Source of the DNA: Streptomyces sp. NBC_00539
GTDB taxonomy: Bacteria; Actinomycetota; Actinomycetes; Streptomycetales; Streptomycetaceae
Length of the DNA stretch: 64,000 nucleotides
Direction: 5' to 3'
NCBI RefSeq assembly: GCF_036346105.1
Contig: NZ_CP107811.1
Location: 744,001 to 808,000 of the forward strand
Under the pieces are notes generated by a model that did no database searches, was not told the DNA's origin, and saw only the letters and a program-made list of their open reading frames with translations. Each line of letters opens with the position of its first letter. Positions within the stretch are counted from its first letter, which is position 1. The position numbers and the translations under genes are program-made. Positions 1 to 64,000 of the stretch are shown here, piece after piece.

Positions 1-3000
1 GGTGCGCGGCCGCGTCCGGGTCCTGCGGGACCACCGTGGGCGCGAGGGCCCGTACCGTCTGGTGGCGCATCAGGTCGACCACCGCGAAGCGCAGGCCCCG
101 CTCGCGTGCGCGGGCCAGCACCTGGAGGGAGCGGATGGAGTCGCCGCCGAGCGAGAAGTAGTTGTCCTCGGCGCCGACCCGCTCGTGGCCCAGCACCTGC
201 CCGAGGATCTCGGCGAGCGCCGTTTCGACGGGGCCGCGCGGCGGCTGGTACGACCGGGCCGGTGCGAGGCCCCCGGTGCCGGGTGCGGGCAGCTTGCGGC
301 GGTCCACCTTGCCGTTGGCGGTGAGGGGGAAGGCGGGCAGGGTGACGAACGCGCCGGGGATCATGTACCCGGGCAGGCGGTCGGCGAGGTGGGCCCGCAG
401 GGCCTCCACGGTGGGCGCGCCCGCGCCGGTGGTGCCGTCCGCGGCGTCCGGTACGGCCAGGTAGCCGACGAGGGTGTCGGTGCCGCGGGCGTCCCGGGTC
501 ACGAGCGCGACCGCGGCGTCGACGAGCGGGTGGGCGGCCAGGGCCGCCTCGACCTCGCCGAGCTCTATGCGGAAGCCGCGCAGTTTGACCTGGTCGTCGA
601 TCCGGCCGAGGTATTCGAGGTCGCCGTCGGGCAGCACCCGGGCGAGGTCGCCGGTGCGGTACAGACGCGCGCCCGGGCCGGCGCCGGTCGCGGTCGCGTC
701 GGCCGGGAAGCGTTCGGCGGTGAGCGCCGGGCGGTGCAGGTAGCCCCGCGCCAGACCGGCTCCCGCGACGAACAGCTCCCCCACCGCGCCGCGCGGAACC
801 GCGCGGCCCCGGCGGTCCAGGAGGTGCAGCCGCAGGTCGGGGATGGGTACGCCGATGACGCTGCCCTTGCCCTCGGCCGCATCCCGGGCGGTGAGCGGCC
901 GGTAGGTGACGTGCACCGTCGTCTCGGTGATCCCGTACATGTTGACCAGGCGCGGGGCGCTGTCCCCGTGACGCCCGAACCAGCCGGCGAGCGCGCTGAC
1001 GTCCAGTGCCTCGCCGCCGAACACCACGTGGCGCAGTGCGAGCCCCCGGTCACCGGCGGTCCGCCGGTCCTCGTACTCCTCGTCGGCGCGGGCCAGCTGG
1101 TAGAAGGCCGAGGGGGTCTGGTTGAGGACGGTGACCCGCTCGTCGCGCAGCAGCCGGTGGAACTCCTCGGGCGAGCGGCTGGTGTCGTACGGCACGACGA
1201 CGAGCCGGCCGCCGTGCAGGAGGGCGCCCCACAGCTCCCAGACGGAGAAGTCGAAGGCGATGGAGTGGAACAGCGTCCAGACGTCGTCGGGGCCGAAGCC
1301 GAACCAGTGGTCGGTCGCGGAGAACAGCCGGGTGATGTTGCGGTGGGGTACGAGGGTGCCCTTGGGCCGGCCGGTCGAGCCGGAGGTGTAGATGGCGTAC
1401 GCGAGGTGGTCGGGGGTGAGCGTGACGGCGGGGGCGGTCTCCGGTTCGGCGGCGAGCGCGGCGGCGTCGGCCACCAGGTCGACGGTGTGCAGGGAGGGCG
1501 CGTCGACGGTGTGCAGGGAGGGCGCGTCCCACAGCGGCCGGGTGTCGGCGGCGCCGACGACGTGGCGCAGCCCGGCGTCGCCGATGATGTAACGCAGCCG
1601 CTCGGGCGGGTTGTCGGGGTCGAGCGGCAGGTAGGCGCCGCCCGCCTTGAGGATGCCGAGCAGGCCGGTCACGAGGTCGGCGGAGCGGCAGACGCAGAGC
1701 CCGACCAGGGTGTCGGGGCCGACGCCCTGCCGGCGCAGCCGGTGCGCGACCTGGTTGGCGCGGCGGTCGAGTTCGCCGTACGTGAGGCGGGTGGTGCCGT
1801 GGACGAGGGCCACGGCGTCCGGGGTGCGGGCGGCGTGTTCGGCGAAGCGTTCGTGCGCGCAGCCGGGGTGGTCCGTGCCGGTGCGGGCGGGCTGGGGGGA
1901 GGTGAGGCCCTCCTGTTCGCGGGCGGAGAGCATGGGGAGCCGGCTGACGGGTTCGCCGGGCCGGGCCGTGGCCGCGTCCAGTACCCGGGTGTAGTGGCGG
2001 GCGAAGCGCTCGATGGTGGCGGCCTCGTACAGGTCGGCGCGGTACTCCAGCCGGCAGCGCAGTGCGGCGCCGGTCCGTACGACGTCGAATGTCAGGTCGA
2101 ACTTGGCCGTGCCGGGGGGCCCTTCGAGGAGCCGGGCGCGCGGTCCGGGCAGGCCCTCGGTCATCCCGCCCTCGTCGTGGAAGCCGAACATGACGTCGAA
2201 CAGGGGCGGGCCGTCGGTGGTGCGCTCGGGGTTGAGGTGTTCGACGATCCGCTCGAAGGGGAGGTCCTGGTGGTCCTGCGCGTCCAGCACGGTGTCCCGT
2301 ACGCGCTCCAGGTGCTCGCGGAACCCGGGGTCGTCGCACAGGTCCGCGCGCAGGACGAGGGTGTTGACGAACAGCCCGACGGTGTCCTGGAACTCCTCGC
2401 GGTTGCGGTTGGCCACCGGGGTCCCGACCAGGACGTCCTCGGTGCCGGTGTAGCGGCTCAGGACCACCTGGAAGGCGGCGAGCATGGCCATGTACGGGGT
2501 GCTCGCGGTGTCGCGGCAGAGCGTCGCCATCCGGGCGAGGACGGGGGCGGGAACCTCGAACTCATGCGTCGCGGCGGCTCCGCGCGCCGGGTCGTCGCCC
2601 GCCGCGGGCCGCCTGTCACGGGGCAGCGGCGCGACGGGGAGTTCGCCGTCCAGCCGCCGGGCCCAGCCTTCGAGCTGCTCGCGCGCGGCCGTGGTGCACA
2701 GCCATTCCTCCTGCCATTCGGAGAAGTCGGCGTACTGGAAGGCGGGTTCCGGCTGGGGGTCCCCGCCCGCGGTGGTGAGGGCCGCGTAGTCGGTGAGGAG
2801 TTCCCTGATCAGGATGGCGGTCGACCAGCCGTCGCCGACGATGTGGTGCATGCCCAGGGCGAGTACGACGCCGGTGCCGTCGCGTCCGGCGTCCTGCCGG
2901 GTGCGCAGCGCGGCGGCCCGGAAGAGGGGGCCGGTGCGCAGGTCGAAGGGCCGGTGGTGCTCGGCGGAGATCCACCGCTCGACCTCCTCGGGCGTACGGG

Positions 3001-3295
3001 CCGTGTCCGTCGACCAGTCCAGCCGCGCCGAGGCGTCGATGCACTGGAGCAGTTGCCCGTCGCGCAGCTCGAAGCGGGTGCGCAGGGCTTCGTGCCGGTC
3101 CAGCAGCTGCTGGGCGCACCGGCGCAGGACGTCGGTGTCCACCTCTCCTTCGAGGGCGTAGAACACCGGCATGTGGTAGGTCGGCCTGCCCTCCTCCATC
3201 TCGTGGAGGAAATACATCCGCTGCTGGGCGCGTGATGCGCGGAACGCGCTGACCGGGGGCTCGGTGGGCCGGTCGGTCGGATCCTGAGTGGCCAA
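1..3295 (-). CDS. Non-ribosomal peptide synthetase, C-A-PCP, 3' end outside the window
   Basis: The product reads as condensation domain (about residues 12-430, catalytic MHHIVGDGWS), adenylation domain (about 470-980, core YTSGSTGRPKG) and the start of a carrier domain (DNYFSLGGDSI). Aligning the A domain by eye to GrsA gives the ten-residue pocket code D-F-W-N-V-G-M-V-H-K. The published threonine code is DFWNIGMVHK, so threonine is the predicted substrate. The start is a TTG 5 nt after a GGGAG ribosome site; no better start lies upstream. Because a C domain comes first, the module must take its acyl donor from another protein or carrier. The gene runs off the left edge after the carrier domain, so later modules or a thioesterase cannot be seen. 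The long open frame on the opposite strand is a GC-rich shadow. Confidence 0.93.
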   Translation of the reverse strand, partial: MATQDPTDRPTEPPVSAFRASRAQQRMYFLHEMEEGRPTYHMPVFYALEGEVDTDVLRRCAQQLLDRHEALRTRFELRDGQLLQCIDASARLDWSTDTARTPEEVERWISAEHHRPFDLRTGPLFRAAALRTRQDAGRDGTGVVLALGMHHIVGDGWSTAILIRELLTDYAALTTAGGDPQPEPAFQYADFSEWQEEWLCTTAAREQLEGWARRLDGELPVAPLPRDRRPAAGDDPARGAAATHEFEVPAPVLARMATLCRDTASTPYMAMLAAFQVVLSRYTGTEDVLVGTPVANRNREEFQDTVGLFVNTLVLRADLCDDPGFREHLERVRDTVLDAQDHQDLPFERIVEHLNPERTTDGPPLFDVMFGFHDEGGMTEGLPGPRARLLEGPPGTAKFDLTFDVVRTGAALRCRLEYRADLYEAATIERFARHYTRVLDAATARPGEPVSRLPMLSAREQEGLTSPQPARTGTDHPGCAHERFAEHAARTPDAVALVHGTTRLTYGELDRRANQVAHRLRRQGVGPDTLVGLCVCRSADLVTGLLGILKAGGAYLPLDPDNPPERLRYIIGDAGLRHVVGAADTRPLWDAPSLHTVDAPSLHTVDLVADAAALAAEPETAPAVTLTPDHLAYAIYTSGSTGRPKGTLVPHRNITRLFSATDHWFGFGPDDVWTLFHSIAFDFSVWELWGALLHGGRLVVVPYDTSRSPEEFHRLLRDERVTVLNQTPSAFYQLARADEEYEDRRTAGDRGLALRHVVFGGEALDVSALAGWFGRHGDSAPRLVNMYGITETTVHVTYRPLTARDAAEGKGSVIGVPIPDLRLHLLDRRGRAVPRGAVGELFVAGAGLARGYLHRPALTAERFPADATATGAGPGARLYRTGDLARVLPDGDLEYLGRIDDQVKLRGFRIELGEVEAALAAHPLVDAAVALVTRDARGTDTLVGYLAVPDAADGTTGAGAPTVEALRAHLADRLPGYMIPGAFVTLPAFPLTANGKVDRRKLPAPGTGGLAPARSYQPPRGPVETALAEILGQVLGHERVGAEDNYFSLGGDSIRSLQVLARARERGLRFAVVDLMRHQTVRALAPTVVPQDPDAAAH
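1478..1525. repeat. 24-bp perfect tandem duplication inside the NRPS A domain
   Basis: Two identical adjacent 24-bp units (1478-1501 and 1502-1525) keep the frame and duplicate eight residues, APSLHTVD, in the adenylation domain upstream of the A3 core motif. Confidence 0.95.
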
Positions 3296-3549
3296 GACAA
3301 CTCCCTCGGCCGCCACGCCGCTTCGGACGCGCGGCGCTGACTCCGCTTGCTTGCCCCTCCACCGTAGGGACGGCCCGGCGCCGCGATAAGTCCCGTTTCC
3401 CAGGTACCCGGTTCACGGGACACGCCCCGTCGGCCCCGTCCCCGCAGACGACATGACAGCTGTCACTTCACACGGGTGACCGGCGGCCTCTGCCCTTGGA
3501 GCCCGGTCCGGTACAGGATGTGATCAACACGTTGACCACGGGGGAGAAC

Positions 3550-4008
3550 ATGAACATCCTGAAGAAGAAGCCGGCGCCGGCCGAAGCTGTCGACACCGGC
3601 GTCCTGACACCTGCCGACTACCGGCTGCCGGTGTGGTTCTTCGGCTTCGAGGGCGTCCTCGCGGCCGCCTTCGACATCCTCCAGGCCTTCCCGTCGGCGT
3701 GGCCGGTACTGCTGGTGCTGCTGGCCGTGAACATCACCGTGTCGCTGACGGTGATGCGCCCGCGCCTCAAGCTCGCCAAGGCCCTGTGGCGCAGCAAGGA
3801 GACCCGCAAGGTCGCCATCGCCCTGGTCGTCCTGCGGATCGGCAGCCACTTCGCCATGAACGCGCTGGGCATGACCATCACATCCAGCCTCGGCCACATA
3901 CTCTTCGCCGTGGTCATGGCGGCGACCACGGTCGGTCTGCTCGCCTATTCCCAGCACACCGCCATCCGCACCCTGACCACGGCCTCCACCGCCACCTCCG
4001 CGCGCTGA
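3550..4008 (+). CDS. Small integral membrane protein, unknown function
   Basis: This 152-residue protein has a short charged N-terminus (MNILKKKPAPAEA) and about four hydrophobic segments, for example VWFFGFEGVLAAAFDILQAF and WPVLLVLLAVNITVSLTVM. The ATG at 3550 follows a GGGGAGA ribosome site. A longer frame opens at 3496 but lacks one. It is divergent from the NRPS gene with 254 bp between them and converges on the gene at 4166. I do not recognise the family; a role at the cytoplasmic membrane is the only inference. Confidence 0.75.
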   Translation: MNILKKKPAPAEAVDTGVLTPADYRLPVWFFGFEGVLAAAFDILQAFPSAWPVLLVLLAVNITVSLTVMRPRLKLAKALWRSKETRKVAIALVVLRIGSHFAMNALGMTITSSLGHILFAVVMAATTVGLLAYSQHTAIRTLTTASTATSAR

Positions 4009-4033
4009 ACGGGGTGCCCGCCGCCCCGGCGGC

Positions 4034-4128
4034 GGGCAGCAGTCGGGGCCGCGGGCAGCAGTCGGGGCCGCGGGCAGCAGTCGGGGCCGCGGGCAGCAGT
4101 CGGGGCGGCGGGCAGCAGTCGGGGCCGT
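4034..4128. repeat. Five tandem copies of a 19-bp unit
   Basis: The unit GGGCAGCAGTCGGGGCCGC is repeated head to tail at 4034, 4053, 4072, 4091 and 4110. Only the last two copies carry single-base changes. It fills the gap between two convergent genes and codes for nothing recognisable. Confidence 0.95.
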
Positions 4129-4165
4129 GGACCGCTTCGAAGCGACCCCCCGGCCGGCCCGCGGG

Positions 4166-4897
4166 TCAGGCCGCGGTGTTCCAGGCGGTCGTCAGTCCGT
4201 CCAGCCACGCGGGCGGCAGCTCCGCCGCGTCCCATTCCTCGCGCAGCGCCTGCGGTGCGGCGAGGAGCCGCTCCAGCACGGCGATGCTCGTGGACGAGTG
4301 CAGGAGCGAATAGCGGCCGTGCACCGCGATGGCGCTGCCCGGACCGAATGCCGCGAACAGCCGCTCCAACCGGTCCCGGTGGACCGTGGCGAACTCCGTC
4401 AGCCGTCCCGGGTACCCGGCCCGCTGCCGGGGGCTCATCGTGGCCAGGACGGCGGCGAGCACCTCTTCGGTCACCTCCGGATCCAGCTCCGAGACCACGG
4501 TGTACGACAGGTGCAGAGGTGTCAGCGCCACCCGCGCCCGCTCCACCTCCATCCGGCCGGCCCTCGGGTGCTCCCCGGCCGTGCCCGGCTCTTCGTCCGC
4601 CCCCACCACCTGCAGCAGGGTCCGCTCGGCCACGGCGCCGAGCTCTTCCAGGAGGTGTCCGGCACCGTCGAGCCAGCCCGTCGCGTACTCCTGGCCCTTG
4701 TCCCCGGGCGCGCTGCGTCCTTGGCCCCGCAGCTCCTCGTGGGCGAGAGCCAGCGCACCCGCCTCGACCAGCCCGATCAGTTCGCTCGCGTCGTCCGAAG
4801 GGACCCCGGCCCGGGCGAGGAGCTGCAGCAGCGTCGTCCTCGCGTTCTCGACGCTGACCTCGTCCAGCCACTGCCGTCCCTCGTCGGCCGCGCTCAT
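4166..4897 (-). CDS. Hypothetical protein, 243 aa
   Basis: The product is acidic and mostly helical (SVENARTTLLQLLARAGV, EELIGLVEAGALALAHEEL), with no signal peptide, membrane segment or catalytic motif that I recognise. The start at 4897 (MSAADEG) follows GAGGAGGAACCG; an upstream in-frame ATG at 4966 has no ribosome site. It converges on the small membrane protein gene across a 19-bp repeat array. Likely cytoplasmic; function unknown. Confidence 0.75.
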   Translation of the reverse strand: MSAADEGRQWLDEVSVENARTTLLQLLARAGVPSDDASELIGLVEAGALALAHEELRGQGRSAPGDKGQEYATGWLDGAGHLLEELGAVAERTLLQVVGADEEPGTAGEHPRAGRMEVERARVALTPLHLSYTVVSELDPEVTEEVLAAVLATMSPRQRAGYPGRLTEFATVHRDRLERLFAAFGPGSAIAVHGRYSLLHSSTSIAVLERLLAAPQALREEWDAAELPPAWLDGLTTAWNTAA

Positions 4898-5389
4898 CGG
4901 TTCCTCCTCATCGCTCGGGTGGTGCGGTGTGTGCAACGAGACCGCTCCCCTCATCCAACGGTCCAACGTCCGACGGCCGGGCCGTGCTCCCCACCCCTAC
5001 CAGACCCACGGCCCTCGCGCCCCGTCCGCCTGGCCGGCCGGCGGACGAGGCGGCGCACGTACGGGGAAGGGCGATGACGCCACAACCGGAACCGATCACC
5101 GTCGACGGCGGCAAAGACTACCCAGCCGATCGGGCCGCCCGGTCCACGGGCAATTCGTCAGCGCCGGGCCGACGGCGCGCACGAGACGCCGAGCCGGACG
5201 AACCCGGACAGCCGCCTGCTGGTCAGCGGCTCCGGTTGGACCTTCCGCCGACGGGACAGCGCGTCCATGGTCAGGAAAGCACATTGCGTGACGGCGGGTT
5301 GAACCATTGGATTGCCTTCCGCGCCCTTGGTCCGATCGGAACCCCCACCGGCCCCGGTGCCGGTGGGATCCGGCTCCGGAAGGAAACGA
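4898..5389. other. 492-bp intergenic region between divergent genes
   Basis: This region separates the divergent genes at 4166-4897 and 5390-6517 and should hold both promoters. The open frames across it have no family features. I see no RNA gene, repeat or clear promoter hexamers. Confidence 0.5.
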
Positions 5390-6517
5390 ATGGCATCGAT
5401 GCCCGCCGGCCGGCCGCCCCGGCCCGAGGGGTTCGCCGACCACCGCGCGTCGGCCGGGCGCCGGCATGGGGACACGCTGGACGACCGACTGCGCACCTGG
5501 TCCCTGCAGTACGGACCGCGGACAGCGCTCGTGCACGGCGACACCCGCACCACCTACGCGAATCTGAACCGGCGGGTCGACCGCGTGGCCGCCGGCTTCC
5601 GGCTGCGCGGCCTGCGACCCGGGCAACGGGTCCTCGTCCAGCTGCCGAACGTTCCCGAGTTCGTCGTCACCGTGTTCGCCCTGATGCGCGCCGGCGCGGT
5701 CCCCGTGCTCTGCCCGCTCCCGTACCCCGCGTCCGAGGTCCGCCACCTCGTGCGGGTCACCGAGGCCGTCGGCTACGTCGGCCCCTCGACGTACCAGGGC
5801 TTCGACCACACGGCGATGGCCGCGGACATAGCGGCCCGAACCCCCTTCCTGCGGAGGGTGTTCACCTTCGAGGCACCGGGCGAGGCGTCCCCGTACGGCG
5901 GCTTCTCGACCGACCCGGCGGGATGCCACTACTTCCCGCTGGCCTCACTTGACTCCCCGCCCGGGCCGGCGCTCGCGCAGAGTGCCGGCCACGTGGCGTT
6001 CCTGCTGCTCTCCGGCGGCTCCGCCGGGACGCCCGGGCCCGTTCCGCGCACCCACAGCCACTACGCCGGCCAGGTACGGGCGGCCGCGGAGCTGGTGTCG
6101 CTCACCGAGAACGACGTGTACCTCGCCGCGCTTCCTGCCGGGTCCGACGTCGCCTTCGGCTGCCCCGGCATCGTCGGCACCCTCTCCGTCGGCGGCACGG
6201 TCGTCCTGGCCGAGAACCCCGGGCCCGCTGCATGCCTCGCACTCATCGCACAGGAGGGCGTCACCTTCACGTCGCTGGCACCCGCCGACGCGCAGCACTG
6301 GCTGGAGGTACAACCCACGGTCGGTGCCGACGTGAGCAGTCTGCGCCTCGTGCAACTCATGGGCGGCGCGGCGCCTCCGCCCCCGGTCGTGGTCGAGCGG
6401 TGGGGCTCGGCGTGGGACTGTCGCGTCCAGCGGGTCTTCGAGGCCGCCGAGGGGCTGGTCACGCTCACCCCGCTCGCCGCCCCGGACGCGAGCGTGCCCA
6501 GCAGGGAGCCCGGCTGA
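5390..6517 (+). CDS. C-terminally truncated aryl-AMP ligase-like protein (DhbE/EntE type)
   Basis: The 375-residue product follows the 2,3-dihydroxybenzoate-AMP ligase pattern: RTALVHGDTRTTYANLNRR, GQRVLVQLPNVPEFV, then the P-loop region LLLSGGSAGTPGPVPRTHSHY-like and VFEAAEGLVTLTPL. Family members are about 540 residues. This one stops just after the equivalent of VFGMAEGLVNYTRL and so lacks the hinge and C-terminal lid with the catalytic lysine. The P-loop lysine of the usual GLPKLIPRTH is also replaced (GTPGPVPRTH). The start at 5390 follows GGAAGGA; the frame is open without internal stops. It is probably a decaying remnant or a protein with a non-enzymatic role, since both lysines needed for adenylation are missing. 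It may have belonged to the same cluster as the NRPS at 1-3295. Confidence 0.8.
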   Translation: MASMPAGRPPRPEGFADHRASAGRRHGDTLDDRLRTWSLQYGPRTALVHGDTRTTYANLNRRVDRVAAGFRLRGLRPGQRVLVQLPNVPEFVVTVFALMRAGAVPVLCPLPYPASEVRHLVRVTEAVGYVGPSTYQGFDHTAMAADIAARTPFLRRVFTFEAPGEASPYGGFSTDPAGCHYFPLASLDSPPGPALAQSAGHVAFLLLSGGSAGTPGPVPRTHSHYAGQVRAAAELVSLTENDVYLAALPAGSDVAFGCPGIVGTLSVGGTVVLAENPGPAACLALIAQEGVTFTSLAPADAQHWLEVQPTVGADVSSLRLVQLMGGAAPPPPVVVERWGSAWDCRVQRVFEAAEGLVTLTPLAAPDASVPSREPG

Positions 6518-6555
6518 CTTCTCGCCCGAGGAATCGTCAAGGCCTGTGCATCACA

Positions 6556-7038
6556 TCAGCCTGGGCGTTGGCTCGGTCGTTGGGTTCGGCGGCTCGCCGC
6601 GTTGCGGACGCGGCGGGTGCGTCCGTGCTCGGCCAGCAGGCTGAGGGCGGCAGGCGAGGTGACGAGCTGGGCGGCGGCGGCCGTGCGCTGGAACCAATCC
6701 GAAGCGGTCAGCAGTTCCTCGTCGGTCCACGGCTCGTCCAGCGCGAGGGACCTCAGCAGAGTCCACTCGTGCAGGCGACGGGCGAGGAAGGCGCGATCGC
6801 CGATGACCGTGGCCATCATCGAGGCCCAGGCGGGAAACCGGGGGCTGGTCAGCTGCTGGGCCGCCCGGCGTTCGAGGTGACGGTTCACGGCGCTCTCGGC
6901 CATGGCTGCGTCGTCGTCGCGAAGGATGGTGGCCAGCAGGTCGGCCTCCTCCACCTCCGCGACGCTCTCCAAGGCGCGCAGGTATCGGGCATGGCGCCGG
7001 TGCTCGGGGGGTTCGTCGAATTCGTGAGAGCCGGTCAT
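6556..7038 (-). CDS. Hypothetical protein, 160 aa
   Basis: A helical, charged protein (LESVAEVEEADLLATILRDDDAAMAES, RRLHEWTLLRSLALDEPWTDEELL) with a basic C-terminus. The spacing of helices suggests a HEAT- or TPR-like fold, but no repeat is clear enough to name. No signal peptide or membrane segment is present. The start is ATG at 7038. It is convergent with the truncated ligase gene, 38 bp away. Confidence 0.65.
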   Translation of the reverse strand: MTGSHEFDEPPEHRRHARYLRALESVAEVEEADLLATILRDDDAAMAESAVNRHLERRAAQQLTSPRFPAWASMMATVIGDRAFLARRLHEWTLLRSLALDEPWTDEELLTASDWFQRTAAAAQLVTSPAALSLLAEHGRTRRVRNAASRRTQRPSQRPG

Positions 7039-7133
7039 GCGGCAATCACATCATCCCGCTCGACCATCTGACCACGTTCGAAGCAGGCTCCGGCGGGGGG
7101 ACAAGGTGGGCGCCTGCCGGCGGGCATTCTGGT

Positions 7134-7588
7134 CGGGGTGGGTCAGGACGACATGATGAAGCGCAGGGCGAGGCCGGAGGCCGGGATCCAGTAGGTGACG
7201 CGGGCACCGTCGTCGAACGACACCTGGCCGGGCAGGCTGACGTTCACCGGCTCGCTCGGCTTGCTGCCGGGGTTGGGGCCCCGGAGGCCAAGGGGAATGG
7301 TGTTCGTGTCGTACGTGTCCATGTGGCCGCCGCTGGCCAGGAGGGCCGCGTACGCCTTCTCACCCGGAGCGAGGGTGGCGGGCGCCTCCTTGCTGTCCTC
7401 GATCACGGCGATCGGGGCCCTGGCGTAGGGGAACTTGAGGTACGGGTATGCGTAGAGGTTGCACTTCTTGTTCCCGGTGTTGGTGACGGTGAGGAGGAGG
7501 TGCCTGACGGGCTTGCCCTTCTCGTCCTCGTTCGTGGCGGACAACGCGAGATCGGTCACCGCACACGCGACGATCGCGGCAGGCGCAG
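7134..7588 (-). repeat. Left arm of a 455-bp inverted repeat
   Basis: The reverse complement of 7134-7588 matches 8844-9298 at 452 of 455 positions by direct comparison. It spans the DUF4232-like C-terminal module of the gene at 7143-7958 plus 9 bp past its stop codon. Homology ends abruptly on both sides. Confidence 0.97.
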
Positions 7589-7958
7589 TGGCGGACGCCC
7601 CACCGGCGGTGGGAGCGGGGGGTGTTGGGCCGGCGAGGGTAGGCGCTGTCGGGGAGGGCTCGTTGGACGGGGGCACGCTTGCGGCAGGCGCAGCGGGGGA
7701 GGCCGCATCGGCCGTGGGCGCGGTGAGGGAGGCGGCGGGTGGTAGTGCGGGGTGCCGGTGGGGCTCCGGGCCGCCCAGGGCCGTGGTCAGGCCGAAGGCG
7801 AGGGTCGCGACCGCTGCAACGGTGCCTCCCGCGAGGGCGGAGTACCGACGGCGTCGCCGGGAAGCGGCCCGGCGTCGGACCTCCGCACCCGTCATGGGCG
7901 CGGGGCTGGCGGCGCTGTCGGCCAGCTCGCGCAGTGCGGAGGACAAGTCATCGGCCAC
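7143..7958 (-). CDS. Membrane-anchored DUF4232-type protein coupled to the ECF sigma gene
   Basis: A 271-residue protein with a cytoplasmic N-terminus of about 38 residues ending in a run of arginines, one membrane segment (YSALAGGTVAAVATLAFGLT), a Pro/Ala/Thr-rich linker and a C-terminal module of about 145 residues of the secreted DUF4232 type. The GTG start at 7958 follows AGGAGGAAGACC and lies inside the 3' end of the sigma gene, an 11-bp overlap that implies translational coupling. The arrangement of sigma followed by a short cytoplasmic tail and one membrane helix suggests an anti-sigma or sensor partner, although no zinc-binding anti-sigma motif is visible. The C-terminal module is almost identical to that of the lipoprotein at 8579-9289. 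Confidence 0.85.
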   Translation of the reverse strand: MADDLSSALRELADSAASPAPMTGAEVRRRAASRRRRRYSALAGGTVAAVATLAFGLTTALGGPEPHRHPALPPAASLTAPTADAASPAAPAASVPPSNEPSPTAPTLAGPTPPAPTAGGASATAPAAIVACAVTDLALSATNEDEKGKPVRHLLLTVTNTGNKKCNLYAYPYLKFPYARAPIAVIEDSKEAPATLAPGEKAYAALLASGGHMDTYDTNTIPLGLRGPNPGSKPSEPVNVSLPGQVSFDDGARVTYWIPASGLALRFIMSS

Positions 7959-8475
7959 GGTCTTCCTCCTGTTCCTCGCCACTTGCGCCCACCACACCGA
8001 CCTCACTCGTCGGCAGCAACGTGGCGAGGGCTGCCCGGCCGCGTGACAGGCGGGCCTTGACCGTACCTGTCGGTGCGCCGGTCTCGGAGGCTACCTGCTC
8101 CACACTGAGGTCACACAGGTGGTGCAGCACTATCGCCAGACGCTGGGGCTCTGGGAGCTGCCGCAGCGCCGCGACGAGGGCGACGTGCTCGGGACCGGGT
8201 CCAGGGACGTGATCGGGTAGCGGGGTGCGGCGTACCAGCTCCAGCCACCGCCGCGCCCGCCGCCAGTGGCTGACCGCGAGTCGCATCGCGACGGTGCGGA
8301 TCCAGGCTTCGGGGGCCGCGGTGGCAAGGAAGTCACTCCGCCGGTCCCAGGCACGTACGAAGGCTTCCTGAACAACGTCCTGGGCTTGGCCGTGGTCACC
8401 GGTGAAGGAGTACACCTGGCCGACGATCCGTGGGAACGCCGACGCGTAGAACGCGTCGAACTCGTCCTCCGTCAT
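7948..8475 (-). CDS. ECF-type RNA polymerase sigma factor
   Basis: The 175-residue product has sigma region 2 (MTEDEFDAFYASAFPRIVG, GHGQAQDVVQEAFVRAWDR) and region 4 (LPEPQRLAIVLHHLCDLSVE then VASETGAPTGTVKARLSRGR), the layout of group IV sigma factors. The start at 8475 follows GGGGGGTGGT; the longer upstream frame codes for nothing conserved. It is followed with overlap by the membrane protein gene and is divergent from the lipoprotein gene at 8579. The shared 103-bp promoter region is a likely site of self-regulation, though I could not find an unambiguous GGAAC-type promoter. The gene sits between two 455-bp inverted repeats. Confidence 0.93.
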   Translation of the reverse strand: MTEDEFDAFYASAFPRIVGQVYSFTGDHGQAQDVVQEAFVRAWDRRSDFLATAAPEAWIRTVAMRLAVSHWRRARRWLELVRRTPLPDHVPGPGPEHVALVAALRQLPEPQRLAIVLHHLCDLSVEQVASETGAPTGTVKARLSRGRAALATLLPTSEVGVVGASGEEQEEDRGR

Positions 8476-8578
8476 ACCACCCCCCGGTCCCAAAACTCTT
8501 CCGATCCTCATGCAACCCGCTGACTCCTGGCGTGCGTACAGGTCGTGTACAGCGAAGAACACCACACAGGGGGCTCTG

Positions 8579-9289
8579 TTGACCAGGGGAAACAAGGCAA
8601 TCAGGAAGGCGGCGGCCGCGGCCGTCCTCGGCGCGCTGCTGCTCGCGTCCACGGCGTGCGAGCCGAGCGGGGCCGACGTATCGGGCGACTCCAAGAGCTC
8701 GGAACAGCCGAGCGCGGGGAACGCGCCGAAGACGGGGGAAACCGCTTCGGCGAAGCCGGGCGAGGCTCAGGCGAAGCCCGGCGAGAGTCAGGCGAAGCCC
8801 GGCGGTGGTTCGGGCAGCGCCGGCGGCGAAACCAGTAAGCCCTCTGCGCCTGCCGCGATCGTCGCGTGTGCGGTGACCGATCTCGCGTTCTCCGCCACGA
8901 ACGAGGACGAGAAGGGCAAGCCCGTCAGGCACCTCCTCCTCACCGTCACCAACACCGGGAACAAGAAGTGCAACCTCTACGCATACCCGTACCTCAAGTT
9001 CCCCTACGCCAGGGCCCCGATCGCCGTGATCGAGGACAGCAAGGACGCGCCCGCCACCCTCGCCCCGGGTGAGAAGGCGTACGCGGCCCTCCTGGCCAGC
9101 GGCGGCCACATGGACACGTACGACACGAACACCATTCCCCTTGGCCTCCGGGGCCCCAACCCCGGCAGCAAGCCGAGCGAGCCGGTGAACGTCAGCCTGC
9201 CCGGCCAGGTGTCGTTCGACGACGGTGCCCGCGTCACCTACTGGATCCCGGCCTCCGGCCTCGCCCTGCGCTTCATCATGTCGTCCTGA
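8579..9289 (+). CDS. Probable lipoprotein with DUF4232-type domain
   Basis: A 236-residue product with a lipoprotein-like signal (RKAAAAAVLGALLLASTAC), a flexible linker containing AKPGE/AQ/SQ repeats, and a C-terminal DUF4232-type module that differs at only two residues from that of the protein at 7143-7958. The best start is TTG at 8579 after AGGGGG; an ATG frame opening at 8510 lacks a ribosome site and would bury the signal peptide. It is probably anchored outside the membrane. Sharing a module and a promoter region with the sigma operon points to a common signal or surface target. Confidence 0.82.
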   Translation: MTRGNKAIRKAAAAAVLGALLLASTACEPSGADVSGDSKSSEQPSAGNAPKTGETASAKPGEAQAKPGESQAKPGGGSGSAGGETSKPSAPAAIVACAVTDLAFSATNEDEKGKPVRHLLLTVTNTGNKKCNLYAYPYLKFPYARAPIAVIEDSKDAPATLAPGEKAYAALLASGGHMDTYDTNTIPLGLRGPNPGSKPSEPVNVSLPGQVSFDDGARVTYWIPASGLALRFIMSS

Positions 9290-9298
9290 CCCACCCCG
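8844..9298 (+). repeat. Right arm of the 455-bp inverted repeat
   Basis: This is the partner of 7134-7588. The three mismatches cause one Leu/Phe and one Glu/Asp exchange and one silent change. The segment between the arms (7589-8843) is 1,255 bp and carries the sigma gene and the unique N-terminal halves of both flanking genes. Confidence 0.97.
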
Positions 9299-9308
9299 GC
9301 ACAGCACG

Positions 9309-9350
9309 AAAGGGGAGGGTCGCCGCGTTGGTGCGGCTGTCCTCCCCTTT
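9309..9350. terminator. Hairpin between convergent genes
   Basis: A 10-bp stem, AAAGGGGAGG with CCTCCCCTTT, has a further CCGC/GCGG pairing in its loop. It lies between the lipoprotein gene and the convergent GPP34 gene and can serve both strands. Confidence 0.75.
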
Positions 9351-9398
9351 CCTATCCTGTATCGGCGTTGTCCGGCACCGCACTCGCGGGGGCAGAAC

Positions 9399-10007
9399 TC
9401 AGGGGGCCCGCCAGACGTTGGAGAAGGCCGCGTTCTCGATGGACCGCCGCTGGCGCACCGCCTCCAGTTCCATCACGGCACCGTTGACGGCGGCCAGCAC
9501 GGTGGTCACCGCGTCGCCGTCCGGGCCGGGAGCGTCCTCGGAGGGTCCGCGGCGGATGCCGACGGCCACGGCGAGGGCGCGGAGGACGGGTTCGTCCTCC
9601 TCCCAGCGCCTCCGCGCCCGCTGCCGGGCCGGTGAGTCGACGAGTTCCAGGTGCTCGGCCCCGAGCGACAGGCGTCCGCGCCGAGCCGGAGACAGCAGGC
9701 CGTCCTCTTCGAACGCCTCCTGGTAGGCGGCGGACAGGTCGCGGCCCCTGCGCCACAGCCAATCGTCGACGCGCTCGTACGGCTCCTGTCGCACGAGCGC
9801 CGACGCTGCCGCCCCGAGCAGCTGATCGTCCAGCGCCGGCTGCAGGCCGGGCAGGATGAGGTCGTCGTCGTCGAGAGTGACGGCCTCCGCCGCGATGAGA
9901 TCGATCAGTTCGGCACCGGCCAGGGACAGGGACAGGTCACCCTGTCCCACAGGGCGCTCGGGCGGAGCCTCCAGGGCGACGATGAACAGGTCTTGCGCCG
10001 TGGTCAT
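9399..10007 (-). CDS. GPP34/GOLPH3-family protein
   Basis: The 202-residue product begins MTTAQDLFIVALEAP and continues with SLSLAGAELIDLIAAEAVTL-like and a DDWLWRRGRDL helix, the pattern of the GPP34 family related to eukaryotic GOLPH3/Vps74, which bind phosphoinositides. In actinomycetes these are cytosolic proteins of unknown role, often found near signalling conservons. The start follows AAGGAGCTCTTC. It stands alone here, convergent with the lipoprotein gene. Confidence 0.82.
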   Translation of the reverse strand: MTTAQDLFIVALEAPPERPVGQGDLSLSLAGAELIDLIAAEAVTLDDDDLILPGLQPALDDQLLGAAASALVRQEPYERVDDWLWRRGRDLSAAYQEAFEEDGLLSPARRGRLSLGAEHLELVDSPARQRARRRWEEDEPVLRALAVAVGIRRGPSEDAPGPDGDAVTTVLAAVNGAVMELEAVRQRRSIENAAFSNVWRAP

Positions 10008-10080
10008 GAAGAGCTCCTTCGTGGTCGGCCGAACCAGCCTCCCGTCGCTGCCGGCGACGGTGCGGGTGCGATGCGGGTGC

Positions 10081-10140
10081 GGGTTCGGGTTCGGGTTCGG
10101 GTTCGGGTTCGGGTTCGGGTTCGGGTTCGGGTTCGGGTTC
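10081..10140. repeat. Ten perfect GGGTTC hexamers
   Basis: Sixty bases are ten uninterrupted GGGTTC copies, preceded by degenerate GCGGGT(G/T)-type units. It sits between the start of the GPP34 gene and the end of the next gene, in no coding frame that I believe. Frames through it would encode Pro-Glu or Phe-Gly repeats. Confidence 0.97.
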
Positions 10141-10231
10141 GGGGCAAGTATCGTCCCTGGGCTGATCGGCCGTCCGGCAGGAGGCTCGGCCGGCCGAGGT
10201 CCCGAGGGTGACCGTACGGCAGCTCCCGACC

Positions 10232-11167
10232 TCAGGGGACGGTGATGACGACCTTGCCCCGGATGTGCTCGTCGGCGAAGTCGGCCACCGCCTGCACCGC
10301 GTCGCCGAACGCGTAGCGGGCACCGATCTCGACGCGCAGACTGCCGTCCGCGGCCCGGCTCGCGAGATCCTCCAGATCGCCCGGTTCCGGGACGAACGAG
10401 CCGATGTAGACCGGGGTCACGCCGCGGCCCAGGTCGTCCGGGCCGAACAGCGGGGACACCAGTCTGCCACCGGACCTGGCCGCCCGTGCACAGGCGGCCA
10501 GCCCCTCACCGCGGTTGACCAGGTCGACGACCACGTCGACTCCGTCCGGCACCAGCTTCAGCGTCTCTTCGACCACGTCGGACTGCCGGTAGTCGACGGT
10601 GTCCGCGGCACCGAGCTCGCGGACGTAGTCCGCGTCCTGGGCGGTGGCCGTGGCGATCACGCGGGCTCCGAGGGCGTGCGCGAGCTGTACGGCGTACAGA
10701 CCGATTCCGCCGGTGGCCCCGATCACCAGCACGCTCTCACCCTCGGTCAGCCCCACCGCCCGCAGCAGGCACACCGCGGTCATGCCGGACTCGGGAATGG
10801 CGGCCGCACGGACGGCGTCCAGGTTCTGCGGCCGATGGGCCAGCCGCGGACCCGGCGTGGCCACGGTGTACTCCGCCACGGAACCCGCCTGTCCGACGAA
10901 CCCGAGCACCCGGTCGCCGGGCGCGTACCCGCTGACGCCGGCCCCGGCCTCCACCACGGTTCCGGCGACGTCCATCCCGACGATCAGCGGGTGCTCGGTC
11001 GGAAAGAGGTCCTTCGCCGCCCCTGTGACCAGCATGAGATCGAGCGGATTGAGTGCAGCCGCTTCGACCTTGACCACGACCTCGTCCGGTCCCGCGGCCG
11101 GCTTCGGCAGCTCGGCGATGGTCAGGCGGTCGAGCGATTGGTAGCCGGTGGCGACGAGGGCTTTCAC
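10232..11167 (-). CDS. NAD(P)H:quinone oxidoreductase-like MDR enzyme
   Basis: This 311-residue member of the medium-chain dehydrogenase/reductase superfamily has the GroES-like N-terminal part (VVVKVEAAALNPLDLML, GMDVAGTVVEAGAGVSGYAPGDRV) and a Rossmann domain with VLVIGATGGIGLYAVQLAHALGA-like motif. The catalytic zinc cysteine is absent, so it is the zinc-independent quinone oxidoreductase type rather than an alcohol dehydrogenase. It probably reduces quinones or enones with NADPH in the cytoplasm. The GTG start at 11167 follows AGGGAATC; the longer upstream frame adds a non-conserved stretch. It is monocistronic. Confidence 0.9.
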   Translation of the reverse strand: MKALVATGYQSLDRLTIAELPKPAAGPDEVVVKVEAAALNPLDLMLVTGAAKDLFPTEHPLIVGMDVAGTVVEAGAGVSGYAPGDRVLGFVGQAGSVAEYTVATPGPRLAHRPQNLDAVRAAAIPESGMTAVCLLRAVGLTEGESVLVIGATGGIGLYAVQLAHALGARVIATATAQDADYVRELGAADTVDYRQSDVVEETLKLVPDGVDVVVDLVNRGEGLAACARAARSGGRLVSPLFGPDDLGRGVTPVYIGSFVPEPGDLEDLASRAADGSLRVEIGARYAFGDAVQAVADFADEHIRGKVVITVP

Positions 11168-11360
11168 GGGCGATTCCCTGAACTGAGGCCGCACCGGAGC
11201 CGTACCGACGACGCACGGCACGGGCGGAGGCGGTCACTGTCTGCCGACGCCTCAGGACCGTGGGCCTGGAGACGGCACGCTGTCCGTTTCTACGGCACCG
11301 GACCCGCTCGCGGGTCGAGGCTGTCCGGACCGCCGCCGCGCGCGACACGTTCGGCGCAGT

Positions 11361-11456
11361 CCTCAGGAGGACGGTGTCCACCTCACCCGGGCCGGTCAAC
11401 GCCGCGTCGCGGCGGCGGTGCTGGACCAGCTCGCGACGGAACCGGGCCCGCCGTGA
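11361..11456 (+). pseudogene. Possible C-terminal remnant of an SGNH/GDSL hydrolase
   Basis: One plus frame in the 302-bp gap between 11168 and 11469 reads QEDGVHLTRAGQRRVAAAVLDQL and then stops at 11456. DGVHLTRAG matches the block V DxxH motif and following helix of SGNH hydrolases. The rest of the gene is absent: upstream codons in this frame carry no family motif. A chance match is possible because only about 25 residues support it. Confidence 0.4.
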
Positions 11457-11469
11457 CCGCGCCGGTGGG

Positions 11470-12888
11470 CTACCTCGGGCCGATCGTGACCCGGTACGTG
11501 GTTCCGCTCCTCCCGTGGGTGCTCACGGTGACGGTCTGGCCGTGGCCGTCCCACTTGGCGTTGCGGCCCTGGACCGTGACGCGGTAGCCGTTCGGGTAGG
11601 TGTCCTTCGGCACGGTGATCTCGGTGGGTCCGGCGGCGTTGTCGCGGGTGCGGAAGGTGAGGGTGTAGGTGCGTGTGGCGGGGTCGTACGCGAAGCCGAG
11701 CGGGTCACCCGCGACGGCCCGCGCGTAGGGCTGGACGAGCAGCCGGGCGTTGGGCTTCACCGCGCCCGTCTGGTCGAGGAAGCAGTAGCCGCCGCCCCGG
11801 CACCACTGCCACCACGTCCAGCCGCTGGAGAAGCGGTCCAGGGAGGCCGTCATGTCGGTGACGAACCGGCTCGCGTGCGGAACGTACGGGTTGCCGCCCC
11901 ACTCACCGACGATCACCGGCATGCGGTGACGGGCCGGGTAGTCGCCGATCGCGGCCTCGTAGGCCGCGATGAAGGTGCCGTCGGGGTCGTAGTCACCGCC
12001 GGTCTCCATCGCGGTCTCGTAGAAGTGCGGCGCGTACCCGGCGTGCGGGTCGTCGATGGTCCCCATCCGGGTGGGGACGCCGAGACCGACGATGACGGTG
12101 GGTTCGACGAACACCCACGACTTCCGGTCGACGAGACGGATCGCCCGCGCGAGGCGGTTCCACATCTCGGTGAGCTCGCCGGCCTCGAAGCGGGCCGCGG
12201 CGGCAGGGAGGTCTTCGCCCTCGAGGAACCGCGCGAACGGCTCGTTCATCAGGTCGTAGCCGAGCAGCGCGGGGTGCCCGCCCAGGGCGGAGGCGACCGT
12301 CGTCCACATGCGGGCGTGTGCGGTGCGGAGGTCGGCGTCCTTGTACAGGTGGTCGAAGGCGGCCTGTACGGACGGCTCGAAGTACTCGGAGAACCAGTCC
12401 TCGGGTATCGGCCGGAACGGCAGGCCCTCGTCGCGCGTGGCCCAGGCGGGCACGCCGCGGGAGCCGAAGTGCGGTCCGTACACGTCCTGGTGGGCATCGA
12501 GGACCACCTTGACGTGGTAGTGGTCGGCCCAGTCGAGGATGCGGCGCATCTTGGCGAGGTAGCCGCGGTCGTAGTGCCCGGGCGTCGGTTCGAGGTCGTC
12601 CCAGAAGAACGCCAGGCGCGCGAGGTTGAACCCCCGGGCGGCCATGTCCTTGAGGTCGCCCTCGTGGATGTCGGCGAACGCGTCGGCGCCCCGGCTGCTC
12701 TTGTCGGCGAGGTTGAAGCCGCGCCACTGCAGCGCGCGGCCCTGGCCGTCGGTGGTGAAGGTGCGGTCGCCGACGGTGACGCGGTCGGGGCCGCGCTCGG
12801 GGTGGGCCTGGGCCTGCGCGGGCAGGACGCCGAGCAGGAGGGCCGCCACGCCGAGGGCGACGGGGGCGAAGCGGGAGGTCCGGCGCAT
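11470..12888 (-). CDS. Secreted GH5 hydrolase, endoglycoceramidase-like
   Basis: The 472-residue product has a signal peptide (ALGVAALLLGVLPAQAQA) and a GH5 barrel with the acid/base in YDLMNEP (E216) and the nucleophile in VIVGEWGG (E329). RGFNLADKSSRGADAF, DAHQDVYGPHFGSRGVPAWA and the C-terminal beta-sandwich resemble endoglycoceramidase II-type enzymes, which cut glycans from ceramide. A steryl- or other glycolipid glucosidase of the same subfamily is also possible. The start at 12888 has an AGGG element about 10 nt upstream. It is transcribed alone, with the NAD-kinase-like operon upstream on the same strand. Confidence 0.88.
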   Translation of the reverse strand: MRRTSRFAPVALGVAALLLGVLPAQAQAHPERGPDRVTVGDRTFTTDGQGRALQWRGFNLADKSSRGADAFADIHEGDLKDMAARGFNLARLAFFWDDLEPTPGHYDRGYLAKMRRILDWADHYHVKVVLDAHQDVYGPHFGSRGVPAWATRDEGLPFRPIPEDWFSEYFEPSVQAAFDHLYKDADLRTAHARMWTTVASALGGHPALLGYDLMNEPFARFLEGEDLPAAAARFEAGELTEMWNRLARAIRLVDRKSWVFVEPTVIVGLGVPTRMGTIDDPHAGYAPHFYETAMETGGDYDPDGTFIAAYEAAIGDYPARHRMPVIVGEWGGNPYVPHASRFVTDMTASLDRFSSGWTWWQWCRGGGYCFLDQTGAVKPNARLLVQPYARAVAGDPLGFAYDPATRTYTLTFRTRDNAAGPTEITVPKDTYPNGYRVTVQGRNAKWDGHGQTVTVSTHGRSGTTYRVTIGPR

Positions 12889-13046
12889 GCAGGAGACCCT
12901 TTCCAGCGCAGTCGTCTCTGACGATGTGTCACGTGCCGGACGGATGTTACTGACCGGTGAGGCAAGTTCCCATCGTTTCGCCGTAGTTGTTGAGGGGACT
13001 TGCTGCTTCGCGGACCTCCCTGCCACGAGGCCGGCCGGCGGGGTGC

Positions 13047-13943
13047 TCACGTCAGCAGGCGCAGCGCCGTCGCCGCGATGCCCAGTCGTACGCTCTGACC
13101 CCAGGTCAGCTGCAGGGCATCCGCCTCCATGCCGTCGCCGAAGACCACGATCCGGTCCGACTCCACCGTCAGCCGCAGCCCCTCGCGCTGGTCCAGATGG
13201 CCGCCGACCCTCGAGGTTCCGGTCGCGGGCGACGGCCAGGCTTCGCGGACGAACCACAGGAGCCGGCGGTCCGACGGTGCGGGCAGCTGCGCCGTCCTGC
13301 CGCGCTCCAGCCACAGGGAGCGCAGCCAGCCGGTGGCGCCGGTGCCGGTGCCGACGAGTACGCCGGAGGACGCCTGGGCCTCGCCCGGACCTTCTTCGCC
13401 ATCGGGGCCCAGGCGGTAGCGGGCCGTCTGGTGGCCGGGCGAGCCCAGGTAGATCTCGTTCAGCGCGAGGAGGCGCTGGGTGTCGTCGGCGACCGCCTCG
13501 ACCATGGTCAGGTCTTCCGTCGGTCCCCCGCCGACTGCGGCGCGCAGGAGGGCGGCCGTGTCGGTGCAGCGGTGACGGACCAGCACTCCGGGGTTGCGTC
13601 CCGGGTCAGTGTCGATGCCGATCACAGGCTGTCCGGCGAGGTACTTCGCGGTGTTGGCGACCAGGCCGTCCTGTCCGACCACGACCACCACGTCCTGCGG
13701 CGCGAACAGGAAGCGGTCCAGGTCCGCCCGTTCCACCTGGGAGCTGCGCCAGGTGAGCGGTACCGCCGCCGCCACCTCGCACAGCGCCTGCCGGGTCCGG
13801 TGGTGGCGGCCGACCACGTCGTCGATCGAGCGCCCCCGGCTGGAGAGGAAGAACGCCGCCTGCCCGTGCGTCCCGTGCCGATCGATCAGCTCCTCGTACT
13901 CGGTCCTGCGGTGCACGAGCACCGCCCGGGGTGCCAGGCTCAC
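13047..13943 (-). CDS. NAD-kinase-like protein in a Band-7 operon
   Basis: A 298-residue protein with the layout of ATP-NAD kinases: VVVVVGQDGLVANTAKYLAG stands where the GGDGT loop lies, TQRLLALNEIYLGS stands for the LNE motif, and VGTGTGATGWLRS stands for the TPTGSTAY loop. The first glycine pair is changed (GQDGL), so activity on NAD or a related nucleotide is not certain. Its ATG overlaps the stop of the Band-7 gene by 4 bp (ATGA), which implies coupled translation and a shared role. Cytoplasmic. Confidence 0.8.
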   Translation of the reverse strand: MSLAPRAVLVHRRTEYEELIDRHGTHGQAAFFLSSRGRSIDDVVGRHHRTRQALCEVAAAVPLTWRSSQVERADLDRFLFAPQDVVVVVGQDGLVANTAKYLAGQPVIGIDTDPGRNPGVLVRHRCTDTAALLRAAVGGGPTEDLTMVEAVADDTQRLLALNEIYLGSPGHQTARYRLGPDGEEGPGEAQASSGVLVGTGTGATGWLRSLWLERGRTAQLPAPSDRRLLWFVREAWPSPATGTSRVGGHLDQREGLRLTVESDRIVVFGDGMEADALQLTWGQSVRLGIAATALRLLT

Positions 13944-14953
13944 GCGTCCGCCCCGGTGTCCGGGCGCCCGAGCCTGGTGAGGAGGCCGGTGAGGACGTCC
14001 GGAGTGAGCGTGATGCTCTCGACGCGCGGCAGGTTCTCCGCCAGCCGGGTCGCCGCCAGGGCGTACAGCGTGCCCGCGCCGGCCTCGTCGTGCACCTGCA
14101 GCCAGGAAGCCTGGGCCTCGGCCCGTGCCGACCCGGTCTCGCGCGCCGCTGCGGCGTCCGCCTGGGCCAGACGGACCTTGCGCGCCGCCTCGGCCTCGGT
14201 CCGTACGCTGTCGGCCGCCGCCTTCTCCCGCGCCTCGCGACGGGAGTTGACGCCCCGCTGCTCGATCAGCTGCTCCTCGCGCCGGGCCAGTTCGATCTGA
14301 CTGGCCAGCTCGTTCTCGGCGATCGCACGCTCCCGCTCGACGGCGACGGCCCGCCGTTCGTAGGTGGCCCGGTCCGCCTCCTGCTGGATCTGCTCGCGGG
14401 CCGGTGTGCGCAGGGCGCGCTCCACCTCGGCCTCGGGCCGGATCGCGACGACGCGTACGGCCACCACGTCGATGCCGGTGTCCGGGAGCCGGGGCTCGGC
14501 GGCGAGACCGGCGGCGACGCTCTGCCGTACGGAGGCGACGCCGTCCACCAGGGCCACGGCCAGCGGGGTCCGGGCCAGCACGTCCAGCGTGTGCTGCTGC
14601 GCGGTCTCGGTGAGGAGGGTGGAGATCTGCTCCAGGGGCGCGCCGCGCCAGCTGCCGCTGTCCGGATCCACGGAGAAATCGAGCCGGTCCGCCGCCGCGG
14701 CCGGGTCGCTGATCCGGTAGGTGACGGTGGCCTGCACGGTGACGTCCTGGAAGTCGGCCGTACGGGCGTGGAACGCCATGGCCAGCTCCCGGTCGTCGAC
14801 GGGCACTTCGGACAGTGCCGCCGACAGCGACCGGTACCAGAAGCTGAGCCCCCGGCCGTCGTGAACGAGGCGGCCGCGCTTGTGGTGGCGGATGTGGGCG
14901 GTGGGCGAGGAGCGCAGGTGCCGCCAGCCGAAGCGACGGGTGATGTCGGCCAT
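13940..14953 (-). CDS. SPFH/Band-7/PHB domain protein
   Basis: The 337-residue product has a prohibitin-type N-terminal domain (SFWYRSLSAALSEVPVDDRELAMAF, DFQDVTVQATVTYRISDP), then a long charged helix with coiled-coil character (EQIQQEADRATYERRAVAVERERAIAENELASQ), as in SPFH scaffold proteins. No membrane segment is obvious at the N-terminus, unlike flotillins. The start at 14953 follows AAGGAGGTTCTCACC. It leads a two-gene operon with the NAD-kinase-like gene and is preceded by a promoter overlaid by two palindromes. Stomatin-like scaffolds assemble protein complexes, so it may organise or sense its nucleotide-binding partner. Confidence 0.87.
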   Translation of the reverse strand: MADITRRFGWRHLRSSPTAHIRHHKRGRLVHDGRGLSFWYRSLSAALSEVPVDDRELAMAFHARTADFQDVTVQATVTYRISDPAAAADRLDFSVDPDSGSWRGAPLEQISTLLTETAQQHTLDVLARTPLAVALVDGVASVRQSVAAGLAAEPRLPDTGIDVVAVRVVAIRPEAEVERALRTPAREQIQQEADRATYERRAVAVERERAIAENELASQIELARREEQLIEQRGVNSRREAREKAAADSVRTEAEAARKVRLAQADAAAARETGSARAEAQASWLQVHDEAGAGTLYALAATRLAENLPRVESITLTPDVLTGLLTRLGRPDTGADA

Positions 14954-14970
14954 GGTGAGAACCTCCTTGA

Positions 14971-14990
14971 TTTCGTCATCATGACGATAA
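14971..14990. promoter_or_regulatory. Operator-like palindrome 1 over the -10 element
   Basis: TTTCGTCATCATGACGATAA has the dyad CGTCAT-C-ATGACG and covers the -10 hexamer. It matches the second site at 17 of 20 positions when that site is read on the minus strand. Confidence 0.65.
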
Positions 14991-15013
14991 GCGGCTGGCT
15001 TGCATATCGTCAA
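14984..15013 (-). promoter_or_regulatory. Promoter of the Band-7/NAD-kinase-like operon
   Basis: On the minus strand TTGACG (15013-15008) and TATCGT (14989-14984) are separated by 18 bp and lie 31 bp upstream of the Band-7 start codon. Two palindromes cover the two hexamers. Confidence 0.65.
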
Positions 15014-15023
15014 GAGGACGAAA
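15004..15023. promoter_or_regulatory. Operator-like palindrome 2 over the -35 element
   Basis: The minus strand reads TTTCGTCCTCTTGACGATAT and covers the -35 hexamer. The two sites face each other with centres 33 bp apart, about three helical turns, which fits a repressor binding both. Confidence 0.65.
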
Positions 15024-15336
15024 AGGCCCCTTCCCGGACGGGATCCGTGGCGAGGAGGCGGCCGACGGCTGACGTCGGAGTTCAACGCTGTGTAGTCGGC
15101 ACCGAACCAGCACGGGAGTCGGCACCGGCCCTCTCAAACGGGCGGAATTCTGCAAATCTGCCGCTATGCGCAGGGATTTCCACGGAGGGGGGAAATGAGC
15201 CGGCCGTGGGCGTGTGGTGATCCGGCACACAGAATGGCTCGCGATTGTGAGTGTCTGCCACATATGCCGCTGACCTGGGGACTTCTACGTTGTGGCCACA
15301 CCCGACGTCCCCGCAGACACCCTGGAAGTGGTGCAC

Positions 15337-16734
15337 ATGGCCTCCCCCGCAGCGAGCAGAACCAGCCCGTCCGGCCTACGCAGGATCGTCGCCGCGAGCC
15401 TCATCGGGACCACCATCGAGTGGTACGACTTCTTCCTGTACGGCAGCGCCGCCGCCCTGGTGTTCAACAAGCTGTTCTTCCCGACCGCCGACCCCCTCAC
15501 CGGGACGCTGATCGCCTTCATCACCTACGCCATCGGCTTCCTGGCCCGCCCCCTCGGCGGGGTCGTCTTCGGGCACTTCGGGGACAAGGTCGGGCGCAAG
15601 AAGCTGCTCGTGCTCAGCCTGCTGCTGATGGGCGGCGCCACCTTCGCGATGGGGCTGCTGCCGACCTACGCGGGCATCGGCGTCGGGGCACCGGTGCTGC
15701 TGACGGTGCTCCGGCTGGTGCAGGGGTTCGCGCTGGGCGGCGAGTGGGGCGGCGCCGTGCTGATCGTCTCCGAGCACGGCGGCGACGAACACCGGGGGTT
15801 CTGGGCCTCGTGGCCGCAGTCCGGCGCGCCCGGCGGCAACCTGCTCGCCACCGGGGTGCTGGCGCTGCTGGCGTCGGTGCAGTCGGAGGAGGCCTTCCTC
15901 GCGTGGGGGTGGCGCATCCCGTTCCTGTTGTCGGGCGTGCTGGTGGTGGCGGGTCTGTGGATCCGGATGTCCGTCGCGGAGTCGCCGGTCTTCCTCGCCG
16001 CTCAGGCCCGGGCCCGGCAGGAGGAGGGCGCGGGCAAGGAGAAGGCGCCCGTGGTCGAGGTGTTCCGCAGGAGCTGGCGCGAGGTGCTGACGGCCATCGG
16101 TACCCGGTTCGGGGAGAACATCTCGTACTACGTCCTCACCTCGTTCCTGCTCGTCTACGTCACCACCCACCTCGGCCTGCCCAAGAGCAGCGCGCTGAAC
16201 GCCGTACTGATCGGTTCGGCCGTCCACTTCGTCGCCATCCCCGCCTGGGGCGCGCTGTCGGACCGGATCGGCCGCCGGCCGGTGACACTGATCGGCTCGG
16301 TGGGCATGGCCGTCTGGGCGTTCGCCTTCTTCGCCCTGGTCGACTCGCGGTCGTTCACGGTGACCACGGTGGCGGTCACTGCGGGTCTGCTGCTGCACGG
16401 GGCGATGTACGGGCCGCAAGCCGCCTTCATCTCGGAGATGTTCGACACCGGCGTCCGCTACTCCGGCGCCTCCATGGGCTCCCAGCTCGCCTCGATCGTG
16501 GCGGGGGCGCTGGCCCCGGTCATCGCCGTCGAGCTGCTCAAGGACTACGGCTCGTCCCTCCCGGTCTCCGTCTACCTCTGCGGCGCCGCCGTGGTCACCA
16601 CCGTCACGGTGGCGTTCGCGAAGGAGACCCGCGGCCGGAACCTGGCGGCGATCGGCCACGGCGCATCCGCACCCGCCCCTGCCGCGGGGCCGCGGGCCGC
16701 CGCCCGGGCGGCCCGGCCGTCCGACGCGGCCTGA
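15337..16734 (+). CDS. MFS transporter, metabolite:H+ symporter (MHS) family
   Basis: The product has about 12 membrane segments and the MHS signatures RRIVAASLIGTTIEWYDFFL and RPLGGVVFGHFGDKVGRKK in the first cytoplasmic loop. Relatives carry dicarboxylates, shikimate, proline/betaine or aromatic acids with protons; the substrate cannot be read from the sequence. I chose the ATG at 15337 (MASPAAS, 465 aa) because it follows GGAAG and starts just before the conserved N-terminus. A GTG at 15292 is the alternative. The PucR-type regulator 57 bp downstream on the same strand may control it. The 383-bp gap upstream holds the Band-7 promoter and this gene's unrecognised promoter. Confidence 0.9.
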   Translation: MASPAASRTSPSGLRRIVAASLIGTTIEWYDFFLYGSAAALVFNKLFFPTADPLTGTLIAFITYAIGFLARPLGGVVFGHFGDKVGRKKLLVLSLLLMGGATFAMGLLPTYAGIGVGAPVLLTVLRLVQGFALGGEWGGAVLIVSEHGGDEHRGFWASWPQSGAPGGNLLATGVLALLASVQSEEAFLAWGWRIPFLLSGVLVVAGLWIRMSVAESPVFLAAQARARQEEGAGKEKAPVVEVFRRSWREVLTAIGTRFGENISYYVLTSFLLVYVTTHLGLPKSSALNAVLIGSAVHFVAIPAWGALSDRIGRRPVTLIGSVGMAVWAFAFFALVDSRSFTVTTVAVTAGLLLHGAMYGPQAAFISEMFDTGVRYSGASMGSQLASIVAGALAPVIAVELLKDYGSSLPVSVYLCGAAVVTTVTVAFAKETRGRNLAAIGHGASAPAPAAGPRAAARAARPSDAA

Positions 16735-16791
16735 CCGCGGAGCCGGGGAATCCGGCCTCCCCCTCGGAGGCCTTCCGGAAGGGCTGTCAGC

Positions 16792-18720
16792 ATGGGCCGC
16801 GTGAATGACGCCTCCAGCCCCCGCCCCCTCCCCGACAACCCGGTGGCGGCCGCGCTCCGCACGCTGCTCGGCCTGCTGGCCGAGGGGGCGCCGGCCGAGC
16901 GGTTCGCGGCGGCCGCCGGGGAGGTCCGTACCGGGGGCGCCGACCCGGCGGAGCTCGCCTTCGTCGAGGACGCCACGCGCGTCGCGCTGGACATCAGACG
17001 GACCCTCGGTCAGCACCGGCGCAGGGAGGCGGAGTTGACCGCCTTGTTCGACACGGCCGGGGATCTCGCCGCCCTGCGCGACCTGGACGCCGTACTGCGG
17101 GCGATCGTCCGCAGGGCGAGGACCCTGCTGGGCACCGACGTCGCCTACCTGACCCTCAACGACCCCGCGGCGGGCGACACGTTCATGCGCGTCACGGACG
17201 GCTCGGTCTCCGCCGCGTTCCAGCAGCTGCGCCTCGGCATGGGCGAGGGGCTCGGCGGTCTCGTGGCGCAGACGGCCCGGCCCTACGCCTCCAGCGACTA
17301 CGGCTCGGACGGCCGGTTCAAGCACACCGCGGCCATCGACCGGGGCGTCGGCGAGGAGGGGCTGCGGGGCATCCTCGGCGTCCCGCTCCGCGTGGGGACG
17401 CGGGTGATCGGCGTGCTGTACGCGGCCGACCGCGCCGTCCGGGCCTTCGCCCCCGACGCGGTCGCACTGCTGTCCTCGCTCGCCGACCACGCCGCCGTGG
17501 CCATCGACGGCGCCCGGCTGCTGGAGGAGACCCGGGCGGCGCTCGTCGAGCTGGGCGGGGCCAACGAGACGATCCGTGCCCACAGCGAAGCGATGCGCCT
17601 GGCCACCGAAACCCACGACCGGCTCACCGACCTCGTCCTGCGCGGCGGTGACGTGGGCGATCTCGCGCGGGACGTCGCGGGGCTGCTCGGCGGCGGCATC
17701 GTGGTCCACGACGCCGACGGCACCGAACTGGCCCGGGTCCGCGCCGATCCCCTCGCCGCACCCCTGCGGGGGGTGGCGGACTCCCGCAGCGGCGGGCGCG
17801 CGGTCGCCGTGGACGGCGTCTGGGTGTGGGCGGTCATGGCGGGCGCCGAACTCCTCGGAAGCGTCGCCCTGACCGGCCGGCCCGGTCTCACCGACTCCGA
17901 ACGGCGCCTGTTCGAGCGGGCCGGCCTGGTCACCGCCCTGCTGCTGCTGTTGCGGCGTTCCATAGCGGAGGCCGAGGACCGGGTGCGCGGCGAACTGCTC
18001 AGCGACCTGCTGACACCGGAGGGGGCGGGCCGGGTCCACGACGGGGCGAGCCGGCGGATACGGGCCCGTCGGCTGGGCCTGGACCTGTCCCGGCCGCATG
18101 CCGTGCTGGTGCTCCAGTGCGATCCGCGGCTACGGGGCCGCCTGGCGTCGGAGACGGCCCGCCGGGCCCGCGCCGCCCAGGGGTTGTCGGGCGTGCACCA
18201 GGGGCTCGTCGTCATGGTGGTCCCGGCGCCGCGCCCGGGGGACCTGGCCCGCTCGCTCGCCGCCGAGCTGGGGCTCGCGGCCGGCGCCCCGGTGACGGTG
18301 GGCGCCGCCGGGCCCGCGGAGCGGCCGGGCGCGTTGCCCGCCGTGTACGCGGAGGCGCTGCGGTGCGTGGAGGCCCTGCACGCGCTCGGGCAGTCCGGCC
18401 AGGGCGCCGGCCTCGCCGACCTGGGGTTCCTCGGCGTGCTGCTCGGCGACCGCGCCGATGTGAGCGGCTACGTCGAGCGGGTGCTGGGCCCCGTCATCGC
18501 GTACGACGCCCAGCGCGGGACCGATCTCGTCCGTACGCTGGACGCCTACTTCGCCCATGGCGCGAGCCTGTCCAAGGCGAAGGAGGCCCTGCACGTCCAC
18601 GTCAATACGGTGGTGCAGCGGCTGGACCGGATCCGCCGCCTCCTGGGTGACGACTGGAACGCCCCGGCTGCGGCGCTGGAGCTCCAGCTGGCCCTGCGTC
18701 TGTACCGTCTGACCTCGTGA
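16792..18720 (+). CDS. GAF-domain PucR/CdaR-type transcriptional regulator
   Basis: The 642-residue protein has a helical N-terminus, a GAF domain at about 85-245 (GTDVAYLTLNDPAAGDTFM, LRGILGVPLRVGTRVIGVLY), a middle region and a C-terminal PucR helix-turn-helix (LDAYFAHGASLSKAKEALHV then HVNTVVQRLDRIRRLLGDDW). GAF probably binds a small ligand. The start at 16792 follows GGAAGGGCTGTCAG. Tandem orientation behind the MHS transporter suggests that it controls uptake or use of the transported acid or nitrogen compound, as PucR relatives do in purine and aromatic catabolism. That target is inferred from position only. Confidence 0.88.
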   Translation: MGRVNDASSPRPLPDNPVAAALRTLLGLLAEGAPAERFAAAAGEVRTGGADPAELAFVEDATRVALDIRRTLGQHRRREAELTALFDTAGDLAALRDLDAVLRAIVRRARTLLGTDVAYLTLNDPAAGDTFMRVTDGSVSAAFQQLRLGMGEGLGGLVAQTARPYASSDYGSDGRFKHTAAIDRGVGEEGLRGILGVPLRVGTRVIGVLYAADRAVRAFAPDAVALLSSLADHAAVAIDGARLLEETRAALVELGGANETIRAHSEAMRLATETHDRLTDLVLRGGDVGDLARDVAGLLGGGIVVHDADGTELARVRADPLAAPLRGVADSRSGGRAVAVDGVWVWAVMAGAELLGSVALTGRPGLTDSERRLFERAGLVTALLLLLRRSIAEAEDRVRGELLSDLLTPEGAGRVHDGASRRIRARRLGLDLSRPHAVLVLQCDPRLRGRLASETARRARAAQGLSGVHQGLVVMVVPAPRPGDLARSLAAELGLAAGAPVTVGAAGPAERPGALPAVYAEALRCVEALHALGQSGQGAGLADLGFLGVLLGDRADVSGYVERVLGPVIAYDAQRGTDLVRTLDAYFAHGASLSKAKEALHVHVNTVVQRLDRIRRLLGDDWNAPAAALELQLALRLYRLTS

Positions 18721-18772
18721 CTCCCCGGTGAGCTATGTTTGATCACGAGTGGCATGAGAAGGAGGCCCGTCG

Positions 18773-19690
18773 GTGTCATCGGGGCAGCAGGAACGCGCTC
18801 AGGCGGCCGCCATCACGCCTGGCGGACAGGCCGCGGAGCACGAGCGTGCCCCCGCCGACCGGGTCCGGGCGCTGTTCGACGGGCACCCCCTGTCCCCCGG
18901 TCAGCGGCGGATCGCCCAGTATCTGATCGACCACCTCACCGAGGCCGCGTTCCTGTCGATCACCGAACTCGCGGAACGGGTCGGGGTGAGCCAGCCCTCC
19001 GTGACCCGCTTCGCGGCGTCGCTGGGTTTCAGCGGCTATCCCGCCCTGCGCGAGGTGTTGCAGCCGATCGCGCTGAACGCGGTGGCCGGCCATCAGGAGA
19101 GCCGGGAGCAGATCCGTCACAACGAGCTCCAGGCGGCGGTGGACGCGGAGATCGAGAACCTGGAGAACGTGCGCAGGCTGCTGGCCGACACCGACCGGAT
19201 CCTGGACATCGGCCGTGACCTGGCCCAGTCGGTCCCCCTCACCGTGCTCGGTCTGCGCATCTCCGTCTCCCTCGCGGAGTACTTCGCCTACGCGGCCCGG
19301 CGCATCCACCCCGACGTGCGCCTGGTGACGAGCGGTGGCAGCGTCGCCTACGACGCGCTGCTCCAGGCCCGTGCGGCGGGCGGCACCTGGGTGCTGGCCT
19401 TCGCCATGCCCCGGCACGCGAAGGAGACCCTCGCCGCGGTGCGGACGGCCCGCAGCGCCGGTCTGCGCGTCGTGCTGATCACCGATCCGACGCTGGGTCC
19501 CCTGGTGGAGGAGGCGGACGTGGTACTCACCGCGGGCACCGGATCGCGGCTGGTGTTCGACTCCTACGCGGCGCCCGGGGTGTTGTCGGCGGCCCTGCTG
19601 CAGGCCATGGCGGATGCGGACCCGGAGCGGACGCAGGTGCGCCTCGAAGGGTACGAGCAGGCCGCTGACCTGCACGGATTCTTCCTCTAG
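18773..19690 (+). CDS. MurR/RpiR-family regulator with SIS domain
   Basis: The N-terminal RpiR helix-turn-helix (LSPGQRRIAQYLIDHLTEAA, SITELAERVGVSQPSVTRFA) is followed by a SIS phosphosugar-binding domain at about 140-270 (VPLTVLGLRISVSLAEYFAY, RLVTSGGSVAYDALL, VLAFAMPRHAKETL). The GTG start at 18773 follows GAAGGAGGCCCGTC. It lies 52 bp after the PucR-type gene on the same strand, so co-transcription is possible. Relatives repress amino-sugar or hexose-phosphate pathways; no sugar operon is visible here. A dyad at 19742-19755 downstream might be its site. Confidence 0.9.
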   Translation: MSSGQQERAQAAAITPGGQAAEHERAPADRVRALFDGHPLSPGQRRIAQYLIDHLTEAAFLSITELAERVGVSQPSVTRFAASLGFSGYPALREVLQPIALNAVAGHQESREQIRHNELQAAVDAEIENLENVRRLLADTDRILDIGRDLAQSVPLTVLGLRISVSLAEYFAYAARRIHPDVRLVTSGGSVAYDALLQARAAGGTWVLAFAMPRHAKETLAAVRTARSAGLRVVLITDPTLGPLVEEADVVLTAGTGSRLVFDSYAAPGVLSAALLQAMADADPERTQVRLEGYEQAADLHGFFL

Positions 19691-20005
19691 CGCGGAAGCG
19701 GGCGCTCCTTTTCCGGATAGGAACGTTCACGCGAGAGCCGCATGAATTTTTTCATACGCTTGCTTACTCGACGGTATATATGTTTACTGAGGCGCGGCCG
19801 GAATCCACCAGATGCCGGGGAGAGCGACCCCACGCCCTCCCGAGCGAGCACCCAGCAGCGAGCGACTCCTCCTCACGCCCGCTTCCGGGTACCCGATCCG
19901 GGCTTTCGGATCCCGTAGACCGCCGTGGCGGCCTCGATCAACCCCTGGGTCGAGGCCGCCCACCCCCTCTCGATCAGAGTTCGACACCACTCGGAAGCGA
20001 CGAGA
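19691..20005. other. 315-bp intergenic region with AT-rich segment and dyad
   Basis: No gene is evident. An AT-rich stretch at 19741-19790 contains ATGAATTTTTTCAT (19742-19755, five-base arms ATGAA/TTCAT) and TATATATG-like sequence around 19775-19782, unusual in this GC-rich DNA. It probably holds the promoter of the gene at 20006, although hexamer spacing is ambiguous. Confidence 0.5.
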
Positions 20006-20389
20006 ATGCCCCAGACGGCCTCTGTCACCCTCAGCCCGGACTGGCCCTGTCAGGTCAAGGCCCCCGGAAGTCACGACTGGGAACGCACCGCCATCCGCTG
20101 GCTGCGCGACTTGCTGCCGGCCCGGTACGCGGCGTACTCGACGTTCAACCGCCATCCCGTCCTCCTCACCCGGCACGCGCGCATCCAGCTCCAGCACGAG
20201 ATACGCGCCGTGCGGGTGGCCCTGGAAACCTGCCGGGCCGAGCTGCCCTCCCTGGGCGTCGCCGAGTCCGTCATCGAGAACACCATCCGGATGTACGCCG
20301 TCGAACTCGACCAACTCGCCCGTCTGGCCCGGGGCGTCCGCCTGATCACCGACGCGCTCCTCGTCAACGGCGCACCCCGCCGGCGCTAG
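20006..20389 (+). CDS. Conserved-looking hypothetical protein, 127 aa
   Basis: The product is basic and helical (RTAIRWLRDLLPARYAAYST, RIQLQHEIRAVRVALETCRA), without signal or membrane segments. ATG at 20006 follows GGAAGCGACGAG. Tryptophan and arginine clusters suggest nucleic-acid or membrane-surface contact but nothing specific. The stop codon lies inside the 25-bp stem of the terminator shared with the convergent sensor kinase gene. Function unknown. Confidence 0.7.
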   Translation: MPQTASVTLSPDWPCQVKAPGSHDWERTAIRWLRDLLPARYAAYSTFNRHPVLLTRHARIQLQHEIRAVRVALETCRAELPSLGVAESVIENTIRMYAVELDQLARLARGVRLITDALLVNGAPRRR

Positions 20390-20442
20390 GCGGTCTCTTT
20401 CGGATCTTGCGGGTCAGGCAAGATCCGAAAGAGACCGCCTAG
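20386..20442. terminator. Strong bidirectional hairpin overlapping both gene ends
   Basis: A perfect 25-bp stem (20386-20410 with 20418-20442) has a 7-nt loop. It includes the stop codon of the gene at 20006-20389 and the last codons of the kinase gene at 20414-21865, so the hairpin is part of two coding ends. Confidence 0.9.
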
Positions 20443-21865
20443 GCGTCCGCGGCAGCGTCGCCACCAGGCGGGCGCCGCCCCCGGGGGCGTCGTGGACCCA
20501 GAGGGAGCCGCCCAGCCCGGAGGCGATGTCGCGGGCTATCGCCAGGCCCAGGCCCGACCCTCCCTCGTCCCGGCTGCGGGCGTCATCGAGCCGGGTGAAG
20601 CGTTCGAAGACCCGTTCCCGGTCCGCCTCCGCGATGCCGGGCCCGTCGTCGGACACCTCCAGCACCGCGACGCCGCGCTGCTCGTCCACCCGTAGGGACA
20701 GCGACACCCGCCCCGCGGCGTGACGTTGCGCGTTGTCCAGCAGGTTCCTGACGAGCCGGGACAGCCACAGGGTGCTGCCGCGCACGGTCACCCCCGGCGC
20801 GAGCTCCGCCTCCACCGGGACCCGGTCGCCCCCGCGCGGGCGCGCCGCCTCCCGGGCGACCGCGGTGAAGTCGACCGGGGCGGCCGGAGCCGGCTCGGCG
20901 GTGTCCAGGCGCGCCAGCAGGAGCAGGTCCGCCGCCAGGTCCTGCAGCCGGACCGTGTCCTCCAGCGCGCCGCCGACCAACTCGCCCCACGAGACGGGGT
21001 CGGGGTGCGCCTGCGCGACCTCCAGTTGGGTACGGAGCACCGTGATGGGGCTGCGCAGTTCGTGCGAGGCGTCCGCGATGAACTGCCGCTGCCGGATCCC
21101 TGCGGCTTCGAGCCGGTCCAGGGCCGCGTTCACCGTCACCGCCAGCCGGGCCACCTCGTCCTGGCTCGGCGGCACGGGCACCCGGCGGTGCAGGTCGCGC
21201 TCGCCGATCTCCGCCATCTCCGCGCGGATCGCCTCGACGGGCCGCAGTGCCCAGCCGGTCACGCGCCAGGTGACGAGGGCCACGGTCAGGACGAGCAGCG
21301 GCACCATGACCGCCAGCGCGGCGGTGATCATGTCCCCGGCGGCGTCGGCCTGCCGCAGCGAGGTGCCCGCGTAGACGGTGACCAGCCCCGACGCGGTGGC
21401 GGTGGTGACCTGTACGACGCGCTGGCGGTGCTCCTCGCGCACCGGACGGCCGTTCCACGTGTCGCGGACCGTTCCGGGCCGTGCGGGGCGGACCCCGGAC
21501 AGGGCGGGACGCCCCACCAGGTTGGGGCTCGCCGCCAGCACCCGGCCCCCGGCGTCCACCACCTGGAGGAAGTCCGTTCCCCGCCCGGCGGCCAGCACGG
21601 GGTCCAGCCGGCCTCCCGCCGCCATCCCCGCGGTGGCCACCGCCTGCCGCTCCGCGTCGGCCTGGGCACTGCGCACCAGGTTGCCGTGGAGCAGTCCGAG
21701 CAGCGCGAAGGAGGCCGCCCCGAGGGCGACGGCGACCACGGCGGACGCCCCGAGCGTCGCCCGGGCGCGTACGGAACGGGGCCGCGGGCCGCCCGCCAGG
21801 AGCCGGCGCAGCGCAAGGGCCCGCGCGCGCAGCCCGGCGCCGGGGCGGGACGTCCGCTCAGCCAC
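20414..21865 (-). CDS. Two-component sensor histidine kinase
   Basis: The 483-residue kinase has two membrane segments (about 38-60 and 180-200) around an extracellular sensor domain of about 120 residues, a HAMP domain, the phospho-acceptor box ASHELRSPITVLRTQLE (H268), and the N, G1 and G2 ATP-binding boxes (LVRNLLDNAQRHA, VSDDGPGI, GSGLGLAIA). The start at 21865 overlaps the regulator gene by 8 bp, so the two are co-translated. The last ten residues are encoded by a perfect terminator stem. The signal sensed is unknown; the PepSY-like protein encoded divergently may be part of the sensing system. Confidence 0.93.
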   Translation of the reverse strand: MAERTSRPGAGLRARALALRRLLAGGPRPRSVRARATLGASAVVAVALGAASFALLGLLHGNLVRSAQADAERQAVATAGMAAGGRLDPVLAAGRGTDFLQVVDAGGRVLAASPNLVGRPALSGVRPARPGTVRDTWNGRPVREEHRQRVVQVTTATASGLVTVYAGTSLRQADAAGDMITAALAVMVPLLVLTVALVTWRVTGWALRPVEAIRAEMAEIGERDLHRRVPVPPSQDEVARLAVTVNAALDRLEAAGIRQRQFIADASHELRSPITVLRTQLEVAQAHPDPVSWGELVGGALEDTVRLQDLAADLLLLARLDTAEPAPAAPVDFTAVAREAARPRGGDRVPVEAELAPGVTVRGSTLWLSRLVRNLLDNAQRHAAGRVSLSLRVDEQRGVAVLEVSDDGPGIAEADRERVFERFTRLDDARSRDEGGSGLGLAIARDIASGLGGSLWVHDAPGGGARLVATLPRTPRRSLSDLA

Positions 21866-22535
21866 CGTCGGCCGCCAGCCGGTAACCGGCGCCGCGCACC
21901 GTCTCCACCGCGGCCCGCCCGAAGGGTGCGTCGATCTTCCGTCGCAGGGCGCTGACGTGCACCTCCACGACGTTCAGGTCACCGTCGTAGGCGGCGTCCC
22001 ACACGTTCTCCAGGATCTCGCGCTTGGGCACCACCTCCCCGGCCCGCCGGGCCAGGTACTCCAGGACGGCGAACTCCCGCGAGGTCAGGCGCACTTCGGC
22101 CCGGCCTCGCGTACACCGCTGCGCGGCCGGGTCGACCACCAGGTCACCGAAGGTCATCGTGTGCGGGCGGCGGCGGCCGGTGCGCCGGACCAGCGCGCGC
22201 AGCCGGGCCACGAGGACGACGTAGGAGAACGGCTTGGACAGGAAGTCGTCCGCGCCGGTGTCCAGGGCTTCGGCCTCGTCGTACTCGCCGTCCTTCGCGG
22301 TGAGCATCAAGATCCCCGACTCGCAGCCCGCCGCGCGCAGCCGGGCACAGACCCGGTAGCCGTTCAGGCCCGGAAGCATGATGTCGAGCACGATGGCGTC
22401 GTAGTCGTGCTCGGCGGCCAGCCACAGCCCTCGGGTGCCGTCGTGGGCGACGTCCACCGTGAACCCTTCGGCTCCGAGCCCCCGCTGCAGGGCGGCGGCC
22501 AGCCGCCGCTCGTCCTCGACCACCAGTACGCGCAT
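21858..22535 (-). CDS. OmpR/PhoB-family response regulator
   Basis: The 225-residue regulator has a receiver domain (MRVLVVEDERRLAAAL, phospho-aspartate in AIVLDIMLPGLNG, K in DDFLSKPF) and a winged-helix DNA-binding domain (VRLTSREFAVLEYLARRAGE, VVEVHVSALRRKID, VRGAGYRL). The start at 22535 is followed directly by the conserved receiver; the longer frame adds unrelated residues. It is the first gene of a pair with the kinase and is divergent from the PepSY-like gene. Phased CTTCAG repeats in the shared intergenic region are likely its binding sites. Confidence 0.94.
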   Translation of the reverse strand: MRVLVVEDERRLAAALQRGLGAEGFTVDVAHDGTRGLWLAAEHDYDAIVLDIMLPGLNGYRVCARLRAAGCESGILMLTAKDGEYDEAEALDTGADDFLSKPFSYVVLVARLRALVRRTGRRRPHTMTFGDLVVDPAAQRCTRGRAEVRLTSREFAVLEYLARRAGEVVPKREILENVWDAAYDGDLNVVEVHVSALRRKIDAPFGRAAVETVRGAGYRLAADGG

Positions 22536-22569
22536 GGGGTCAAGGTTCGCAGGTCGCCCCGCGCGGTTG

Positions 22570-22606
22570 CTGAAGAGGTCTTCAGCTCGCTTCAGCGCAG
22601 CTTCAG
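22570..22606. promoter_or_regulatory. Phased CTTCAG repeats, probable response-regulator box
   Basis: CTTCAG occurs at 22580, 22590 and 22601, with the inverted CTGAAG at 22570. Spacings of 10, 10 and 11 bp put all copies on one face of the helix, as OmpR-family regulators require. It lies between the divergent regulator and PepSY-like genes. Confidence 0.65.
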
Positions 22607-22668
22607 GATGCGCGGCGCACGATCTGCCCTGCCGGGCGGAGCGCCCGGAGTACGCGAGGAGCACTCAC

Positions 22669-23289
22669 ATGACCCAGTCCACTCCCCAGCCTTCCGACGA
22701 CCGGCCCGCGGACGCCGGTGAGGCGAAAGCGGTGCCGGCGGACGCCTCGCCGGCCGGCCGTCGCGGCAGGCTCGTCCGGCTGACCCGGCAGGGGCGTACG
22801 CGTGGGGTGGCCCTCGGGCTGGTGGTGCTGGTCGGCGGCGCGGCGGCGGCCGTGGCGGTCGCGGAGCACCGGCACGAGGAGCGGGAGGGGCACGCGTCCT
22901 TCGCCCGGGAGCACGGCCGGGGTGACGGTCCGAAGGCCGGCCGGGCGCAGGCGGGGCCCCACGCCGACGGCCCGAGGGGAGGCCGCGGCACGGAAGACGG
23001 CGCACCCGGGTGGCGGCGGCCGGGCCGGGAAGGCGGCGGCGCGAAGCCGGCCGCTCCCGCGCCGCTGCCCTCGCTGCCCGCCACCCAGGCCGTGGACAAG
23101 GCGGCGGGAGCCGTGTCGGGCGGCAAGGTGGAGTCGCTGCGCGTGGTCGTGGAACAGGGCGGGGCGAGCGCGTGGGACGCCGTGGTCCTCGGCCCGGACG
23201 GGGTCAGGCACGACGTCACCCTCTCCGGGAGCGACGGCACGGTGACGGGCAACTCGGTGCGGGAAAAGGGCCCGAAGGCCCCTCGCTGA
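22669..23289 (+). CDS. Membrane-anchored PepSY-like protein
   Basis: A 206-residue protein with a cytoplasmic N-terminus, one membrane segment (GVALGLVVLVGGAAAAVAVA), a long charged Gly/Arg/His-rich linker and a C-terminal domain of about 65 residues (LPATQAVDKAAGAVSGGKVE, AWDAVVLGPDGVRHDVTLSG) that resembles PepSY domains. It is divergent from the response regulator and probably regulated by it. PepSY proteins often act with sensor kinases or inhibit extracellular peptidases; His and Asp/Glu runs in the linker could bind metal. The role is inferred. Confidence 0.75.
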   Translation: MTQSTPQPSDDRPADAGEAKAVPADASPAGRRGRLVRLTRQGRTRGVALGLVVLVGGAAAAVAVAEHRHEEREGHASFAREHGRGDGPKAGRAQAGPHADGPRGGRGTEDGAPGWRRPGREGGGAKPAAPAPLPSLPATQAVDKAAGAVSGGKVESLRVVVEQGGASAWDAVVLGPDGVRHDVTLSGSDGTVTGNSVREKGPKAPR

Positions 23290-23299
23290 CGCTGCCCGC

Positions 23300-24925
23300 T
23301 CAGTCGGTCGCGAGGAGGCGGGTGGCCGCCTCGCGCATCTCGACCTTGCGGATCTTTCCGGTGACGGTCATCGGGAACTCGTCCACGACGTGGACGTAGC
23401 GCGGGATCTTGAAGTGTGCGAGGCGGCCCCCGCAGTACGCGCGGACGGCTTCGGCGGTCAGCGGCTCTGCGCCTTCGCGCATCCGGACCCACGCCATCAG
23501 CTCCTCACCGTACTTCGCGTCGGGGACGCCGATGACCTGGACGTCCAGGACGTCCGGGTGTCCGTGGAGGAACTCCTCGATCTCGCGCGGGTAGATGTTC
23601 TCGCCGCCGCGGATCACCATGTCCTTGATCCGGCCGGTGATGCTCAGGTAGCCGTCCTCGTCCATGACGGCCAGGTCGCCGGTGTGCATCCAGCGTGCCG
23701 CGTCGACGGCTTCGGCGGTCCGCTCGGGCTCGCCCCAGTAGCCGAGCATGACGGAGTAGCCCCGGGTGCACAGTTCGCCCGGCTCCCCGCGCGGGACGGT
23801 CCGCCCGGAGGACGGATCGACCACCTTGACCTCCAGGTGGGGGCCGACACGGCCCACGGTCGACACCCGGCGTCCGACGGAGTCGTCCGCGCGGGTCTGC
23901 GTCGACACCGGTGAGGTCTCCGTCATGCCGTAGCAGATGGAGACCTCCGTCATGCCCATCTTGTCGATGACCTCCTTCATCACCTCGACGGGGCACGGGG
24001 AGCCGGCCATGATGCCGGTCCGGAGGCTGGAGAGGTCGTACGCGGCGAAGCCGGGGTCGGCGAGTTCGGCGATGAACATCGTCGGCACGCCGTACAGCGA
24101 GGTGCACGACTCGGCCTCCACGGCCGCCAGGGTGGCCGCGGGGTCGAACGAGGGCGCCGGGATGACGAGCGCCGCGCCGTGGCTCGTACAGGCCAGAGCG
24201 CCCATCACCATCCCGAAGCAATGGTAGAAGGGAACGGGGACGCAGACCCGGTCCTGCTCGGTGTAGTGGCACAACTCCCCGACGAAGAACCCGTTGTTGA
24301 GGATGTTGTGGTGGGACAGCGTCGCCCCCTTGGGGAAGCCGGTGGTCCCGGAGGTGTACTGGATGTTGATGGGGTCGTCGGGGCTCAGCGCCGCCCGCGC
24401 CCGCTCCAGTCGGGCCGCATCGCCCTGCCGGCCGCGCTCCAGCAGGGAGGCCCACAGGTCGCCTTCCAGCAGGACGACGTGCTCCAGCTCCGGGCAGCGC
24501 GGGCGCACCTCCTCGATCATGGCCGCGTAGTCGGAGGTCTTGAACCGGTCGGCGGCGGCGAGCAGCCGGATCCCCGACTGCCGCAGCACGTACTCCAACT
24601 CGTGCGAGCGGTAGGCGGGGTTCACCGTGACCAGGATCGCCCCGATCTTGGCGGTCGCGTACTGGACCAGCGTCCATTCGGGGCGGTTGGGCGCCCAGAT
24701 GCCGACCCGGTCGCCCTTGGTGATGCCGAGGTCCAGCAGGCCGAGGGCGAGCGCGTCGACGTCCGCCGCCAGTTCGGCGTAGGTCCAGCGGCGTCCGGTG
24801 GCCATGTCGACGAGGGCGTCGCGCTCGGGGAACCTGCGCGCGGTGCGGTCCAGGTTCTCGCCGATCGTGTCGCCGAGCAGCGGCACTTCGTGGACCCCGT
24901 ACGCGTAGCTGGACTCTGCGGACAC
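23300..24925 (-). CDS. Acyl-CoA synthetase, AMP-forming (FadD-like)
   Basis: The 541-residue enzyme has the ANL-family motifs [18 protein letters not shown] (A3/P-loop), [45 protein letters not shown] and the catalytic lysine in MTVTGKIRK near the C-terminus. It should activate a medium- or long-chain fatty acid to its CoA thioester through an acyl adenylate. The GTG start at 24925 follows AGGAGG closely. It is convergent with the PepSY-like gene, and no other beta-oxidation gene is adjacent. Unlike the truncated ligase at 5390, all catalytic residues are present. Confidence 0.92.
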
Positions 24926-25036
24926 ACGGCCTCCTGTAACCAGTGGTGCGGGCGGGCCCGGTGGGCCGGCGCCCTCCTATGATCACCGCGCGGGGCCGTC
25001 GGGGCCAGGGCCCGGACTCCCCCGGGGGCGTCCGCC

Positions 25037-27319
25037 TCACATCGGCAGCAGCTGCTCCCCCAGTTCCTCGGGGAGGGGCCCGGTGTGGAGGACACCGAGG
25101 GACTGCGTCGCGCGGGTCAGCGCCACGTACAGGTCGCTCGGCGCGATGTCCGCCGGCTCCACGACGAGCACCGTGTCGAACTCCAGCCCCTTGGCCTGGC
25201 GCGGGTCGAGGAGCACGACCTCGTGGGTGAGGTCCGGTTCCGCACCGGCCCGTACGCCGGGCAGCGCCGCGGCCAGGGCCTCGTGCAGCGGGCGCGGGGC
25301 GATGACCGCGAGGCGGCCCTCCGCCGGGGTGCCGGCGCGCACCGCCCCGGCGACCGCGGCGGGGAGGTCGTCCGCCGCCCGCGACCACGGACGCACGCCC
25401 GTGGACCGCACCGAGCGGGGCGGCTCGAAGCCGGGGTGGCGGGCGCGGAGCACGGCGGAGGCGACGTCCATGACTTCTGCGGGCGTACGGTAGTTCACGC
25501 CGAGCCGCACCAGCTCCCAGCGGTTGCCGACGTACGGGGCGAGGATGCGCTTCCAGGAGCCGCAGCCCGCCTCGTCACCCGTCTGCGCGGGATCCCCGAC
25601 CAGGGTCATGGAGCGGGTCGGGCAGCGCCGCATCAGCAGCCGCCACGCCATCGCGGACAGCTCCTGGGCCTCGTCGACGATGACGTGGCCGAAGGCCCAG
25701 GTACGGTCGGCGGCCGCGCGCTCGGCGGCGCTGCGGTGGTCGGCCTCCTCGTGCCGCTCGGCCATGCGCTCCGCGTCGATGATGTCGTGCGCGGCCAGGT
25801 ACTCGTTCTCGGTGTCCTCGAACTCGTAGGACTCCGAGCCCTGCGAGAGGTCCAGGACGCCCTGCGCGTACGCGATGCGCTCCAGCCGTTCCCGCTCCTC
25901 GGCGGCGCGCCGCGCGCTGTCGTCCTCGCCGAGCAGTTCGGCGGCCTCGTCGAGCAGCGGGATGTCCGCGGGTGTCCAGCCGGTCTCCGTCGCGGGCCGC
26001 CGGATCAACTCGGCGTCGGCGGCGTCCAGGTACGTGGGGTCCGCCAGGAAGTCGGTGACCAGTTGTTCGGGGGTGAGGGGCGGCCAGAGGGTGTCGATGG
26101 CCGCGTGCACCTCGGGGCTGGTGGCGATCTCCTTGCCGAGCTGGGCGATGTCGTCGGGTCCCAGCAGGTTGGGTCCGCCGTACGGGTCCGCGCCGAGCCG
26201 GTCGGCGAGCTGCTCGGTGAGCGCGTCGATGACGCGGAACGCGAAGTAGGGCCGCGCCAGGTTGTGCGGGAGCCCGGTGCCGCGGGCCCGGTCGCGGGCC
26301 TCGTGGGCCATCGTCCGGTCCAGGAGCAGAGTCCCGTAGTCGTCGTGGTCGATCTCCAGGGCCGGTTCGGGGACCACGGAGGTGTCCTCGCCGCTGCCCG
26401 CCGGGACGGTCTCCGGCAGCGCCTGCCGGTCGCCGACTACCCGGGCGAGTACCCCGGCCATCGCCGCGCGGCCCTTCACGGCCGCGGCGCCGGGGCGGTC
26501 GGTGCGGGTGGCGTGCACGCCGGGGAAGAGCTCGCCGACCGTGGCGAGGAGCACGCCCGTCTCGCCGAGGGAGGGCAGGACCTCGCCGATGTAGCCGAGG
26601 AACGCCGGGTTGGGGCCGACGATCAGCACACCGCGCTTGGCGAGGAGCTCGCGGTACGCGTACAGGAGGTAGGCGGCGCGGTGCAGGGCGACCGCGGTCT
26701 TGCCGGTGCCGGGGCCCCCTTCCACCACGAGGACGCCGGCGTGCGGGGAGCGGATGATCCGGTCCTGCTCGGCCTGGATGGTCTCGACGATGTCGTGCAT
26801 CCGCCCGGTCCGGGCGGCGTCGAGGGCGGCGAGCAGGACGGCGTCCGCGTCGGCCCCTTCGTGGCCGGTGCGTTCGGTGTCGGTGAGGTCCAGGATCTCG
26901 TCGTGCAGTGCGGTGACCTCACGGCCCCGGGTGGTGAGGTGGCGGCGCCGGCGCAGTCCCATGGGGGTGTGGCCGGTGGCGAGGTAGAAGGGGCGGGCGA
27001 CCTCGGCCCGCCAGTCGAGGACGAGGGGGGTGCGGTCCTGGTCGTCCTGCCTGATTCCGATGCGGCCGATGTGGTGGTCCCGGCCGTCGGAGAACTCCAG
27101 CCGGCCGAAACACAGGCCGTTCTCCCCGGAGTTCAGAGCGGAAAGCAGCCCCGACTGCTCGGCGACCAGCACATCGCGCTCCAGGCGCGCCTGCAACCCG
27201 CTTCCCGGTTCCGCGAGCGCGCTCCGGACGGCGCGTTCGGCCTGGTCACGCAGGTCGTCGAGGCGTGCGTAGAGCCCGGTGATGAATTGCTGCTCATTCC
27301 GGAATTCCTCGGTTGACAA
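25037..27319 (-). CDS. HelD-like superfamily 1 helicase, RNA polymerase-associated type
   Basis: The 760-residue ATPase has the Walker A motif VVEGGPGTGKTAVALHRAAY, Walker B VIVDEAQELSAMAWRLL, a GDPAQTGDEAG-type motif III, NYRTPAEVMDV and a C-terminal TRATQSL motif VI. The long N-terminal helical region (FRNEQQFITGLYARLDDLRD) is the coiled coil that enters RNA polymerase channels in HelD proteins. HelD removes stalled polymerase from DNA, and some actinomycete members (HelR) protect from rifampicin. I chose TTG at 27319 because AGGAG sits 5 nt upstream; GTG at 27325 is the alternative. The leader is overlapped by a convergent small-RNA transcription unit. Confidence 0.9.
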   Translation of the reverse strand: MSTEEFRNEQQFITGLYARLDDLRDQAERAVRSALAEPGSGLQARLERDVLVAEQSGLLSALNSGENGLCFGRLEFSDGRDHHIGRIGIRQDDQDRTPLVLDWRAEVARPFYLATGHTPMGLRRRRHLTTRGREVTALHDEILDLTDTERTGHEGADADAVLLAALDAARTGRMHDIVETIQAEQDRIIRSPHAGVLVVEGGPGTGKTAVALHRAAYLLYAYRELLAKRGVLIVGPNPAFLGYIGEVLPSLGETGVLLATVGELFPGVHATRTDRPGAAAVKGRAAMAGVLARVVGDRQALPETVPAGSGEDTSVVPEPALEIDHDDYGTLLLDRTMAHEARDRARGTGLPHNLARPYFAFRVIDALTEQLADRLGADPYGGPNLLGPDDIAQLGKEIATSPEVHAAIDTLWPPLTPEQLVTDFLADPTYLDAADAELIRRPATETGWTPADIPLLDEAAELLGEDDSARRAAEERERLERIAYAQGVLDLSQGSESYEFEDTENEYLAAHDIIDAERMAERHEEADHRSAAERAAADRTWAFGHVIVDEAQELSAMAWRLLMRRCPTRSMTLVGDPAQTGDEAGCGSWKRILAPYVGNRWELVRLGVNYRTPAEVMDVASAVLRARHPGFEPPRSVRSTGVRPWSRAADDLPAAVAGAVRAGTPAEGRLAVIAPRPLHEALAAALPGVRAGAEPDLTHEVVLLDPRQAKGLEFDTVLVVEPADIAPSDLYVALTRATQSLGVLHTGPLPEELGEQLLPM

Positions 27320-27342
27320 TTCCACTCCTGACGCGATACAGT
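27313..27342 (+). promoter_or_regulatory. Near-consensus promoter pointing into the HelD-like gene leader
   Basis: TTGACA (27313-27318), an 18-bp spacer and TACAGT (27337-27342) form a strong vegetative promoter on the plus strand. It overlaps the first codons of the HelD-like gene, and expected transcription starts near 27349. No coding start follows before a terminator at 27422. Confidence 0.65.
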
Positions 27343-27346
27343 GTCC

Positions 27347-27365
27347 ACGTAAAGCTGCTTCACGT
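27347..27365. promoter_or_regulatory. Imperfect palindrome in the HelD-like leader
   Basis: ACGTAAAGCTGCTTCACGT pairs ACGTAAAG with CTTCACGT (7 of 8). A further ACGTGAAA stands at 27392-27399. It could be a protein site or part of RNA structure. Confidence 0.45.
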
Positions 27366-27453
27366 TTCCCCTTGCAGTGCCATATGGGTCTACGTGAAAC
27401 AACCAATATACGCAGAGAATCACCCCGGCCGCCATTGAGGTCCGGGGTTTTTT
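27349..27453 (+). ncRNA. Candidate small RNA of about 105 nt, antisense to the HelD-like mRNA leader
   Basis: A near-consensus promoter ends at 27342 and an intrinsic terminator with six T residues ends at 27453, with no open frame preceded by a ribosome site between them. The predicted RNA can form a stem of UUCACGU (27359-27365) with ACGUGAA (27392-27398), a CCCC/GGG-containing interior, and the terminator stem. It lies opposite the 5' untranslated region of the HelD-like gene, whose own promoter probably includes TATATT on the minus strand (27410-27405). It could act as antisense RNA or by transcriptional interference. No expression evidence is available here. Confidence 0.5.
27422..27453 (+). 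terminator. Intrinsic terminator with U-tract
   Basis: ACCCCGG (27422-27428) pairs with CCGGGGT (27442-27448), and the T run spans 27448-27453. A true U-tract is unusual in this GC-rich DNA, and no plus-strand gene lies upstream to need it. Confidence 0.8.
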
Positions 27454-27565
27454 GTTGTGGGCTCCCCGCTCCCGTCCGCCCCGGCCGCCCCACTAGGGTG
27501 GGACGGCCGAAGTACCGAGAGATGCCGGGCCGCGGTGTGGCCGCGTGGCAGGAGATGGAGCCCCC

Positions 27566-27907
27566 ATGGACGTTCAGCACTTCACGCGGATCACCGCGTT
27601 CATCGAGGCGCGCCTCACCCCGCTGTTCGCCGCCGAAACCGGCAGCGAGAACGGCTTCGCGATGGACGACACCTCCCGGGCCCTGCGCGCCCTGCGCAAC
27701 GCGGTGCTGGAGGCGTCCGCGGTCAAGGGCCTCATCGAGAAGCGGGCCGGGGCCGAGCCCGCCGTCCGCCGCGTCATCGACCAGTCGGTGGAACACCACT
27801 GGGACGTTCTGCGCGGCATCGCCCGTCAGTGGGAGGACCACCCCGACTTCGCCCGGGAGTTCAAGCGTCACGCCTGGGAACTCGACGGGGTGCCCGCCGC
27901 GGGCTGA
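27566..27907 (+). CDS. Hypothetical protein, 113 aa
   Basis: A helical cytoplasmic protein (MDVQHFTRITAFIEARLTPL, RALRALRNAVLEASAVKGLI, VEHHWDVLRGIARQWEDHPD). The repeated His/Trp/Glu helices look like a small four-helix bundle. I recognise the general look of a Streptomyces-specific family but no function. ATG at 27566 follows AGGAGATGGAGC; a GTG at 27545 is possible. It precedes a methyltransferase gene by 62 bp on the same strand. Confidence 0.7.
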   Translation: MDVQHFTRITAFIEARLTPLFAAETGSENGFAMDDTSRALRALRNAVLEASAVKGLIEKRAGAEPAVRRVIDQSVEHHWDVLRGIARQWEDHPDFAREFKRHAWELDGVPAAG

Positions 27908-27969
27908 CCTCGCGCCCGACACAGTCCGTCCTGACGCCCTGCGGGCACGCGGTGCGCCATCGTGGTCGT

Positions 27970-28782
27970 ATGACGGAGCAGAGGTTCGACGTCTGGGCCG
28001 CGGGAGAAGCCTACGAAAGGTACATGGGGCGCTGGAGCCGCCTCGTGGCCGACCGGTTCGTGGACTGGCTGGGCGTCGCGGAGGGCGCGGTGTGGCTGGA
28101 CGCCGGCTGCGGCACGGGCGCCCTGACCTCCTCGGTGGCCCGGCGGGCCCGCCCGCGCCTGGTCGTGGGCGCCGACCGTTCCGCCGGCTTCCTCACGGCG
28201 GCGCGCGCCGCCGTGGCGCCGCCGGCCCGGTTCGTGCTCGCCGACGCGCTCTCGCTGCCCGTGCGCGACGCAGCCTTCGACGCCGTGGTGAGCGCCCTCG
28301 TCCTCAACTTCCTCCCCGCACCGGGCGCCGCGGTCGCCGAGGCGGCGCGTGCGGCGCGCCCGGGCGGGCTCGTCGCCTGTTACGTGTGGGACTACGCCGA
28401 GGGCATGGAACTCCTGTACCGCTTCTGGGAAGCGGCCGCGCCAATGGATCCGGCAGCGGCCGCCGTCGACGAGCGCCGCCGCTTCCCGCTGTGCCGCCCG
28501 GAGGAACTGCGCGCGCTGTGGACGGCGGCGGGGCTGGACGGCGTGCACGTCGCCCCGATCGGGGTGAGGGCCGAGTTCGCCTCGTTCGCCGACCTGTGGG
28601 AGCCGTTCCTGGCCGGCCAGGGACCCGCCCCCGGCTACGTGGCGGCCCTCGCCCCGCCCGAGCGGGAGCGGCTGCGCACGGCCCTGCGCGCTGCGTTGCC
28701 GTCCCGGCCGGACGGCTCCCTCACGCTGGGTGTGCGCGCCTGGGCCGTCCTGGGCCGCAAGGCGTCCTCCGGCGCGGCCTGA
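27970..28782 (+). CDS. SAM-dependent methyltransferase, class I
   Basis: The 270-residue enzyme has motif I VWLDAGCGTGALTSSVARRA, motif II region FVLADALSLPVRDAAFDAVV and the post-motif ALVLNFLPAP, typical of the Methyltransf_11/25 group. The N-terminus (GEAYERYMGRWSRLVADRFVDWL) matches small-molecule methyltransferases rather than RNA or protein ones. The start at 27970 has no strong ribosome site. Its substrate cannot be predicted, and neighbouring genes give no pathway. Confidence 0.87.
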   Translation: MTEQRFDVWAAGEAYERYMGRWSRLVADRFVDWLGVAEGAVWLDAGCGTGALTSSVARRARPRLVVGADRSAGFLTAARAAVAPPARFVLADALSLPVRDAAFDAVVSALVLNFLPAPGAAVAEAARAARPGGLVACYVWDYAEGMELLYRFWEAAAPMDPAAAAVDERRRFPLCRPEELRALWTAAGLDGVHVAPIGVRAEFASFADLWEPFLAGQGPAPGYVAALAPPERERLRTALRAALPSRPDGSLTLGVRAWAVLGRKASSGAA

Positions 28783-28842
28783 ACGGCCGCGCCGGGTCAC
28801 CGCGCCGAGCGACCGTGCCGAGCGGCAGCGACCGCGTCCGGG

Positions 28843-30315
28843 TCAGGAGATGCGCATGTTCGCCATCATGCCCATCGCCCCGTGGTCGAACAGGTGGCAG
28901 TGGTAGACGTACGTGCCCCGGTACCCGGTGAAGGTCGCCTGGATCTTCACCGTCTCGCCCGGCTTCAGCGGCACGGTGTCCTTGAGCCCGGTCTCCGGGC
29001 CTTCGGTCACCGCCTGGCCGTTGCGTTCCAGCACCCGGAACTGCACCAGGTGCATGTGGAAGTTGTGCGGCGCGTACTGGTTGGCGTTGCGGACGGTCCA
29101 GATCTCGGTCGCACCGTAGGCGATCTCGGTGTCGATCCGGTTCATGTCGTACGTCTTGCCGTTGATGTACGCCATGCTGCTCGGGGCGCCGGTCTCGTCC
29201 ATCCGCATCTCGAAGCTGCGGTCGACGGTGGCGGTGGGCAGCGGCGGGAGCGTCCTGAGCTGCGCCGGGACCACGCTGTCGTCGCGCGCGGAACGGGTGA
29301 CGCGGAACTGGAGGACCGCCCCGATCTCGTTGGCCGGCTCGTCACGGTCGATGTGCTTGTTGCGGAGCTCGATGGTGGTGCCGACGGGGTAGCGGGAGAA
29401 GTCGATGACGACGTCGGCCCGCTCGCCCGGGGAGATGGACACCGTGTCGGTGCGGTACGGGGCGGTCAGCAGGCCGCCGTCGGTGCCGATCAGCACGAGC
29501 TCCGAGTCGTCCGCGAGGCTCAGGCCGAAGAACCGCTGGTTGGCGGTGTTGGTGAAGCGCAGCCGGTACTTGCGCGCCGCGACCTCGAAGTAGGGCCAGG
29601 CCTTTCCGTTGGCGAGGATGACGTTGCGGTGCCGGAAGTCGCCCATTTCGTAGACCAGTTCACCGGTGTCGGTGAAGCGGGCGTCGCGCAGCGAGACGGG
29701 GATGTCGTAGCTGCCGGACGGCAGGCCCAGCCGGCGTTCCGTGTCGTCGGTGAGGATGTAGGTGCCCGTCATGCCGCGGAAGACGTTCTCCGACTCCATG
29801 TGGTGGGCGTGGTCGTGGAACCAGAGGTTCGCGTGCGGCTGGGTGTTGGGGTACGTGTAGGTCTTGGTGCCGCCCTTGGCCGCGATGAGGTCCATCGGGG
29901 AACCGTCGCTGTCCTGCGGGACGTGGGCGCCGTGGAGGTGGATCGAGGTGGGCACGTCCAGCGAGTTGGTCTGCTTGACCACGACCCGGCGGCCCGACTC
30001 GGCCTTGATGACGGGGCCGGGGAAGGAGCCGTTGAAGGTGCGCAGCTTGGTGGTCAGTCCCGGCACGACCTCCTTGGAGGCTTCCTTCAAGGACATCCGG
30101 TAGTAGCTGGTGGTGCTCGTGGTGAGGTACGGCTGGAGCACCGGCGCCAGCGGCATCCGCTGCGTGAACTTCGCGATGCCGGCCGGGTCGAGCTCGGCTC
30201 CGGCGGCGCGCGGCTCGTCCGCGGCGGCGTTCACGACCGGCAGCAGCATGCCACCGGTTCCGATGATGCTGGTGGCGGCCACGCCTGCCCGGACGACGGT
30301 CCTACGACTGATCAC
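28843..30315 (-). CDS. Tat-exported multicopper oxidase, bilirubin oxidase/CotA-like
   Basis: The 490-residue enzyme has a twin-arginine signal (ISRRTVVRAGVAATS), three cupredoxin domains and all four copper-binding histidine motifs: HLHGAH, WFHDHAHH, HNFHMHLVQF and YHCHLFDHGAMGMM, the last with the T1 cysteine and axial methionine. It should oxidise phenols or metal ions outside the membrane while reducing oxygen to water. The GTG at 30315 follows CGGGGGAAC and puts the Tat motif at residues 3-6; an ATG at 30366 lacks a ribosome site. It is divergent from the secreted protein gene at 30730 across 414 bp. Confidence 0.92.
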   Translation of the reverse strand: MISRRTVVRAGVAATSIIGTGGMLLPVVNAAADEPRAAGAELDPAGIAKFTQRMPLAPVLQPYLTTSTTSYYRMSLKEASKEVVPGLTTKLRTFNGSFPGPVIKAESGRRVVVKQTNSLDVPTSIHLHGAHVPQDSDGSPMDLIAAKGGTKTYTYPNTQPHANLWFHDHAHHMESENVFRGMTGTYILTDDTERRLGLPSGSYDIPVSLRDARFTDTGELVYEMGDFRHRNVILANGKAWPYFEVAARKYRLRFTNTANQRFFGLSLADDSELVLIGTDGGLLTAPYRTDTVSISPGERADVVIDFSRYPVGTTIELRNKHIDRDEPANEIGAVLQFRVTRSARDDSVVPAQLRTLPPLPTATVDRSFEMRMDETGAPSSMAYINGKTYDMNRIDTEIAYGATEIWTVRNANQYAPHNFHMHLVQFRVLERNGQAVTEGPETGLKDTVPLKPGETVKIQATFTGYRGTYVYHCHLFDHGAMGMMANMRIS

Positions 30316-30729
30316 TGTTCCCCCGAGGGTGCTGCCCCGGCGACTGACGCGCCGGCGGGTTGACATGTAGGCGGTAGCGGATGGGGCAAGTGTGCGAGTG
30401 GCCGGTCGTGACTCGCTCGTGTGCCGCACAAGCCCCGTCCGACCCGGGGCGAACTCCCGCCAAGTGGCGCCATCCGGCCAAATCCTTGGCATGGGCCTGA
30501 CATTTCAAGACCCCTGTGCGACCTTCCGTGAACGTGCACGTGACCGTGTGCGCGAACGCGTGCGTGACCGACCGCACCGGTCCTCCGGGCGGTCTCCGGT
30601 CCAGGCGCGAAAGCTCTCTCCCCCGGCCGTCCCCGGGTACCCCCCACCCGCGGCGGCCGGACGCACTGTGGCGCGGCCCTCCGGGCCCCGCCCGTACACC
30701 CCCACAGGTACGTGGCAAGGAGGAGCGAC
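30316..30729. other. 414-bp divergent intergenic region with direct repeats
   Basis: No credible gene is present; open frames here encode only Arg/Ser runs. Two 20-bp imperfect direct repeats (30528-30547 and 30552-30571, 16 of 20 identical, CGTGAACGTGCACGTGACCG in the first) lie about 170 bp upstream of the secreted-protein gene and could be regulator sites. Confidence 0.5.
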
Positions 30730-31233
30730 ATGAGGAAGTTCCCGACCTGGCCGGGCGTCACCGCGCTGGTCGCCGCGGTGGTCCTCGGCGGATCCACGAC
30801 GGCTCTGGCCCTCGGCCCCACCGCCGACCAGAAGGTGGACGGCGTCATCGTCGTCTCGGGCAACACCTGCAGCTGGACGAACGCCCCCACCAGCGCCGTC
30901 CCGCCCGGCGCCCTGACCGTCGACCGGAGCGGCATCAACGCCCCCGGCGGCAATCTGTCCTGCGGGGGCGGCATCACCGCCTCCCTCAACAACAACCCGG
31001 CGTTCACCTTCGACGACGCGAGCGGTGTCGCGAGGACGGACGCCATCGACATCAACGGCAAGATGAGCTTCATCTCCTGCCGGTTCAAGGCGACCAACAT
31101 CGTGTGGAACCGTGACGGCTCCACACGCCGGTACGTGAACCAGGCCTTCACGGCGACCAAGGTCTCGGGCAGTTTCCTGTGTCCGGGCTCGGTGACCACG
31201 GCCGCCGGCGACGCCTCCATGCTGTTCCACTGA
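30730..31233 (+). CDS. Secreted protein of unknown function, 167 aa
   Basis: A cleavable signal peptide (WPGVTALVAAVVLGGSTTALA) precedes a mature part of about 140 residues, with Cys residues in NTCSWTNAPT, NLSCGGGITA, FISCRFKATN and SFLCPGSVTT, enough for two disulfides. The beta-rich pattern suggests a small extracellular sandwich fold. ATG at 30730 follows AAGGAGGAGCGAC, a strong site. Divergent from the multicopper oxidase. Confidence 0.8.
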   Translation: MRKFPTWPGVTALVAAVVLGGSTTALALGPTADQKVDGVIVVSGNTCSWTNAPTSAVPPGALTVDRSGINAPGGNLSCGGGITASLNNNPAFTFDDASGVARTDAIDINGKMSFISCRFKATNIVWNRDGSTRRYVNQAFTATKVSGSFLCPGSVTTAAGDASMLFH

Positions 31234-31254
31234 AACGTGCGGCCTTGCTGACCG

Positions 31255-31293
31255 GATGCGCGCTCCGGGCCCCAGTGGCCCGAGGCGCGCATC
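31255..31293. terminator. Hairpin between convergent genes
   Basis: GATGCGCGCTCCGGGCC (31255-31271) pairs with 31277-31293 with a single mismatch and a 5-nt loop. It lies just past the secreted-protein gene and abuts the end of the TetR gene. Confidence 0.75.
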
Positions 31294-31296
31294 ACC

Positions 31297-31890
31297 TCAC
31301 TGCGGGCGCAGGGAGCGCCAGATGCTGTCGGGCAGCAGCTTGGCGGCCTCGTCCAGGTCGATCTCGTACGTGCTGGACAGCCAGCGCCGGGCGGTCTCCG
31401 CGACCGGCCCCATGACCAGCACCTCGATCACCGGACCGGGCATCGTGGCGATCTCGCCCTTCGCCACGCGGGCACCGAACCACTGCGCCATCGGCTGGAG
31501 CATGACGGACTTCGCGGCGGAGATCTCCTCGGCGTGGACGGCGAGGTAGCCGGAGTAGGCCGAGGCGTGCAGGAAGAGCGCGGCGTCCCGGTGTTCCTCG
31601 GTGAAGCGCAGGTACGACCGGACCAGCGCGCGGACGCCGGTGCGTGCCGTCCGCGTGCGGAGCAGGGCGGCGATCATCTGCTCGAACAGCTCGCCCATGC
31701 AGCGGGTGTAGAGGGCGGCCGCGAGGCCGTCGAAGCTGCCGAAGTGGTGGTACAGGCTGCCGAGGCTCACCCCGCTGGCCTTGGTGACGGCGTTGACGGT
31801 GAAACCCTGCTGTCCGGCCTCCGCGTACACCCGCAGCGCGGAGTTCAGGACCAGGTCGACAGTGGCCTGGCCACGCTGTTGCTTCACCAT
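31297..31890 (-). CDS. TetR/AcrR-family transcriptional regulator
   Basis: The 197-residue product has a TetR helix-turn-helix (ATVDLVLNSALRVYAEAGQQ, VTKASGVSLGSLYHHFGSFD) and an all-helical ligand domain. ATG at 31890 (MVKQQRG) puts the DNA-binding domain at the N-terminus, as usual; the longer frame is not conserved in character. It is followed by no obvious target gene; the HutD-like gene lies 70 bp upstream on the same strand. The ligand is unknown. Confidence 0.9.
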   Translation of the reverse strand: MVKQQRGQATVDLVLNSALRVYAEAGQQGFTVNAVTKASGVSLGSLYHHFGSFDGLAAALYTRCMGELFEQMIAALLRTRTARTGVRALVRSYLRFTEEHRDAALFLHASAYSGYLAVHAEEISAAKSVMLQPMAQWFGARVAKGEIATMPGPVIEVLVMGPVAETARRWLSSTYEIDLDEAAKLLPDSIWRSLRPQ

Positions 31891-31960
31891 GCGGGTCAGC
31901 GTAGAACAGAAACCGGCCCGCACCGTCCCCGCAAATCCGCCCCGTTCCGGCATGCGGTCA

Positions 31961-32554
31961 TCAGGGGTGCGGGGTCAGCCGGACCACGGCCGTGTGGCCG
32001 TCGGCGCGGAGCGCGCGGTTGCCCGGACCGGTGACCAAGGCGGCGTCGTAGGGGCCCAGCCGGTGGGAGCCGCCGAGCAACGCCGGAGCGTCCAGTGCCA
32101 CGACCAGCAGGGTCGCGCGGGGCGGTACGGCGAGCACCACATCGCCGCGTACGACGGCGACTTCGGCCTCCACGGCCTCCCTGCGGTACATCACGTTGAA
32201 GTTCACGACGGGCCCCCCGAGGAGCCGGCACTGCGTGGGCCGGTCGCCGGGGAAGCGCTGCGGGGCGAAGCGTTCGTCCACGAGGCGTCGTACGCCACCG
32301 ATCGTCAGGTCCATGCCCGCGCCTTCGGCGAGGGTGAGCGTGCGGTCCACTCCGGGAAACGCGGAGAACGGCCCGTCGGCGCTCACGTCGGCGAGGCTGG
32401 CCCGCCAGAGGAACTCCTCCATGCCGGCGCCCTCGGGCCGGACGGCGATCTCCCTGGTGACTCCGCCGCCGTTCTTCCAAGGAGCCGCCGGCCGGCCGGC
32501 CGCGCGCAGCACGCGCACCCCGTCGTCCGTGCCGTTGGTGGTGCCGTCCGTCAT
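31961..32554 (-). CDS. HutD/Ves-family protein
   Basis: The 197-residue product has the family pattern PAAPWKNGGGVTREIAV at the N-terminus, FLWRASLADVSADGPFSAFP and VDRTLTLAEGAGMDL, with a later NFNVMYRRE segment: a bicupin of the HutD/Ves type. HutD accompanies histidine utilisation in some bacteria and may set an upper limit on pathway flux; Ves responds to cold in E. coli. No hut genes are nearby, so its role here is open. Cytoplasmic. Confidence 0.87.
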   Translation of the reverse strand: MTDGTTNGTDDGVRVLRAAGRPAAPWKNGGGVTREIAVRPEGAGMEEFLWRASLADVSADGPFSAFPGVDRTLTLAEGAGMDLTIGGVRRLVDERFAPQRFPGDRPTQCRLLGGPVVNFNVMYRREAVEAEVAVVRGDVVLAVPPRATLLVVALDAPALLGGSHRLGPYDAALVTGPGNRALRADGHTAVVRLTPHP

Positions 32555-32607
32555 GTCGCCGCCCTTCCGGGCCCGGGTACGCACCCGGGCCCGGCCGAGA
32601 CTAGCCG

Positions 32608-33185
32608 TCAGGGCTGCGGGCCCACCACGAGGTCGTCCGCGTGGACCGCGCCCTGTCCGTACCAGCCGTGCAGGTAGACGGTGACCGCACCGGAGGCGCC
32701 GGTGGTGAACGGCACGTCCAGCTCGGTCCAGCCGGCCGAGCTGGTCCACGTGCTGCCGTTGGCCCCGCCGCGCACGCCGAGGTAGGCGTAGCTGCCCTGG
32801 ACCCAGCCGCTGAGGGTGTAGGCGGTGTGGGGCGCGAGGGTCAGGGTCTGCGTGCACTCGCCGCTCTGCGCGGAGGTCGGCGAGGCCTTGAGGGCGTACG
32901 CACCCCCGTGCACGGGGGTGGTGACGACGGCGCCCCCGCTCTCGCAGGTCCACGGCGCGAGAGAGCCGCTCTCCAGGCCGCCGTTGACCAGTGCCCCACT
33001 GTCGCCGCCCGGTCCGGGGACGGTCAGGGTGAAGCCGGTCGAGTGGACGAGCCGGCCCCCGGTGGCGGTCACGGTCAGCGGGTAGCGGCCGGGCGCGGCC
33101 GAGGCGCCGACGGCGACCGTCAACCGGGCGGAGCCGCCCGCCGTGACGGTGGCGGGGCTGAGGGTGGCGGTCACCCCGCGGCGGG
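32608..33185 (-). pseudogene. Out-of-frame C-terminal carbohydrate-binding part of the chitinase
   Basis: In the frame shifted from the GH18 gene, 32608-33185 encodes TATLSPATVTAGGSARLTVA (end of an Ig-like linker), then a carbohydrate-binding module of about 150 residues (LVNGGLESGSLAPWTCESGG, YTLSGWVQGSYAYLGVRGGA). The linker sequence continues exactly where the GH18 frame stops. One missing or two extra bases near 33172-33185 therefore separate it from the catalytic domain. No ribosome site allows independent translation. Confidence 0.85.
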
Positions 33186-34373
33186 GGCTCCGGTGACGGT
33201 CAGGGTGAGGGGCTGTGCGGCGCCGGAGACGACGGCCGTGGCGACCGTCGCGGTGGCCGTGGCGCCGGGGGCGACGGAAGCCGACCCCGGGGTGACCGAC
33301 AGGGAGAAGTCGTCCACGACGGGTCCGCCGCCGCCCGTGAAGGGGGCGAACGTGTGGGTGAAGTACCACGGGTCCTGGGCGATGCCCGAGCAGGTGTCGG
33401 ATCCCCCGGTCCCGGGGCAGCCGCCGTTGTCGCGCTGGAGGGCCCAGAAGGAGAGGGTGTTGATGCCCTTGGCCGTGGCCCAGTCGTAGACGGCCGTCGC
33501 GTCGGCGGTGGTGAACGTCTCGGCCGGGCCGTAGTCGTCGATGCCGGGCATCTCGGTGACGCCGATCATCCCCCAGAGCTGGGCGGGGGTCTTGCCCGGG
33601 TAGAGGGTGGCGAGCTGGTCGTGAAGGCCTTCGGCGGCAGTGCGGGTGTCGTCGGCCATGTGGTGCGTGGCGCCGTCGTAGTAGTCGAAGGTCATGAGGT
33701 TGACGACGTCGACCTGCGCGCCCGCCGTCTTTGCGCTCTTGAGCACGGCCAGGCCACTGCTCGCCAGGCCGCTCGTGGTCGTGGGAAGGGTGTAGGAGAC
33801 CTGGAGGGGGCGTCCGCCCGCGGCGGCCCAGTCCTGCACCTTCTTGATCGCCTGGTTGCGGCGGTCGATGCCCGCCTTGTTGGTCAGCGAGTTGTCCTCG
33901 ATGTCCATGTCCAGGCGGGTGATGTCGTAGGTGGTGATGACCTTCTCGTACGCGGCCGCGATGGAGTCCACGTTGGTGCAGCTGTCGGCGATCTCGGTCC
34001 CGCCGTTGTCGGCCGCGTAGCCGCCGAACGAGGGGATGACGTCCCCGCCGCGCGAACGGATCGTGGCGAAGTCGGCGCCGAAGACGGACGCGGAGACGGG
34101 CTGTGCGGTACTCCCGTTCCAGTACGGGGTGCAGGAACCCTTGGCCTCGGTCTGCACGAACCCCATGGTCAGGTACTTCGCGCCGGACTTCTGCGCGAGG
34201 TCGGCGGGGCTGTCCGAGGAGTACGCCTCGAAGTACGGGGCGAACACGTGGGCCGGCAGTGGCGTCGCCGCGTGCGCGGCGCCACTGCCCGCTCCGAGCA
34301 CCAGGCCGGCCGAAGCGGCGAGGGTGGCGAAGGCGGCGAGTAAGGAGTGAACGGGGCGTGGACGTCGTCTCAT
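33171..34373 (-). CDS. Secreted GH18 chitinase, truncated by a frameshift
   Basis: The 400-residue product has a signal peptide (SLLAAFATLAASAGLVLGAG) and a GH18 barrel with the catalytic stretch ITRLDMDIEDNSL (DxDxE), the QVSYTLPTTT strand and VVNLMTFDYYDGA, ending in an Ig-like linker that breaks off at TVTGAPAAG. The intact gene would continue into the carbohydrate-binding part at 32608-33185. The catalytic domain should still be secreted and active on chitin, but without its substrate anchor. Two DasR-type sites lie 45-86 bp upstream of the start, so it belongs to the N-acetylglucosamine regulon. The start at 34373 (MRRRPRP) gives a normal signal peptide. Confidence 0.88.
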   Translation of the reverse strand: MRRRPRPVHSLLAAFATLAASAGLVLGAGSGAAHAATPLPAHVFAPYFEAYSSDSPADLAQKSGAKYLTMGFVQTEAKGSCTPYWNGSTAQPVSASVFGADFATIRSRGGDVIPSFGGYAADNGGTEIADSCTNVDSIAAAYEKVITTYDITRLDMDIEDNSLTNKAGIDRRNQAIKKVQDWAAAGGRPLQVSYTLPTTTSGLASSGLAVLKSAKTAGAQVDVVNLMTFDYYDGATHHMADDTRTAAEGLHDQLATLYPGKTPAQLWGMIGVTEMPGIDDYGPAETFTTADATAVYDWATAKGINTLSFWALQRDNGGCPGTGGSDTCSGIAQDPWYFTHTFAPFTGGGGPVVDDFSLSVTPGSASVAPGATATATVATAVVSGAAQPLTLTVTGAPAAG

Positions 34374-34417
34374 CGAAGCTCCCGGTGGGGCGCGAGCGAA
34401 CGGGCGGACGCCCCATG

Positions 34418-34433
34418 ATTGGTCTGGACCAGC
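34418..34433. promoter_or_regulatory. DasR-responsive element 1
   Basis: ATTGGTCTGGACCAGC matches the DasR consensus ACTGGTCTAGACCAGT at 13 of 16 positions, with the dyad TGGTCTGGACCA. It lies in the chitinase promoter region. Confidence 0.8.
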
Positions 34434-34443
34434 CGGACGGTCA

Positions 34444-34459
34444 AGGGTCCAGACCAATC
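34444..34459. promoter_or_regulatory. DasR-responsive element 2
   Basis: The minus strand reads GATTGGTCTGGACCCT, a second DasR-type site whose centre is 26 bp from the first. Paired TGGTC repeats are the known arrangement in Streptomyces chitinase promoters. Confidence 0.75.
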
Positions 34460-34524
34460 GGAACGCTCACGCGGCGACGGCAACTCCACTGCGTGGGCCA
34501 GGGGGTTGACGGCAAGTGGCCCGG

Positions 34525-35946
34525 TCAGCGCAGGATGCCCGCCTCTCGGGCGGCGCGGATCCAGGACGGGAACTCCGACAACAGGCGGTCGTAGAGTTCC
34601 GGGTCGGAGATCCGGTCGATGTCGTCCACGGCGAAGAAGCCGACGTTGTCGACACGGCGTCCGGGCATGGTGTCGAACCGTTCCAGCACGCCGAACCCGG
34701 CCCTGCCGAGGCCGACGAACTGCCAGAACACGGGCTCCTCGACGGCCGCGCGGAGCTCCCGCTCGATCTCGTCGTTGCGGTAGACACCGCCGTCGGAGAA
34801 GAACAGGACGAGGGTGGGGGCGGGGACCGGATGGTCGCGTACGTAGGCGCGCACCTCGGCGATGACCCGCTGCTCCTCGTTCTGGAAGCCGACCGCACGC
34901 ATGTCGACCTGACCCGGGAGCAGTCCCTTGGCCGGCTTGTTCCGGCCGAAGAGGCTCATCTGGCCGACCCGCACGTGCAGGCGCAGCCATTCGGGGAGCC
35001 CGGCGATCGTGAGGTCGGGCAGCCGGGCGGGATGGGTGGCGAAGGTCCAGGCCTGCATCTCGCCGTCGTCGTCGAGCTGCGCCGCGACGGCGGCCATCCG
35101 TTCCACCACCCCGGCCACCGTGCCGCGCGAGTACAGGGTGGACATCGAGCCCGACGCGTCGAGCACGAGGATGACCCGGGCGCTGACTCCGGCGGCGCCG
35201 CTCTTGGTCAGGCTGACGGCCACCTGCTGCTTGCGCAGGGAGAGGCGCTCGCGCATCTCGGTGGGCAGCTGCTCCTCGCCCTTGACCATCCGGACGGCGG
35301 CCGCGCGCACGGGCTCGCGCGCGGGGGCCGGCATCGGGGCCGGCGCCGGTGTCGGTGCGGGAGCGGAAGCGGGAGCCGGTGCCGGTGCGGGAGCCGGTGC
35401 GGGAGCCGGTGCGGGAGCCGGTGCGGGCGGTTGATCGTCCACGGTGATGCCGAAGTCGGTCGCCAGTCCGGCCAGACCGCTCGCGTACCCCTGCCCGACC
35501 GCCCGGAACTTCCAGGCGCCCGCGCGCCGGTAGAGCTCGCCGCTGATGTACGCCGTCTCGGTGTCGGCGGTCATGTCGAAGCGGGCGAGCTCGGCCCCGG
35601 ACGCCGCGTCGAGCAGCCGCAGGTGCAGCCCCGGGACCCGGCCGAAGCTGCCGCCGTCGGCGGAGGCACACAGGACGACCCGCTCGATCTCCGGCTCCAG
35701 GGCGGCCAGATCGACGTCGAGCGCGTCCGCGCCGGGCTGTTTACCGAGGTGGCGTACGGAGCCCGAGGCGTGCCGCGGCTGGTTGCAGAAGACGAAGTCG
35801 CCGTCGGAGCGGACCCGCCCACCGCCCGTCAGCAGGAGTGCCGACGCGTCCACGTCCGGTACCCCGGGCCCGGCCGACCAGCCGAGCACGGCTCTGACGG
35901 AGGATGACCCGACGGGCAGGTTGGCGCCTTTGCTCAATATCGTCAC
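34525..35946 (-). CDS. TerD-domain protein fused to a von Willebrand A domain
   Basis: The 473-residue product has an N-terminal TerD domain ([52 protein letters not shown]), a Pro-Ala linker of about 35 residues, and a C-terminal vWA domain with the MIDAS motif [20 protein letters not shown] and a late VLFFSDGG. TerD domains bind calcium and belong to tellurite and stress-response membrane complexes; vWA binds divalent metal and partners. GTG at 35946 puts the TerD signature at the very N-terminus. No other ter genes are adjacent. The nucleotide repeat in the linker could change length by slippage. Confidence 0.9.
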
Positions 35947-36029
35947 GGCGCACAGTCTGCCCCTCCGCCCCGGCGGGGCGGAACGTCCGCGCGGGGCGGA
36001 ACGCATCCCGCATCAAGGCCCCGGCAACG

Positions 36030-36065
36030 CGTGGGGGCCCGCACCTCACGGTGCGGGCCCCCACG
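36030..36065. terminator. Terminator of the cold-shock gene
   Basis: A perfect 16-bp stem (36030-36045 with 36050-36065) and a 4-nt loop lie 22 bp beyond the cold-shock gene and before the TerD-vWA gene on the same strand. Confidence 0.88.
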
Positions 36066-36087
36066 TCGGTCACACGCCAAGGTTGCG

Positions 36088-36291
36088 TCAGGCGGGAACG
36101 ATGTTCTCGGCCTGGGGGCCCTTCTGGCCCTGCGTGACGTCGAAGTTCACCTTCTGGCCTTCCTGAAGCTCACGGAAGCCCTGGGTGGCGATGTTCGAGT
36201 AGTGGGCGAACACGTCAGCGCCGCCACCGTCCTGCTCGATGAAGCCGAAGCCCTTTTCCGCGTTGAACCACTTCACGGTGCCAGATGCCAT
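36088..36291 (-). CDS. Cold-shock protein, CspA family
   Basis: This 67-residue protein is a complete cold-shock domain with RNP1 (KGFGFIEQ) and RNP2 (DVFAHYS), starting [16 protein letters not shown]. It binds single-stranded RNA and DNA as an RNA chaperone. The start follows GAAGGAGAAACTC. A promoter about 90 bp upstream leaves a leader of about 80 nt, in keeping with post-transcriptional control of csp mRNAs. Confidence 0.96.
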
Positions 36292-36379
36292 ATGAGTTTC
36301 TCCTTCGGGGCTGTACCCGGACCCACACTGTGCGGGAACCGGTGTTGAAGTAATGATTGCCCCGTCCGAAAAGCATCGG

Positions 36380-36408
36380 AATAAAGTTTTTGGGAACCAC
36401 AACTGCAA
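36380..36408 (-). promoter_or_regulatory. Promoter of the cold-shock gene
   Basis: On the minus strand TTGCAG (36408-36403), a 17-bp spacer and TTTATT (36385-36380) lie in a local AT-rich patch, and predict transcription starting near 36373. Confidence 0.5.
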
Positions 36409-36527
36409 CTGCGCTGACCGTAGCACAGTGCAGACCCTCAGGCACGGAAGGTTTCCGCGTTTTCATTCCCAACGCCGTGAACCTTCACCGGCATTCGCCG
36501 GATTTCTGTACCGGCGGCAACAGATAT

Positions 36528-37190
36528 TCAGCCGCGGAAGGCCGCCGGCCTCTCCGGCGAGGCCTCCGCGAGCGCCTTGGTGACGGCGTCGACGCCCGCG
36601 CGCAGGCCGTACACCGGGGTGTCGGGCTGCTGACGCCAGGAATCGTCGATGCCGCCCGCGTCGACGGTGTCGAAGCCGAGCTCGTCGATGAGCGCCCGTA
36701 CGGTCTTCTTCGCCGCCTCGTCGTCGCCGGCGACCGGCAGCGCCATCCGGTCGGGGGCGCCGGCCGGCCGGTGCCGTTCCAGGATGTCGACGGCGTAGGT
36801 GCCGTTGAAGGCCTTGACGACCGGGTGGCCCAGGTGGCTTTCGGTCCAGCGGCTCTCGGTCAGCCCCTCGTCCTCGATGCCGGGGATGCGGCCGTCCCGC
36901 TCCCGGGGGTAGTAGTTGCCCGTGTCGATGACGGCGAAGCCCTCCGCCGCGCCGTCGAAGAGCCCGGCGGGCAGGTCGGGCACGTTCTTGAGCGGGACGG
37001 TGACCACGACGACCTCCGCGCCGCGGGCCGCCTGCGCGACCGTGACGGGCGTGGCGCCGGTCTCCTCGGCGAGCGCCGCCAGCGTTTCGGGTCCGCGGGA
37101 GTTCGCCACCGAGACCTCGTGTCCGAGGGCGGTGAGCCGACGGGTGAGGTTGCCGCCGATGTTGCCGGCGCCGATGATGCCGATCTTCAT
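36528..37190 (-). CDS. NADP oxidoreductase, F420-dependent-type (NADPH-dependent reductase)
   Basis: The 220-residue product opens with a Rossmann motif MKIGIIGAGNIGGNLTRRLT and has VSVANSRGPETL, where Arg recognises the NADP phosphate, then VVVTVPLKNVPDLP and KAFNGTYAVDIL. This is the Fno-like NADP_Rossmann family (F420_oxidored), which moves hydride between F420 and NADP; many members are uncharacterised reductases. It starts at 37190 and stands alone. Confidence 0.88.
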   Translation of the reverse strand: MKIGIIGAGNIGGNLTRRLTALGHEVSVANSRGPETLAALAEETGATPVTVAQAARGAEVVVVTVPLKNVPDLPAGLFDGAAEGFAVIDTGNYYPRERDGRIPGIEDEGLTESRWTESHLGHPVVKAFNGTYAVDILERHRPAGAPDRMALPVAGDDEAAKKTVRALIDELGFDTVDAGGIDDSWRQQPDTPVYGLRAGVDAVTKALAEASPERPAAFRG

Positions 37191-37397
37191 GAGCTCTCCA
37201 GTGCAGTGCGGGTTTCGGGTATCGCCTTTGTCCGAACCCCACTGGACCCGACGGCATTCCGGATCCTTCGACACGGCCCGGTGGATTTTCAGCCATTCTC
37301 CGCAGCGCGAGAACCGAAGTGGCCCGAGAGAGGTCTTTCGGGGCAGCGCCGGGGACCGTACCGGCGCGTTTCGCACCACGGGGAAAGGTACGAAAAT

Positions 37398-37889
37398 ATG
37401 CCCAAGCTTCTGACCAAGCGCACGGCCATTGCCCTCACCACCGCGGCGACCGCCGCCGCGGCCGCGCTCTCCCTGGCCTTCGTCACCCATGCGTCCGCCT
37501 CCGCGCCCGCCCCGGGCACCATTCGGGCGGCAGCCGCACTCCCCTCCGTGTCGGGCAGCCCCGAGGGCGCGTTCACCCGTATCGCCGACTTCTACGGCTC
37601 CTACATCGACGCGGTGTACGACGGTGACGGCAAGACGGCCGACCAGCTCCGCGCCTCCTACCTCTCCAAGCCCCTCCAGCAGGAGCTCAGGCAGTGGGAG
37701 GAGGCGAACCACGCGAACGGCGTGCTGCGCGCCCAGAACGTGCCCCTCCAGTGGAAGGTCGACTCGACCGGCAGCGGGACCGGCAAGACGAACGCCACGG
37801 TCACCCTGACCTGGGGCGGCGGCGACACCACGGAGATCCACGTCCAGGCCGACCTCAAGACGCGCAAGATCACCTCGATCAAGGACTGA
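37398..37889 (+). CDS. Secreted protein of unknown function, 163 aa
   Basis: The signal peptide (RTAIALTTAATAAAAALSLAFV) is followed by FTRIADFYGSYIDAVYDGDGK, QELRQWEEANHANGVLRAQN and a beta-rich end (NATVTLTWGGGDTTEIHVQA). The fold resembles small NTF2-like secreted proteins: one long helix followed by a sheet. It is divergent from the F420-type oxidoreductase and is followed by a strong terminator. Function unknown. Confidence 0.8.
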   Translation: MPKLLTKRTAIALTTAATAAAAALSLAFVTHASASAPAPGTIRAAAALPSVSGSPEGAFTRIADFYGSYIDAVYDGDGKTADQLRASYLSKPLQQELRQWEEANHANGVLRAQNVPLQWKVDSTGSGTGKTNATVTLTWGGGDTTEIHVQADLKTRKITSIKD

Positions 37890-37899
37890 TCCGCGCACC

Positions 37900-37946
37900 G
37901 GCACGGCGAGGGGGCCCCGCCGGCGGCGGGCCCCCCTCGCCGTGCC
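37900..37946. terminator. Bidirectional terminator
   Basis: GGCACGGCGAGGGGG (37900-37914) pairs perfectly with 37932-37946. It lies between two convergent genes. Confidence 0.88.
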
Positions 37947-37958
37947 GTCCCTCGGCTC

Positions 37959-39320
37959 TTACGCTCCGCTCGCGCCGAGCATGTCCTCGCGCTCGACCAG
38001 CTTCACGCGCTCACGGCCCTGCGGTTCACCGAGCGCCTTCTCCGCGGCGTCCAGCTTGTACCAGCCCTCCCAGGTGGTGAACCGGACCTGCCGCTCCGCC
38101 AGGAACGCCTCGACGGCCTCCGGCGCCGGCGAGGCCGGGGTGAGCAGCCGCCCCTCGGCGTGGTCGGCGAGCAGGTTCGCCACCGTCTCGTTCGCGTCGC
38201 CCTTGGTGTGGCCGATCAGGCCGATGGGTCCGCGCCGGATCCAGCCGGTGACGTACGTCGAGGGCAGGTGCGCCCCGGCCTCCATCACCCGGCCGCCCTC
38301 GTCGGGGACGGTGCCGGACTCGACGTCCCAGGGCAGCTTGGGCAGTTCGTCGGAGAGGTAGCCCACGGCCCGGTAGACCGACTGCACGTCCCAGTCGGTG
38401 AAGCGGCCCGTGCCCTTGACGTTGCCGGTGCCGTCGAGTTCCGTGCGCTCGGTGCGCAGGCCCACGACCTTGCCGTCCTCGCCGAGCACCTCGACGGGCG
38501 ATTCGAAGAAGTGCAGGAACAGCTTGTGCGGGCGGTCGCCGGTGTCGCGGATCGCCCAGTTCTCCAGGGTCTTGGCGACCATGTCGGCCTGCTTGTTGGC
38601 GCGGCGGGCGGCGATCGAGCCCTCGTCGTAGTCGATGTCCTCGGGGTTGACGATGACCTCGATGTTCGGCGAGTGGTCCAGTTCCCGGAGCTCCATCGGG
38701 CTGAACTTCGCCTGCGCCGGGCCGCGACGGCCGAAGACGTGCACTTCGAGGGCCTTGTTTGCCTTGAGGCCTTCGTAGACGTTCGGCGGGATCTCCGTCG
38801 GCAGCAGTTCGTCCGCCGTCTTCGCGAGGATGCGGGCGACGTCGAGCGCGACGTTGCCGACGCCCAGGACCGCGACCTTCTCGGCCTCCAGCGGCCACGT
38901 GCGCGGGACGTCCGGGTGGCCGTCGTACCAGGAGACGAAGTCGGCGGCGCCGTAGGAGCCGTCCAGTTCGACGCCGGGGATCCGCAGCTCGCGGTCGGCG
39001 GTGGCGCCCGTCGAGAAGATCACCGCGTCGTAGAACGCGCGCAGCTCGTCGAGGGAGATGTCGTTCGGGTAGTCGACGTTGCCGAAGAGGCGCACCTGCG
39101 GCTTGTCGAGCACCTGGTGCAGGGCGGTGATGATGCCCTTGATGCGCGGGTGGTCGGGGGCGACGCCGTAGCGGATCAGCCCGAAGGGGGCCGGCATCCG
39201 TTCGAAGAGGTCGATGGAGACGCCCGGTTCGGCGGCCGCCTCGGACTTGAGCAGCGCGTCGGCCGCGTAGATACCGGCGGGGCCGGCGCCGACTATCGCT
39301 ACCCGCAGAGGGCGAGGCAT
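37959..39320 (-). CDS. Ferredoxin--NADP+ reductase, FprA/adrenodoxin-reductase type
   Basis: The 453-residue flavoprotein has the FAD motif RVAIVGAGPAGIYAADALLK, RMPAPFGLIRYGVAPDHPR, the NADP motif VAVLGVGNVALDVARILAK and the C-terminal YVTGWIRRGPIGLIGHTKGD. It matches mitochondrial-type FNRs such as mycobacterial FprA, which pass electrons from NADPH to ferredoxins that feed P450s or iron-sulfur assembly. ATG at 39320 follows GAAGGGAACCC. No P450 or ferredoxin gene is adjacent. A possible iron box lies about 50 bp upstream. Confidence 0.94.
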   Translation of the reverse strand: MPRPLRVAIVGAGPAGIYAADALLKSEAAAEPGVSIDLFERMPAPFGLIRYGVAPDHPRIKGIITALHQVLDKPQVRLFGNVDYPNDISLDELRAFYDAVIFSTGATADRELRIPGVELDGSYGAADFVSWYDGHPDVPRTWPLEAEKVAVLGVGNVALDVARILAKTADELLPTEIPPNVYEGLKANKALEVHVFGRRGPAQAKFSPMELRELDHSPNIEVIVNPEDIDYDEGSIAARRANKQADMVAKTLENWAIRDTGDRPHKLFLHFFESPVEVLGEDGKVVGLRTERTELDGTGNVKGTGRFTDWDVQSVYRAVGYLSDELPKLPWDVESGTVPDEGGRVMEAGAHLPSTYVTGWIRRGPIGLIGHTKGDANETVANLLADHAEGRLLTPASPAPEAVEAFLAERQVRFTTWEGWYKLDAAEKALGEPQGRERVKLVEREDMLGASGA

Positions 39321-39366
39321 GTGTGGGTTCCCTTCGACCGACAAACTGGCTGATCAAGGTGAACCC

Positions 39367-39385
39367 TAAGCTAAGGCCACCCTAA
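39367..39385 (-). promoter_or_regulatory. Possible iron box upstream of the FNR gene
   Basis: The minus strand reads TTAGGGTGGCCTTAGCTTA, agreeing with the Streptomyces DmdR/IdeR box TTAGGTTAGGCTCACCTAA at about 13 of 19 positions, 47 bp before the start codon. The right half is weak. Confidence 0.4.
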
Positions 39386-39468
39386 CCAGGCACCCGCCCC
39401 CTTCTTATGACCCCATAAACAGCTCTTATGACATCCCAAAGGGATGCTTGGGGGATCGGGCGGCGTCC

Positions 39469-40002
39469 TCAGGCCTCGTACTCGGTCAGGTCGATGAAGT
39501 GGACGTCGAGCAGGGCTCCGGTGCCGGGGGCCTCGACCCGCCGCTCCGACTCCATCCCCAGCTTGCGGATGACGTTCTCGGACTCCTCGTTGCCGGCCCG
39601 GTTGACCGCGATCACCCGGTCCAGCCCCCGGTCCTGGAGGGCGAACTCCAAGGTGGCCTGCGCGGCTTCCGAGGCGTACCCCTGTCCCCAGAACGGCCGG
39701 CCCAGACGCCAGGTGATCTCCACGGCCGGCATGACCTCGGGCAGCCACTCCGGCACCGTCAGACCGACGGCGCCGATCAGCTCACCGGAGGCCAGCAGCT
39801 CGACGGCGAACTGGCCGAAACCCTCCTCGTCCCACTCGTCCTCCCAGCGCTCGATGGCGTCGGCCGTCTCGTCCAGATCGAGCGTGGAACCGTCACCGAT
39901 CCAGCGCATCACCTCGGGGTCGGCGTTGATCTCCGACAGCGGGACGAGGTCGTCGTCGGTCCAGCGGCGGAGCAGGAGGCGGGGGGTACGGATCTCGGTC
40001 AT
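39469..40002 (-). CDS. GNAT acetyltransferase, RimJ/RimL type
   Basis: The 177-residue enzyme begins ETEIRTPRLLLRRW-like (MTEIRTPRLLLRRWTDDDLV) and has the acetyl-CoA loop GRPFWGQGYASEAAQATLEF and VIAVNRAGNEESENVIRKLG. This is the Acetyltransf_3 group, which modifies protein N-termini or small amines. It starts at 40002 and is followed downstream by the FNR promoter region on the same strand. Substrate unknown. Confidence 0.9.
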   Translation of the reverse strand: MTEIRTPRLLLRRWTDDDLVPLSEINADPEVMRWIGDGSTLDLDETADAIERWEDEWDEEGFGQFAVELLASGELIGAVGLTVPEWLPEVMPAVEITWRLGRPFWGQGYASEAAQATLEFALQDRGLDRVIAVNRAGNEESENVIRKLGMESERRVEAPGTGALLDVHFIDLTEYEA

Positions 40003-40073
40003 GCCCTCATCCTGCCGAACACGGCCCCACCAGGGTTAATCGGGCCGGTCGGGCGGGCCACCCGGCCGGGCTT

Positions 40074-41141
40074 TCAGGGGCGACGCAGCAGGTAGTGAAC
40101 GGCGCCGTCCGCGGAGCCGTCCCGTGCGAAACCGGCCCGCCGGACCACGGCGTGCGAAGGCCCGTTGGCGACGTCGACCACGGCGCGCAGCGCGGTCGGC
40201 CCGGGCTGCGCGAAGGCCCATCCGGCCAGGGCGCGCAGGGCTTCGGTGGCGTGCCCGCGGCCCCGGGCCGAGGGGAGGAGGTCGTAGCCGATCTCCGCCT
40301 GGCCCTCGGGGTCGGGAGCGCCGTGGAAACCGATCCCGCCGATCGCCCTGCGGTCGGCCTCGCGGACGATGGCGTACGGGCCCCAGCCGGGGTGGTACTC
40401 CCCGACCTCGCGTGCCAGGCCCAGCATCCCGGCGGCGATCCTGGTCCCCTCGGGCGGGCCGTCCTCGGCCCAGACGAAGCCGCCGTTACCGCCGGTGTGC
40501 AGGTCGGCGGCGGCCGAGGGGCTGATCTCGCACAGCACGACGCCCTTCCCGCGGACGGGGTCGGCGTACCAGCGCCAGTGCCGCCGGCGGGGCAGGCCGG
40601 GGAGGTCGGCCCGGCCGGTGGCCGCCAGGAGCGTGTCCCACGCGTCCGCCCCGGCCGGGCGCGGTGCGTGCGGGAAGAGCCGGTCGAGGACCAGGGCGCT
40701 GGTGTGCGGGGAGCCGGTCCAGCCGGTGGCGCCGAGGCCGTGCAGGATGTCGTGGGTGTGCAGCAGCACCTCGGTGGCGCCCATGGCGGCGAACCCGTCG
40801 GCGCCGGCCGCCCCGGCGGGGTGCCAGGCGCGGTCGTCCGGGCGAGCCGCCAGGACGGTGGCCGCCAGCACGCGTCCGCTCGCCTCGACGAGGTCCGTCA
40901 GGCGGCCGGGGGTGGTGCCGGGGGCGACGCCGACTCTGATCGGCAGCCAGGACGCGGGCGCGCGGGACGCCAGCTGCCCGGCGAAGGCCGTCAGGTCTCC
41001 GGCCAGGTGGACGGCGGTGTCGTGGCAGCTCCACTCCAGCCCTGCCGCCGGCCGGGACCAGTCGCGGTCCGCGACCTCGCGCAGGGCGGCGACGGCTTCC
41101 CCGACGGTACGGGTGAGGTCGAGGGCGGTGAAGGCGGTCAT
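40074..41141 (-). CDS. Fusion of a mycothiol-dependent maleylpyruvate isomerase-like domain with GNAT acetyltransferase
   Basis: Residues 1-215 are a DinB/MDMPI-type helical bundle (LREVADRDWSRPAAGLEWSC, HDTAVHLAGDLTAFAGQLAS, EVLLHTHDILHGLG) with His residues spaced as metal ligands. Residues 235-355 are a GNAT domain (VREADRRAIGGIGFHGAPDP, GYDLLPSARGRGHATEALRA, VDVANGPSHAVVRRAGFARD). The two halves normally occur as separate proteins. A thiol-dependent transferase joined to an acetyltransferase suggests detoxification with mycothiol or an acetylated conjugate, but this is inference. Start ATG at 41141; the ribosome site is weak. Confidence 0.85.
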   Translation of the reverse strand: MTAFTALDLTRTVGEAVAALREVADRDWSRPAAGLEWSCHDTAVHLAGDLTAFAGQLASRAPASWLPIRVGVAPGTTPGRLTDLVEASGRVLAATVLAARPDDRAWHPAGAAGADGFAAMGATEVLLHTHDILHGLGATGWTGSPHTSALVLDRLFPHAPRPAGADAWDTLLAATGRADLPGLPRRRHWRWYADPVRGKGVVLCEISPSAAADLHTGGNGGFVWAEDGPPEGTRIAAGMLGLAREVGEYHPGWGPYAIVREADRRAIGGIGFHGAPDPEGQAEIGYDLLPSARGRGHATEALRALAGWAFAQPGPTALRAVVDVANGPSHAVVRRAGFARDGSADGAVHYLLRRP

Positions 41142-41217
41142 GACGTGGACCTTAGGCCGTACGGGGGCCGGGGAGGACGGCCGGGGCGCCCGGGAGACGG
41201 GACCCGGTGCGGCGTGT

Positions 41218-41706
41218 TCAGTCGGGAAGGCCCGAGCCGCAGCGGGAGCAGAAGCGGGCGTCCCGTTCCGGGGCGAGCCGGCCGCAGTCCGCGCACACGC
41301 GGTGCAGGAGGCAGGCCGTCTCACCGCCCTCGGGGGCGGGCGGCGTACCGATGCCGAGGCCGGGGCGACGGGGGTGGACCGTGAGGTAGGCGATGCCGTC
41401 GGGGCCCGCGGTGAGGGCGCGCCGGGTGTTCTTGGACAGCAGGGCGGCGGTGTGGGGCCGCAGGTCGTGGGGACCGTCCTCGGTGTCGAGCCGGCCGCTG
41501 CCCTCGACCACGACCAGCAGGACGTCGAGCGCCGGTTCGCGGTGTTCGGCGATCGCCCCGCCGGACGGCAGCCGGATGAGGTTCGCGTCCAGTACGCGCC
41601 CCGCCTCCGTCAGCCGCCAGAGCGCGCCGGTGGCGTCGGCGGGAGCGTCGGCGATGACCGCGTCCAGGTCGGTGGGGGCACCGGCGAGGTGCGAGCGCGT
41701 GGTCAT
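41218..41706 (-). CDS. Cupin-like protein with C-terminal zinc ribbon
   Basis: The 162-residue protein has a cupin barrel (ANLIRLPSGGAIAEHREPAL, DVLLVVVEGSGRLDTEDGPH, ALLSKNTRRALTAGPDGIAY) and, at residues 137-161, a four-cysteine zinc ribbon (CADCGRLAPERDARFCSRCG). Only one cupin histidine is clear, so metal binding in the barrel is doubtful. The ribbon may bind nucleic acid or a partner. ATG at 41706 follows CAGGAAGGACG. It lies 76 bp upstream of the MDMPI-GNAT gene, on the same strand. Confidence 0.8.
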   Translation of the reverse strand: MTTRSHLAGAPTDLDAVIADAPADATGALWRLTEAGRVLDANLIRLPSGGAIAEHREPALDVLLVVVEGSGRLDTEDGPHDLRPHTAALLSKNTRRALTAGPDGIAYLTVHPRRPGLGIGTPPAPEGGETACLLHRVCADCGRLAPERDARFCSRCGSGLPD

Positions 41707-41963
41707 GTTCGTCCTTCCTGGTCCCTGAACGGGAGTCCCCGGCTCCTCGGCGGGAGTCCCCCCGTCCCTCGACGGGAGTGCCCGGTGACCCCCGCAGTCA
41801 TACACGATCGGTTCCGGTCATTCGTGGCTGATGCGGCCTTTGCCCGCCCCCGGCGACCAGTGTCGTACGCCTGACCGATAAGATCGGGCCACCGCTCCCC
41901 CGCCCCGCCCTTGCGCCGTGAACCCCGGCCCGGCCGCCCGCACCGGAAAAACGCCTGCCCCAC

Positions 41964-42548
41964 ATGAGTTCCGACACCGCCCTGTACCCGACCCCGCCCG
42001 TCACCGACGGCTTCGCTCCGCCAGGGCCCGTCGTCCCCGAGCGGTCCCGCCAGGTCCGGGTGCCGACGGGCCGGGCTCCGGCGCGGCCGACCCCGGCCGC
42101 GGCCTTCCACAGCGTCAGCGCCGTCACCACCGTACTCCTGGCCCTCGTGGCGATCGGCACGATGATCCACGAACCGGTGCTGATACCGCCGCTCGCGGCC
42201 AGCGCCGCCCTCGTGCACAGCGCGCCCACGCTGCCGCTCGCGCAGCCGCGCGGTGTGGTGCTGGGGCACCTGCTCGGTGCGACCGTCGGCTACGGCGCCC
42301 TCGCCCTGGCCGGCAGCAGCGCATGGGCGGCCGCCGTCGCCGCGGGCATCACCCTCGCCCTGCTCATCGTCGCGCGGACCCCGCACTCCGCGGCCTGTGC
42401 GACCGCCGTCATCGTCGTGCTCCAGAGCCCGGCGCCGGCCAGGTTCGTGCCGCTGCTGTTCGGTTCGACGGTCCTGCTGGTCCTCACCGGTTACGCCGGC
42501 TCCCGTATCCGCCGAAAGGCCCCGAAGTACCCTGCCTATTGGTGGTGA
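41964..42548 (+). CDS. HPP-family integral membrane protein
   Basis: The 194-residue product has a Pro-rich cytoplasmic N-terminus and four membrane segments. The motif LIPPLAASAALVHSAPTLPL followed by QPRGVVLGHLLGATVG is the signature of the HPP family (relatives include a plant chloroplast nitrite transporter). A role in transport across the cytoplasmic membrane is inferred. The start at 41964 has no clear ribosome site, and a 257-bp divergent region separates it from the cupin gene. Confidence 0.82.
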   Translation: MSSDTALYPTPPVTDGFAPPGPVVPERSRQVRVPTGRAPARPTPAAAFHSVSAVTTVLLALVAIGTMIHEPVLIPPLAASAALVHSAPTLPLAQPRGVVLGHLLGATVGYGALALAGSSAWAAAVAAGITLALLIVARTPHSAACATAVIVVLQSPAPARFVPLLFGSTVLLVLTGYAGSRIRRKAPKYPAYWW

Positions 42549-42647
42549 CTCCGCAGTGGCGCGCCTCCGCGCCACCGAGGGTGCTCGGGCGCTACTTCTT
42601 GTGACCGGACGGCGCGGTCACGGTGGCGGTGAAGGGCGGAACAAGCG

Positions 42648-43448
42648 GTGGAGATTTCGACGAAGGACGTTTTCGGAGCACCCTGCTGGGTGAGCCTGAT
42701 GGCCCGTGACCTGGAGGCCTCCCAACGTTTCTACGCGGCCGTGGTGGGCTGGAGCTTCCGCCGGACGCGCCTGGGCGAGGGCTTCTCCGTGGCCCGGGTC
42801 GACGGGGTTCCGGTGGCCGGCATCGGCGCCCTCGCCGGGGACCTGGCGGTGCCCGTCGCCTGGACCCCTTACTTCGCGGTGGACGACGCGGACGTGGCGG
42901 TGGGCCGCATCAGGGAGCGCAGCGGCACGGTGGCCGTCGGCCCGGTCTCCTTCCCGATCGGCGGCCGCGGCGCCATGGCGGCCGACGTGGACGGTGCGGT
43001 GTTCGGGATCTGGGAGGGCCCGGTGTCCCCCGACTGGCGGGTGGGCCGCGGCCCCGCCCCGGCCTGGCTGGAACTGCGGACCCGCAACGCGTTCGACGCG
43101 GCGCTGTTCTACGGGGAAGTGCTGGAGTGGGCCACCGGCCGCCCGGGCTGCTGCGAGGTGTCCTACGAGGAGGACCAGGTGGTGCTGCGCCACGAGGGGG
43201 AGCCCGTGGCCCGGCTGAACAGCGGACCGGTGGAGGCGGCTTCCTACAGCCCGCACAGCCGGCCCCGCTGGCACGTCCACTTCCGGGTGCCGCGCCTGGA
43301 GCCGGCCATCGAGGCGGCCGTCGCGATGGGCGGCCGCAGCGTCTCGGACATCACCTCCAACGCCCGGGAGCGGTGGGTGGCGCTGCGCGACCCCGACGGG
43401 GCCCTGTTCACCCTCACCACCTCCCTGACGACGCCGCTGGCACTCTGA
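42648..43448 (+). CDS. VOC-family protein with two glyoxalase-like domains
   Basis: The 266-residue protein contains two vicinal-oxygen-chelate modules, about 10-125 (CWVSLMARDLEASQRFYAAV, AMAADVDGAVFGIWEG) and 135-260 (AWLELRTRNAFDAALFYGEV, VALRDPDGALFTLTTS). Candidate metal-binding Glu/His residues are only partly present, so it may bind and sequester a hydrophobic compound rather than catalyse. The GTG start follows GGGCGGAAC. It is followed by the PHP gene 55 bp later on the same strand. Confidence 0.88.
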   Translation: MEISTKDVFGAPCWVSLMARDLEASQRFYAAVVGWSFRRTRLGEGFSVARVDGVPVAGIGALAGDLAVPVAWTPYFAVDDADVAVGRIRERSGTVAVGPVSFPIGGRGAMAADVDGAVFGIWEGPVSPDWRVGRGPAPAWLELRTRNAFDAALFYGEVLEWATGRPGCCEVSYEEDQVVLRHEGEPVARLNSGPVEAASYSPHSRPRWHVHFRVPRLEPAIEAAVAMGGRSVSDITSNARERWVALRDPDGALFTLTTSLTTPLAL

Positions 43449-43503
43449 TCTCCGACGTGCCCGCTCCGGCGTCCCTTGCCACACTGGGCGCAGGAGGTGC
43501 GCG

Positions 43504-44562
43504 ATGGACCCGGTGGCGGCGCTGAACCGCATCGCCTTCCTGCTGGAACGCGGCCGGGCCCCGACGTACCGGGTGCAGGCCTTCCGCACGGCTGCGGGTG
43601 TCGTCGAGCGGCTCGGCCCGCAGGAGGTGGCCGAGCGGGCGGCGGCCGGTTCGCTGGAAGCCGTGAAGGGGCTGGGGCCGAAGACCGGCCAGGTGGTGCG
43701 GGAGGCGCTCGCCGGGGAGATCCCCGGTTACCTGCGCAAGCTGGAGGACGAGGTCGCGGCGCACCCCGAGGGGCCGCCCGCCACCGAGGCCGCCCGTGCG
43801 CTGCGGGCGGCACTGCGCGGGGACTGCCACCTGCACTCCGAGTGGTCCGACGGCGGCAGTCCCATCGAGGCCATGGGCCGTACCGCCATGGAGCTGGGGC
43901 ACGAGTGGGCGGTACTGACGGATCATTCGCCGAGTCTGAAGGTGGCCCGGGGGCTCTCGCCGGAGCGGTTGCGCGAGCAGCTGGACGTGGTGGCGGAACT
44001 GAACGCGGGGTGGGCGCCGTTCCGGCTGCTCACCGGCATCGAGTGCGACATCCTCGCCGACGGGTCGCTCGACCAGGAGCCCGAGCTGCTGGACCGGCTC
44101 GACGTGGTGGTGGGCTCCGTGCACTCCAAGCTGCGCATGGACGCTCCGGCCATGACCCGGCGGATGCTGGCGGCGGTGCGCAACCCGCTGATGGACGTGC
44201 TGGGGCACTGCACCGGACGCCTGCTGACGGGGAGGACCCGGCCGGAGTCGGAGTTCGACGCGGCCGCCGTCTTCGCGGCGTGCGCGGAGTCCGGTACGGC
44301 GGTGGAGATCAACAGCAGGCCGGAGCGGCTGGACCCGCCGCGGCGGCTGCTGCGGCTGGCCGTGGAGGCCGGGACCCTGTTCGCCGTCGACACGGACGCG
44401 CACGCCCCCGGGCAGCTGGACTGGCAGCTGCTGGGCTGCGAACGGGCCGTGGAGTGCGGGGTGACGGCGGACCGGGTGGTCAACACCTGGCCGGCGCCGG
44501 AGCTGCTCGCCTGGACCCGCACCCGCCGCCCGCCGGTTCGGCGCTCCCAAGCCGTCTCCTAA
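43504..44562 (+). CDS. PHP-domain phosphoesterase with helix-hairpin-helix N-terminus
   Basis: Residues 1-90 resemble the DNA-polymerase-X/PolX helix-hairpin-helix (VKGLGPKTGQVVREALAG). Residues 107-340 form a PHP domain with all motif blocks: GDCHLHSEWSDG, AVLTDHSPSL, GIECDILADG, GSVHSKL, MDVLGHCTGR, AVEINS and DTDAHA. It looks like a PolX that has lost its polymerase domain. Expected activity is metal-dependent phosphodiester or phosphate-monoester hydrolysis, perhaps of histidinol phosphate type or a DNA 3' end. ATG at 43504 follows AGGAGGTGCGCG. Confidence 0.9.
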   Translation: MDPVAALNRIAFLLERGRAPTYRVQAFRTAAGVVERLGPQEVAERAAAGSLEAVKGLGPKTGQVVREALAGEIPGYLRKLEDEVAAHPEGPPATEAARALRAALRGDCHLHSEWSDGGSPIEAMGRTAMELGHEWAVLTDHSPSLKVARGLSPERLREQLDVVAELNAGWAPFRLLTGIECDILADGSLDQEPELLDRLDVVVGSVHSKLRMDAPAMTRRMLAAVRNPLMDVLGHCTGRLLTGRTRPESEFDAAAVFAACAESGTAVEINSRPERLDPPRRLLRLAVEAGTLFAVDTDAHAPGQLDWQLLGCERAVECGVTADRVVNTWPAPELLAWTRTRRPPVRRSQAVS

Positions 44563-44696
44563 CCCCGGCTCGCGCCCTACCGGGCCCTGCACGGGCCCTG
44601 TCCGGGCGTGAAACGGGCAGGAAGGGTTCACGGGCCGCGGGCGCGGGGCAGACGTACCGGACACAGCAACCGACCTTTTGCGAAGGGACCTGCACC

Positions 44697-46058
44697 GTGT
44701 CGCGATCGAGGATTCTCGTAGTGGGCGCCGGCTTCGCCGGGGTGGAGTGCGTACGGCGCCTGGAGCGCCGGCTGTCCCCCGCCGAGGCCGAGATCTCACT
44801 GGTCACACCGTTCTCGTACCAGCTCTACCTGCCGCTGTTGCCCCAGGTCGCGGCCGGGGTGCTCACCCCGCAGTCCGTCGCCGTCTCGCTGCGCCGCAGC
44901 AGCAAGCACCGGACCCGGATCATCCCGGGCGGGGCGATCGGCGTCGACCCGAAGGCCAAGGTCTGCGTCATCCGCAAGATCACCGGGGAGACCGTCGACC
45001 AGTCCTACGACCTGCTGGTCCTCGCCCCCGGCAGCGTCACCCGGTCGTTCGACATCCCCGGGCTGGGCGAGCACGCCCGCGGGATGAAGACCCTCGCCGA
45101 GGCCGTGTACCTGCGCGACCACGTGATCGCCCAGCTCGACCTCGCCGACGCCAGCCAGGACGAGGCCGAGCGCACGGCACGGCTGCAGTTCGTGGTGGTC
45201 GGCGGCGGTTACGCCGGTACGGAGACGGCCGCCTGCCTCCAGCGCCTGACCCGCCACGCGGCGACCCGATACCCGCGGCTGGACCCGGAGCGGATCAAGT
45301 GGCACCTGGTGGACCTGGCGCCGAAGCTGATGCCGGAGCTCGGCGACAAGCTCGGCAAGGCCGCCCTCGACATCCTGCAGAGGCGCGGCATCGAGGTCTC
45401 GCTCGGCGTGTCGGTGGGTGAGGTCGACGCCGAGAAGGTGACGCTCACCGACGGCCGGGTGCTGCCGAGCCGCACCCTGATCTGGACGGCGGGGGTGGCC
45501 GCCAGCCCCCTGGTGGGCACGCTGGACACGGAGACCCTCAAGGGCCGCCTGGTGGTGCGCCCCGACCTGACGGTGCCGGGCGCCGACGGGACCTTCGCCC
45601 TCGGGGACGCGGCGGCCGTACCGGACCTGGCGACGGGCGGCGACGCCCTCTGCCCGCCGACGGCGCAGCACGCCATGCGGCAGGGCCGGGCCGTCGCCGA
45701 GAGCGTCATCGCGACGCTGCGGGGCCGGACTCCGCGCCCGTACGTGCACAAGGACCTCGGCCTGGTGGTGGACCTCGGCGGGAAGGACGCGGTCTCCAAG
45801 CCGCTCGGCATCGAACTGCGGGGCCTGCCGGCGCAGGCGGTGGCGCGCGGCTACCACTGGTCGGCGCTGCGTACCAACGTCGCCAAGACCCGGGTACTGA
45901 CGAACTGGCTGCTCAACGCGGTCGCCGGGGACGACTTCGTCCGTACCGGCTTCCTCGCCCAGCGGCCCGCGACGCTGCGGGAGTTCGAGCACACCGACGC
46001 CTACCTGACTCCGGCGCAGGTCCGGGAGCACACGGCGGCGCTGCACGCGCGCGGCTGA
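44697..46058 (+). CDS. Type II NADH dehydrogenase (NDH-2)-like oxidoreductase
   Basis: The 453-residue flavoprotein has an N-terminal FAD motif ILVVGAGFAGVECVRRLERR, an NADH motif FVVVGGGYAGTETAACLQRL, GTFALGDAAAVPDL near the C-terminus, and a hydrophobic C-terminal stretch suited to membrane-surface docking. It should transfer electrons from NADH to menaquinone without pumping protons. The GTG at 44697 follows AAGGGACCTG; no nearer ATG precedes the FAD motif. It follows the PHP gene after 134 bp and ends at a hairpin shared with the convergent UbiA gene. Confidence 0.9.
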   Translation: MSRSRILVVGAGFAGVECVRRLERRLSPAEAEISLVTPFSYQLYLPLLPQVAAGVLTPQSVAVSLRRSSKHRTRIIPGGAIGVDPKAKVCVIRKITGETVDQSYDLLVLAPGSVTRSFDIPGLGEHARGMKTLAEAVYLRDHVIAQLDLADASQDEAERTARLQFVVVGGGYAGTETAACLQRLTRHAATRYPRLDPERIKWHLVDLAPKLMPELGDKLGKAALDILQRRGIEVSLGVSVGEVDAEKVTLTDGRVLPSRTLIWTAGVAASPLVGTLDTETLKGRLVVRPDLTVPGADGTFALGDAAAVPDLATGGDALCPPTAQHAMRQGRAVAESVIATLRGRTPRPYVHKDLGLVVDLGGKDAVSKPLGIELRGLPAQAVARGYHWSALRTNVAKTRVLTNWLLNAVAGDDFVRTGFLAQRPATLREFEHTDAYLTPAQVREHTAALHARG

Positions 46059-46095
46059 GCCGCGCCCGGGTCCGGTCCCGGCGGTCTTCGAGGAC

Positions 46096-46153
46096 CCTGA
46101 GGGCTGTCCCGCGCCGCCCGGCGGGCGACGCGGGCTATGCGACAGCCCTCAGG
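46096..46153. terminator. Bidirectional hairpin reaching into the UbiA gene end
   Basis: CCTGAGGGCTGTC (46096-46108) pairs perfectly with 46141-46153; its loop can form a further CCGCG/CGCGG pairing. The right arm includes the UbiA stop codon region. Confidence 0.8.
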
Positions 46154-47018
46154 CGGTGCCCGCGCCGCGGGCCAGGAGCAGGGTGACGTCGGCGGCCGCG
46201 ACCGCGAGCGTGCCGAGGAACGGGGCGCGGCCGCGGCCCCGGCCGGTGGCGAGCAGCACGGCCGCCGTGAGGGCCAGCAGCCCCCACCCATAGGGCGTCA
46301 CCGGACCGGGCGGGCCGAGGACCAGCGCGGCGGCCGAGCCGAGCACGAGGAGGGCGGCCATCGCGGCCGAGCCGCGGGCGCCGAGCCGCTGCGGGAGTCC
46401 GGTCACGCCCGTGGCCAGGTCGTCCGCGATGTCGGGCAGGACGTTGGCGAAGTGGGCGCCCGCACCGAGCAGGGCGGCCGCCGCTCCGAGCCAGAGCGGC
46501 GGCCACGGCTGCCCCGGGAGGCCGAGCGTGACGAAGGCCGGCAGCAGACCGAAGGCGAGGGCGTACGGGAGCCAGGACGCGAGGGTGCGCTTGAGCCACA
46601 GGTTGTACGCCCAGGCGGCCGCGACCGCGCAGAGGTGCACGGCGCCGGCGAGCCATCCCGAGGCCAGGGAGAGCGGTACGCACAGCGCCAGCGCCACGAC
46701 TGCGGCGGCGCTCACGGTCCCCGGCGCCACGGCGCCCGCCGCGAGCGGCTTGTCCGGCCGGCCCGTGAGCCGGTCGCGCCGCATGTCGGCCCGGTCGTTG
46801 GACCAGCCCACCGAGAGCTGGCCGAGCGCGACGGCTCCGGCCGAGGCCGCGCAGCCGGCGGTTCCCCGGCCGGTGGCTGCGGCCAGCACGGCGGTGAAGA
46901 GGGTGACGGCGGCCGCCGGCAGCGGGTGGCAGGCGGCCAGCAAGGCGGTGGCGACCGTCCCGGAGCCGGGTTGTGCGGCGGTTTCGCCGGGCGGTGCGGT
47001 GGCGCGGGTTGCGGGCAC
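46149..47018 (-). CDS. UbiA-family prenyltransferase
   Basis: The 289-residue protein has about eight membrane segments and the first aspartate-rich motif NDRADMRRD (residues 74-82); a second Asp cluster stands in NVLPDIADDLATGV. Members attach a prenyl chain to an aromatic ring in the membrane. It is divergent from the type III PKS operon over 108 bp. The phenolic-lipid ring made by that operon is a plausible acceptor, although a quinone or sugar-lipid acceptor is not excluded. The start at 47018 begins MPATRATAPPG. Confidence 0.88.
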   Translation of the reverse strand: MPATRATAPPGETAAQPGSGTVATALLAACHPLPAAAVTLFTAVLAAATGRGTAGCAASAGAVALGQLSVGWSNDRADMRRDRLTGRPDKPLAAGAVAPGTVSAAAVVALALCVPLSLASGWLAGAVHLCAVAAAWAYNLWLKRTLASWLPYALAFGLLPAFVTLGLPGQPWPPLWLGAAAALLGAGAHFANVLPDIADDLATGVTGLPQRLGARGSAAMAALLVLGSAAALVLGPPGPVTPYGWGLLALTAAVLLATGRGRGRAPFLGTLAVAAADVTLLLARGAGTA

Positions 47019-47126
47019 CGCCCCACGTTAAGGGCCGGGCGTCCCGTCGTCCGGGACCGGCGTGCGGCGGCACGCCCGGTTCGTACGGTTCGGTGAAAAA
47101 GACCGTTTCTTCCCTATGTTGGGGCG

Positions 47127-48188
47127 ATGACACGTGTCCTGGCAGTGAGCAGCGTGTTCCCGCCCCACGCGTACCGGCAGCCGCAGATCACGGAAGCCCT
47201 CGCCCGCTGTCTGCCGCCGGGCTCCGACACCGGCCTGCTGCGCCGGGTGCACTCCTCGGTACGGGTCGAGCGCCGCCACTTGGCGCTCCCGCTGGAGCGG
47301 TACGGGCCCGGCAACGACTTCGGGGCCACCAATGCCCTGTTCCTCGAAGCGGCGCTCGACCTCGGCTCCCGCGCCATCGGACTCGCCCTCGCCGAGAGCG
47401 GCCTCGCCGCCCGGGACGTGGACCTGGTCATGTCGACCACGGTGACCGGGCTCGCCACGCCTTCGCTGGAGGCTCGGCTCGCCGCCCGCACCGGCCTGCG
47501 GCCGGACGTACGGCGCCTGCCGCTGTTCGGGCTCGGCTGTGCGGCGGGCGCCGCCGGCCTCGGCCACCTGCACGACCACCTCACGGGCCGGCCGGGCCAC
47601 GCCGCCCTGCTGCTCTCCACGGAACTGTGCTCGCTCACCCTCCAGCCCACCGACACCTCGATGGCGGCCCTGGTGGCCGGAGGGCTCTTCGGGGACGGGG
47701 CAGGCGCGCTGCTGGCGGTGGGGGCCGGCCATCCGCTGTACGGGAGCGCCGATGGCCCCACGGTGGTGGACGCGCGCAGCCGCCTCTACCCGGGAACCGA
47801 GGCCCTGCTCGGCTGGGACATCGGCCACTGGGGTTTCCGCATGGTGATGGGCCGTGAACTGCCCACCCTGGTCAGGCTGCACGTCGCCGAGGAGGTGGAG
47901 GCCTTCCTCGCCGGGCACGACCTCAAGCCCGCCGACGTGGCCGCCTGGATCTGCCATCCGGGCGGTCCGAAGATCCTCGACGTCCTCGGGGAGGCCCTGG
48001 GGCTCCCGGACACGGCCCTCGCGGCGAGCCGCCGTTCGCTCGCGACTGCGGGCAACCTCTCCTCCGCCTCCGTGCTGCACATCCTCGGCGAGGTCCAGAG
48101 CGCCGGTCCGCCTCCGCCGGGCTCGATCGGGCTGATGATCGCCTTCGGCCCGGGCTTCGCCTCCGAACTCGTCCTCCTGCGCTGGTGA
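47127..48188 (+). CDS. srsA: Type III polyketide synthase, alkylresorcinol synthase-like
   Basis: The 353-residue enzyme has the chalcone-synthase-superfamily triad: Cys138 in LFGLGCAAGAAGL, His277 in WICHPGGPKIL and Asn310 in TAGNLSSASVL, with IAFGPGFASEL as the closing loop. It condenses a fatty acyl starter with malonyl units to an alkylresorcinol or alkylpyrone. The two following genes overlap it and are a methyltransferase and a flavin hydroxylase. This is the order of the srsABC phenolic-lipid operon of Streptomyces griseus, the basis for the name. The start at 47127 follows TTGGGGCG. Confidence 0.92.
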   Translation: MTRVLAVSSVFPPHAYRQPQITEALARCLPPGSDTGLLRRVHSSVRVERRHLALPLERYGPGNDFGATNALFLEAALDLGSRAIGLALAESGLAARDVDLVMSTTVTGLATPSLEARLAARTGLRPDVRRLPLFGLGCAAGAAGLGHLHDHLTGRPGHAALLLSTELCSLTLQPTDTSMAALVAGGLFGDGAGALLAVGAGHPLYGSADGPTVVDARSRLYPGTEALLGWDIGHWGFRMVMGRELPTLVRLHVAEEVEAFLAGHDLKPADVAAWICHPGGPKILDVLGEALGLPDTALAASRRSLATAGNLSSASVLHILGEVQSAGPPPPGSIGLMIAFGPGFASELVLLRW

Positions 48189-48742
48189 TGCCGATCATGC
48201 CCATGCCCCTGTACCTGCTGCTGCTCGCCCTCGTCGCGGGCGAGCGGCTGGCCGAACTCGCCGTGGCCCGCCGCAACGCCGCGTGGAGCCGGGCACGCGG
48301 CGCCCGGGAGTACGGCCGCGGCCACTACCCGGCCATGGTCGCGCTGCACACGGCCCTGCTCGCGGGGTGCGCCGTCGAACCCTGGGCGGCGGACCGCCCG
48401 TTCCTGCCCCTGCTCGGCTGGCCCGCACTCGCGGTGGCCGTGGCCGCGCAGGGGCTGCGCTGGTGGTGCATCGCCACCCTCGGCCCGTACTGGAACACCC
48501 GGGTGCTGGTGCTTCCCGGGCTGACGCCGGTGGCGGCCGGGCCCTACCGGCTGCTGCGCCACCCCAACTACCTGGCGGTGGTGGCCGAAGGGCTCGCGCT
48601 GCCGTTGGTCCACTGCGCCTGGGTGACGACGGCCGGTTTCTGCGTACTGAACGCGCTGTTGCTGCGGGTGCGGATCCGCTGCGAGGAGTCCGCGCTCACG
48701 TACGCCCGTACCGGGGGCAGCCTCGTGGTCGCCGCGCCGTGA
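48188..48742 (+). CDS. srsB: Isoprenylcysteine carboxyl methyltransferase-like enzyme, phenolic-lipid O-methyltransferase
   Basis: The 184-residue membrane protein has about four hydrophobic segments and the ICMT signature GPYRLLRHPNYLAVVAEGLA near the C-terminus. In the srs operon the enzyme methylates the resorcinol hydroxyl with SAM. Its ATG (48188) overlaps the PKS stop codon (TGATG), so translation is coupled; a GTG at 48185 is also possible. Confidence 0.87.
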   Translation: MPIMPMPLYLLLLALVAGERLAELAVARRNAAWSRARGAREYGRGHYPAMVALHTALLAGCAVEPWAADRPFLPLLGWPALAVAVAAQGLRWWCIATLGPYWNTRVLVLPGLTPVAAGPYRLLRHPNYLAVVAEGLALPLVHCAWVTTAGFCVLNALLLRVRIRCEESALTYARTGGSLVVAAP

Positions 48743-49767
48743 TCGACCTGCTGGTGGCCGGCGGCGGTCCGGCCGGGCTGGCGACGGCCATCCAGGGAGC
48801 CCTGGCCGGGCTGGAGGTGGTGGTGGCCGAGCCGCGCCCGACCCCGATCGACAAGGCCTGCGGGGAGGGGCTGATGCCGGGCGGCGTGCGCCGGCTGGCG
48901 GAACTGGGTGTCCCGGTGGCGGGCCGCGCCTTCCACGGGATCCGCTACGTCGACGGGCTGAGCGGACTGAGCGCGCAGGGGCTGTTCCGGGACGGCCCCG
49001 GGTGCGGGGTACGGCGCACGGACCTCCAGGCGGCGCTCGCGGCCCGGGCCGCGGACCTGGGCGTACGGGTGGTCGCGCGGCGCGTGGAAGAGGTCCGCCA
49101 GGACGATCACCGGGTCGGGGCGGCGGGTCTGACCGCCAGGTACCTGGTGGCGGCGGACGGCCTGCACTCGCCGGTCCGGCGCGCCCTGGGCCTGTCGGCG
49201 CCGCCCGCGCCGGGGCGGCCTGCCCGCTACGGCCTGCGCCGCCACTACGCGGTGGCGCCGTGGAGCGAGCTGGTGGAGGTGCACTGGGCCCCGCGGTGCG
49301 AGGCGTACGTCACTCCGCTCGGACCCGACCGGGTCGGGGTGGCGGTGCTGACCTGCGAACAGGCCCCTTTCGACGTACAACTGGCCCGTTTCCCGCTGCT
49401 GTCGGCCCGGCTGCCACCGCCCGGGCCGGGTGACGCGGTGCGCGGGGCGGGGCCGCTGCGGCAGCGCTCGCGCGCGAGGGTGGCGGGGCGGGTGCTGTTC
49501 GTGGGGGACGCGGCGGGTTACGTCGACGCGCTGACCGGGGAGGGCCTGACGCTGGCGCTGGCGGCCGCGGGCGAACTCGTACGGTGTGTCCGCGCGGGGC
49601 GGCCGCAGGAGTACGAGCGGGCCTGGCGGAAGGTGTCCCGGAGCTACCGGGCGCTGACCGGGGCCCTGTTGTGGGCACGCGGGCAGCCCTGGCTGGCGGG
49701 GCGGATCGTGCCGCTGGCCGCCCGGTTGCCGGGGGTGTTCACGCGGGCGGTGAACCTGCTCGCCTGA
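48739..49767 (+). CDS. srsC: FAD-dependent monooxygenase, phenolic-lipid hydroxylase
   Basis: The 342-residue flavoprotein has an FAD-binding motif [20 protein letters not shown], the DG stretch [18 protein letters not shown] and the second FAD motif [18 protein letters not shown]. In the srs pathway this enzyme hydroxylates the aromatic ring to a hydroquinone. GTG at 48739 overlaps the previous stop by 4 bp (GTGA), completing a tightly coupled three-gene operon. The N-terminus also resembles geranylgeranyl reductases, so another prenyl-lipid oxidation is an alternative. Confidence 0.87.
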
Positions 49768-49773
49768 AGGCCC

Positions 49774-49814
49774 GCGGGGCCCGGGCGGCGCCTCTCGCGC
49801 GGCCCGGGCCCCGC
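49774..49814. terminator. Terminator of the srs operon
   Basis: GCGGGGCCCGGGC (49774-49786) pairs perfectly with 49802-49814. It lies 6 bp after the hydroxylase stop, between convergent genes. Confidence 0.82.
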
Positions 49815-49840
49815 GGCGGGACCGTCAAGGGGGCACGGCG

Positions 49841-51091
49841 TCAGGCGCCCTCGGCCTCCTCGGCCACCGGGGCCATCGGGACCGCCGGGACCGCCGGGAC
49901 CGCCGGGACCGCCGGGACCGCCGGGACCGCCGGGACCGCCGGGACCGCCGGGACCGCCGGGACCGCCGGGACCGCGGGGGCCGCGGGGGCCGCGGGGGCC
50001 GCCGGGACCGCCGGGGGGCCGTACATCAGGGCCAGCCCGGCCAGTACGGAACCCGCGCCGGCGCACAGCACCGTCACGACGCCCGCCCAGGCGTGGGGGC
50101 CGCCCAGCGCCCCGGCCAAGGGGTCGAACACGGCAATGCCGCCGGCGAGATGGAGCGCGACCACCCCGAGCGCGGCGACCGCCGCCGCCCGCCACACCGC
50201 CGGGGTGTCCCGCACCGCCAGCAGCACGCCGAGCCCGAGGCAGAGCACCGCGACGACCGTCGCCAGATGGCCCACGGGGCCGGCGGCCGGCAGGGCGGCC
50301 GGGTCCCCGGGCAGGTGCACGACCCCGCACAGCAGCAGTGCGGCGGCCGCGGGCCAGCGCAGTACGTGGTGCAGGACGCCGGGCCGCGCCCGGGCGGGCT
50401 CTCGGCCGGGGGGCGGGGGCGGCTGCGGGGCCTGCTCCGAGCGGGGCGCGGTGTCCGGGTCCTCGGGGATTGCGGCACCGGGGCCGCCACCGCCCCCCTC
50501 CCCGCCGCTCTCGCCGTCCCCGCCGTCCCCGCCGCCCCCGGCCTTCTCGGCATGGGCGGTGGGGGCGGTGGGGGCGGTGGGGGGCTCGCCGGCGGCGGGT
50601 ACGTCCGCGGGGGGTCCGTGCGGCGAGGCGGCGGGTTCCGTCGGCCGGCCGGAGCCGCCGCCGAGGGTCCGGGCCAAGATCGCCACGTCCTCGACGGACC
50701 GGCCGAGGGCTGCCGCACGCAGCGCGATCCCCGCCTCGACCTCCCCGTCCGCAGGCTCGCCCAGCAGGGCGACCATGAGCCGGACGTCGTCGACGGAACG
50801 CGACACGGCGGCCGCGGCCACCGCCTCCTGTCCGGACCGGGACAGCAGACCCGTCTCCTTCAAGAGGCCCACCAGGGCCGTGACCTCCTCGACGGGCCGG
50901 CAGGTGGCCGCCGTGTCCAGCAGGGTCCGTACCGTCTCCGGTGACACTCCGGCCGACGCGACGGCCGCAGGAGGTCCGGGGCTGGCGGATCCTTCGGTCG
51001 GCTCGGAGTGGGCGTGGGCCCCGTCCCGGACGCTTTCGGGGTCGCCGTCGGGGTCCTCGTACCGGGCCGCGCGGAAGTTGAGGTCGTTCAT
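49841..51091 (-). CDS. Membrane protein with low-complexity AVP-repeat tail
   Basis: The 416-residue protein has a helical cytoplasmic part (about 1-150, [20 protein letters not shown] repeated in similar form three times, with [18 protein letters not shown] and [18 protein letters not shown]), a Gly/Glu/Pro linker, four membrane segments at about 245-365, and a C-terminal tail of Val-Pro-Ala repeats. The N-terminal (R)SV-D/E-DV repeats look like a helical repeat module for protein binding. ATG at 51091 (MNDLNFRA) is preferred over one at 51115. Function unknown. Tail length may vary, because the DNA is a 9-bp tandem array. Confidence 0.8.
49878..49967. repeat. Ten copies of a 9-bp repeat, GGGACCGCC
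   Basis: The array runs from 49878 in perfect 9-bp steps, with degenerate copies to about 50020. It encodes the Ala-Val-Pro tail of the membrane protein in frame. Confidence 0.93.
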
Positions 51092-51267
51092 GAAAGGCTC
51101 CGTTCGCCGACGCACGGGTCCGCACAGCGCGCATGGTGCGTCATGGGAAGAGCACGTTTAGTTGCATTGAGGGGCACGTGCGTGCACTGCGCCATTCGGG
51201 GCGGGCAAACGGGGGGTGGGCCGGCCCCTGGTGATTCCCCGGGCCGCCTCGGGGCAAGCGGTGTTGC

Positions 51268-51585
51268 ATGACTGTCTATCTCGTCACCATCCCCGGGACC
51301 CTGCTGACCGAGCTCACCCCCGAGGCGCGGACGCAGCTGGTGAGCGCGCTGCGGCCGGCGGATCCGCGGGGCACCGAGCTGGGGGTCGCGGAGGACCTGG
51401 ACATCCTGTCGTTCTACTCCGGCTCCTCCGCGTTCAGCCTCCACGTCGAGGTCGAGGCCTCCGACACCTCGTCGGCGGTGGACAAGGCCCGGGACCTGGC
51501 GTCGTCGGCGCTGCACGGCGCGGGACTGGATTCCGGTACCGCCCCGCTCGGGGACCCCGTGATCACGGGGATCGCCGGCGAGTAG
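51268..51585 (+). CDS. Hypothetical protein, 105 aa
   Basis: A small soluble protein with alternating strands and helices (MTVYLVTIPGTLLTELTPEA, DILSFYSGSSAFSLHVEVEA, AVDKARDLASSALHGAGL), a ferredoxin-like alpha-beta pattern. No signal peptide or known motif. The ATG at 51268 follows GGGGCAAG rather distantly. Function unknown. Confidence 0.65.
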   Translation: MTVYLVTIPGTLLTELTPEARTQLVSALRPADPRGTELGVAEDLDILSFYSGSSAFSLHVEVEASDTSSAVDKARDLASSALHGAGLDSGTAPLGDPVITGIAGE

Positions 51586-51690
51586 CCCACCTGCGGTGAC
51601 GGGGCCGGGGAAGGCTTCGAGATGCGTGCGCGCCGCGCGGCTGATTCCCTGGTTCCGCCCGCTCTCCACCACTGAGCCAAGGAGCAGATC

Positions 51691-51882
51691 ATGAGCGTTG
51701 CAGGCGGATCCGGTGGCCGGTCGCGGCAGTTGCGCGAGAAGGCCCAGGAGATGAGGACCGCGGCCGAGCGGTCCAGCGACCCCCAGGAACGCAAGCGGCT
51801 CGAGGACAAGGCCCGCCGGCTCCAGGAGCAGAGCGAGATGGAGAGCCGGATGATCGACGATCCGGGCATGGACCTGCGGTAG
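51691..51882 (+). CDS. Small helical protein, DUF6381-like
   Basis: This 63-residue product (SRQLREKAQEMRTAAERSS, DPQERKRLEDKARRLQEQSE) is almost wholly an amphipathic charged helix and looks like a Streptomyces family of small coiled-coil proteins (DUF6381). ATG at 51691 follows AAGGAGCAGATC. It precedes the DinB-like gene by 16 bp, probably in one transcript. Role unknown. Confidence 0.78.
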   Translation: MSVAGGSGGRSRQLREKAQEMRTAAERSSDPQERKRLEDKARRLQEQSEMESRMIDDPGMDLR

Positions 51883-51898
51883 CGGGACCGGCTGCGCC

Positions 51899-52408
51899 GT
51901 GAAGGCCACGGAGGTCTTGGCCGACGCCTACGGGCGTGTCCGCGAGGTGGTGCACGAGGTGCTGGACGGGCTCTCGGCCGAGGAGCTCAACGCGCGCGTC
52001 GACCCGGCGGCGAACTCCGTCGCGTGGCTGGTCTGGCACCTGACCCGGGTGCAGGACGACCACGTGGCGGACGCCGCCGGGCTGGAGCAGGTGTGGCATG
52101 CCGGGGGCTGGTCGGAGCGGTTCGGCCTGCCCCTGCCGGCCGACGCCACCGGCTACGGGCACACGGCGCGGGAGGCCGGGAAGGTCCGCGTCGAGTCGGG
52201 CGAGCTGCTGCTCGGCTACTTCGACGCGGTGCACGAGCAGACCCTGCGGTTCGTGCGGGGTCTGGGCGCCGCCGACCTGGGCCGGGTGGTGGACGAGCGC
52301 TGGGATCCGCCGGTCACGCTGGGAGTGCGCCTGGTGAGCGTGCTGACGGACGACCTCCAGCACGCCGGCCAGGCCGCTTTCGCCCGCGGGGTGCTGGAGC
52401 GCCGGTAG
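51899..52408 (+). CDS. DinB-like (DUF664) protein
   Basis: The 169-residue four-helix bundle has VAWLVWHLTRVQDDHVADAA near the middle and VSVLTDDLQHAGQAAFARG near the C-terminus, with His/Asp residues placed as in DinB/MDMPI metal sites. Such actinobacterial proteins are thiol (mycothiol)-dependent S-transferases in some cases. The GTG start at 51899 is 16 bp after the small-helix gene. Confidence 0.85.
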   Translation: MKATEVLADAYGRVREVVHEVLDGLSAEELNARVDPAANSVAWLVWHLTRVQDDHVADAAGLEQVWHAGGWSERFGLPLPADATGYGHTAREAGKVRVESGELLLGYFDAVHEQTLRFVRGLGAADLGRVVDERWDPPVTLGVRLVSVLTDDLQHAGQAAFARGVLERR

Positions 52409-52442
52409 CGCTGCCCGGAGCCGCCGTCCGGCCCTCGCGGCC

Positions 52443-52498
52443 GGGCGGCGCGCCGTGTTCGGGCGGCGGGCGGCGGGCGGCGCGCCGTGTTCGGGCGG
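52443..52498. repeat. Two 24-bp direct repeats
   Basis: Identical 24-bp units at 52443-52466 and 52475-52498 start with GGGCGGCGCGCCGTGTTCGG and are separated by 8 bp of GGC repeats. They lie in the gap between the DinB-like and serine-hydrolase genes, along with further partial copies. Confidence 0.85.
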
Positions 52499-52663
52499 GC
52501 GGCGTTCGGGCGGCGGGGGTGGCCGCCGCACGGCCTTCGCCGGGGCACCGTCGGATCCGGGGGCGCCGGAGCGATGAATCCGGGGCGCCCCGGGAGTCTT
52601 GACTGCCGAGGCCGGTACACCGCCGGCCGCACACCCGTTACGGCCATCGGGAGAGGTGGGGTC

Positions 52664-53812
52664 ATGACCAGCCTGCGCGAGATCCTGGCATCGCACGTGG
52701 ACAGCGGCTACCTGGCGGGGGCGGTGGGCCTGGTGGCCCGCGGTGACCGGGTCGAGGTGGCGGCGGTCGGCTCGGCCGGGATCGGCGGCCTTCCCCCCGT
52801 GGCCCGGGACACGATCTTCCGCGTGGCCTCGCTGACGAAGCCGGTCACGGCAGCTGCGGCGATGACACTGATCGAGGAGGGGCGGCTCGCCCTCGACGAA
52901 CCGGTCCGCGACCTGCTCCCGGAACTCGCCTCGCCCGTGGTCGTCCGTACGCCGTCGAGCCCGCTGGACGACGTGGTGCCCGCCGAGCGGCCCATCACCG
53001 TGGAGCACCTGCTGACCTTCCGGGCCGGGTACGGCTTCCCCGCGGACTTCTCACTGCCCGCCGCACAGGCGCTGTTCACCGAGCTCAAGCAGGGCCCCCC
53101 GCAGCCCCAGCTGACCGCGGAACCGGACGCGTGGATGAAGACGCTGGCCCGGATCCCGCTGCTGTACCAGCCGGGCGAGGCGTGGCTCTACAACGCGTGC
53201 TCCGACATCCTGGGCGTCCTGATCGCCCGCGTCTCGGGGCAGCCGCTGCCCGAGTTCCTCGCGGAGCGGATCTTCGAGCCGCTCGGCATGCGGGACACGG
53301 GCTTCGCCGTTCCGGCGGCCGATCTGGGCCGCTTCACCGACTACTACCGGGCCGGCGGCGAGGGCGCCCTGGAACTGGTCGACGCCCCCGACGGGCAGTG
53401 GAGCCGGATGCCGGCCTTCCCGTCCGCGGCGGGCGGGCTGGTCTCGACGGCGGATGACCTGTACGCCTTCGGCCGGATGCTGCTCGCCGGCGGGACCGTC
53501 GACGGACGGCGGCTGCTCCGCGCCGAGTCGGTCCGGCAGATGACCACCGACCGGCTGACCCCGGCCCAGCGGGCCGGGGGCGCGCTCTTCCTGGAGGGGC
53601 AGGGCTGGGGGTTCGGCGGCAGTGTGGACGTCGCACGCCTGAACCCCTGGAACGAGCCGGGGCGTTACGGCTGGATCGGCGGTACCGGGACGGCGTCGCA
53701 CATCGTCCCGGCCACCGGCACCGTCACCGTTCTGCTCACCCAGCGCGAACTGAGCGGCCCGGCCTCGCCCGCCCACATGCAGGAGTTCTGGCGGTACGCG
53801 GCCGGGTCCTGA
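52664..53812 (+). CDS. Serine hydrolase of the class C beta-lactamase/DD-peptidase family
   Basis: The 382-residue enzyme has the nucleophile motif FRVASLTKPVTAAAA (SxxK), the YxN motif WLYNACSDILG and a C-terminal GWIGGTGTASH in place of KTG. There is no signal peptide, so it is probably a cytoplasmic esterase or peptidase of the EstB/AmpC-like type rather than a secreted beta-lactamase. ATG at 52664 follows GGGAGAGGTGGG. Single gene. Confidence 0.92.
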   Translation: MTSLREILASHVDSGYLAGAVGLVARGDRVEVAAVGSAGIGGLPPVARDTIFRVASLTKPVTAAAAMTLIEEGRLALDEPVRDLLPELASPVVVRTPSSPLDDVVPAERPITVEHLLTFRAGYGFPADFSLPAAQALFTELKQGPPQPQLTAEPDAWMKTLARIPLLYQPGEAWLYNACSDILGVLIARVSGQPLPEFLAERIFEPLGMRDTGFAVPAADLGRFTDYYRAGGEGALELVDAPDGQWSRMPAFPSAAGGLVSTADDLYAFGRMLLAGGTVDGRRLLRAESVRQMTTDRLTPAQRAGGALFLEGQGWGFGGSVDVARLNPWNEPGRYGWIGGTGTASHIVPATGTVTVLLTQRELSGPASPAHMQEFWRYAAGS

Positions 53813-53881
53813 CCCGGGCCGCGGCCCACGATCCGGTGGCGCCCGGCCGGTGGTGAGCGGTCAGAGGTCAGCGCTCAGCAG

Positions 53882-55234
53882 TCAGCGGCGCACGCTCCAG
53901 CCCACGGTGGTGCGCATGCTCGCGGCGATCTTCGGGTCGCGTACCGAGGGGGTCCGGTCCTCGGCCGTGACCGTCAGCTTGTGGGTCCGCCCTCCGGAGA
54001 GGGACAGCTCCCCCACCCGTACGTCGCTGCGCCCTGCGAATCGTTTCAGCTCGTGCCCGTCCAGGTACCAGCGCACCACGAGCTGTCGGCCGTCGGCGCT
54101 CGCGAGACGGAGGACGGAGACCTTCGCCCGGTCCCGCGTGCGCAGGGTGCGGTCGGTCGGGGTCAGTGCGGTGACGGTGTGGGCGTGCCGGTGGAAGCCC
54201 GCGATCATCGCCTCGACGCCGGGGAGGCTGAACGGCTTGCCGAGCACCCGCATGATGGAGTTGTCGGTCGGCCGGTTGAGGCCGGTGACGAAGTAGCCGC
54301 CGCCTTCGTACGCGCCCACGGTGCCGCCGTCCGGGGACTGTTCGCCGAGCCAGCGGTACCACTTGGACCGGGTGTCGCGCATGCCGTCGGCGGTGAGGGT
54401 GGAGGTGTTGGACTCGGCGGGCTCGGGGCCGGTGTAGTGCTCGTAGCCGGGGGTGCCCGGATAGAAGTACTCGTCGGCGAGCTTGCCCAGCGAGTGGCCG
54501 GTCTCGTGGATGGCGACCTGGCCGGACTTGGCGTTCCCGGCGGAGGCGGTGGAGATCCCCTCGTAGCCGAGGGTGGGGCTGGGCTCGTTGTAACCGGCCC
54601 CGCCGTACTTGGTGCTGTTGGACAGGACGATCACCAGGTCGGCGGCGGGCGCCTTCGCCACGTACGCGTCCACCTTCGGCTGGTCCACGCACAGCAGCCG
54701 CTCGATGTCCTCGCACCAGAAGTAGGAGCCGAGCGCGGTGTCCCGGGTGGTGGCCCGGTCCGGGTCTCCGGAGATGCCGGACTCGCGGGAGACGGCGTCG
54801 ACCGTCCAGACGTTGAACAGGTTGCGGTAGGTCGCGTACGGCTCCACGGCCGTGACCTCGGCCCACTTCTGCCGGGCGTCGTCGTGGAACTTCCCCAGTT
54901 CGGCCGCGGTGTAGCCGTCACCGATGACGACGACGTCGAGGCGGTCCGCGGTGGGCCCGTTGTCGACCGTCTTGGTGACCTCGCCGTCCGCCTCGCGCTC
55001 GGCGGGGGAGAGGCCGGTCGGCGCCTTGTCGCGGCCGGCGGCCGGCACGCGGACGTTTCCGGAACCGGCTTCGCCGCCCTGTTCGGGCCCGGGTATCTCG
55101 ACCTGTACCCCGTGCGGTGCGGCCGGGCCGGGTGGCGGGGCGGCCGCCCCGGCAGGTACGGCGGCCAGGAGCACTGCGCCCGCGCCGAGGGCGGCGACGG
55201 CCAGACGGACGGTCGAGCGGATGGGTGACCCCAT
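53882..55234 (-). CDS. Secreted M64-family metallopeptidase
   Basis: The 450-residue preprotein has a signal peptide (VRLAVAALGAGAVLLAAVPA) and the zinc site AIHETGHSLGKLADEY (H243, E244, H247), an HExxHxxG...DE pattern of the M64 (IgA peptidase) family. The domain begins at LDVVVIGDGYTAAELGKFH, as in that family. A C-terminal beta-sandwich domain follows. The ATG follows CGGGGAGGGACTTC. An AT-rich region upstream (55250-55305) with TTAAGC repeats probably holds the promoter. The substrate is unknown. Confidence 0.92.
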   Translation of the reverse strand: MGSPIRSTVRLAVAALGAGAVLLAAVPAGAAAPPPGPAAPHGVQVEIPGPEQGGEAGSGNVRVPAAGRDKAPTGLSPAEREADGEVTKTVDNGPTADRLDVVVIGDGYTAAELGKFHDDARQKWAEVTAVEPYATYRNLFNVWTVDAVSRESGISGDPDRATTRDTALGSYFWCEDIERLLCVDQPKVDAYVAKAPAADLVIVLSNSTKYGGAGYNEPSPTLGYEGISTASAGNAKSGQVAIHETGHSLGKLADEYFYPGTPGYEHYTGPEPAESNTSTLTADGMRDTRSKWYRWLGEQSPDGGTVGAYEGGGYFVTGLNRPTDNSIMRVLGKPFSLPGVEAMIAGFHRHAHTVTALTPTDRTLRTRDRAKVSVLRLASADGRQLVVRWYLDGHELKRFAGRSDVRVGELSLSGGRTHKLTVTAEDRTPSVRDPKIAASMRTTVGWSVRR

Positions 55235-55371
55235 GAAGTCCCTCCCCGAGGAACATAAACAATAAGATAAGCAGGCTTAACTGGGTGCTTAAGTTAGGGG
55301 CGCGTACAGGACGCGCGCAATGGGCATCTCCCGCTGAATACTGGGGATTTCACGTGACCCGAGGGGACTTC

Positions 55372-56730
55372 ATGGACGAACCGGCTGAAATCGGACGCCG
55401 GGTACAGCGCCTGCGTGCCGAACGCTCACTGACCCAGCGGCAGTTGGCGGAGCCGGTGTACACGCCGGCCTACATCTCCACCCTTGAGTCGGGCCGGGTC
55501 CGCCCCTCCGAAGCCGCCCTGCGCTTCCTCGCCGACCGCCTCGGCACCTCCTACGAGGAACTGGCCACGGGCCGCCCCGCCCATCTGGCCACCGAGCTGC
55601 GCCTCGCGCTGACCGACGCCCAGCGGGCGCTGGCCACGGGCGCCGCCGACGAGGCCGCCGTCCTCTTCCGCAGGCTCCTCACCGACGCCGAACAGCTCGG
55701 CCTGGACCCCGAACGGGCGGAGGCGCTGCTGGGGCTGGGCGACTGCTGCCTGGAGGGCGGGGAACTCGCCGACGCCATACGTCACTTCGAGGAGGCGGAA
55801 CGGCTGCTGGCGCACGAGCCGCTCCCCCGTCGTGCCCGCGCCGTCCGCGGCCGGGCCGTGGCCCACCTGCTCGCCGGGGAACTGCGCTATGCGTGCTACC
55901 TCCTGGAATCGGCCATCGACGAGCTGAACGCGAGCGGGCTGGGCGACCCCGAGGCGCTGGTCCTGCTCTACGCCGCGGCGATCGGTCCGTACATGGACAT
56001 GGGGGCCCACGCCCGTGCGGCCCACGCCGCCGAACTGGCCCTGGCGCTCGCCGGGCAGGTGCAGGACCCGGCGCTGGTCGCGGGCATGCACCGGCAGGTC
56101 GCGCGCACCTTCCTCGCGGAGGGGCGGATGGCCGACGCAGACGCCTCCCTCGCCAAGGCCCAGGCGGTCTACCGGCAGTTGAGGCTGCGCACCGACCTGG
56201 CGCACTGCCACTGGATGCGCGGCTACGTCCAGGCTCAGCGGGGCGAGCTGACCGCCGCCGAAGCGGAGTTGCGCACCGCCCGGGACATGCTCGCCGCCAA
56301 GCGGGCGGCGCTGTACACCGCCCAGGTGGAGGTCGAGCTGGCCGACGTACTGCGCCGGCTGGGCCGGTACGACGAGGCCACCGTGCTGCTGTCGGCGCTC
56401 CTGGAACTGGGTGAGCACCACGGCGCCGTGCACGCGGGCGGAGCCCACCGGCTGCTCGGTCTGATCGCCGAGGAGCGGGGTGACGCCGAGGCCGCGGAGG
56501 AGCACTACGTACGGGCGCTGTCGCTGCTGGAGCGCAGTGGGGCCAGCGGTGATCTCGCGGACCTGTGCCGGCTCCTGGGAGACCTGCTGCGCCGCTGCGG
56601 CCGCACGGAGGCCGCCTTGGACGCGTACCGCACGGGCCTCGGGCACCGGGCGGTCCCGGGCACCACGACGCTGGGCCCCGCACCGGCGGCTCCGGCGGGG
56701 ACCCCTGCCGCTCCCCCGGAAGCGGGCTGA
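55372..56730 (+). CDS. XRE-family regulator with TPR domain
   Basis: The 452-residue protein has an N-terminal Xre helix-turn-helix (EIGRRVQRLRAERSLTQRQL, YTPAYISTLESGRVRPSEAA) followed by about eight TPR-like repeats (residues 90-420). It looks like peptide- or metabolite-responsive regulators of secondary metabolism and development in streptomycetes. ATG at 55372 follows GAGGGGAC; a GTG at 55354 is also in frame. It is divergent from the M64 peptidase, which may be its target. Confidence 0.9.
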   Translation: MDEPAEIGRRVQRLRAERSLTQRQLAEPVYTPAYISTLESGRVRPSEAALRFLADRLGTSYEELATGRPAHLATELRLALTDAQRALATGAADEAAVLFRRLLTDAEQLGLDPERAEALLGLGDCCLEGGELADAIRHFEEAERLLAHEPLPRRARAVRGRAVAHLLAGELRYACYLLESAIDELNASGLGDPEALVLLYAAAIGPYMDMGAHARAAHAAELALALAGQVQDPALVAGMHRQVARTFLAEGRMADADASLAKAQAVYRQLRLRTDLAHCHWMRGYVQAQRGELTAAEAELRTARDMLAAKRAALYTAQVEVELADVLRRLGRYDEATVLLSALLELGEHHGAVHAGGAHRLLGLIAEERGDAEAAEEHYVRALSLLERSGASGDLADLCRLLGDLLRRCGRTEAALDAYRTGLGHRAVPGTTTLGPAPAAPAGTPAAPPEAG

Positions 56731-56750
56731 GGCGGCGGCCCCCGGGGCCC

Positions 56751-57680
56751 TCACGCACCGCGGGGGCCCTGCGTGTGCCGGGCCGCGCGGGCGGTGCAGG
56801 AGCGGGCGACCTCGTCGGCGAAGAGGCGGGCCGGCGGGGGCAGGGCGCTCCAGCGGCGGACGGCCCAGCCCACCGCGAGGGGTGGCAGGGCGGGGACGGG
56901 CAGCAGCCTGAGCGGTCCGTCGCATCCGGGGACCCGCCAGCCGGGCAGGGCCGGCACCAGGGCGTGGCCGAGCCCGAGTTCGGCCAGCAGCAGGGCGGTG
57001 TCCCAGTCGGCCACGCTGGTGTCGGAGCGGCTGATCCGGACACCGCGGGCGGCGAGGGCGGCGTCGAGGTGGGCGCGGGAGGCGGAGTTCTCGGGGAGCC
57101 TGATGTGCCGGATGCCGCTGAGCTCCGCGGGTTCGAGGCGGGCCCGGGTGGCGAGGGGGTCGTCGGCGCCGACGGCGAGGACCCAGGGCAGGTGCATGAC
57201 GGGGCGCTGCTCGATGCCGCGGACTTGGTCGCCGATGGTGATCCAGGCGAGGTCGAGGTCGTCGGCGGCGAGGGCGGCGAAGCAGCTGCGGCTGGAGTTC
57301 TCGGTCTGGAACTCCAGGCTCACGTCGGGGTGGCGGCGGCGGAAGGTGACGACGGCCTCGGACATGAAGTGCCGCACGGTGGTGGCGCCGGTGGTGACGC
57401 GCACCGATCCGGCGTCCCCGTGGACGAGGTCCTCGAGGCGGCGCAGGGCGCCGTCGAGACCGGCCATGCCGTCGGCGGCGGCCGTGAGCAGGATGCGGCC
57501 GGCCTCGGTGGGGACCACTCCGCGGGCATGGCGTTCCAGGAGGGCGACGCCGGTCTCCTTCTCCAGGCGTCGGACGTGCTGGCTGACGGCCGGCTGGGTC
57601 CGGCCGAGGTCGCGGGCGACGGCGCTGAGGCTGCCGGTGCGGCACACGGCGACGAAGACGCGGAGGTCGTCGAGGGTCAT
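56751..57680 (-). CDS. LysR-family transcriptional regulator
   Basis: The 309-residue regulator has the LysR DNA-binding domain (MTLDDLRVFVAVCRTGSLSA, TQPAVSQHVRRLEKETGVAL) and a periplasmic-binding-like effector domain (GSVRVTTGATTVRHFMSEAV). It is convergent with the XRE-TPR gene, 20 bp away, and co-directional with the GH31 gene downstream of its promoter region. Target and ligand are not evident. Confidence 0.93.
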   Translation of the reverse strand: MTLDDLRVFVAVCRTGSLSAVARDLGRTQPAVSQHVRRLEKETGVALLERHARGVVPTEAGRILLTAAADGMAGLDGALRRLEDLVHGDAGSVRVTTGATTVRHFMSEAVVTFRRRHPDVSLEFQTENSSRSCFAALAADDLDLAWITIGDQVRGIEQRPVMHLPWVLAVGADDPLATRARLEPAELSGIRHIRLPENSASRAHLDAALAARGVRISRSDTSVADWDTALLLAELGLGHALVPALPGWRVPGCDGPLRLLPVPALPPLAVGWAVRRWSALPPPARLFADEVARSCTARAARHTQGPRGA

Positions 57681-57773
57681 GAGGGCCAAGCTACAGCTTG
57701 GGTCCGAGCACGAAATACCGGGATTGACTTGGGGTTTGGGCTCCGTGAGGATCGAGGCAGGGCCCGGGCGGCA

Positions 57774-57828
57774 ACCCGGCCCCGCGCCCGCCACGGAGTC
57801 CGGACTCCAGGCGGGCGCGGGGCCGGGT
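57774..57828. terminator. Terminator of the GH31 gene
   Basis: A perfect 19-bp stem (57774-57792 with 57810-57828) has a loop that contains the dyad GAGTCCGGACTC. It lies 42 bp after the GH31 stop on the minus strand. Confidence 0.88.
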
Positions 57829-57870
57829 GTCGACCCACAAGGCCCACAAGGCCCGTAAGGGCCTACGGGC

Positions 57871-60800
57871 TCAGGGTGTGAAGGTCCACCGCTGGGCCGG
57901 GGTGCCGGCACAGGCGGTGCGGGTGAGGCGGGTCCCGTCGGCGGTCGCCGACCCCTCCGGGGTCAGGCACTGTCCGGCGCTGCGCAGGCTGCCGTCGGGT
58001 CCCGGCTGCCAGATCTGGCCGGTGGCGGCGCCGCACGGCTGTACGGTGACGGCCGCCGCGTTCGTGGCGTCCAGGCAGACCCCGCCGAGCCCGGTGATGT
58101 GGCCGTCGTTCCGGAGCGTCCAGCGCTGGTTGGGGCCTCCGTGGCAGGCGTACAGGGTGGGTTCGGTGCCGGGGGCGGTGCTGCTGTGCGGGAGGTCCGC
58201 GCAGCTGCCCGACGCGGAGTCGACGAGGAGGGCGTCGGCCGGGAGGGGCGCCGCCCGGCCGGTGAGGGTGAGTTCCGCGGCGCTGGACCAGGGTCCTCTG
58301 CCACCCGCCTCGGTCAGGGCGCGCAGGCGCAGGTAGCGGCCCGTCTTCGCGGGCAGGGTGATCCGTTCCGGTGCTGCGGTGTCGGCGAAGGTCCCGGTGG
58401 CCGCCGGCGGCCCCCAGTCGGTGGTGGTGTCGGACACGTAGATCTCGTAGGAGCCGATGCGGCCGTTGACCCCGCCGTCCTGCCGGGGCAGGTAGCCCAG
58501 GCCGTCGACCGTGTAGCGGGCGCCGAGGTCGATGCTCACCTCGTGCGGCAGCGGCGCGGGGGTCGTGGAGGACCAGGCCGTGTGCCACGTCGTGGCCGGG
58601 TCGCCGTCGAAGGCGTTCGTGGCGGCCCCGTTCTCGGCGGCGGTTTCCTGGCTGTCGGTGGAGAGCAGGCGCCAGGCCGACTGCGGCAGCGGGTCGGAGC
58701 CGGTCGGGAGCGGGCCGGCCACGGGGAGGGTGACCCCGGCGGCCGTGACGCCGAAGGCGCCCTGCTTCGTGCCGGTCTTGACCCACAAGACACCGGAGCG
58801 GTCGGCCGGATCGAAGAACCACCCGGTGGCGGCGGCGTCGTACGCGCCCTTCGTGGTGAGCCGGGTGAGGGCTGCGCCGTCGACGGTGAGGGCGGTGGGT
58901 GCGGAGGCGACGTGGAGGGTGAACTCGTAGCCCCGCGCGGCCGGTTGTCCGGCGTAGCTGCCGGTGGGGGCGCCCACGGACACGGTGACGGCGCCCGTAC
59001 CGGAGGTGGGGGCGCTGACGTTCACCTGCTGGCGGGCGAAGGCTCCGGACTGGTAGGCGCGGGTGCGGCCGTCGTCCTCGTAGAGGCTGAACGCCGAGTT
59101 GCCGCGCGGGTGGATGTCGTAGGTGAGGGTGGAGAGGGGTTTCTCCCCCGTGTAGTTCATCTGGGGCCACATCGGCACGATCGCACCGCCCTTGACGAAG
59201 AGCGGCAGCGTGTCGAGGGGCGCCCGGTAGCCGTTCAGCCAGCCCGGGCCCGAGTAGGTCGTGCCGGTCCAGTAGTCCGTCCAGGTGCCGGCGGGCAGGT
59301 AGATGCCGTCGCGGACGGAGGTGTCGGAGACGACGGGCGCGACCAGGAAGGAGTCGCCGGCCATGAACTGGCCGCTGGTGAGGTTGCCGCGGGCCACCGG
59401 GTCGTCCGGATACTCCAGGACCATCGCGCGGGTGCTGGGCACTCCGGTGTCGTGTGCGACGCGGCTCATCGTGTACAGGTAGGGCATCAGCCGCATCTTT
59501 AGCTGGAGGTACTTGCGGTTGATTGACAGGTAGGGCTCGGCGAACCGCCAGGGCTTCTTGTCCTGGTATCCGGCGGCGGGATTGGTCGCGCCCCAGCCGG
59601 ACATGGTCATGAACGCCGGGGTGAAGGCCTTCCACTGGAGGTCGCGGGCGTACGTCTTGGGACTGCCGCCGAAGATGCCGTCGATGTCGCCGGAGGCGTA
59701 GTTGAGGCCGGACAGGCCGGCGCCGGTGATGGCGGGGACGTGCCAGCGCATGTCTTCCCAGGTGCCGTTGGTGTCGCCGGTCCAGACGACGGCGTTGCGC
59801 TGGGTGCCGGCCCAGCCGTCGACGGTCCAGACGTAGCGGCGGGCGTCGGAGTTCTTCTCGATGCCCTCGACGGCCTGCCGGACGCCGGTGAAGGCGCTCT
59901 TGTACCCGCCGCCGATCCAGGCGACGTCGGTCTTGACCCCCCGGGTGCCCGCGGCGGCGACTTCCGTCGCGATGTCGGTGAGGCCGGTGGAGGTCCACAG
60001 GCCGGTCTGGAACCCCTTGGCCTTGAGTGCGTCGACGGTGGACTTGAGGGGAGCGGTGTAGCCGCAGCCGTAGCCGTCGTTGGGCAGGAACCAGCCCGAG
60101 GGCATGTCGGCGGTGCGGGCGTCGGAGGCGTAGCCGACCACGTCGGGGGTCGTCTGGTGGCGAAGGCGGTCGTGGTCGCCCTGGTAGGCGGGGTTGGAGG
60201 CGTTGAAGCAGTCGGCGTTGCCCAGTTCGAAGCCCCACATCGGCGCCATGAAGGGTTTGCCGCTGACGTCGGTGTACGCGTCGAGGACCGATTTGAGGGT
60301 GTCGCCGGTGAAGTACCAGGCGTCGAAGCGCTTCTCGTCGTGGGCGAGGGTGGTGGGCGCGTTGAACCCGTACGAACCGGGGGCCCAGGTGTTGCGCATG
60401 ACTCCGTAGCCGTTGGTGGACATGTAGAAGGGGGCGGGACTGGCGTTGTCGTTCTCGCGCCACTTGTTGTCCACGGCGATGGGGACGGTCTTGCCGCGCA
60501 GGGCCCATTCCCCGAGCCGCAGGCCGGTTCCGTAGAACTGCTCGTCCGCACCGCGGGCGAGGTACTGGGTGGTCCGGGTGCCCGTCCAGGAGGTGGGCTG
60601 GGTCTCCTGCCAGACGAGGGTGGCGTCGTCGGCGCGGTAGACCGAGAACCGCAGGGGCTTCTTGTCGACGTGGATGGACAGGGCGCCGGTGGTGATCCGG
60701 TAGTGGGCGCCCGCGTCGGTGTACGTCGTGTCCACCGGGCCGAAGTCGGTGGTGGGGGCGAGGTCGGAGCCGGCCGGGTCCTGGGTGAAGGCGCCGTCGG

Positions 60801-61098
60801 GCGAGAGCCACAGCCGGAAGATGTCGGCGCGGGCGACGACCACGCGGGCCTTGGCGCCGGAGGACGTGGTCACGGTGAAGGTGTTGCCGGACCGGGTGAG
60901 GCCGGTGGCGTTGCCGGCGGTCGCCGGGGCGGGGGCCGCGTCGGCCGGTGAGGCCATCGGGCCGGCGGCGGCCAGCCCTGACATGGCGAGGGCGCCGGCG
61001 AGCAGGGCGGCGCCGGGTATGCGGCGGCGCGCGCGGAGCCGGTGTCTGGCGGGGGCGGGGGCGGACAGGGGACGGATGCGCCTCAGGGTCAGTCTCAT
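57871..61098 (-). CDS. Secreted multi-domain GH31 glycoside hydrolase with CBM32 and ricin-type modules
   Basis: The 1,075-residue preprotein has a basic signal peptide (IPGAALLAGALAMSGLAAAG), a GH31 catalytic region (about 60-690; nucleophile Asp in RGVKTDVAWIGGG, acid/base region VWTGDTNGTWEDMRWHVPA, then SGDIDGIFGG), a beta-sandwich, an F5/8-type CBM32 (about 830-960, ENGAATNAFDGDPATTWHT) and a ricin-type CBM13 with three QxW repeats (NQRWTL, GQIWQP, AQRWTF). It should cleave alpha-linked glycans outside the cell; the KTDVAW nucleophile stretch differs from classic WxDMNE alpha-glucosidases, so the substrate is open. ATG at 61098 follows GAGGAGCTGCC. Repeats upstream look like operators. 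Confidence 0.92.
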   Translation of the reverse strand: MRLTLRRIRPLSAPAPARHRLRARRRIPGAALLAGALAMSGLAAAGPMASPADAAPAPATAGNATGLTRSGNTFTVTTSSGAKARVVVARADIFRLWLSPDGAFTQDPAGSDLAPTTDFGPVDTTYTDAGAHYRITTGALSIHVDKKPLRFSVYRADDATLVWQETQPTSWTGTRTTQYLARGADEQFYGTGLRLGEWALRGKTVPIAVDNKWRENDNASPAPFYMSTNGYGVMRNTWAPGSYGFNAPTTLAHDEKRFDAWYFTGDTLKSVLDAYTDVSGKPFMAPMWGFELGNADCFNASNPAYQGDHDRLRHQTTPDVVGYASDARTADMPSGWFLPNDGYGCGYTAPLKSTVDALKAKGFQTGLWTSTGLTDIATEVAAAGTRGVKTDVAWIGGGYKSAFTGVRQAVEGIEKNSDARRYVWTVDGWAGTQRNAVVWTGDTNGTWEDMRWHVPAITGAGLSGLNYASGDIDGIFGGSPKTYARDLQWKAFTPAFMTMSGWGATNPAAGYQDKKPWRFAEPYLSINRKYLQLKMRLMPYLYTMSRVAHDTGVPSTRAMVLEYPDDPVARGNLTSGQFMAGDSFLVAPVVSDTSVRDGIYLPAGTWTDYWTGTTYSGPGWLNGYRAPLDTLPLFVKGGAIVPMWPQMNYTGEKPLSTLTYDIHPRGNSAFSLYEDDGRTRAYQSGAFARQQVNVSAPTSGTGAVTVSVGAPTGSYAGQPAARGYEFTLHVASAPTALTVDGAALTRLTTKGAYDAAATGWFFDPADRSGVLWVKTGTKQGAFGVTAAGVTLPVAGPLPTGSDPLPQSAWRLLSTDSQETAAENGAATNAFDGDPATTWHTAWSSTTPAPLPHEVSIDLGARYTVDGLGYLPRQDGGVNGRIGSYEIYVSDTTTDWGPPAATGTFADTAAPERITLPAKTGRYLRLRALTEAGGRGPWSSAAELTLTGRAAPLPADALLVDSASGSCADLPHSSTAPGTEPTLYACHGGPNQRWTLRNDGHITGLGGVCLDATNAAAVTVQPCGAATGQIWQPGPDGSLRSAGQCLTPEGSATADGTRLTRTACAGTPAQRWTFTP

Positions 61099-61199
61099 GG
61101 GGCAGCTCCTCGTGCGGTCCGGGATCACGGACACACCGCTTTGGCATGCGCCTGGCAAACAGCACGGCCAAGATAGCGGCTGCGAGGAGCGGGATGAAG

Positions 61200-61256
61200 G
61201 AAGTTGCTCGAAATCGGCCGTCAACAAGCAACTTCACGCATGAACTTCCTGCATGA
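61200..61256. promoter_or_regulatory. Repeat cluster upstream of the GH31 gene
   Basis: GAAGTTGCT (61200-61208) is inverted as AGCAACTTC (61227-61235), and AACTTCACGCATG (61230-61242) is followed directly by AACTTCCTGCATG (61243-61255). This mixture of inverted and tandem copies about 100-160 bp before the start codon resembles a regulator binding region. Confidence 0.6.
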
Positions 61257-61262
61257 GCACGC

Positions 61263-62384
61263 TCAAGCCCCGTGAAGACGTTCGATCGCCACGAGCGCCG
61301 CGTCGTCCCCCAGCCGGCCGTGCGGAGAGTGCCGGAGCAGATCCGCGCACAGGTGGCGCAGCAGGCCCTCCGGACCGTCGCCGGGCCAGCCGGCGGCACG
61401 CTCCCTCAGGGGGTAGAAGTCACCGGCCCCGTTCCGGGCCTCGATCACCCCGTCCGTGTACAGGAGCACCAGGTCGCCGGGCTGGAAGGCGAAGGACTGC
61501 ACGGTGAAGCCGCCCGGCACGAGTTCCAAGAGCCCGAGCGGCGGTGCCGGATGGGCCACCTGGAGCGGGACGGCCCGGCCTCCGCGCAGCAGCAGGGGCG
61601 GCGGGTGACCGCAGCTGACGACGCGCAGGATCATCTCGGCGTCCGGGATGTCGACCACGGCGGCGGTGGTGAAGCCCTCCCCCGGCGGGCGGCCCGCGTC
61701 GTCGCGCGTCTCGTCGTCCATGTCCGCGGCGACCGCTCCGTCCAGGGAGGCGACCAGCTCGGACAGACCGGCCCTGCGGTGGGCGGCGGAGCGGAACGCG
61801 CCGAGGACGATGGCCGCCTCACCGACCGCCTCCAGGCCCTTGCCCCGGACGTCCCCGATGATCAGCCGGGTGCTGTCCTCGGTCCGGGAGGCGGCGTACA
61901 GGTCGCCGCCGATCTGCGCCTCGGCCTCGGCGGCCAGGTAGACGGAGGCCAGCCGCAGCGGGCCCATCCGCTCGCGCAGCGGCCTCAGCAGGACCTGCTG
62001 CGCGGTCTCCGCCACCGACCGGAGCTGGGTGAGCTGCGCCTCGTGCACCTCCCGCAAGTGCGCGAAGAAGGTGACGAACGCCGAGATCAGGACCAGCGCG
62101 ATGATCTGGAAGGTGTGGTTCAGGTCGGTGACGTTGGTCCTGGCGACGGCGACCGCCACCTGCGCCGCGACCGCCACCGCGCCGATGAACGCGGTCGCCC
62201 GCGGCCCCGCGAACGAGGCGGTGACGGCGGGGGCGGCGGCGAGGAAGGGGCCCAGGTGGACGTCGGGCGGCGCCAGCACGTCGACCGCGGTGACGATCGC
62301 GATCAGGGCCAGGGGAACGGACAGCATCCCCATGCGCGGCTCACGGTACCGGCGGGTACCTCCGTGCTGCGGGCGTAGGTCCAT
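61263..62384 (-). CDS. Membrane PP2C-type serine phosphatase (SpoIIE family)
   Basis: The 373-residue protein has about four membrane segments in the first 130 residues, a short helix and a PP2C/SpoIIE catalytic domain with the metal-binding aspartates in EAQIGGDLYAA, LIIGDVRGKGLEAV, VLLYTDGVIEARN and GRLGDDAALVAIE. No receiver, GAF or PAS domain is present. It probably dephosphorylates an anti-anti-sigma factor in the partner-switching network of streptomycetes. ATG at 62384 has GGAG very close; a GTG at 62399 is the alternative. Confidence 0.9.
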   Translation of the reverse strand: MDLRPQHGGTRRYREPRMGMLSVPLALIAIVTAVDVLAPPDVHLGPFLAAAPAVTASFAGPRATAFIGAVAVAAQVAVAVARTNVTDLNHTFQIIALVLISAFVTFFAHLREVHEAQLTQLRSVAETAQQVLLRPLRERMGPLRLASVYLAAEAEAQIGGDLYAASRTEDSTRLIIGDVRGKGLEAVGEAAIVLGAFRSAAHRRAGLSELVASLDGAVAADMDDETRDDAGRPPGEGFTTAAVVDIPDAEMILRVVSCGHPPPLLLRGGRAVPLQVAHPAPPLGLLELVPGGFTVQSFAFQPGDLVLLYTDGVIEARNGAGDFYPLRERAAGWPGDGPEGLLRHLCADLLRHSPHGRLGDDAALVAIERLHGA

Positions 62385-62468
62385 GACTCCTGCATACACC
62401 CGCGCCGCTCCTTCCCGTACGGGGGCGCGCACGGGGGACGCGCCCGGCGCGGCGGCCGGCGCGCTCCG

Positions 62469-62699
62469 TCACACCTCGAGCGCCGGCCCATGGGTGACGG
62501 CCAGGAGCGGCGGGGCCGGGGTGGCGTGGCGGTGACCGCAGGGGGCGAGGACCAGGACCACGGACTCCCCCGGGCGCTCGCGCCAGCTGATCCGTTCGAC
62601 GCGCCCGGCGCACACCGGACAGGGCGGCAGCGCGGGCCCCGCCCCGGGGCTGCCGGGCGGGGCCGCGAGCGTCGGCGGCGCGGTGTGCGGGTCACGCAT
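62469..62699 (-). CDS. Small Cys/His-rich protein, possible zinc-binding
   Basis: The 76-residue protein has CPVCAGRVERISWRERPG followed by VLVLAPCGHRHA, a CxxC...CxH arrangement that would bind one zinc. ATG at 62699 follows GGGAGCCGCC. It lies between the phosphatase and the two-component genes on the same strand. Role unknown. Confidence 0.65.
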   Translation of the reverse strand: MRDPHTAPPTLAAPPGSPGAGPALPPCPVCAGRVERISWRERPGESVVLVLAPCGHRHATPAPPLLAVTHGPALEV

Positions 62700-62831
62700 G
62701 GCGGCTCCCTGGTCCGGAGGTCGTGCTGCTCGCACTGTGCCATGCGCGGCTCGTCGTACGCGCGGGCGGTCCGCCCCGGGTCCGGCCGGGTCCTGCCGCC
62801 GCTCACCGCCTCGCGCGGCCGTCCCGGCCCG

Positions 62832-63506
62832 TCAGGCGCCCCGGCGTTCGGCTTCGACCAGGCCCGACTCGTAGGCCGCGATGACCGCCTGGGCGCGGTC
62901 GCGCACACCCAGCTTGCCGAACACGCCGGTGAGGTGGTTCTTCACCGTGGAGACGCTGATGGCCAGCTCTCCGGCGATCTCGGCGTTGTCGAGGCCGACG
63001 GCGAGCAACCGCCAGATCTCCAGTTCGCGCGGTGTCAGACCGTCCCGGGCCGCCGGGACGGGCGCGGCCCGCGGGGAGGGCGCGGGGGTGCGGACGTAGG
63101 TGGAGATGAGCCGGGTCAGCAGCCGCGGCGCGACGACCGCGTCGCCCGTGTGCACGGTGCGCACTGCCGCGATCAGCTCCTCCGGGGAGACGTCCTTGGG
63201 GAGGAAGCCGTACGCGCCCGCGCGCAGGGCGGCGACCACGTACTCGTCCATGTCGAAGGTACTGAGGGCCAGTACCCGGGACCCGGGCAGGGTGCGGGCC
63301 AGCTCGGCGGTGGCCGCGACTCCGTCGAGCACCGGCATCCGGATGTCCATCACCACCACGTCGGGGCGCAGCAGGCCCGCCCGGGCCACCGCCTCGGCTC
63401 CGTCCCCGGCCTCGCCGACGACCTCGACGTCCGGCTCCGGCGCCAGGATCAGCGCCAGGCCGCGCCGCACCAGCGGCTGGTCGTCCGCGATGAGCACCCG
63501 GATCAC
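62832..63506 (-). CDS. NarL/LuxR-family response regulator
   Basis: The 224-residue regulator has a receiver (VIRVLIADDQPLVRRGLALI, phospho-aspartate in VVMDIRMPVLDG, K in GFLPKDVSPEEL) and a LuxR helix-turn-helix (LTPRELEIWRLLAVGLDNAE, VSTVKNHLTGVFGKLGVRDR). GTG at 63506 is 61 bp downstream of the sensor kinase gene on the same strand, so the two form one operon. Confidence 0.95.
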   Translation of the reverse strand: MIRVLIADDQPLVRRGLALILAPEPDVEVVGEAGDGAEAVARAGLLRPDVVVMDIRMPVLDGVAATAELARTLPGSRVLALSTFDMDEYVVAALRAGAYGFLPKDVSPEELIAAVRTVHTGDAVVAPRLLTRLISTYVRTPAPSPRAAPVPAARDGLTPRELEIWRLLAVGLDNAEIAGELAISVSTVKNHLTGVFGKLGVRDRAQAVIAAYESGLVEAERRGA

Positions 63507-63567
63507 GTGTGGTTCCCCTCTCCGGACTGTGGTTCCCCCCGGACGGGGCCGCCCCCGGCGGCGCCCG

Positions 63568-64000
63568 TCACGACGCCGGCAGGGTCGCCGCCACCCGGAA
63601 TCCGCCGCCGTCGAGCGGCGCGGCTTCCAGCGTGCCGCCCTGGAGGGCGACCCGTTCCCGCATTCCCACCAGACCGTACCCGGAGCCCGGCCCCGGCCGG
63701 GAAGGCGCCGTGTGGGCGGGCGGACGTACGGCTGACGTGCCGCCGGACGAGCCGCCCGGGCCGTCGTCGCTCACCTCCACGAGGACGTGGTCGGCACGGT
63801 AGCTCAGCCGTACGTCGGCGCTGGCCCGGCCCGCGTGCTTGCGCGTGTTGGTCAATGCCTCCTGCACGATCCGGAACACGGTCAGGCCCACGCTCGGCGG
63901 CAGCGGACGGACGGGACCGTCCACGGTGAACGCGGTCCGCGTCCCCGCGAGCCGGGCTTCGGTCACGATGCGGTCCAGGTCCGCGGTTCCGGGCTGCGGG
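63568..64000 (-). CDS. Histidine kinase of the NarL-type pair, C-terminal part only
   Basis: The visible 143 residues hold the end of a HisKA_3-type kinase: VFRIVQEALTNTRKHAGRAS (N box), VSDDGPGG (G1) and GSGYGLVGMRERVALQGGTL (G2). The gene is cut by the right edge. It is the first gene of the pair with the LuxR-type regulator, and the histidine and sensor regions lie outside. Confidence 0.95.
   Translation of the reverse strand, partial: PQPGTADLDRIVTEARLAGTRTAFTVDGPVRPLPPSVGLTVFRIVQEALTNTRKHAGRASADVRLSYRADHVLVEVSDDGPGGSSGGTSAVRPPAHTAPSRPGPGSGYGLVGMRERVALQGGTLEAAPLDGGGFRVAATLPAS

Follow-up and report, generated by a model that had tools for sequence, protein, structure and literature searches.

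In the BlaR1/MecR1 systems with BlaZ, the receptor carries a module that is homologous to the secreted enzyme under its control. Duplicated bacterial genes, for example the rRNA operons, are kept alike by gene conversion between their copies. At hsdS of S. pneumoniae, inversions brought about by PsrA take place at inverted repeats that lie in or between genes; in that case, inversion alters the protein, and the recombinase is known. As far as the excerpted text of a study on Clostridium thermocellum goes, the SigI-RsgI systems of this organism combine a sigma factor with a membrane partner that bears an outer carbohydrate-binding or glycosidase module (PMC12203970). The YkuD lipoproteins sco3194 and sco4934 are listed as targets in the cell-envelope regulon of S. 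coelicolor sigma-E, and sigma-E promoters are given as having AAC at -35, in the corresponding passages of a second paper (PMC6767563).

Here, we describe a Streptomyces locus that can be compared with these systems, located in a 64-kb window (the whole stretch of DNA analyzed). A repeat search of the window revealed two inverted arms of 458 nt, arm 1 at 7134–7591 on the minus strand and arm 2 at 8841–9298 on the plus strand, which constitute the sole inverted repeat of at least 60 nt reported in the window (seed 16). The arms are separated by a unique inner segment of 1249 nt (7592–8840, no strand assigned), comprising a sigma gene, the N-terminal halves of a membrane protein (M) and a lipoprotein (L), and the divergent promoter region. 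Base-by-base comparison showed the arms to be identical at 454 of 458 bases, with the four mismatches at window positions 7589/8843, 7542/8890, 7386/9046 and 7368/9064; the initial annotation had counted 452 matches over 455 bases, which is correct, the arm extending a few bases further. M has its C-terminal DUF4232 module and its stop codon in arm 1, L in arm 2, and each arm ends about 9 bp past the stop codon. Both proteins pass the gathering cut-off of Pfam family PF14016 (DUF4232) of 27 with scores of 60 and 60.2 bits (E 3.5e-16 and 2.9e-16), in agreement with the earlier proposal that each arm encodes a DUF4232-like module in frame.

When arm DNA was compared to the whole genome, two places were reported, both of them the arms themselves. 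A third module copy elsewhere that might serve as a donor was rejected, as the arm DNA has no third match in the genome. Four other DUF4232 genes were reported in this genome (C1:6666544, C1:3109394, C1:6345681 and C2:18027). A structure search retrieved no solved structure for the DUF4232 module, the best match (E 0.18) being an unrelated enzyme. DUF4232 as a term was absent from the open-licence PMC papers searched, and searches of the open-licence PMC literature listed no match to a published case of this layout.

The sigma gene (7948–8475, minus strand) lies between the arms, as had been noted, and its product matches the profile of SigE-family ECF sigma factors (TIGR02983) with 168 bits (cut-off 141.55); both Sigma70_r2 and r4_2 were found. 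Its nearest paralogue within the genome is 34% identical. The coordinates initially given for M (7143–7958, minus strand) and L (8579–9289, plus strand) hold. M starts with a GTG that overlaps the end of the sigma gene, and because this start sits within the last sigma codons, the sigma gene and that of M appear to form an operon. According to Pfam and hydropathy analyses, M consists of a short charged N-terminus, a hydrophobic segment at about residues 41–63, a Pro/Thr/Ala-rich linker and the DUF4232 module. To judge from hydropathy, residues ~41–63 probably form a membrane segment; the hydropathy maximum falls on this putative segment in six of the seven M proteins known from the genomes described below, and in the window M it reaches 1.55, marginally under a stretch at residue 123 (1.58). 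Pfam and NCBIfam assigned no family to the M N-terminus, anti-sigma domains included, and the operon layout suggests that M may be a regulator of the sigma factor. L exhibits a TTG start, a lipobox-like LASTAC, a low-complexity linker and the DUF4232 module. A phage origin was rejected, given that L has no match among 50,697 phage records. Downstream of M, a flanking hypothetical gene (6556–7038, minus strand) adjoins M in the same orientation in genome G627 too and was not found in S. cirratus.

The whole unit was found in seven genomes in total, i.e. that of the window (G000, contig C1, 744001–808000), S. cirratus JCM 4738 (which appears as G432 and G707 in the genome sets), G038, G401, G054, G627 and G644. 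Among 100 relatives and 393 genomes of the genus it is present in G000, G038, G401 and G054, and among 395 genomes of a family set in G000, G627, G644 and S. cirratus; a second genus set and a set around G627 (362 and 366 genomes) contained zero additional units. This presence in seven genomes rules out that the arms are an assembly artefact. The unit of G038 (Streptomyces sp. NBC_01276) resides on a linear plasmid of 583 kb. We compared eight neighboring genes of the window with about 9 kb on either side of each unit and found six of the eight in S. cirratus, two in G644, one in G627 and none in G038, G401 and G054. Due to this uneven sharing of flank genes, the unit looks like a transferable accessory set.

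Within each genome, the coding parts of the two arms are nearly the same, with 3/426 differences in the window, 2/426 in S. cirratus, 0/426 in both G038 and G401, 5/426 in G054, 6/405 in G627 and 2/426 in G644, and with a within-genome arm dS of 0–0.04. Between genomes, dS amounts to 0.125–0.43 for the L arm and to 0.107–0.36 for sigma, while arm dN (0.04–0.17) exceeds sigma dN (0.018–0.055), i.e. the module changes faster than the sigma factor. In a maximum-likelihood tree (IQ-TREE), the arms pair by genome with support of 99–100 for six labelled pairs; for the window, the two arms come together at the basal trifurcation. In the protein sequence of the module, variation among genomes affects 58 of 142 columns, and partner mismatches within genomes total six over all seven pairs. 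A seven-residue deletion in G627 is present in both of its arms. The length of the identical tract varies between 398 and 494 nt among genomes; in G038, where it spans 494 nt, L has an M-type linker. Both modules are open and in frame in all seven genomes. The two copies are therefore closer to each other within than between genomes, also at synonymous sites, as expected of paralogous copies in concerted evolution.

As the same N-terminal halves are joined to the module in all seven genomes, the duplication looks older than their split, and an old duplication with equal arms today requires repeated conversion. These sequence comparisons strongly support concerted evolution through recombination between the arms, most readily by gene conversion. 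The suggestion in the initial annotation that gene conversion keeps the modules identical is thus supported at the DNA level in seven of seven genomes by the arm differences, dS values and tree. Unlike conversion between rRNA operons, the process here would homogenize only the 3' modules of two otherwise dissimilar, divergently encoded proteins, and inversion is possible.

Indeed, the inner segment of S. cirratus has the order L (minus), sigma (plus), M (plus), compared to M (minus), sigma (minus), L (plus) in the window, and its flanks are collinear with those of the window on both sides, with 82–96% protein identity (n4166 and AMP-binding on one side; GPP34, ADH, glycosyl hydrolase and DAGK on the other). 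Two orientations of the segment between collinear flanks are thus found on comparing the window with the S. cirratus record, which is a draft of ~60 contigs; in such an assembly, a near-exact repeat of 446 bp could have been placed in the wrong orientation. The sequences immediately outside the arms were also compared. The hairpin outside the L arm of S. cirratus resembles the flank on the M side in both G038 (score 60, 0/200 shuffles) and the window (score 31, 0/200 shuffles), and same-side flank matches were not above shuffles (S. cirratus M/window M, 20/200; S. cirratus L/window L, 27/200; S. cirratus L/G038 L, 37/200). In the reverse test, the mini-flank on the window L side did not match the S. 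cirratus M side above chance (43/200 shuffles); a longer window L-side flank aligns across the S. cirratus M arm (window 8841–10083). In the mini-flank set as a whole, five of 84 comparisons scored above every one of the 200 shuffles, among them G627_M vs G644_M, possibly by chance.

In G627, a single contig, the window flank gene lies 7 bp past the M stop codon, so that the M side is as in the window. In G644, the orientation is S. cirratus-like when judged by two flank genes at a distance of 2.7 kb, on one side only. Based on these sequence comparisons, at least one inversion very probably occurred, most simply in the lineage of S. cirratus, whose genome is a draft, and perhaps a second one would account for G644. 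The prediction that recombination between the arms would invert the segment is well supported by the inverted segment between collinear flanks in this draft assembly. The opposite picture, also considered at the outset, in which all relatives have one orientation and the arms have diverged neutrally, is contradicted by both the orientations and the arm comparison in related genomes.

An ECF-type promoter-like block, TGCAACC-N17-CGTAC (8511–8539, within a conserved block at 8511–8541, plus strand), precedes L in the window; it is directed at L, lies inside the inner segment and is conserved in seven of seven units. A block of this kind with an N15–17 spacer occurs somewhere in 55 of 73 related loci (see below), and a stricter promoter pattern has one match in the genome. 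Outside the arm, L is followed by a terminator-like hairpin, T2 (9308–9351, plus strand; -34.4 kcal/mol, z -3.39), which is common to the L side of G401 (score 47, 0/200 shuffles). The corresponding position after M, likewise outside the arm, holds a hairpin remnant, T1 (7113–7133, minus strand), with no significant fold (z -0.23); S. cirratus has a strong T1-like hairpin after L (-45.3 kcal/mol, z -5.31). Upon inversion, both promoters would move with their own genes, and the hairpins would be exchanged. A flip is expected to be almost silent, the promoter region travelling with the segment and either arm supplying a complete module and stop codon. The regeneration of both fusion proteins foreseen in the initial annotation is hence what the arms provide for. 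Its further claim that a flip would matter by reversing the sigma operon is not supported, given that the segment contains the promoter region together with the 5' parts of both genes and that the fusions are regenerated. Altered read-through into neighboring genes could be the sole opening left for a regulatory effect of a flip.

To place the unit among its relatives, we analyzed 73 related sigma loci that lack the repeat (71 from the genus set and two from the 100 relatives), in which sigma is 60–87% identical. The M N-terminus is similar in most of these loci, and in 69 of the 73 M carries a YkuD-like (L,D-transpeptidase-like) outer module as detected by blastp; three loci gave no M, as the contig ends there. 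Pfam assigned YkuD to 35 of the 70 related M proteins and DUF4232 to none. Among 71 divergent proteins picked by an ORF rule, Pfam found Big_10 in 26 and YkuD in 23, again without any DUF4232. The catalytic motif, HGC, occurs in 23/71 divergent proteins vs 0/70 M proteins, i.e. the M module is Cys-less. M occurs together with a divergent HGC (YkuD) protein in 21 loci, and in G390 the M module and the YkuD domain of the lipoprotein share 32% identity across 122 positions (E 2e-10). The other 48 of the 71 divergent proteins are without the HGC motif, these remaining ORFs being of other kinds or without assignment; at three loci (L152, L155 and L160), the divergent protein ends after the Big_10 part, and M retains the YkuD-like domain. 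Module pairing in the related loci is therefore frequent but not universal, and homology between the modules of M and of the divergent protein, reminiscent of BlaR1 and RsgI, was found. We consider this module pairing the most valuable new point.

The sequences indicate that this type of locus often joins a Cys-less module on the putative sigma partner with an intact one on a secreted lipoprotein. The YkuD-type loci resemble BlaR1/MecR1-BlaZ in that a Cys-less module is found in M and the intact enzyme in the lipoprotein. The BlaR1/MecR1-BlaZ systems differ in that they involve no sigma factor, belong to different protein families and have modules that are not homogenized. YkuD lipoproteins and AAC at -35 are also reminiscent of the S. 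coelicolor sigma-E regulon as outlined in the passages cited above, which make no mention of DUF4232, a likeness at the level of families that does not imply orthology. The window locus can be read as a pair of putative sensor and lipoprotein in which both modules have been exchanged for DUF4232. In G012, a DUF4232 lipoprotein gene, L016, occurs without a sigma gene (module 46%, N-terminus 44%). A gene of the L016 type could be the kind of possible donor from which a DUF4232 module was acquired.

Taken together, we think it somewhat probable that the unit is a matched-module sensor/lipoprotein locus, the arms of which are homogenized by recombination with occasional, nearly silent inversion, its putative function being suggested by gene order and precedent. 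The SigE-family sigma gene and M would form an operon that is divergent from L. Homologous recombination between the arms would usually result in conversion and occasionally in a crossover, i.e. an inversion. M may restrain or tune the sigma factor, as suggested by layout and precedent, and its outer module may read the same ligand or surface as the module of L, which in turn would be the product of a sigma-driven promoter. With a shared target and L under a sigma promoter, the two modules would have to stay matched. As in the SigI-RsgI systems, to the extent covered by the excerpt cited, M, a putative sigma partner, carries an effector-like outer module of the kind seen in secreted enzymes. 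Unlike in SigI-RsgI, a single locus encodes the module and the lipoprotein on divergent genes, with recombination apparently keeping the modules identical, and no RsgI domain was found. A more far-reaching version, in which the mirror-image layout itself is the adaptation, strikes us as rather doubtful. In that case, sensor and lipoprotein would bear a rapidly changing recognition module, and the close inverted repeats would copy each new module variant into the partner at once, so that lock and key co-evolve, and the module would be exchangeable on both sides (YkuD to DUF4232).

The matched-module reading has to be weighed against the possibility that close inverted repeats simply convert and sometimes flip as a by-product of recombination, the duplication being merely maintained and module identity having no functional value. 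We regard this as a serious possibility, albeit not the probable one. The arms lie 1.25 kb apart on one molecule, their identity stops where homology stops with a tract length that varies among genomes (398–494 nt), a dS near 0 is explained without selection, and the pairing of modules in related loci is not universal. However, such a by-product accounts less readily for two modules that are open and in frame in 7/7 genomes, for partners that stay equal although the module evolves faster than sigma between species, or for the 21 related loci that pair M with a divergent HGC (YkuD) protein. That purifying selection on the protein alone preserves the identity of the modules is practically untenable; the module residues of M and L are equal except for the six mismatches, but synonymous sites are nearly equal within genomes (dS 0–0.04) and not between them, which contradicts this reading.

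Instead of conversion, the module could in principle have been duplicated recently and independently in each species, or a unit that already contained the duplication could have been transferred. Transfer of whole units is indeed likely, considering that those of G038, G401 and G054 share no flank genes and that one of them is on a linear plasmid, but moving a unit alone does not equalize its arms. Moreover, the same N-terminal halves are joined to the module in all seven genomes, so that the duplication predates the split, and substitutions as well as one deletion are genome-specific yet common to both arms; we thus deem this origin of the arm identity highly improbable. It is also unlikely, if less so, that the segment is a phase-variable switch, in which inversion alters expression of the sigma operon or of neighbors in a fraction of the population. 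In its favor, the records differ in orientation, the M-side hairpin of the window has decayed and, in G627, a gene lies 7 bp after M, such that a flip could alter which promoter reads into a neighbor; against this, the segment includes the promoter region as well as the 5' parts of both genes, a flip restores both fusions, and Pfam detected no recombinase among the seven window proteins scanned. Site-specific inversion of the Hin/Tyr recombinase type seems unlikely in view of the same scan of seven proteins and of the arms, which are long plain coding sequence. The locus resembles PsrA/hsdS of S. pneumoniae in having inverted repeats in or between genes and in that inversion recombines gene parts; unlike there, the module is the same whichever arm supplies it, and the scanned neighbors include no recombinase.

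Partners that must recognize one and the same target usually co-evolve slowly, through mutations that compensate one another. Here, the DNA layout appears to equalize the partner modules in seven genomes, though the module outpaces sigma in change, and the segment seems to have inverted with no apparent harm. If matched modules matter, as we favor, the locus would offer a testable system for the co-adaptation of receptor and effector and a handle on DUF4232.

In one of the unit-bearing loci (L086, genome G627), the counterpart of the hypothetical gene at 6556-7038 of the window lies at 11061-11477, its start only 7 bp downstream of the stop codon of the membrane protein M. This short spacing suggests that the gene may form part of the sigma operon in some species.

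On the linear plasmid of G038 (L060), the M arm, i.e. the repeat copy encoding the C-terminal DUF4232 module of M, is adjoined on its outside by an ORF at about 8097-8400 that, read by eye, appears to be a transposase fragment. At L087 (G644), an 8-bp tandem repeat, CAGACAGC, immediately follows the stop codon of the lipoprotein L, outside the L arm. A second inverted repeat (4760-4996 and 8109-8345; 237 nt, 99%) is found near the unit at L061 (G401), with a transporter-like ORF between its copies. Another ORF, at 7140-8309, which resembles an IS630-like transposase on visual inspection, overlaps the right copy with its 3' end. The window itself contains a run of GGTTCG hexamers (10074-10143) immediately upstream of a gene encoding a GPP34 domain (9399-10007), as well as a long tandem repeat at 49828-50042 composed of 9-bp units of the CCGCCGGGA type (16 registers, spacing 9).

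Among the related SigE-family loci without the inverted repeat (L063, L064, L065, L066 and L103-L171), the membrane partner of the sigma factor bears a YkuD-like domain lacking the Cys, and in 23 of 71 the divergent protein carries an intact YkuD-like domain. At L152, L155 and L160, the divergent protein stops after a Big_10 domain, without a transpeptidase domain, and the sigma partner retains its YkuD-like domain. The combination of a Cys-less YkuD-like partner with an intact divergent protein possibly represents a receptor/enzyme pairing in its own right.
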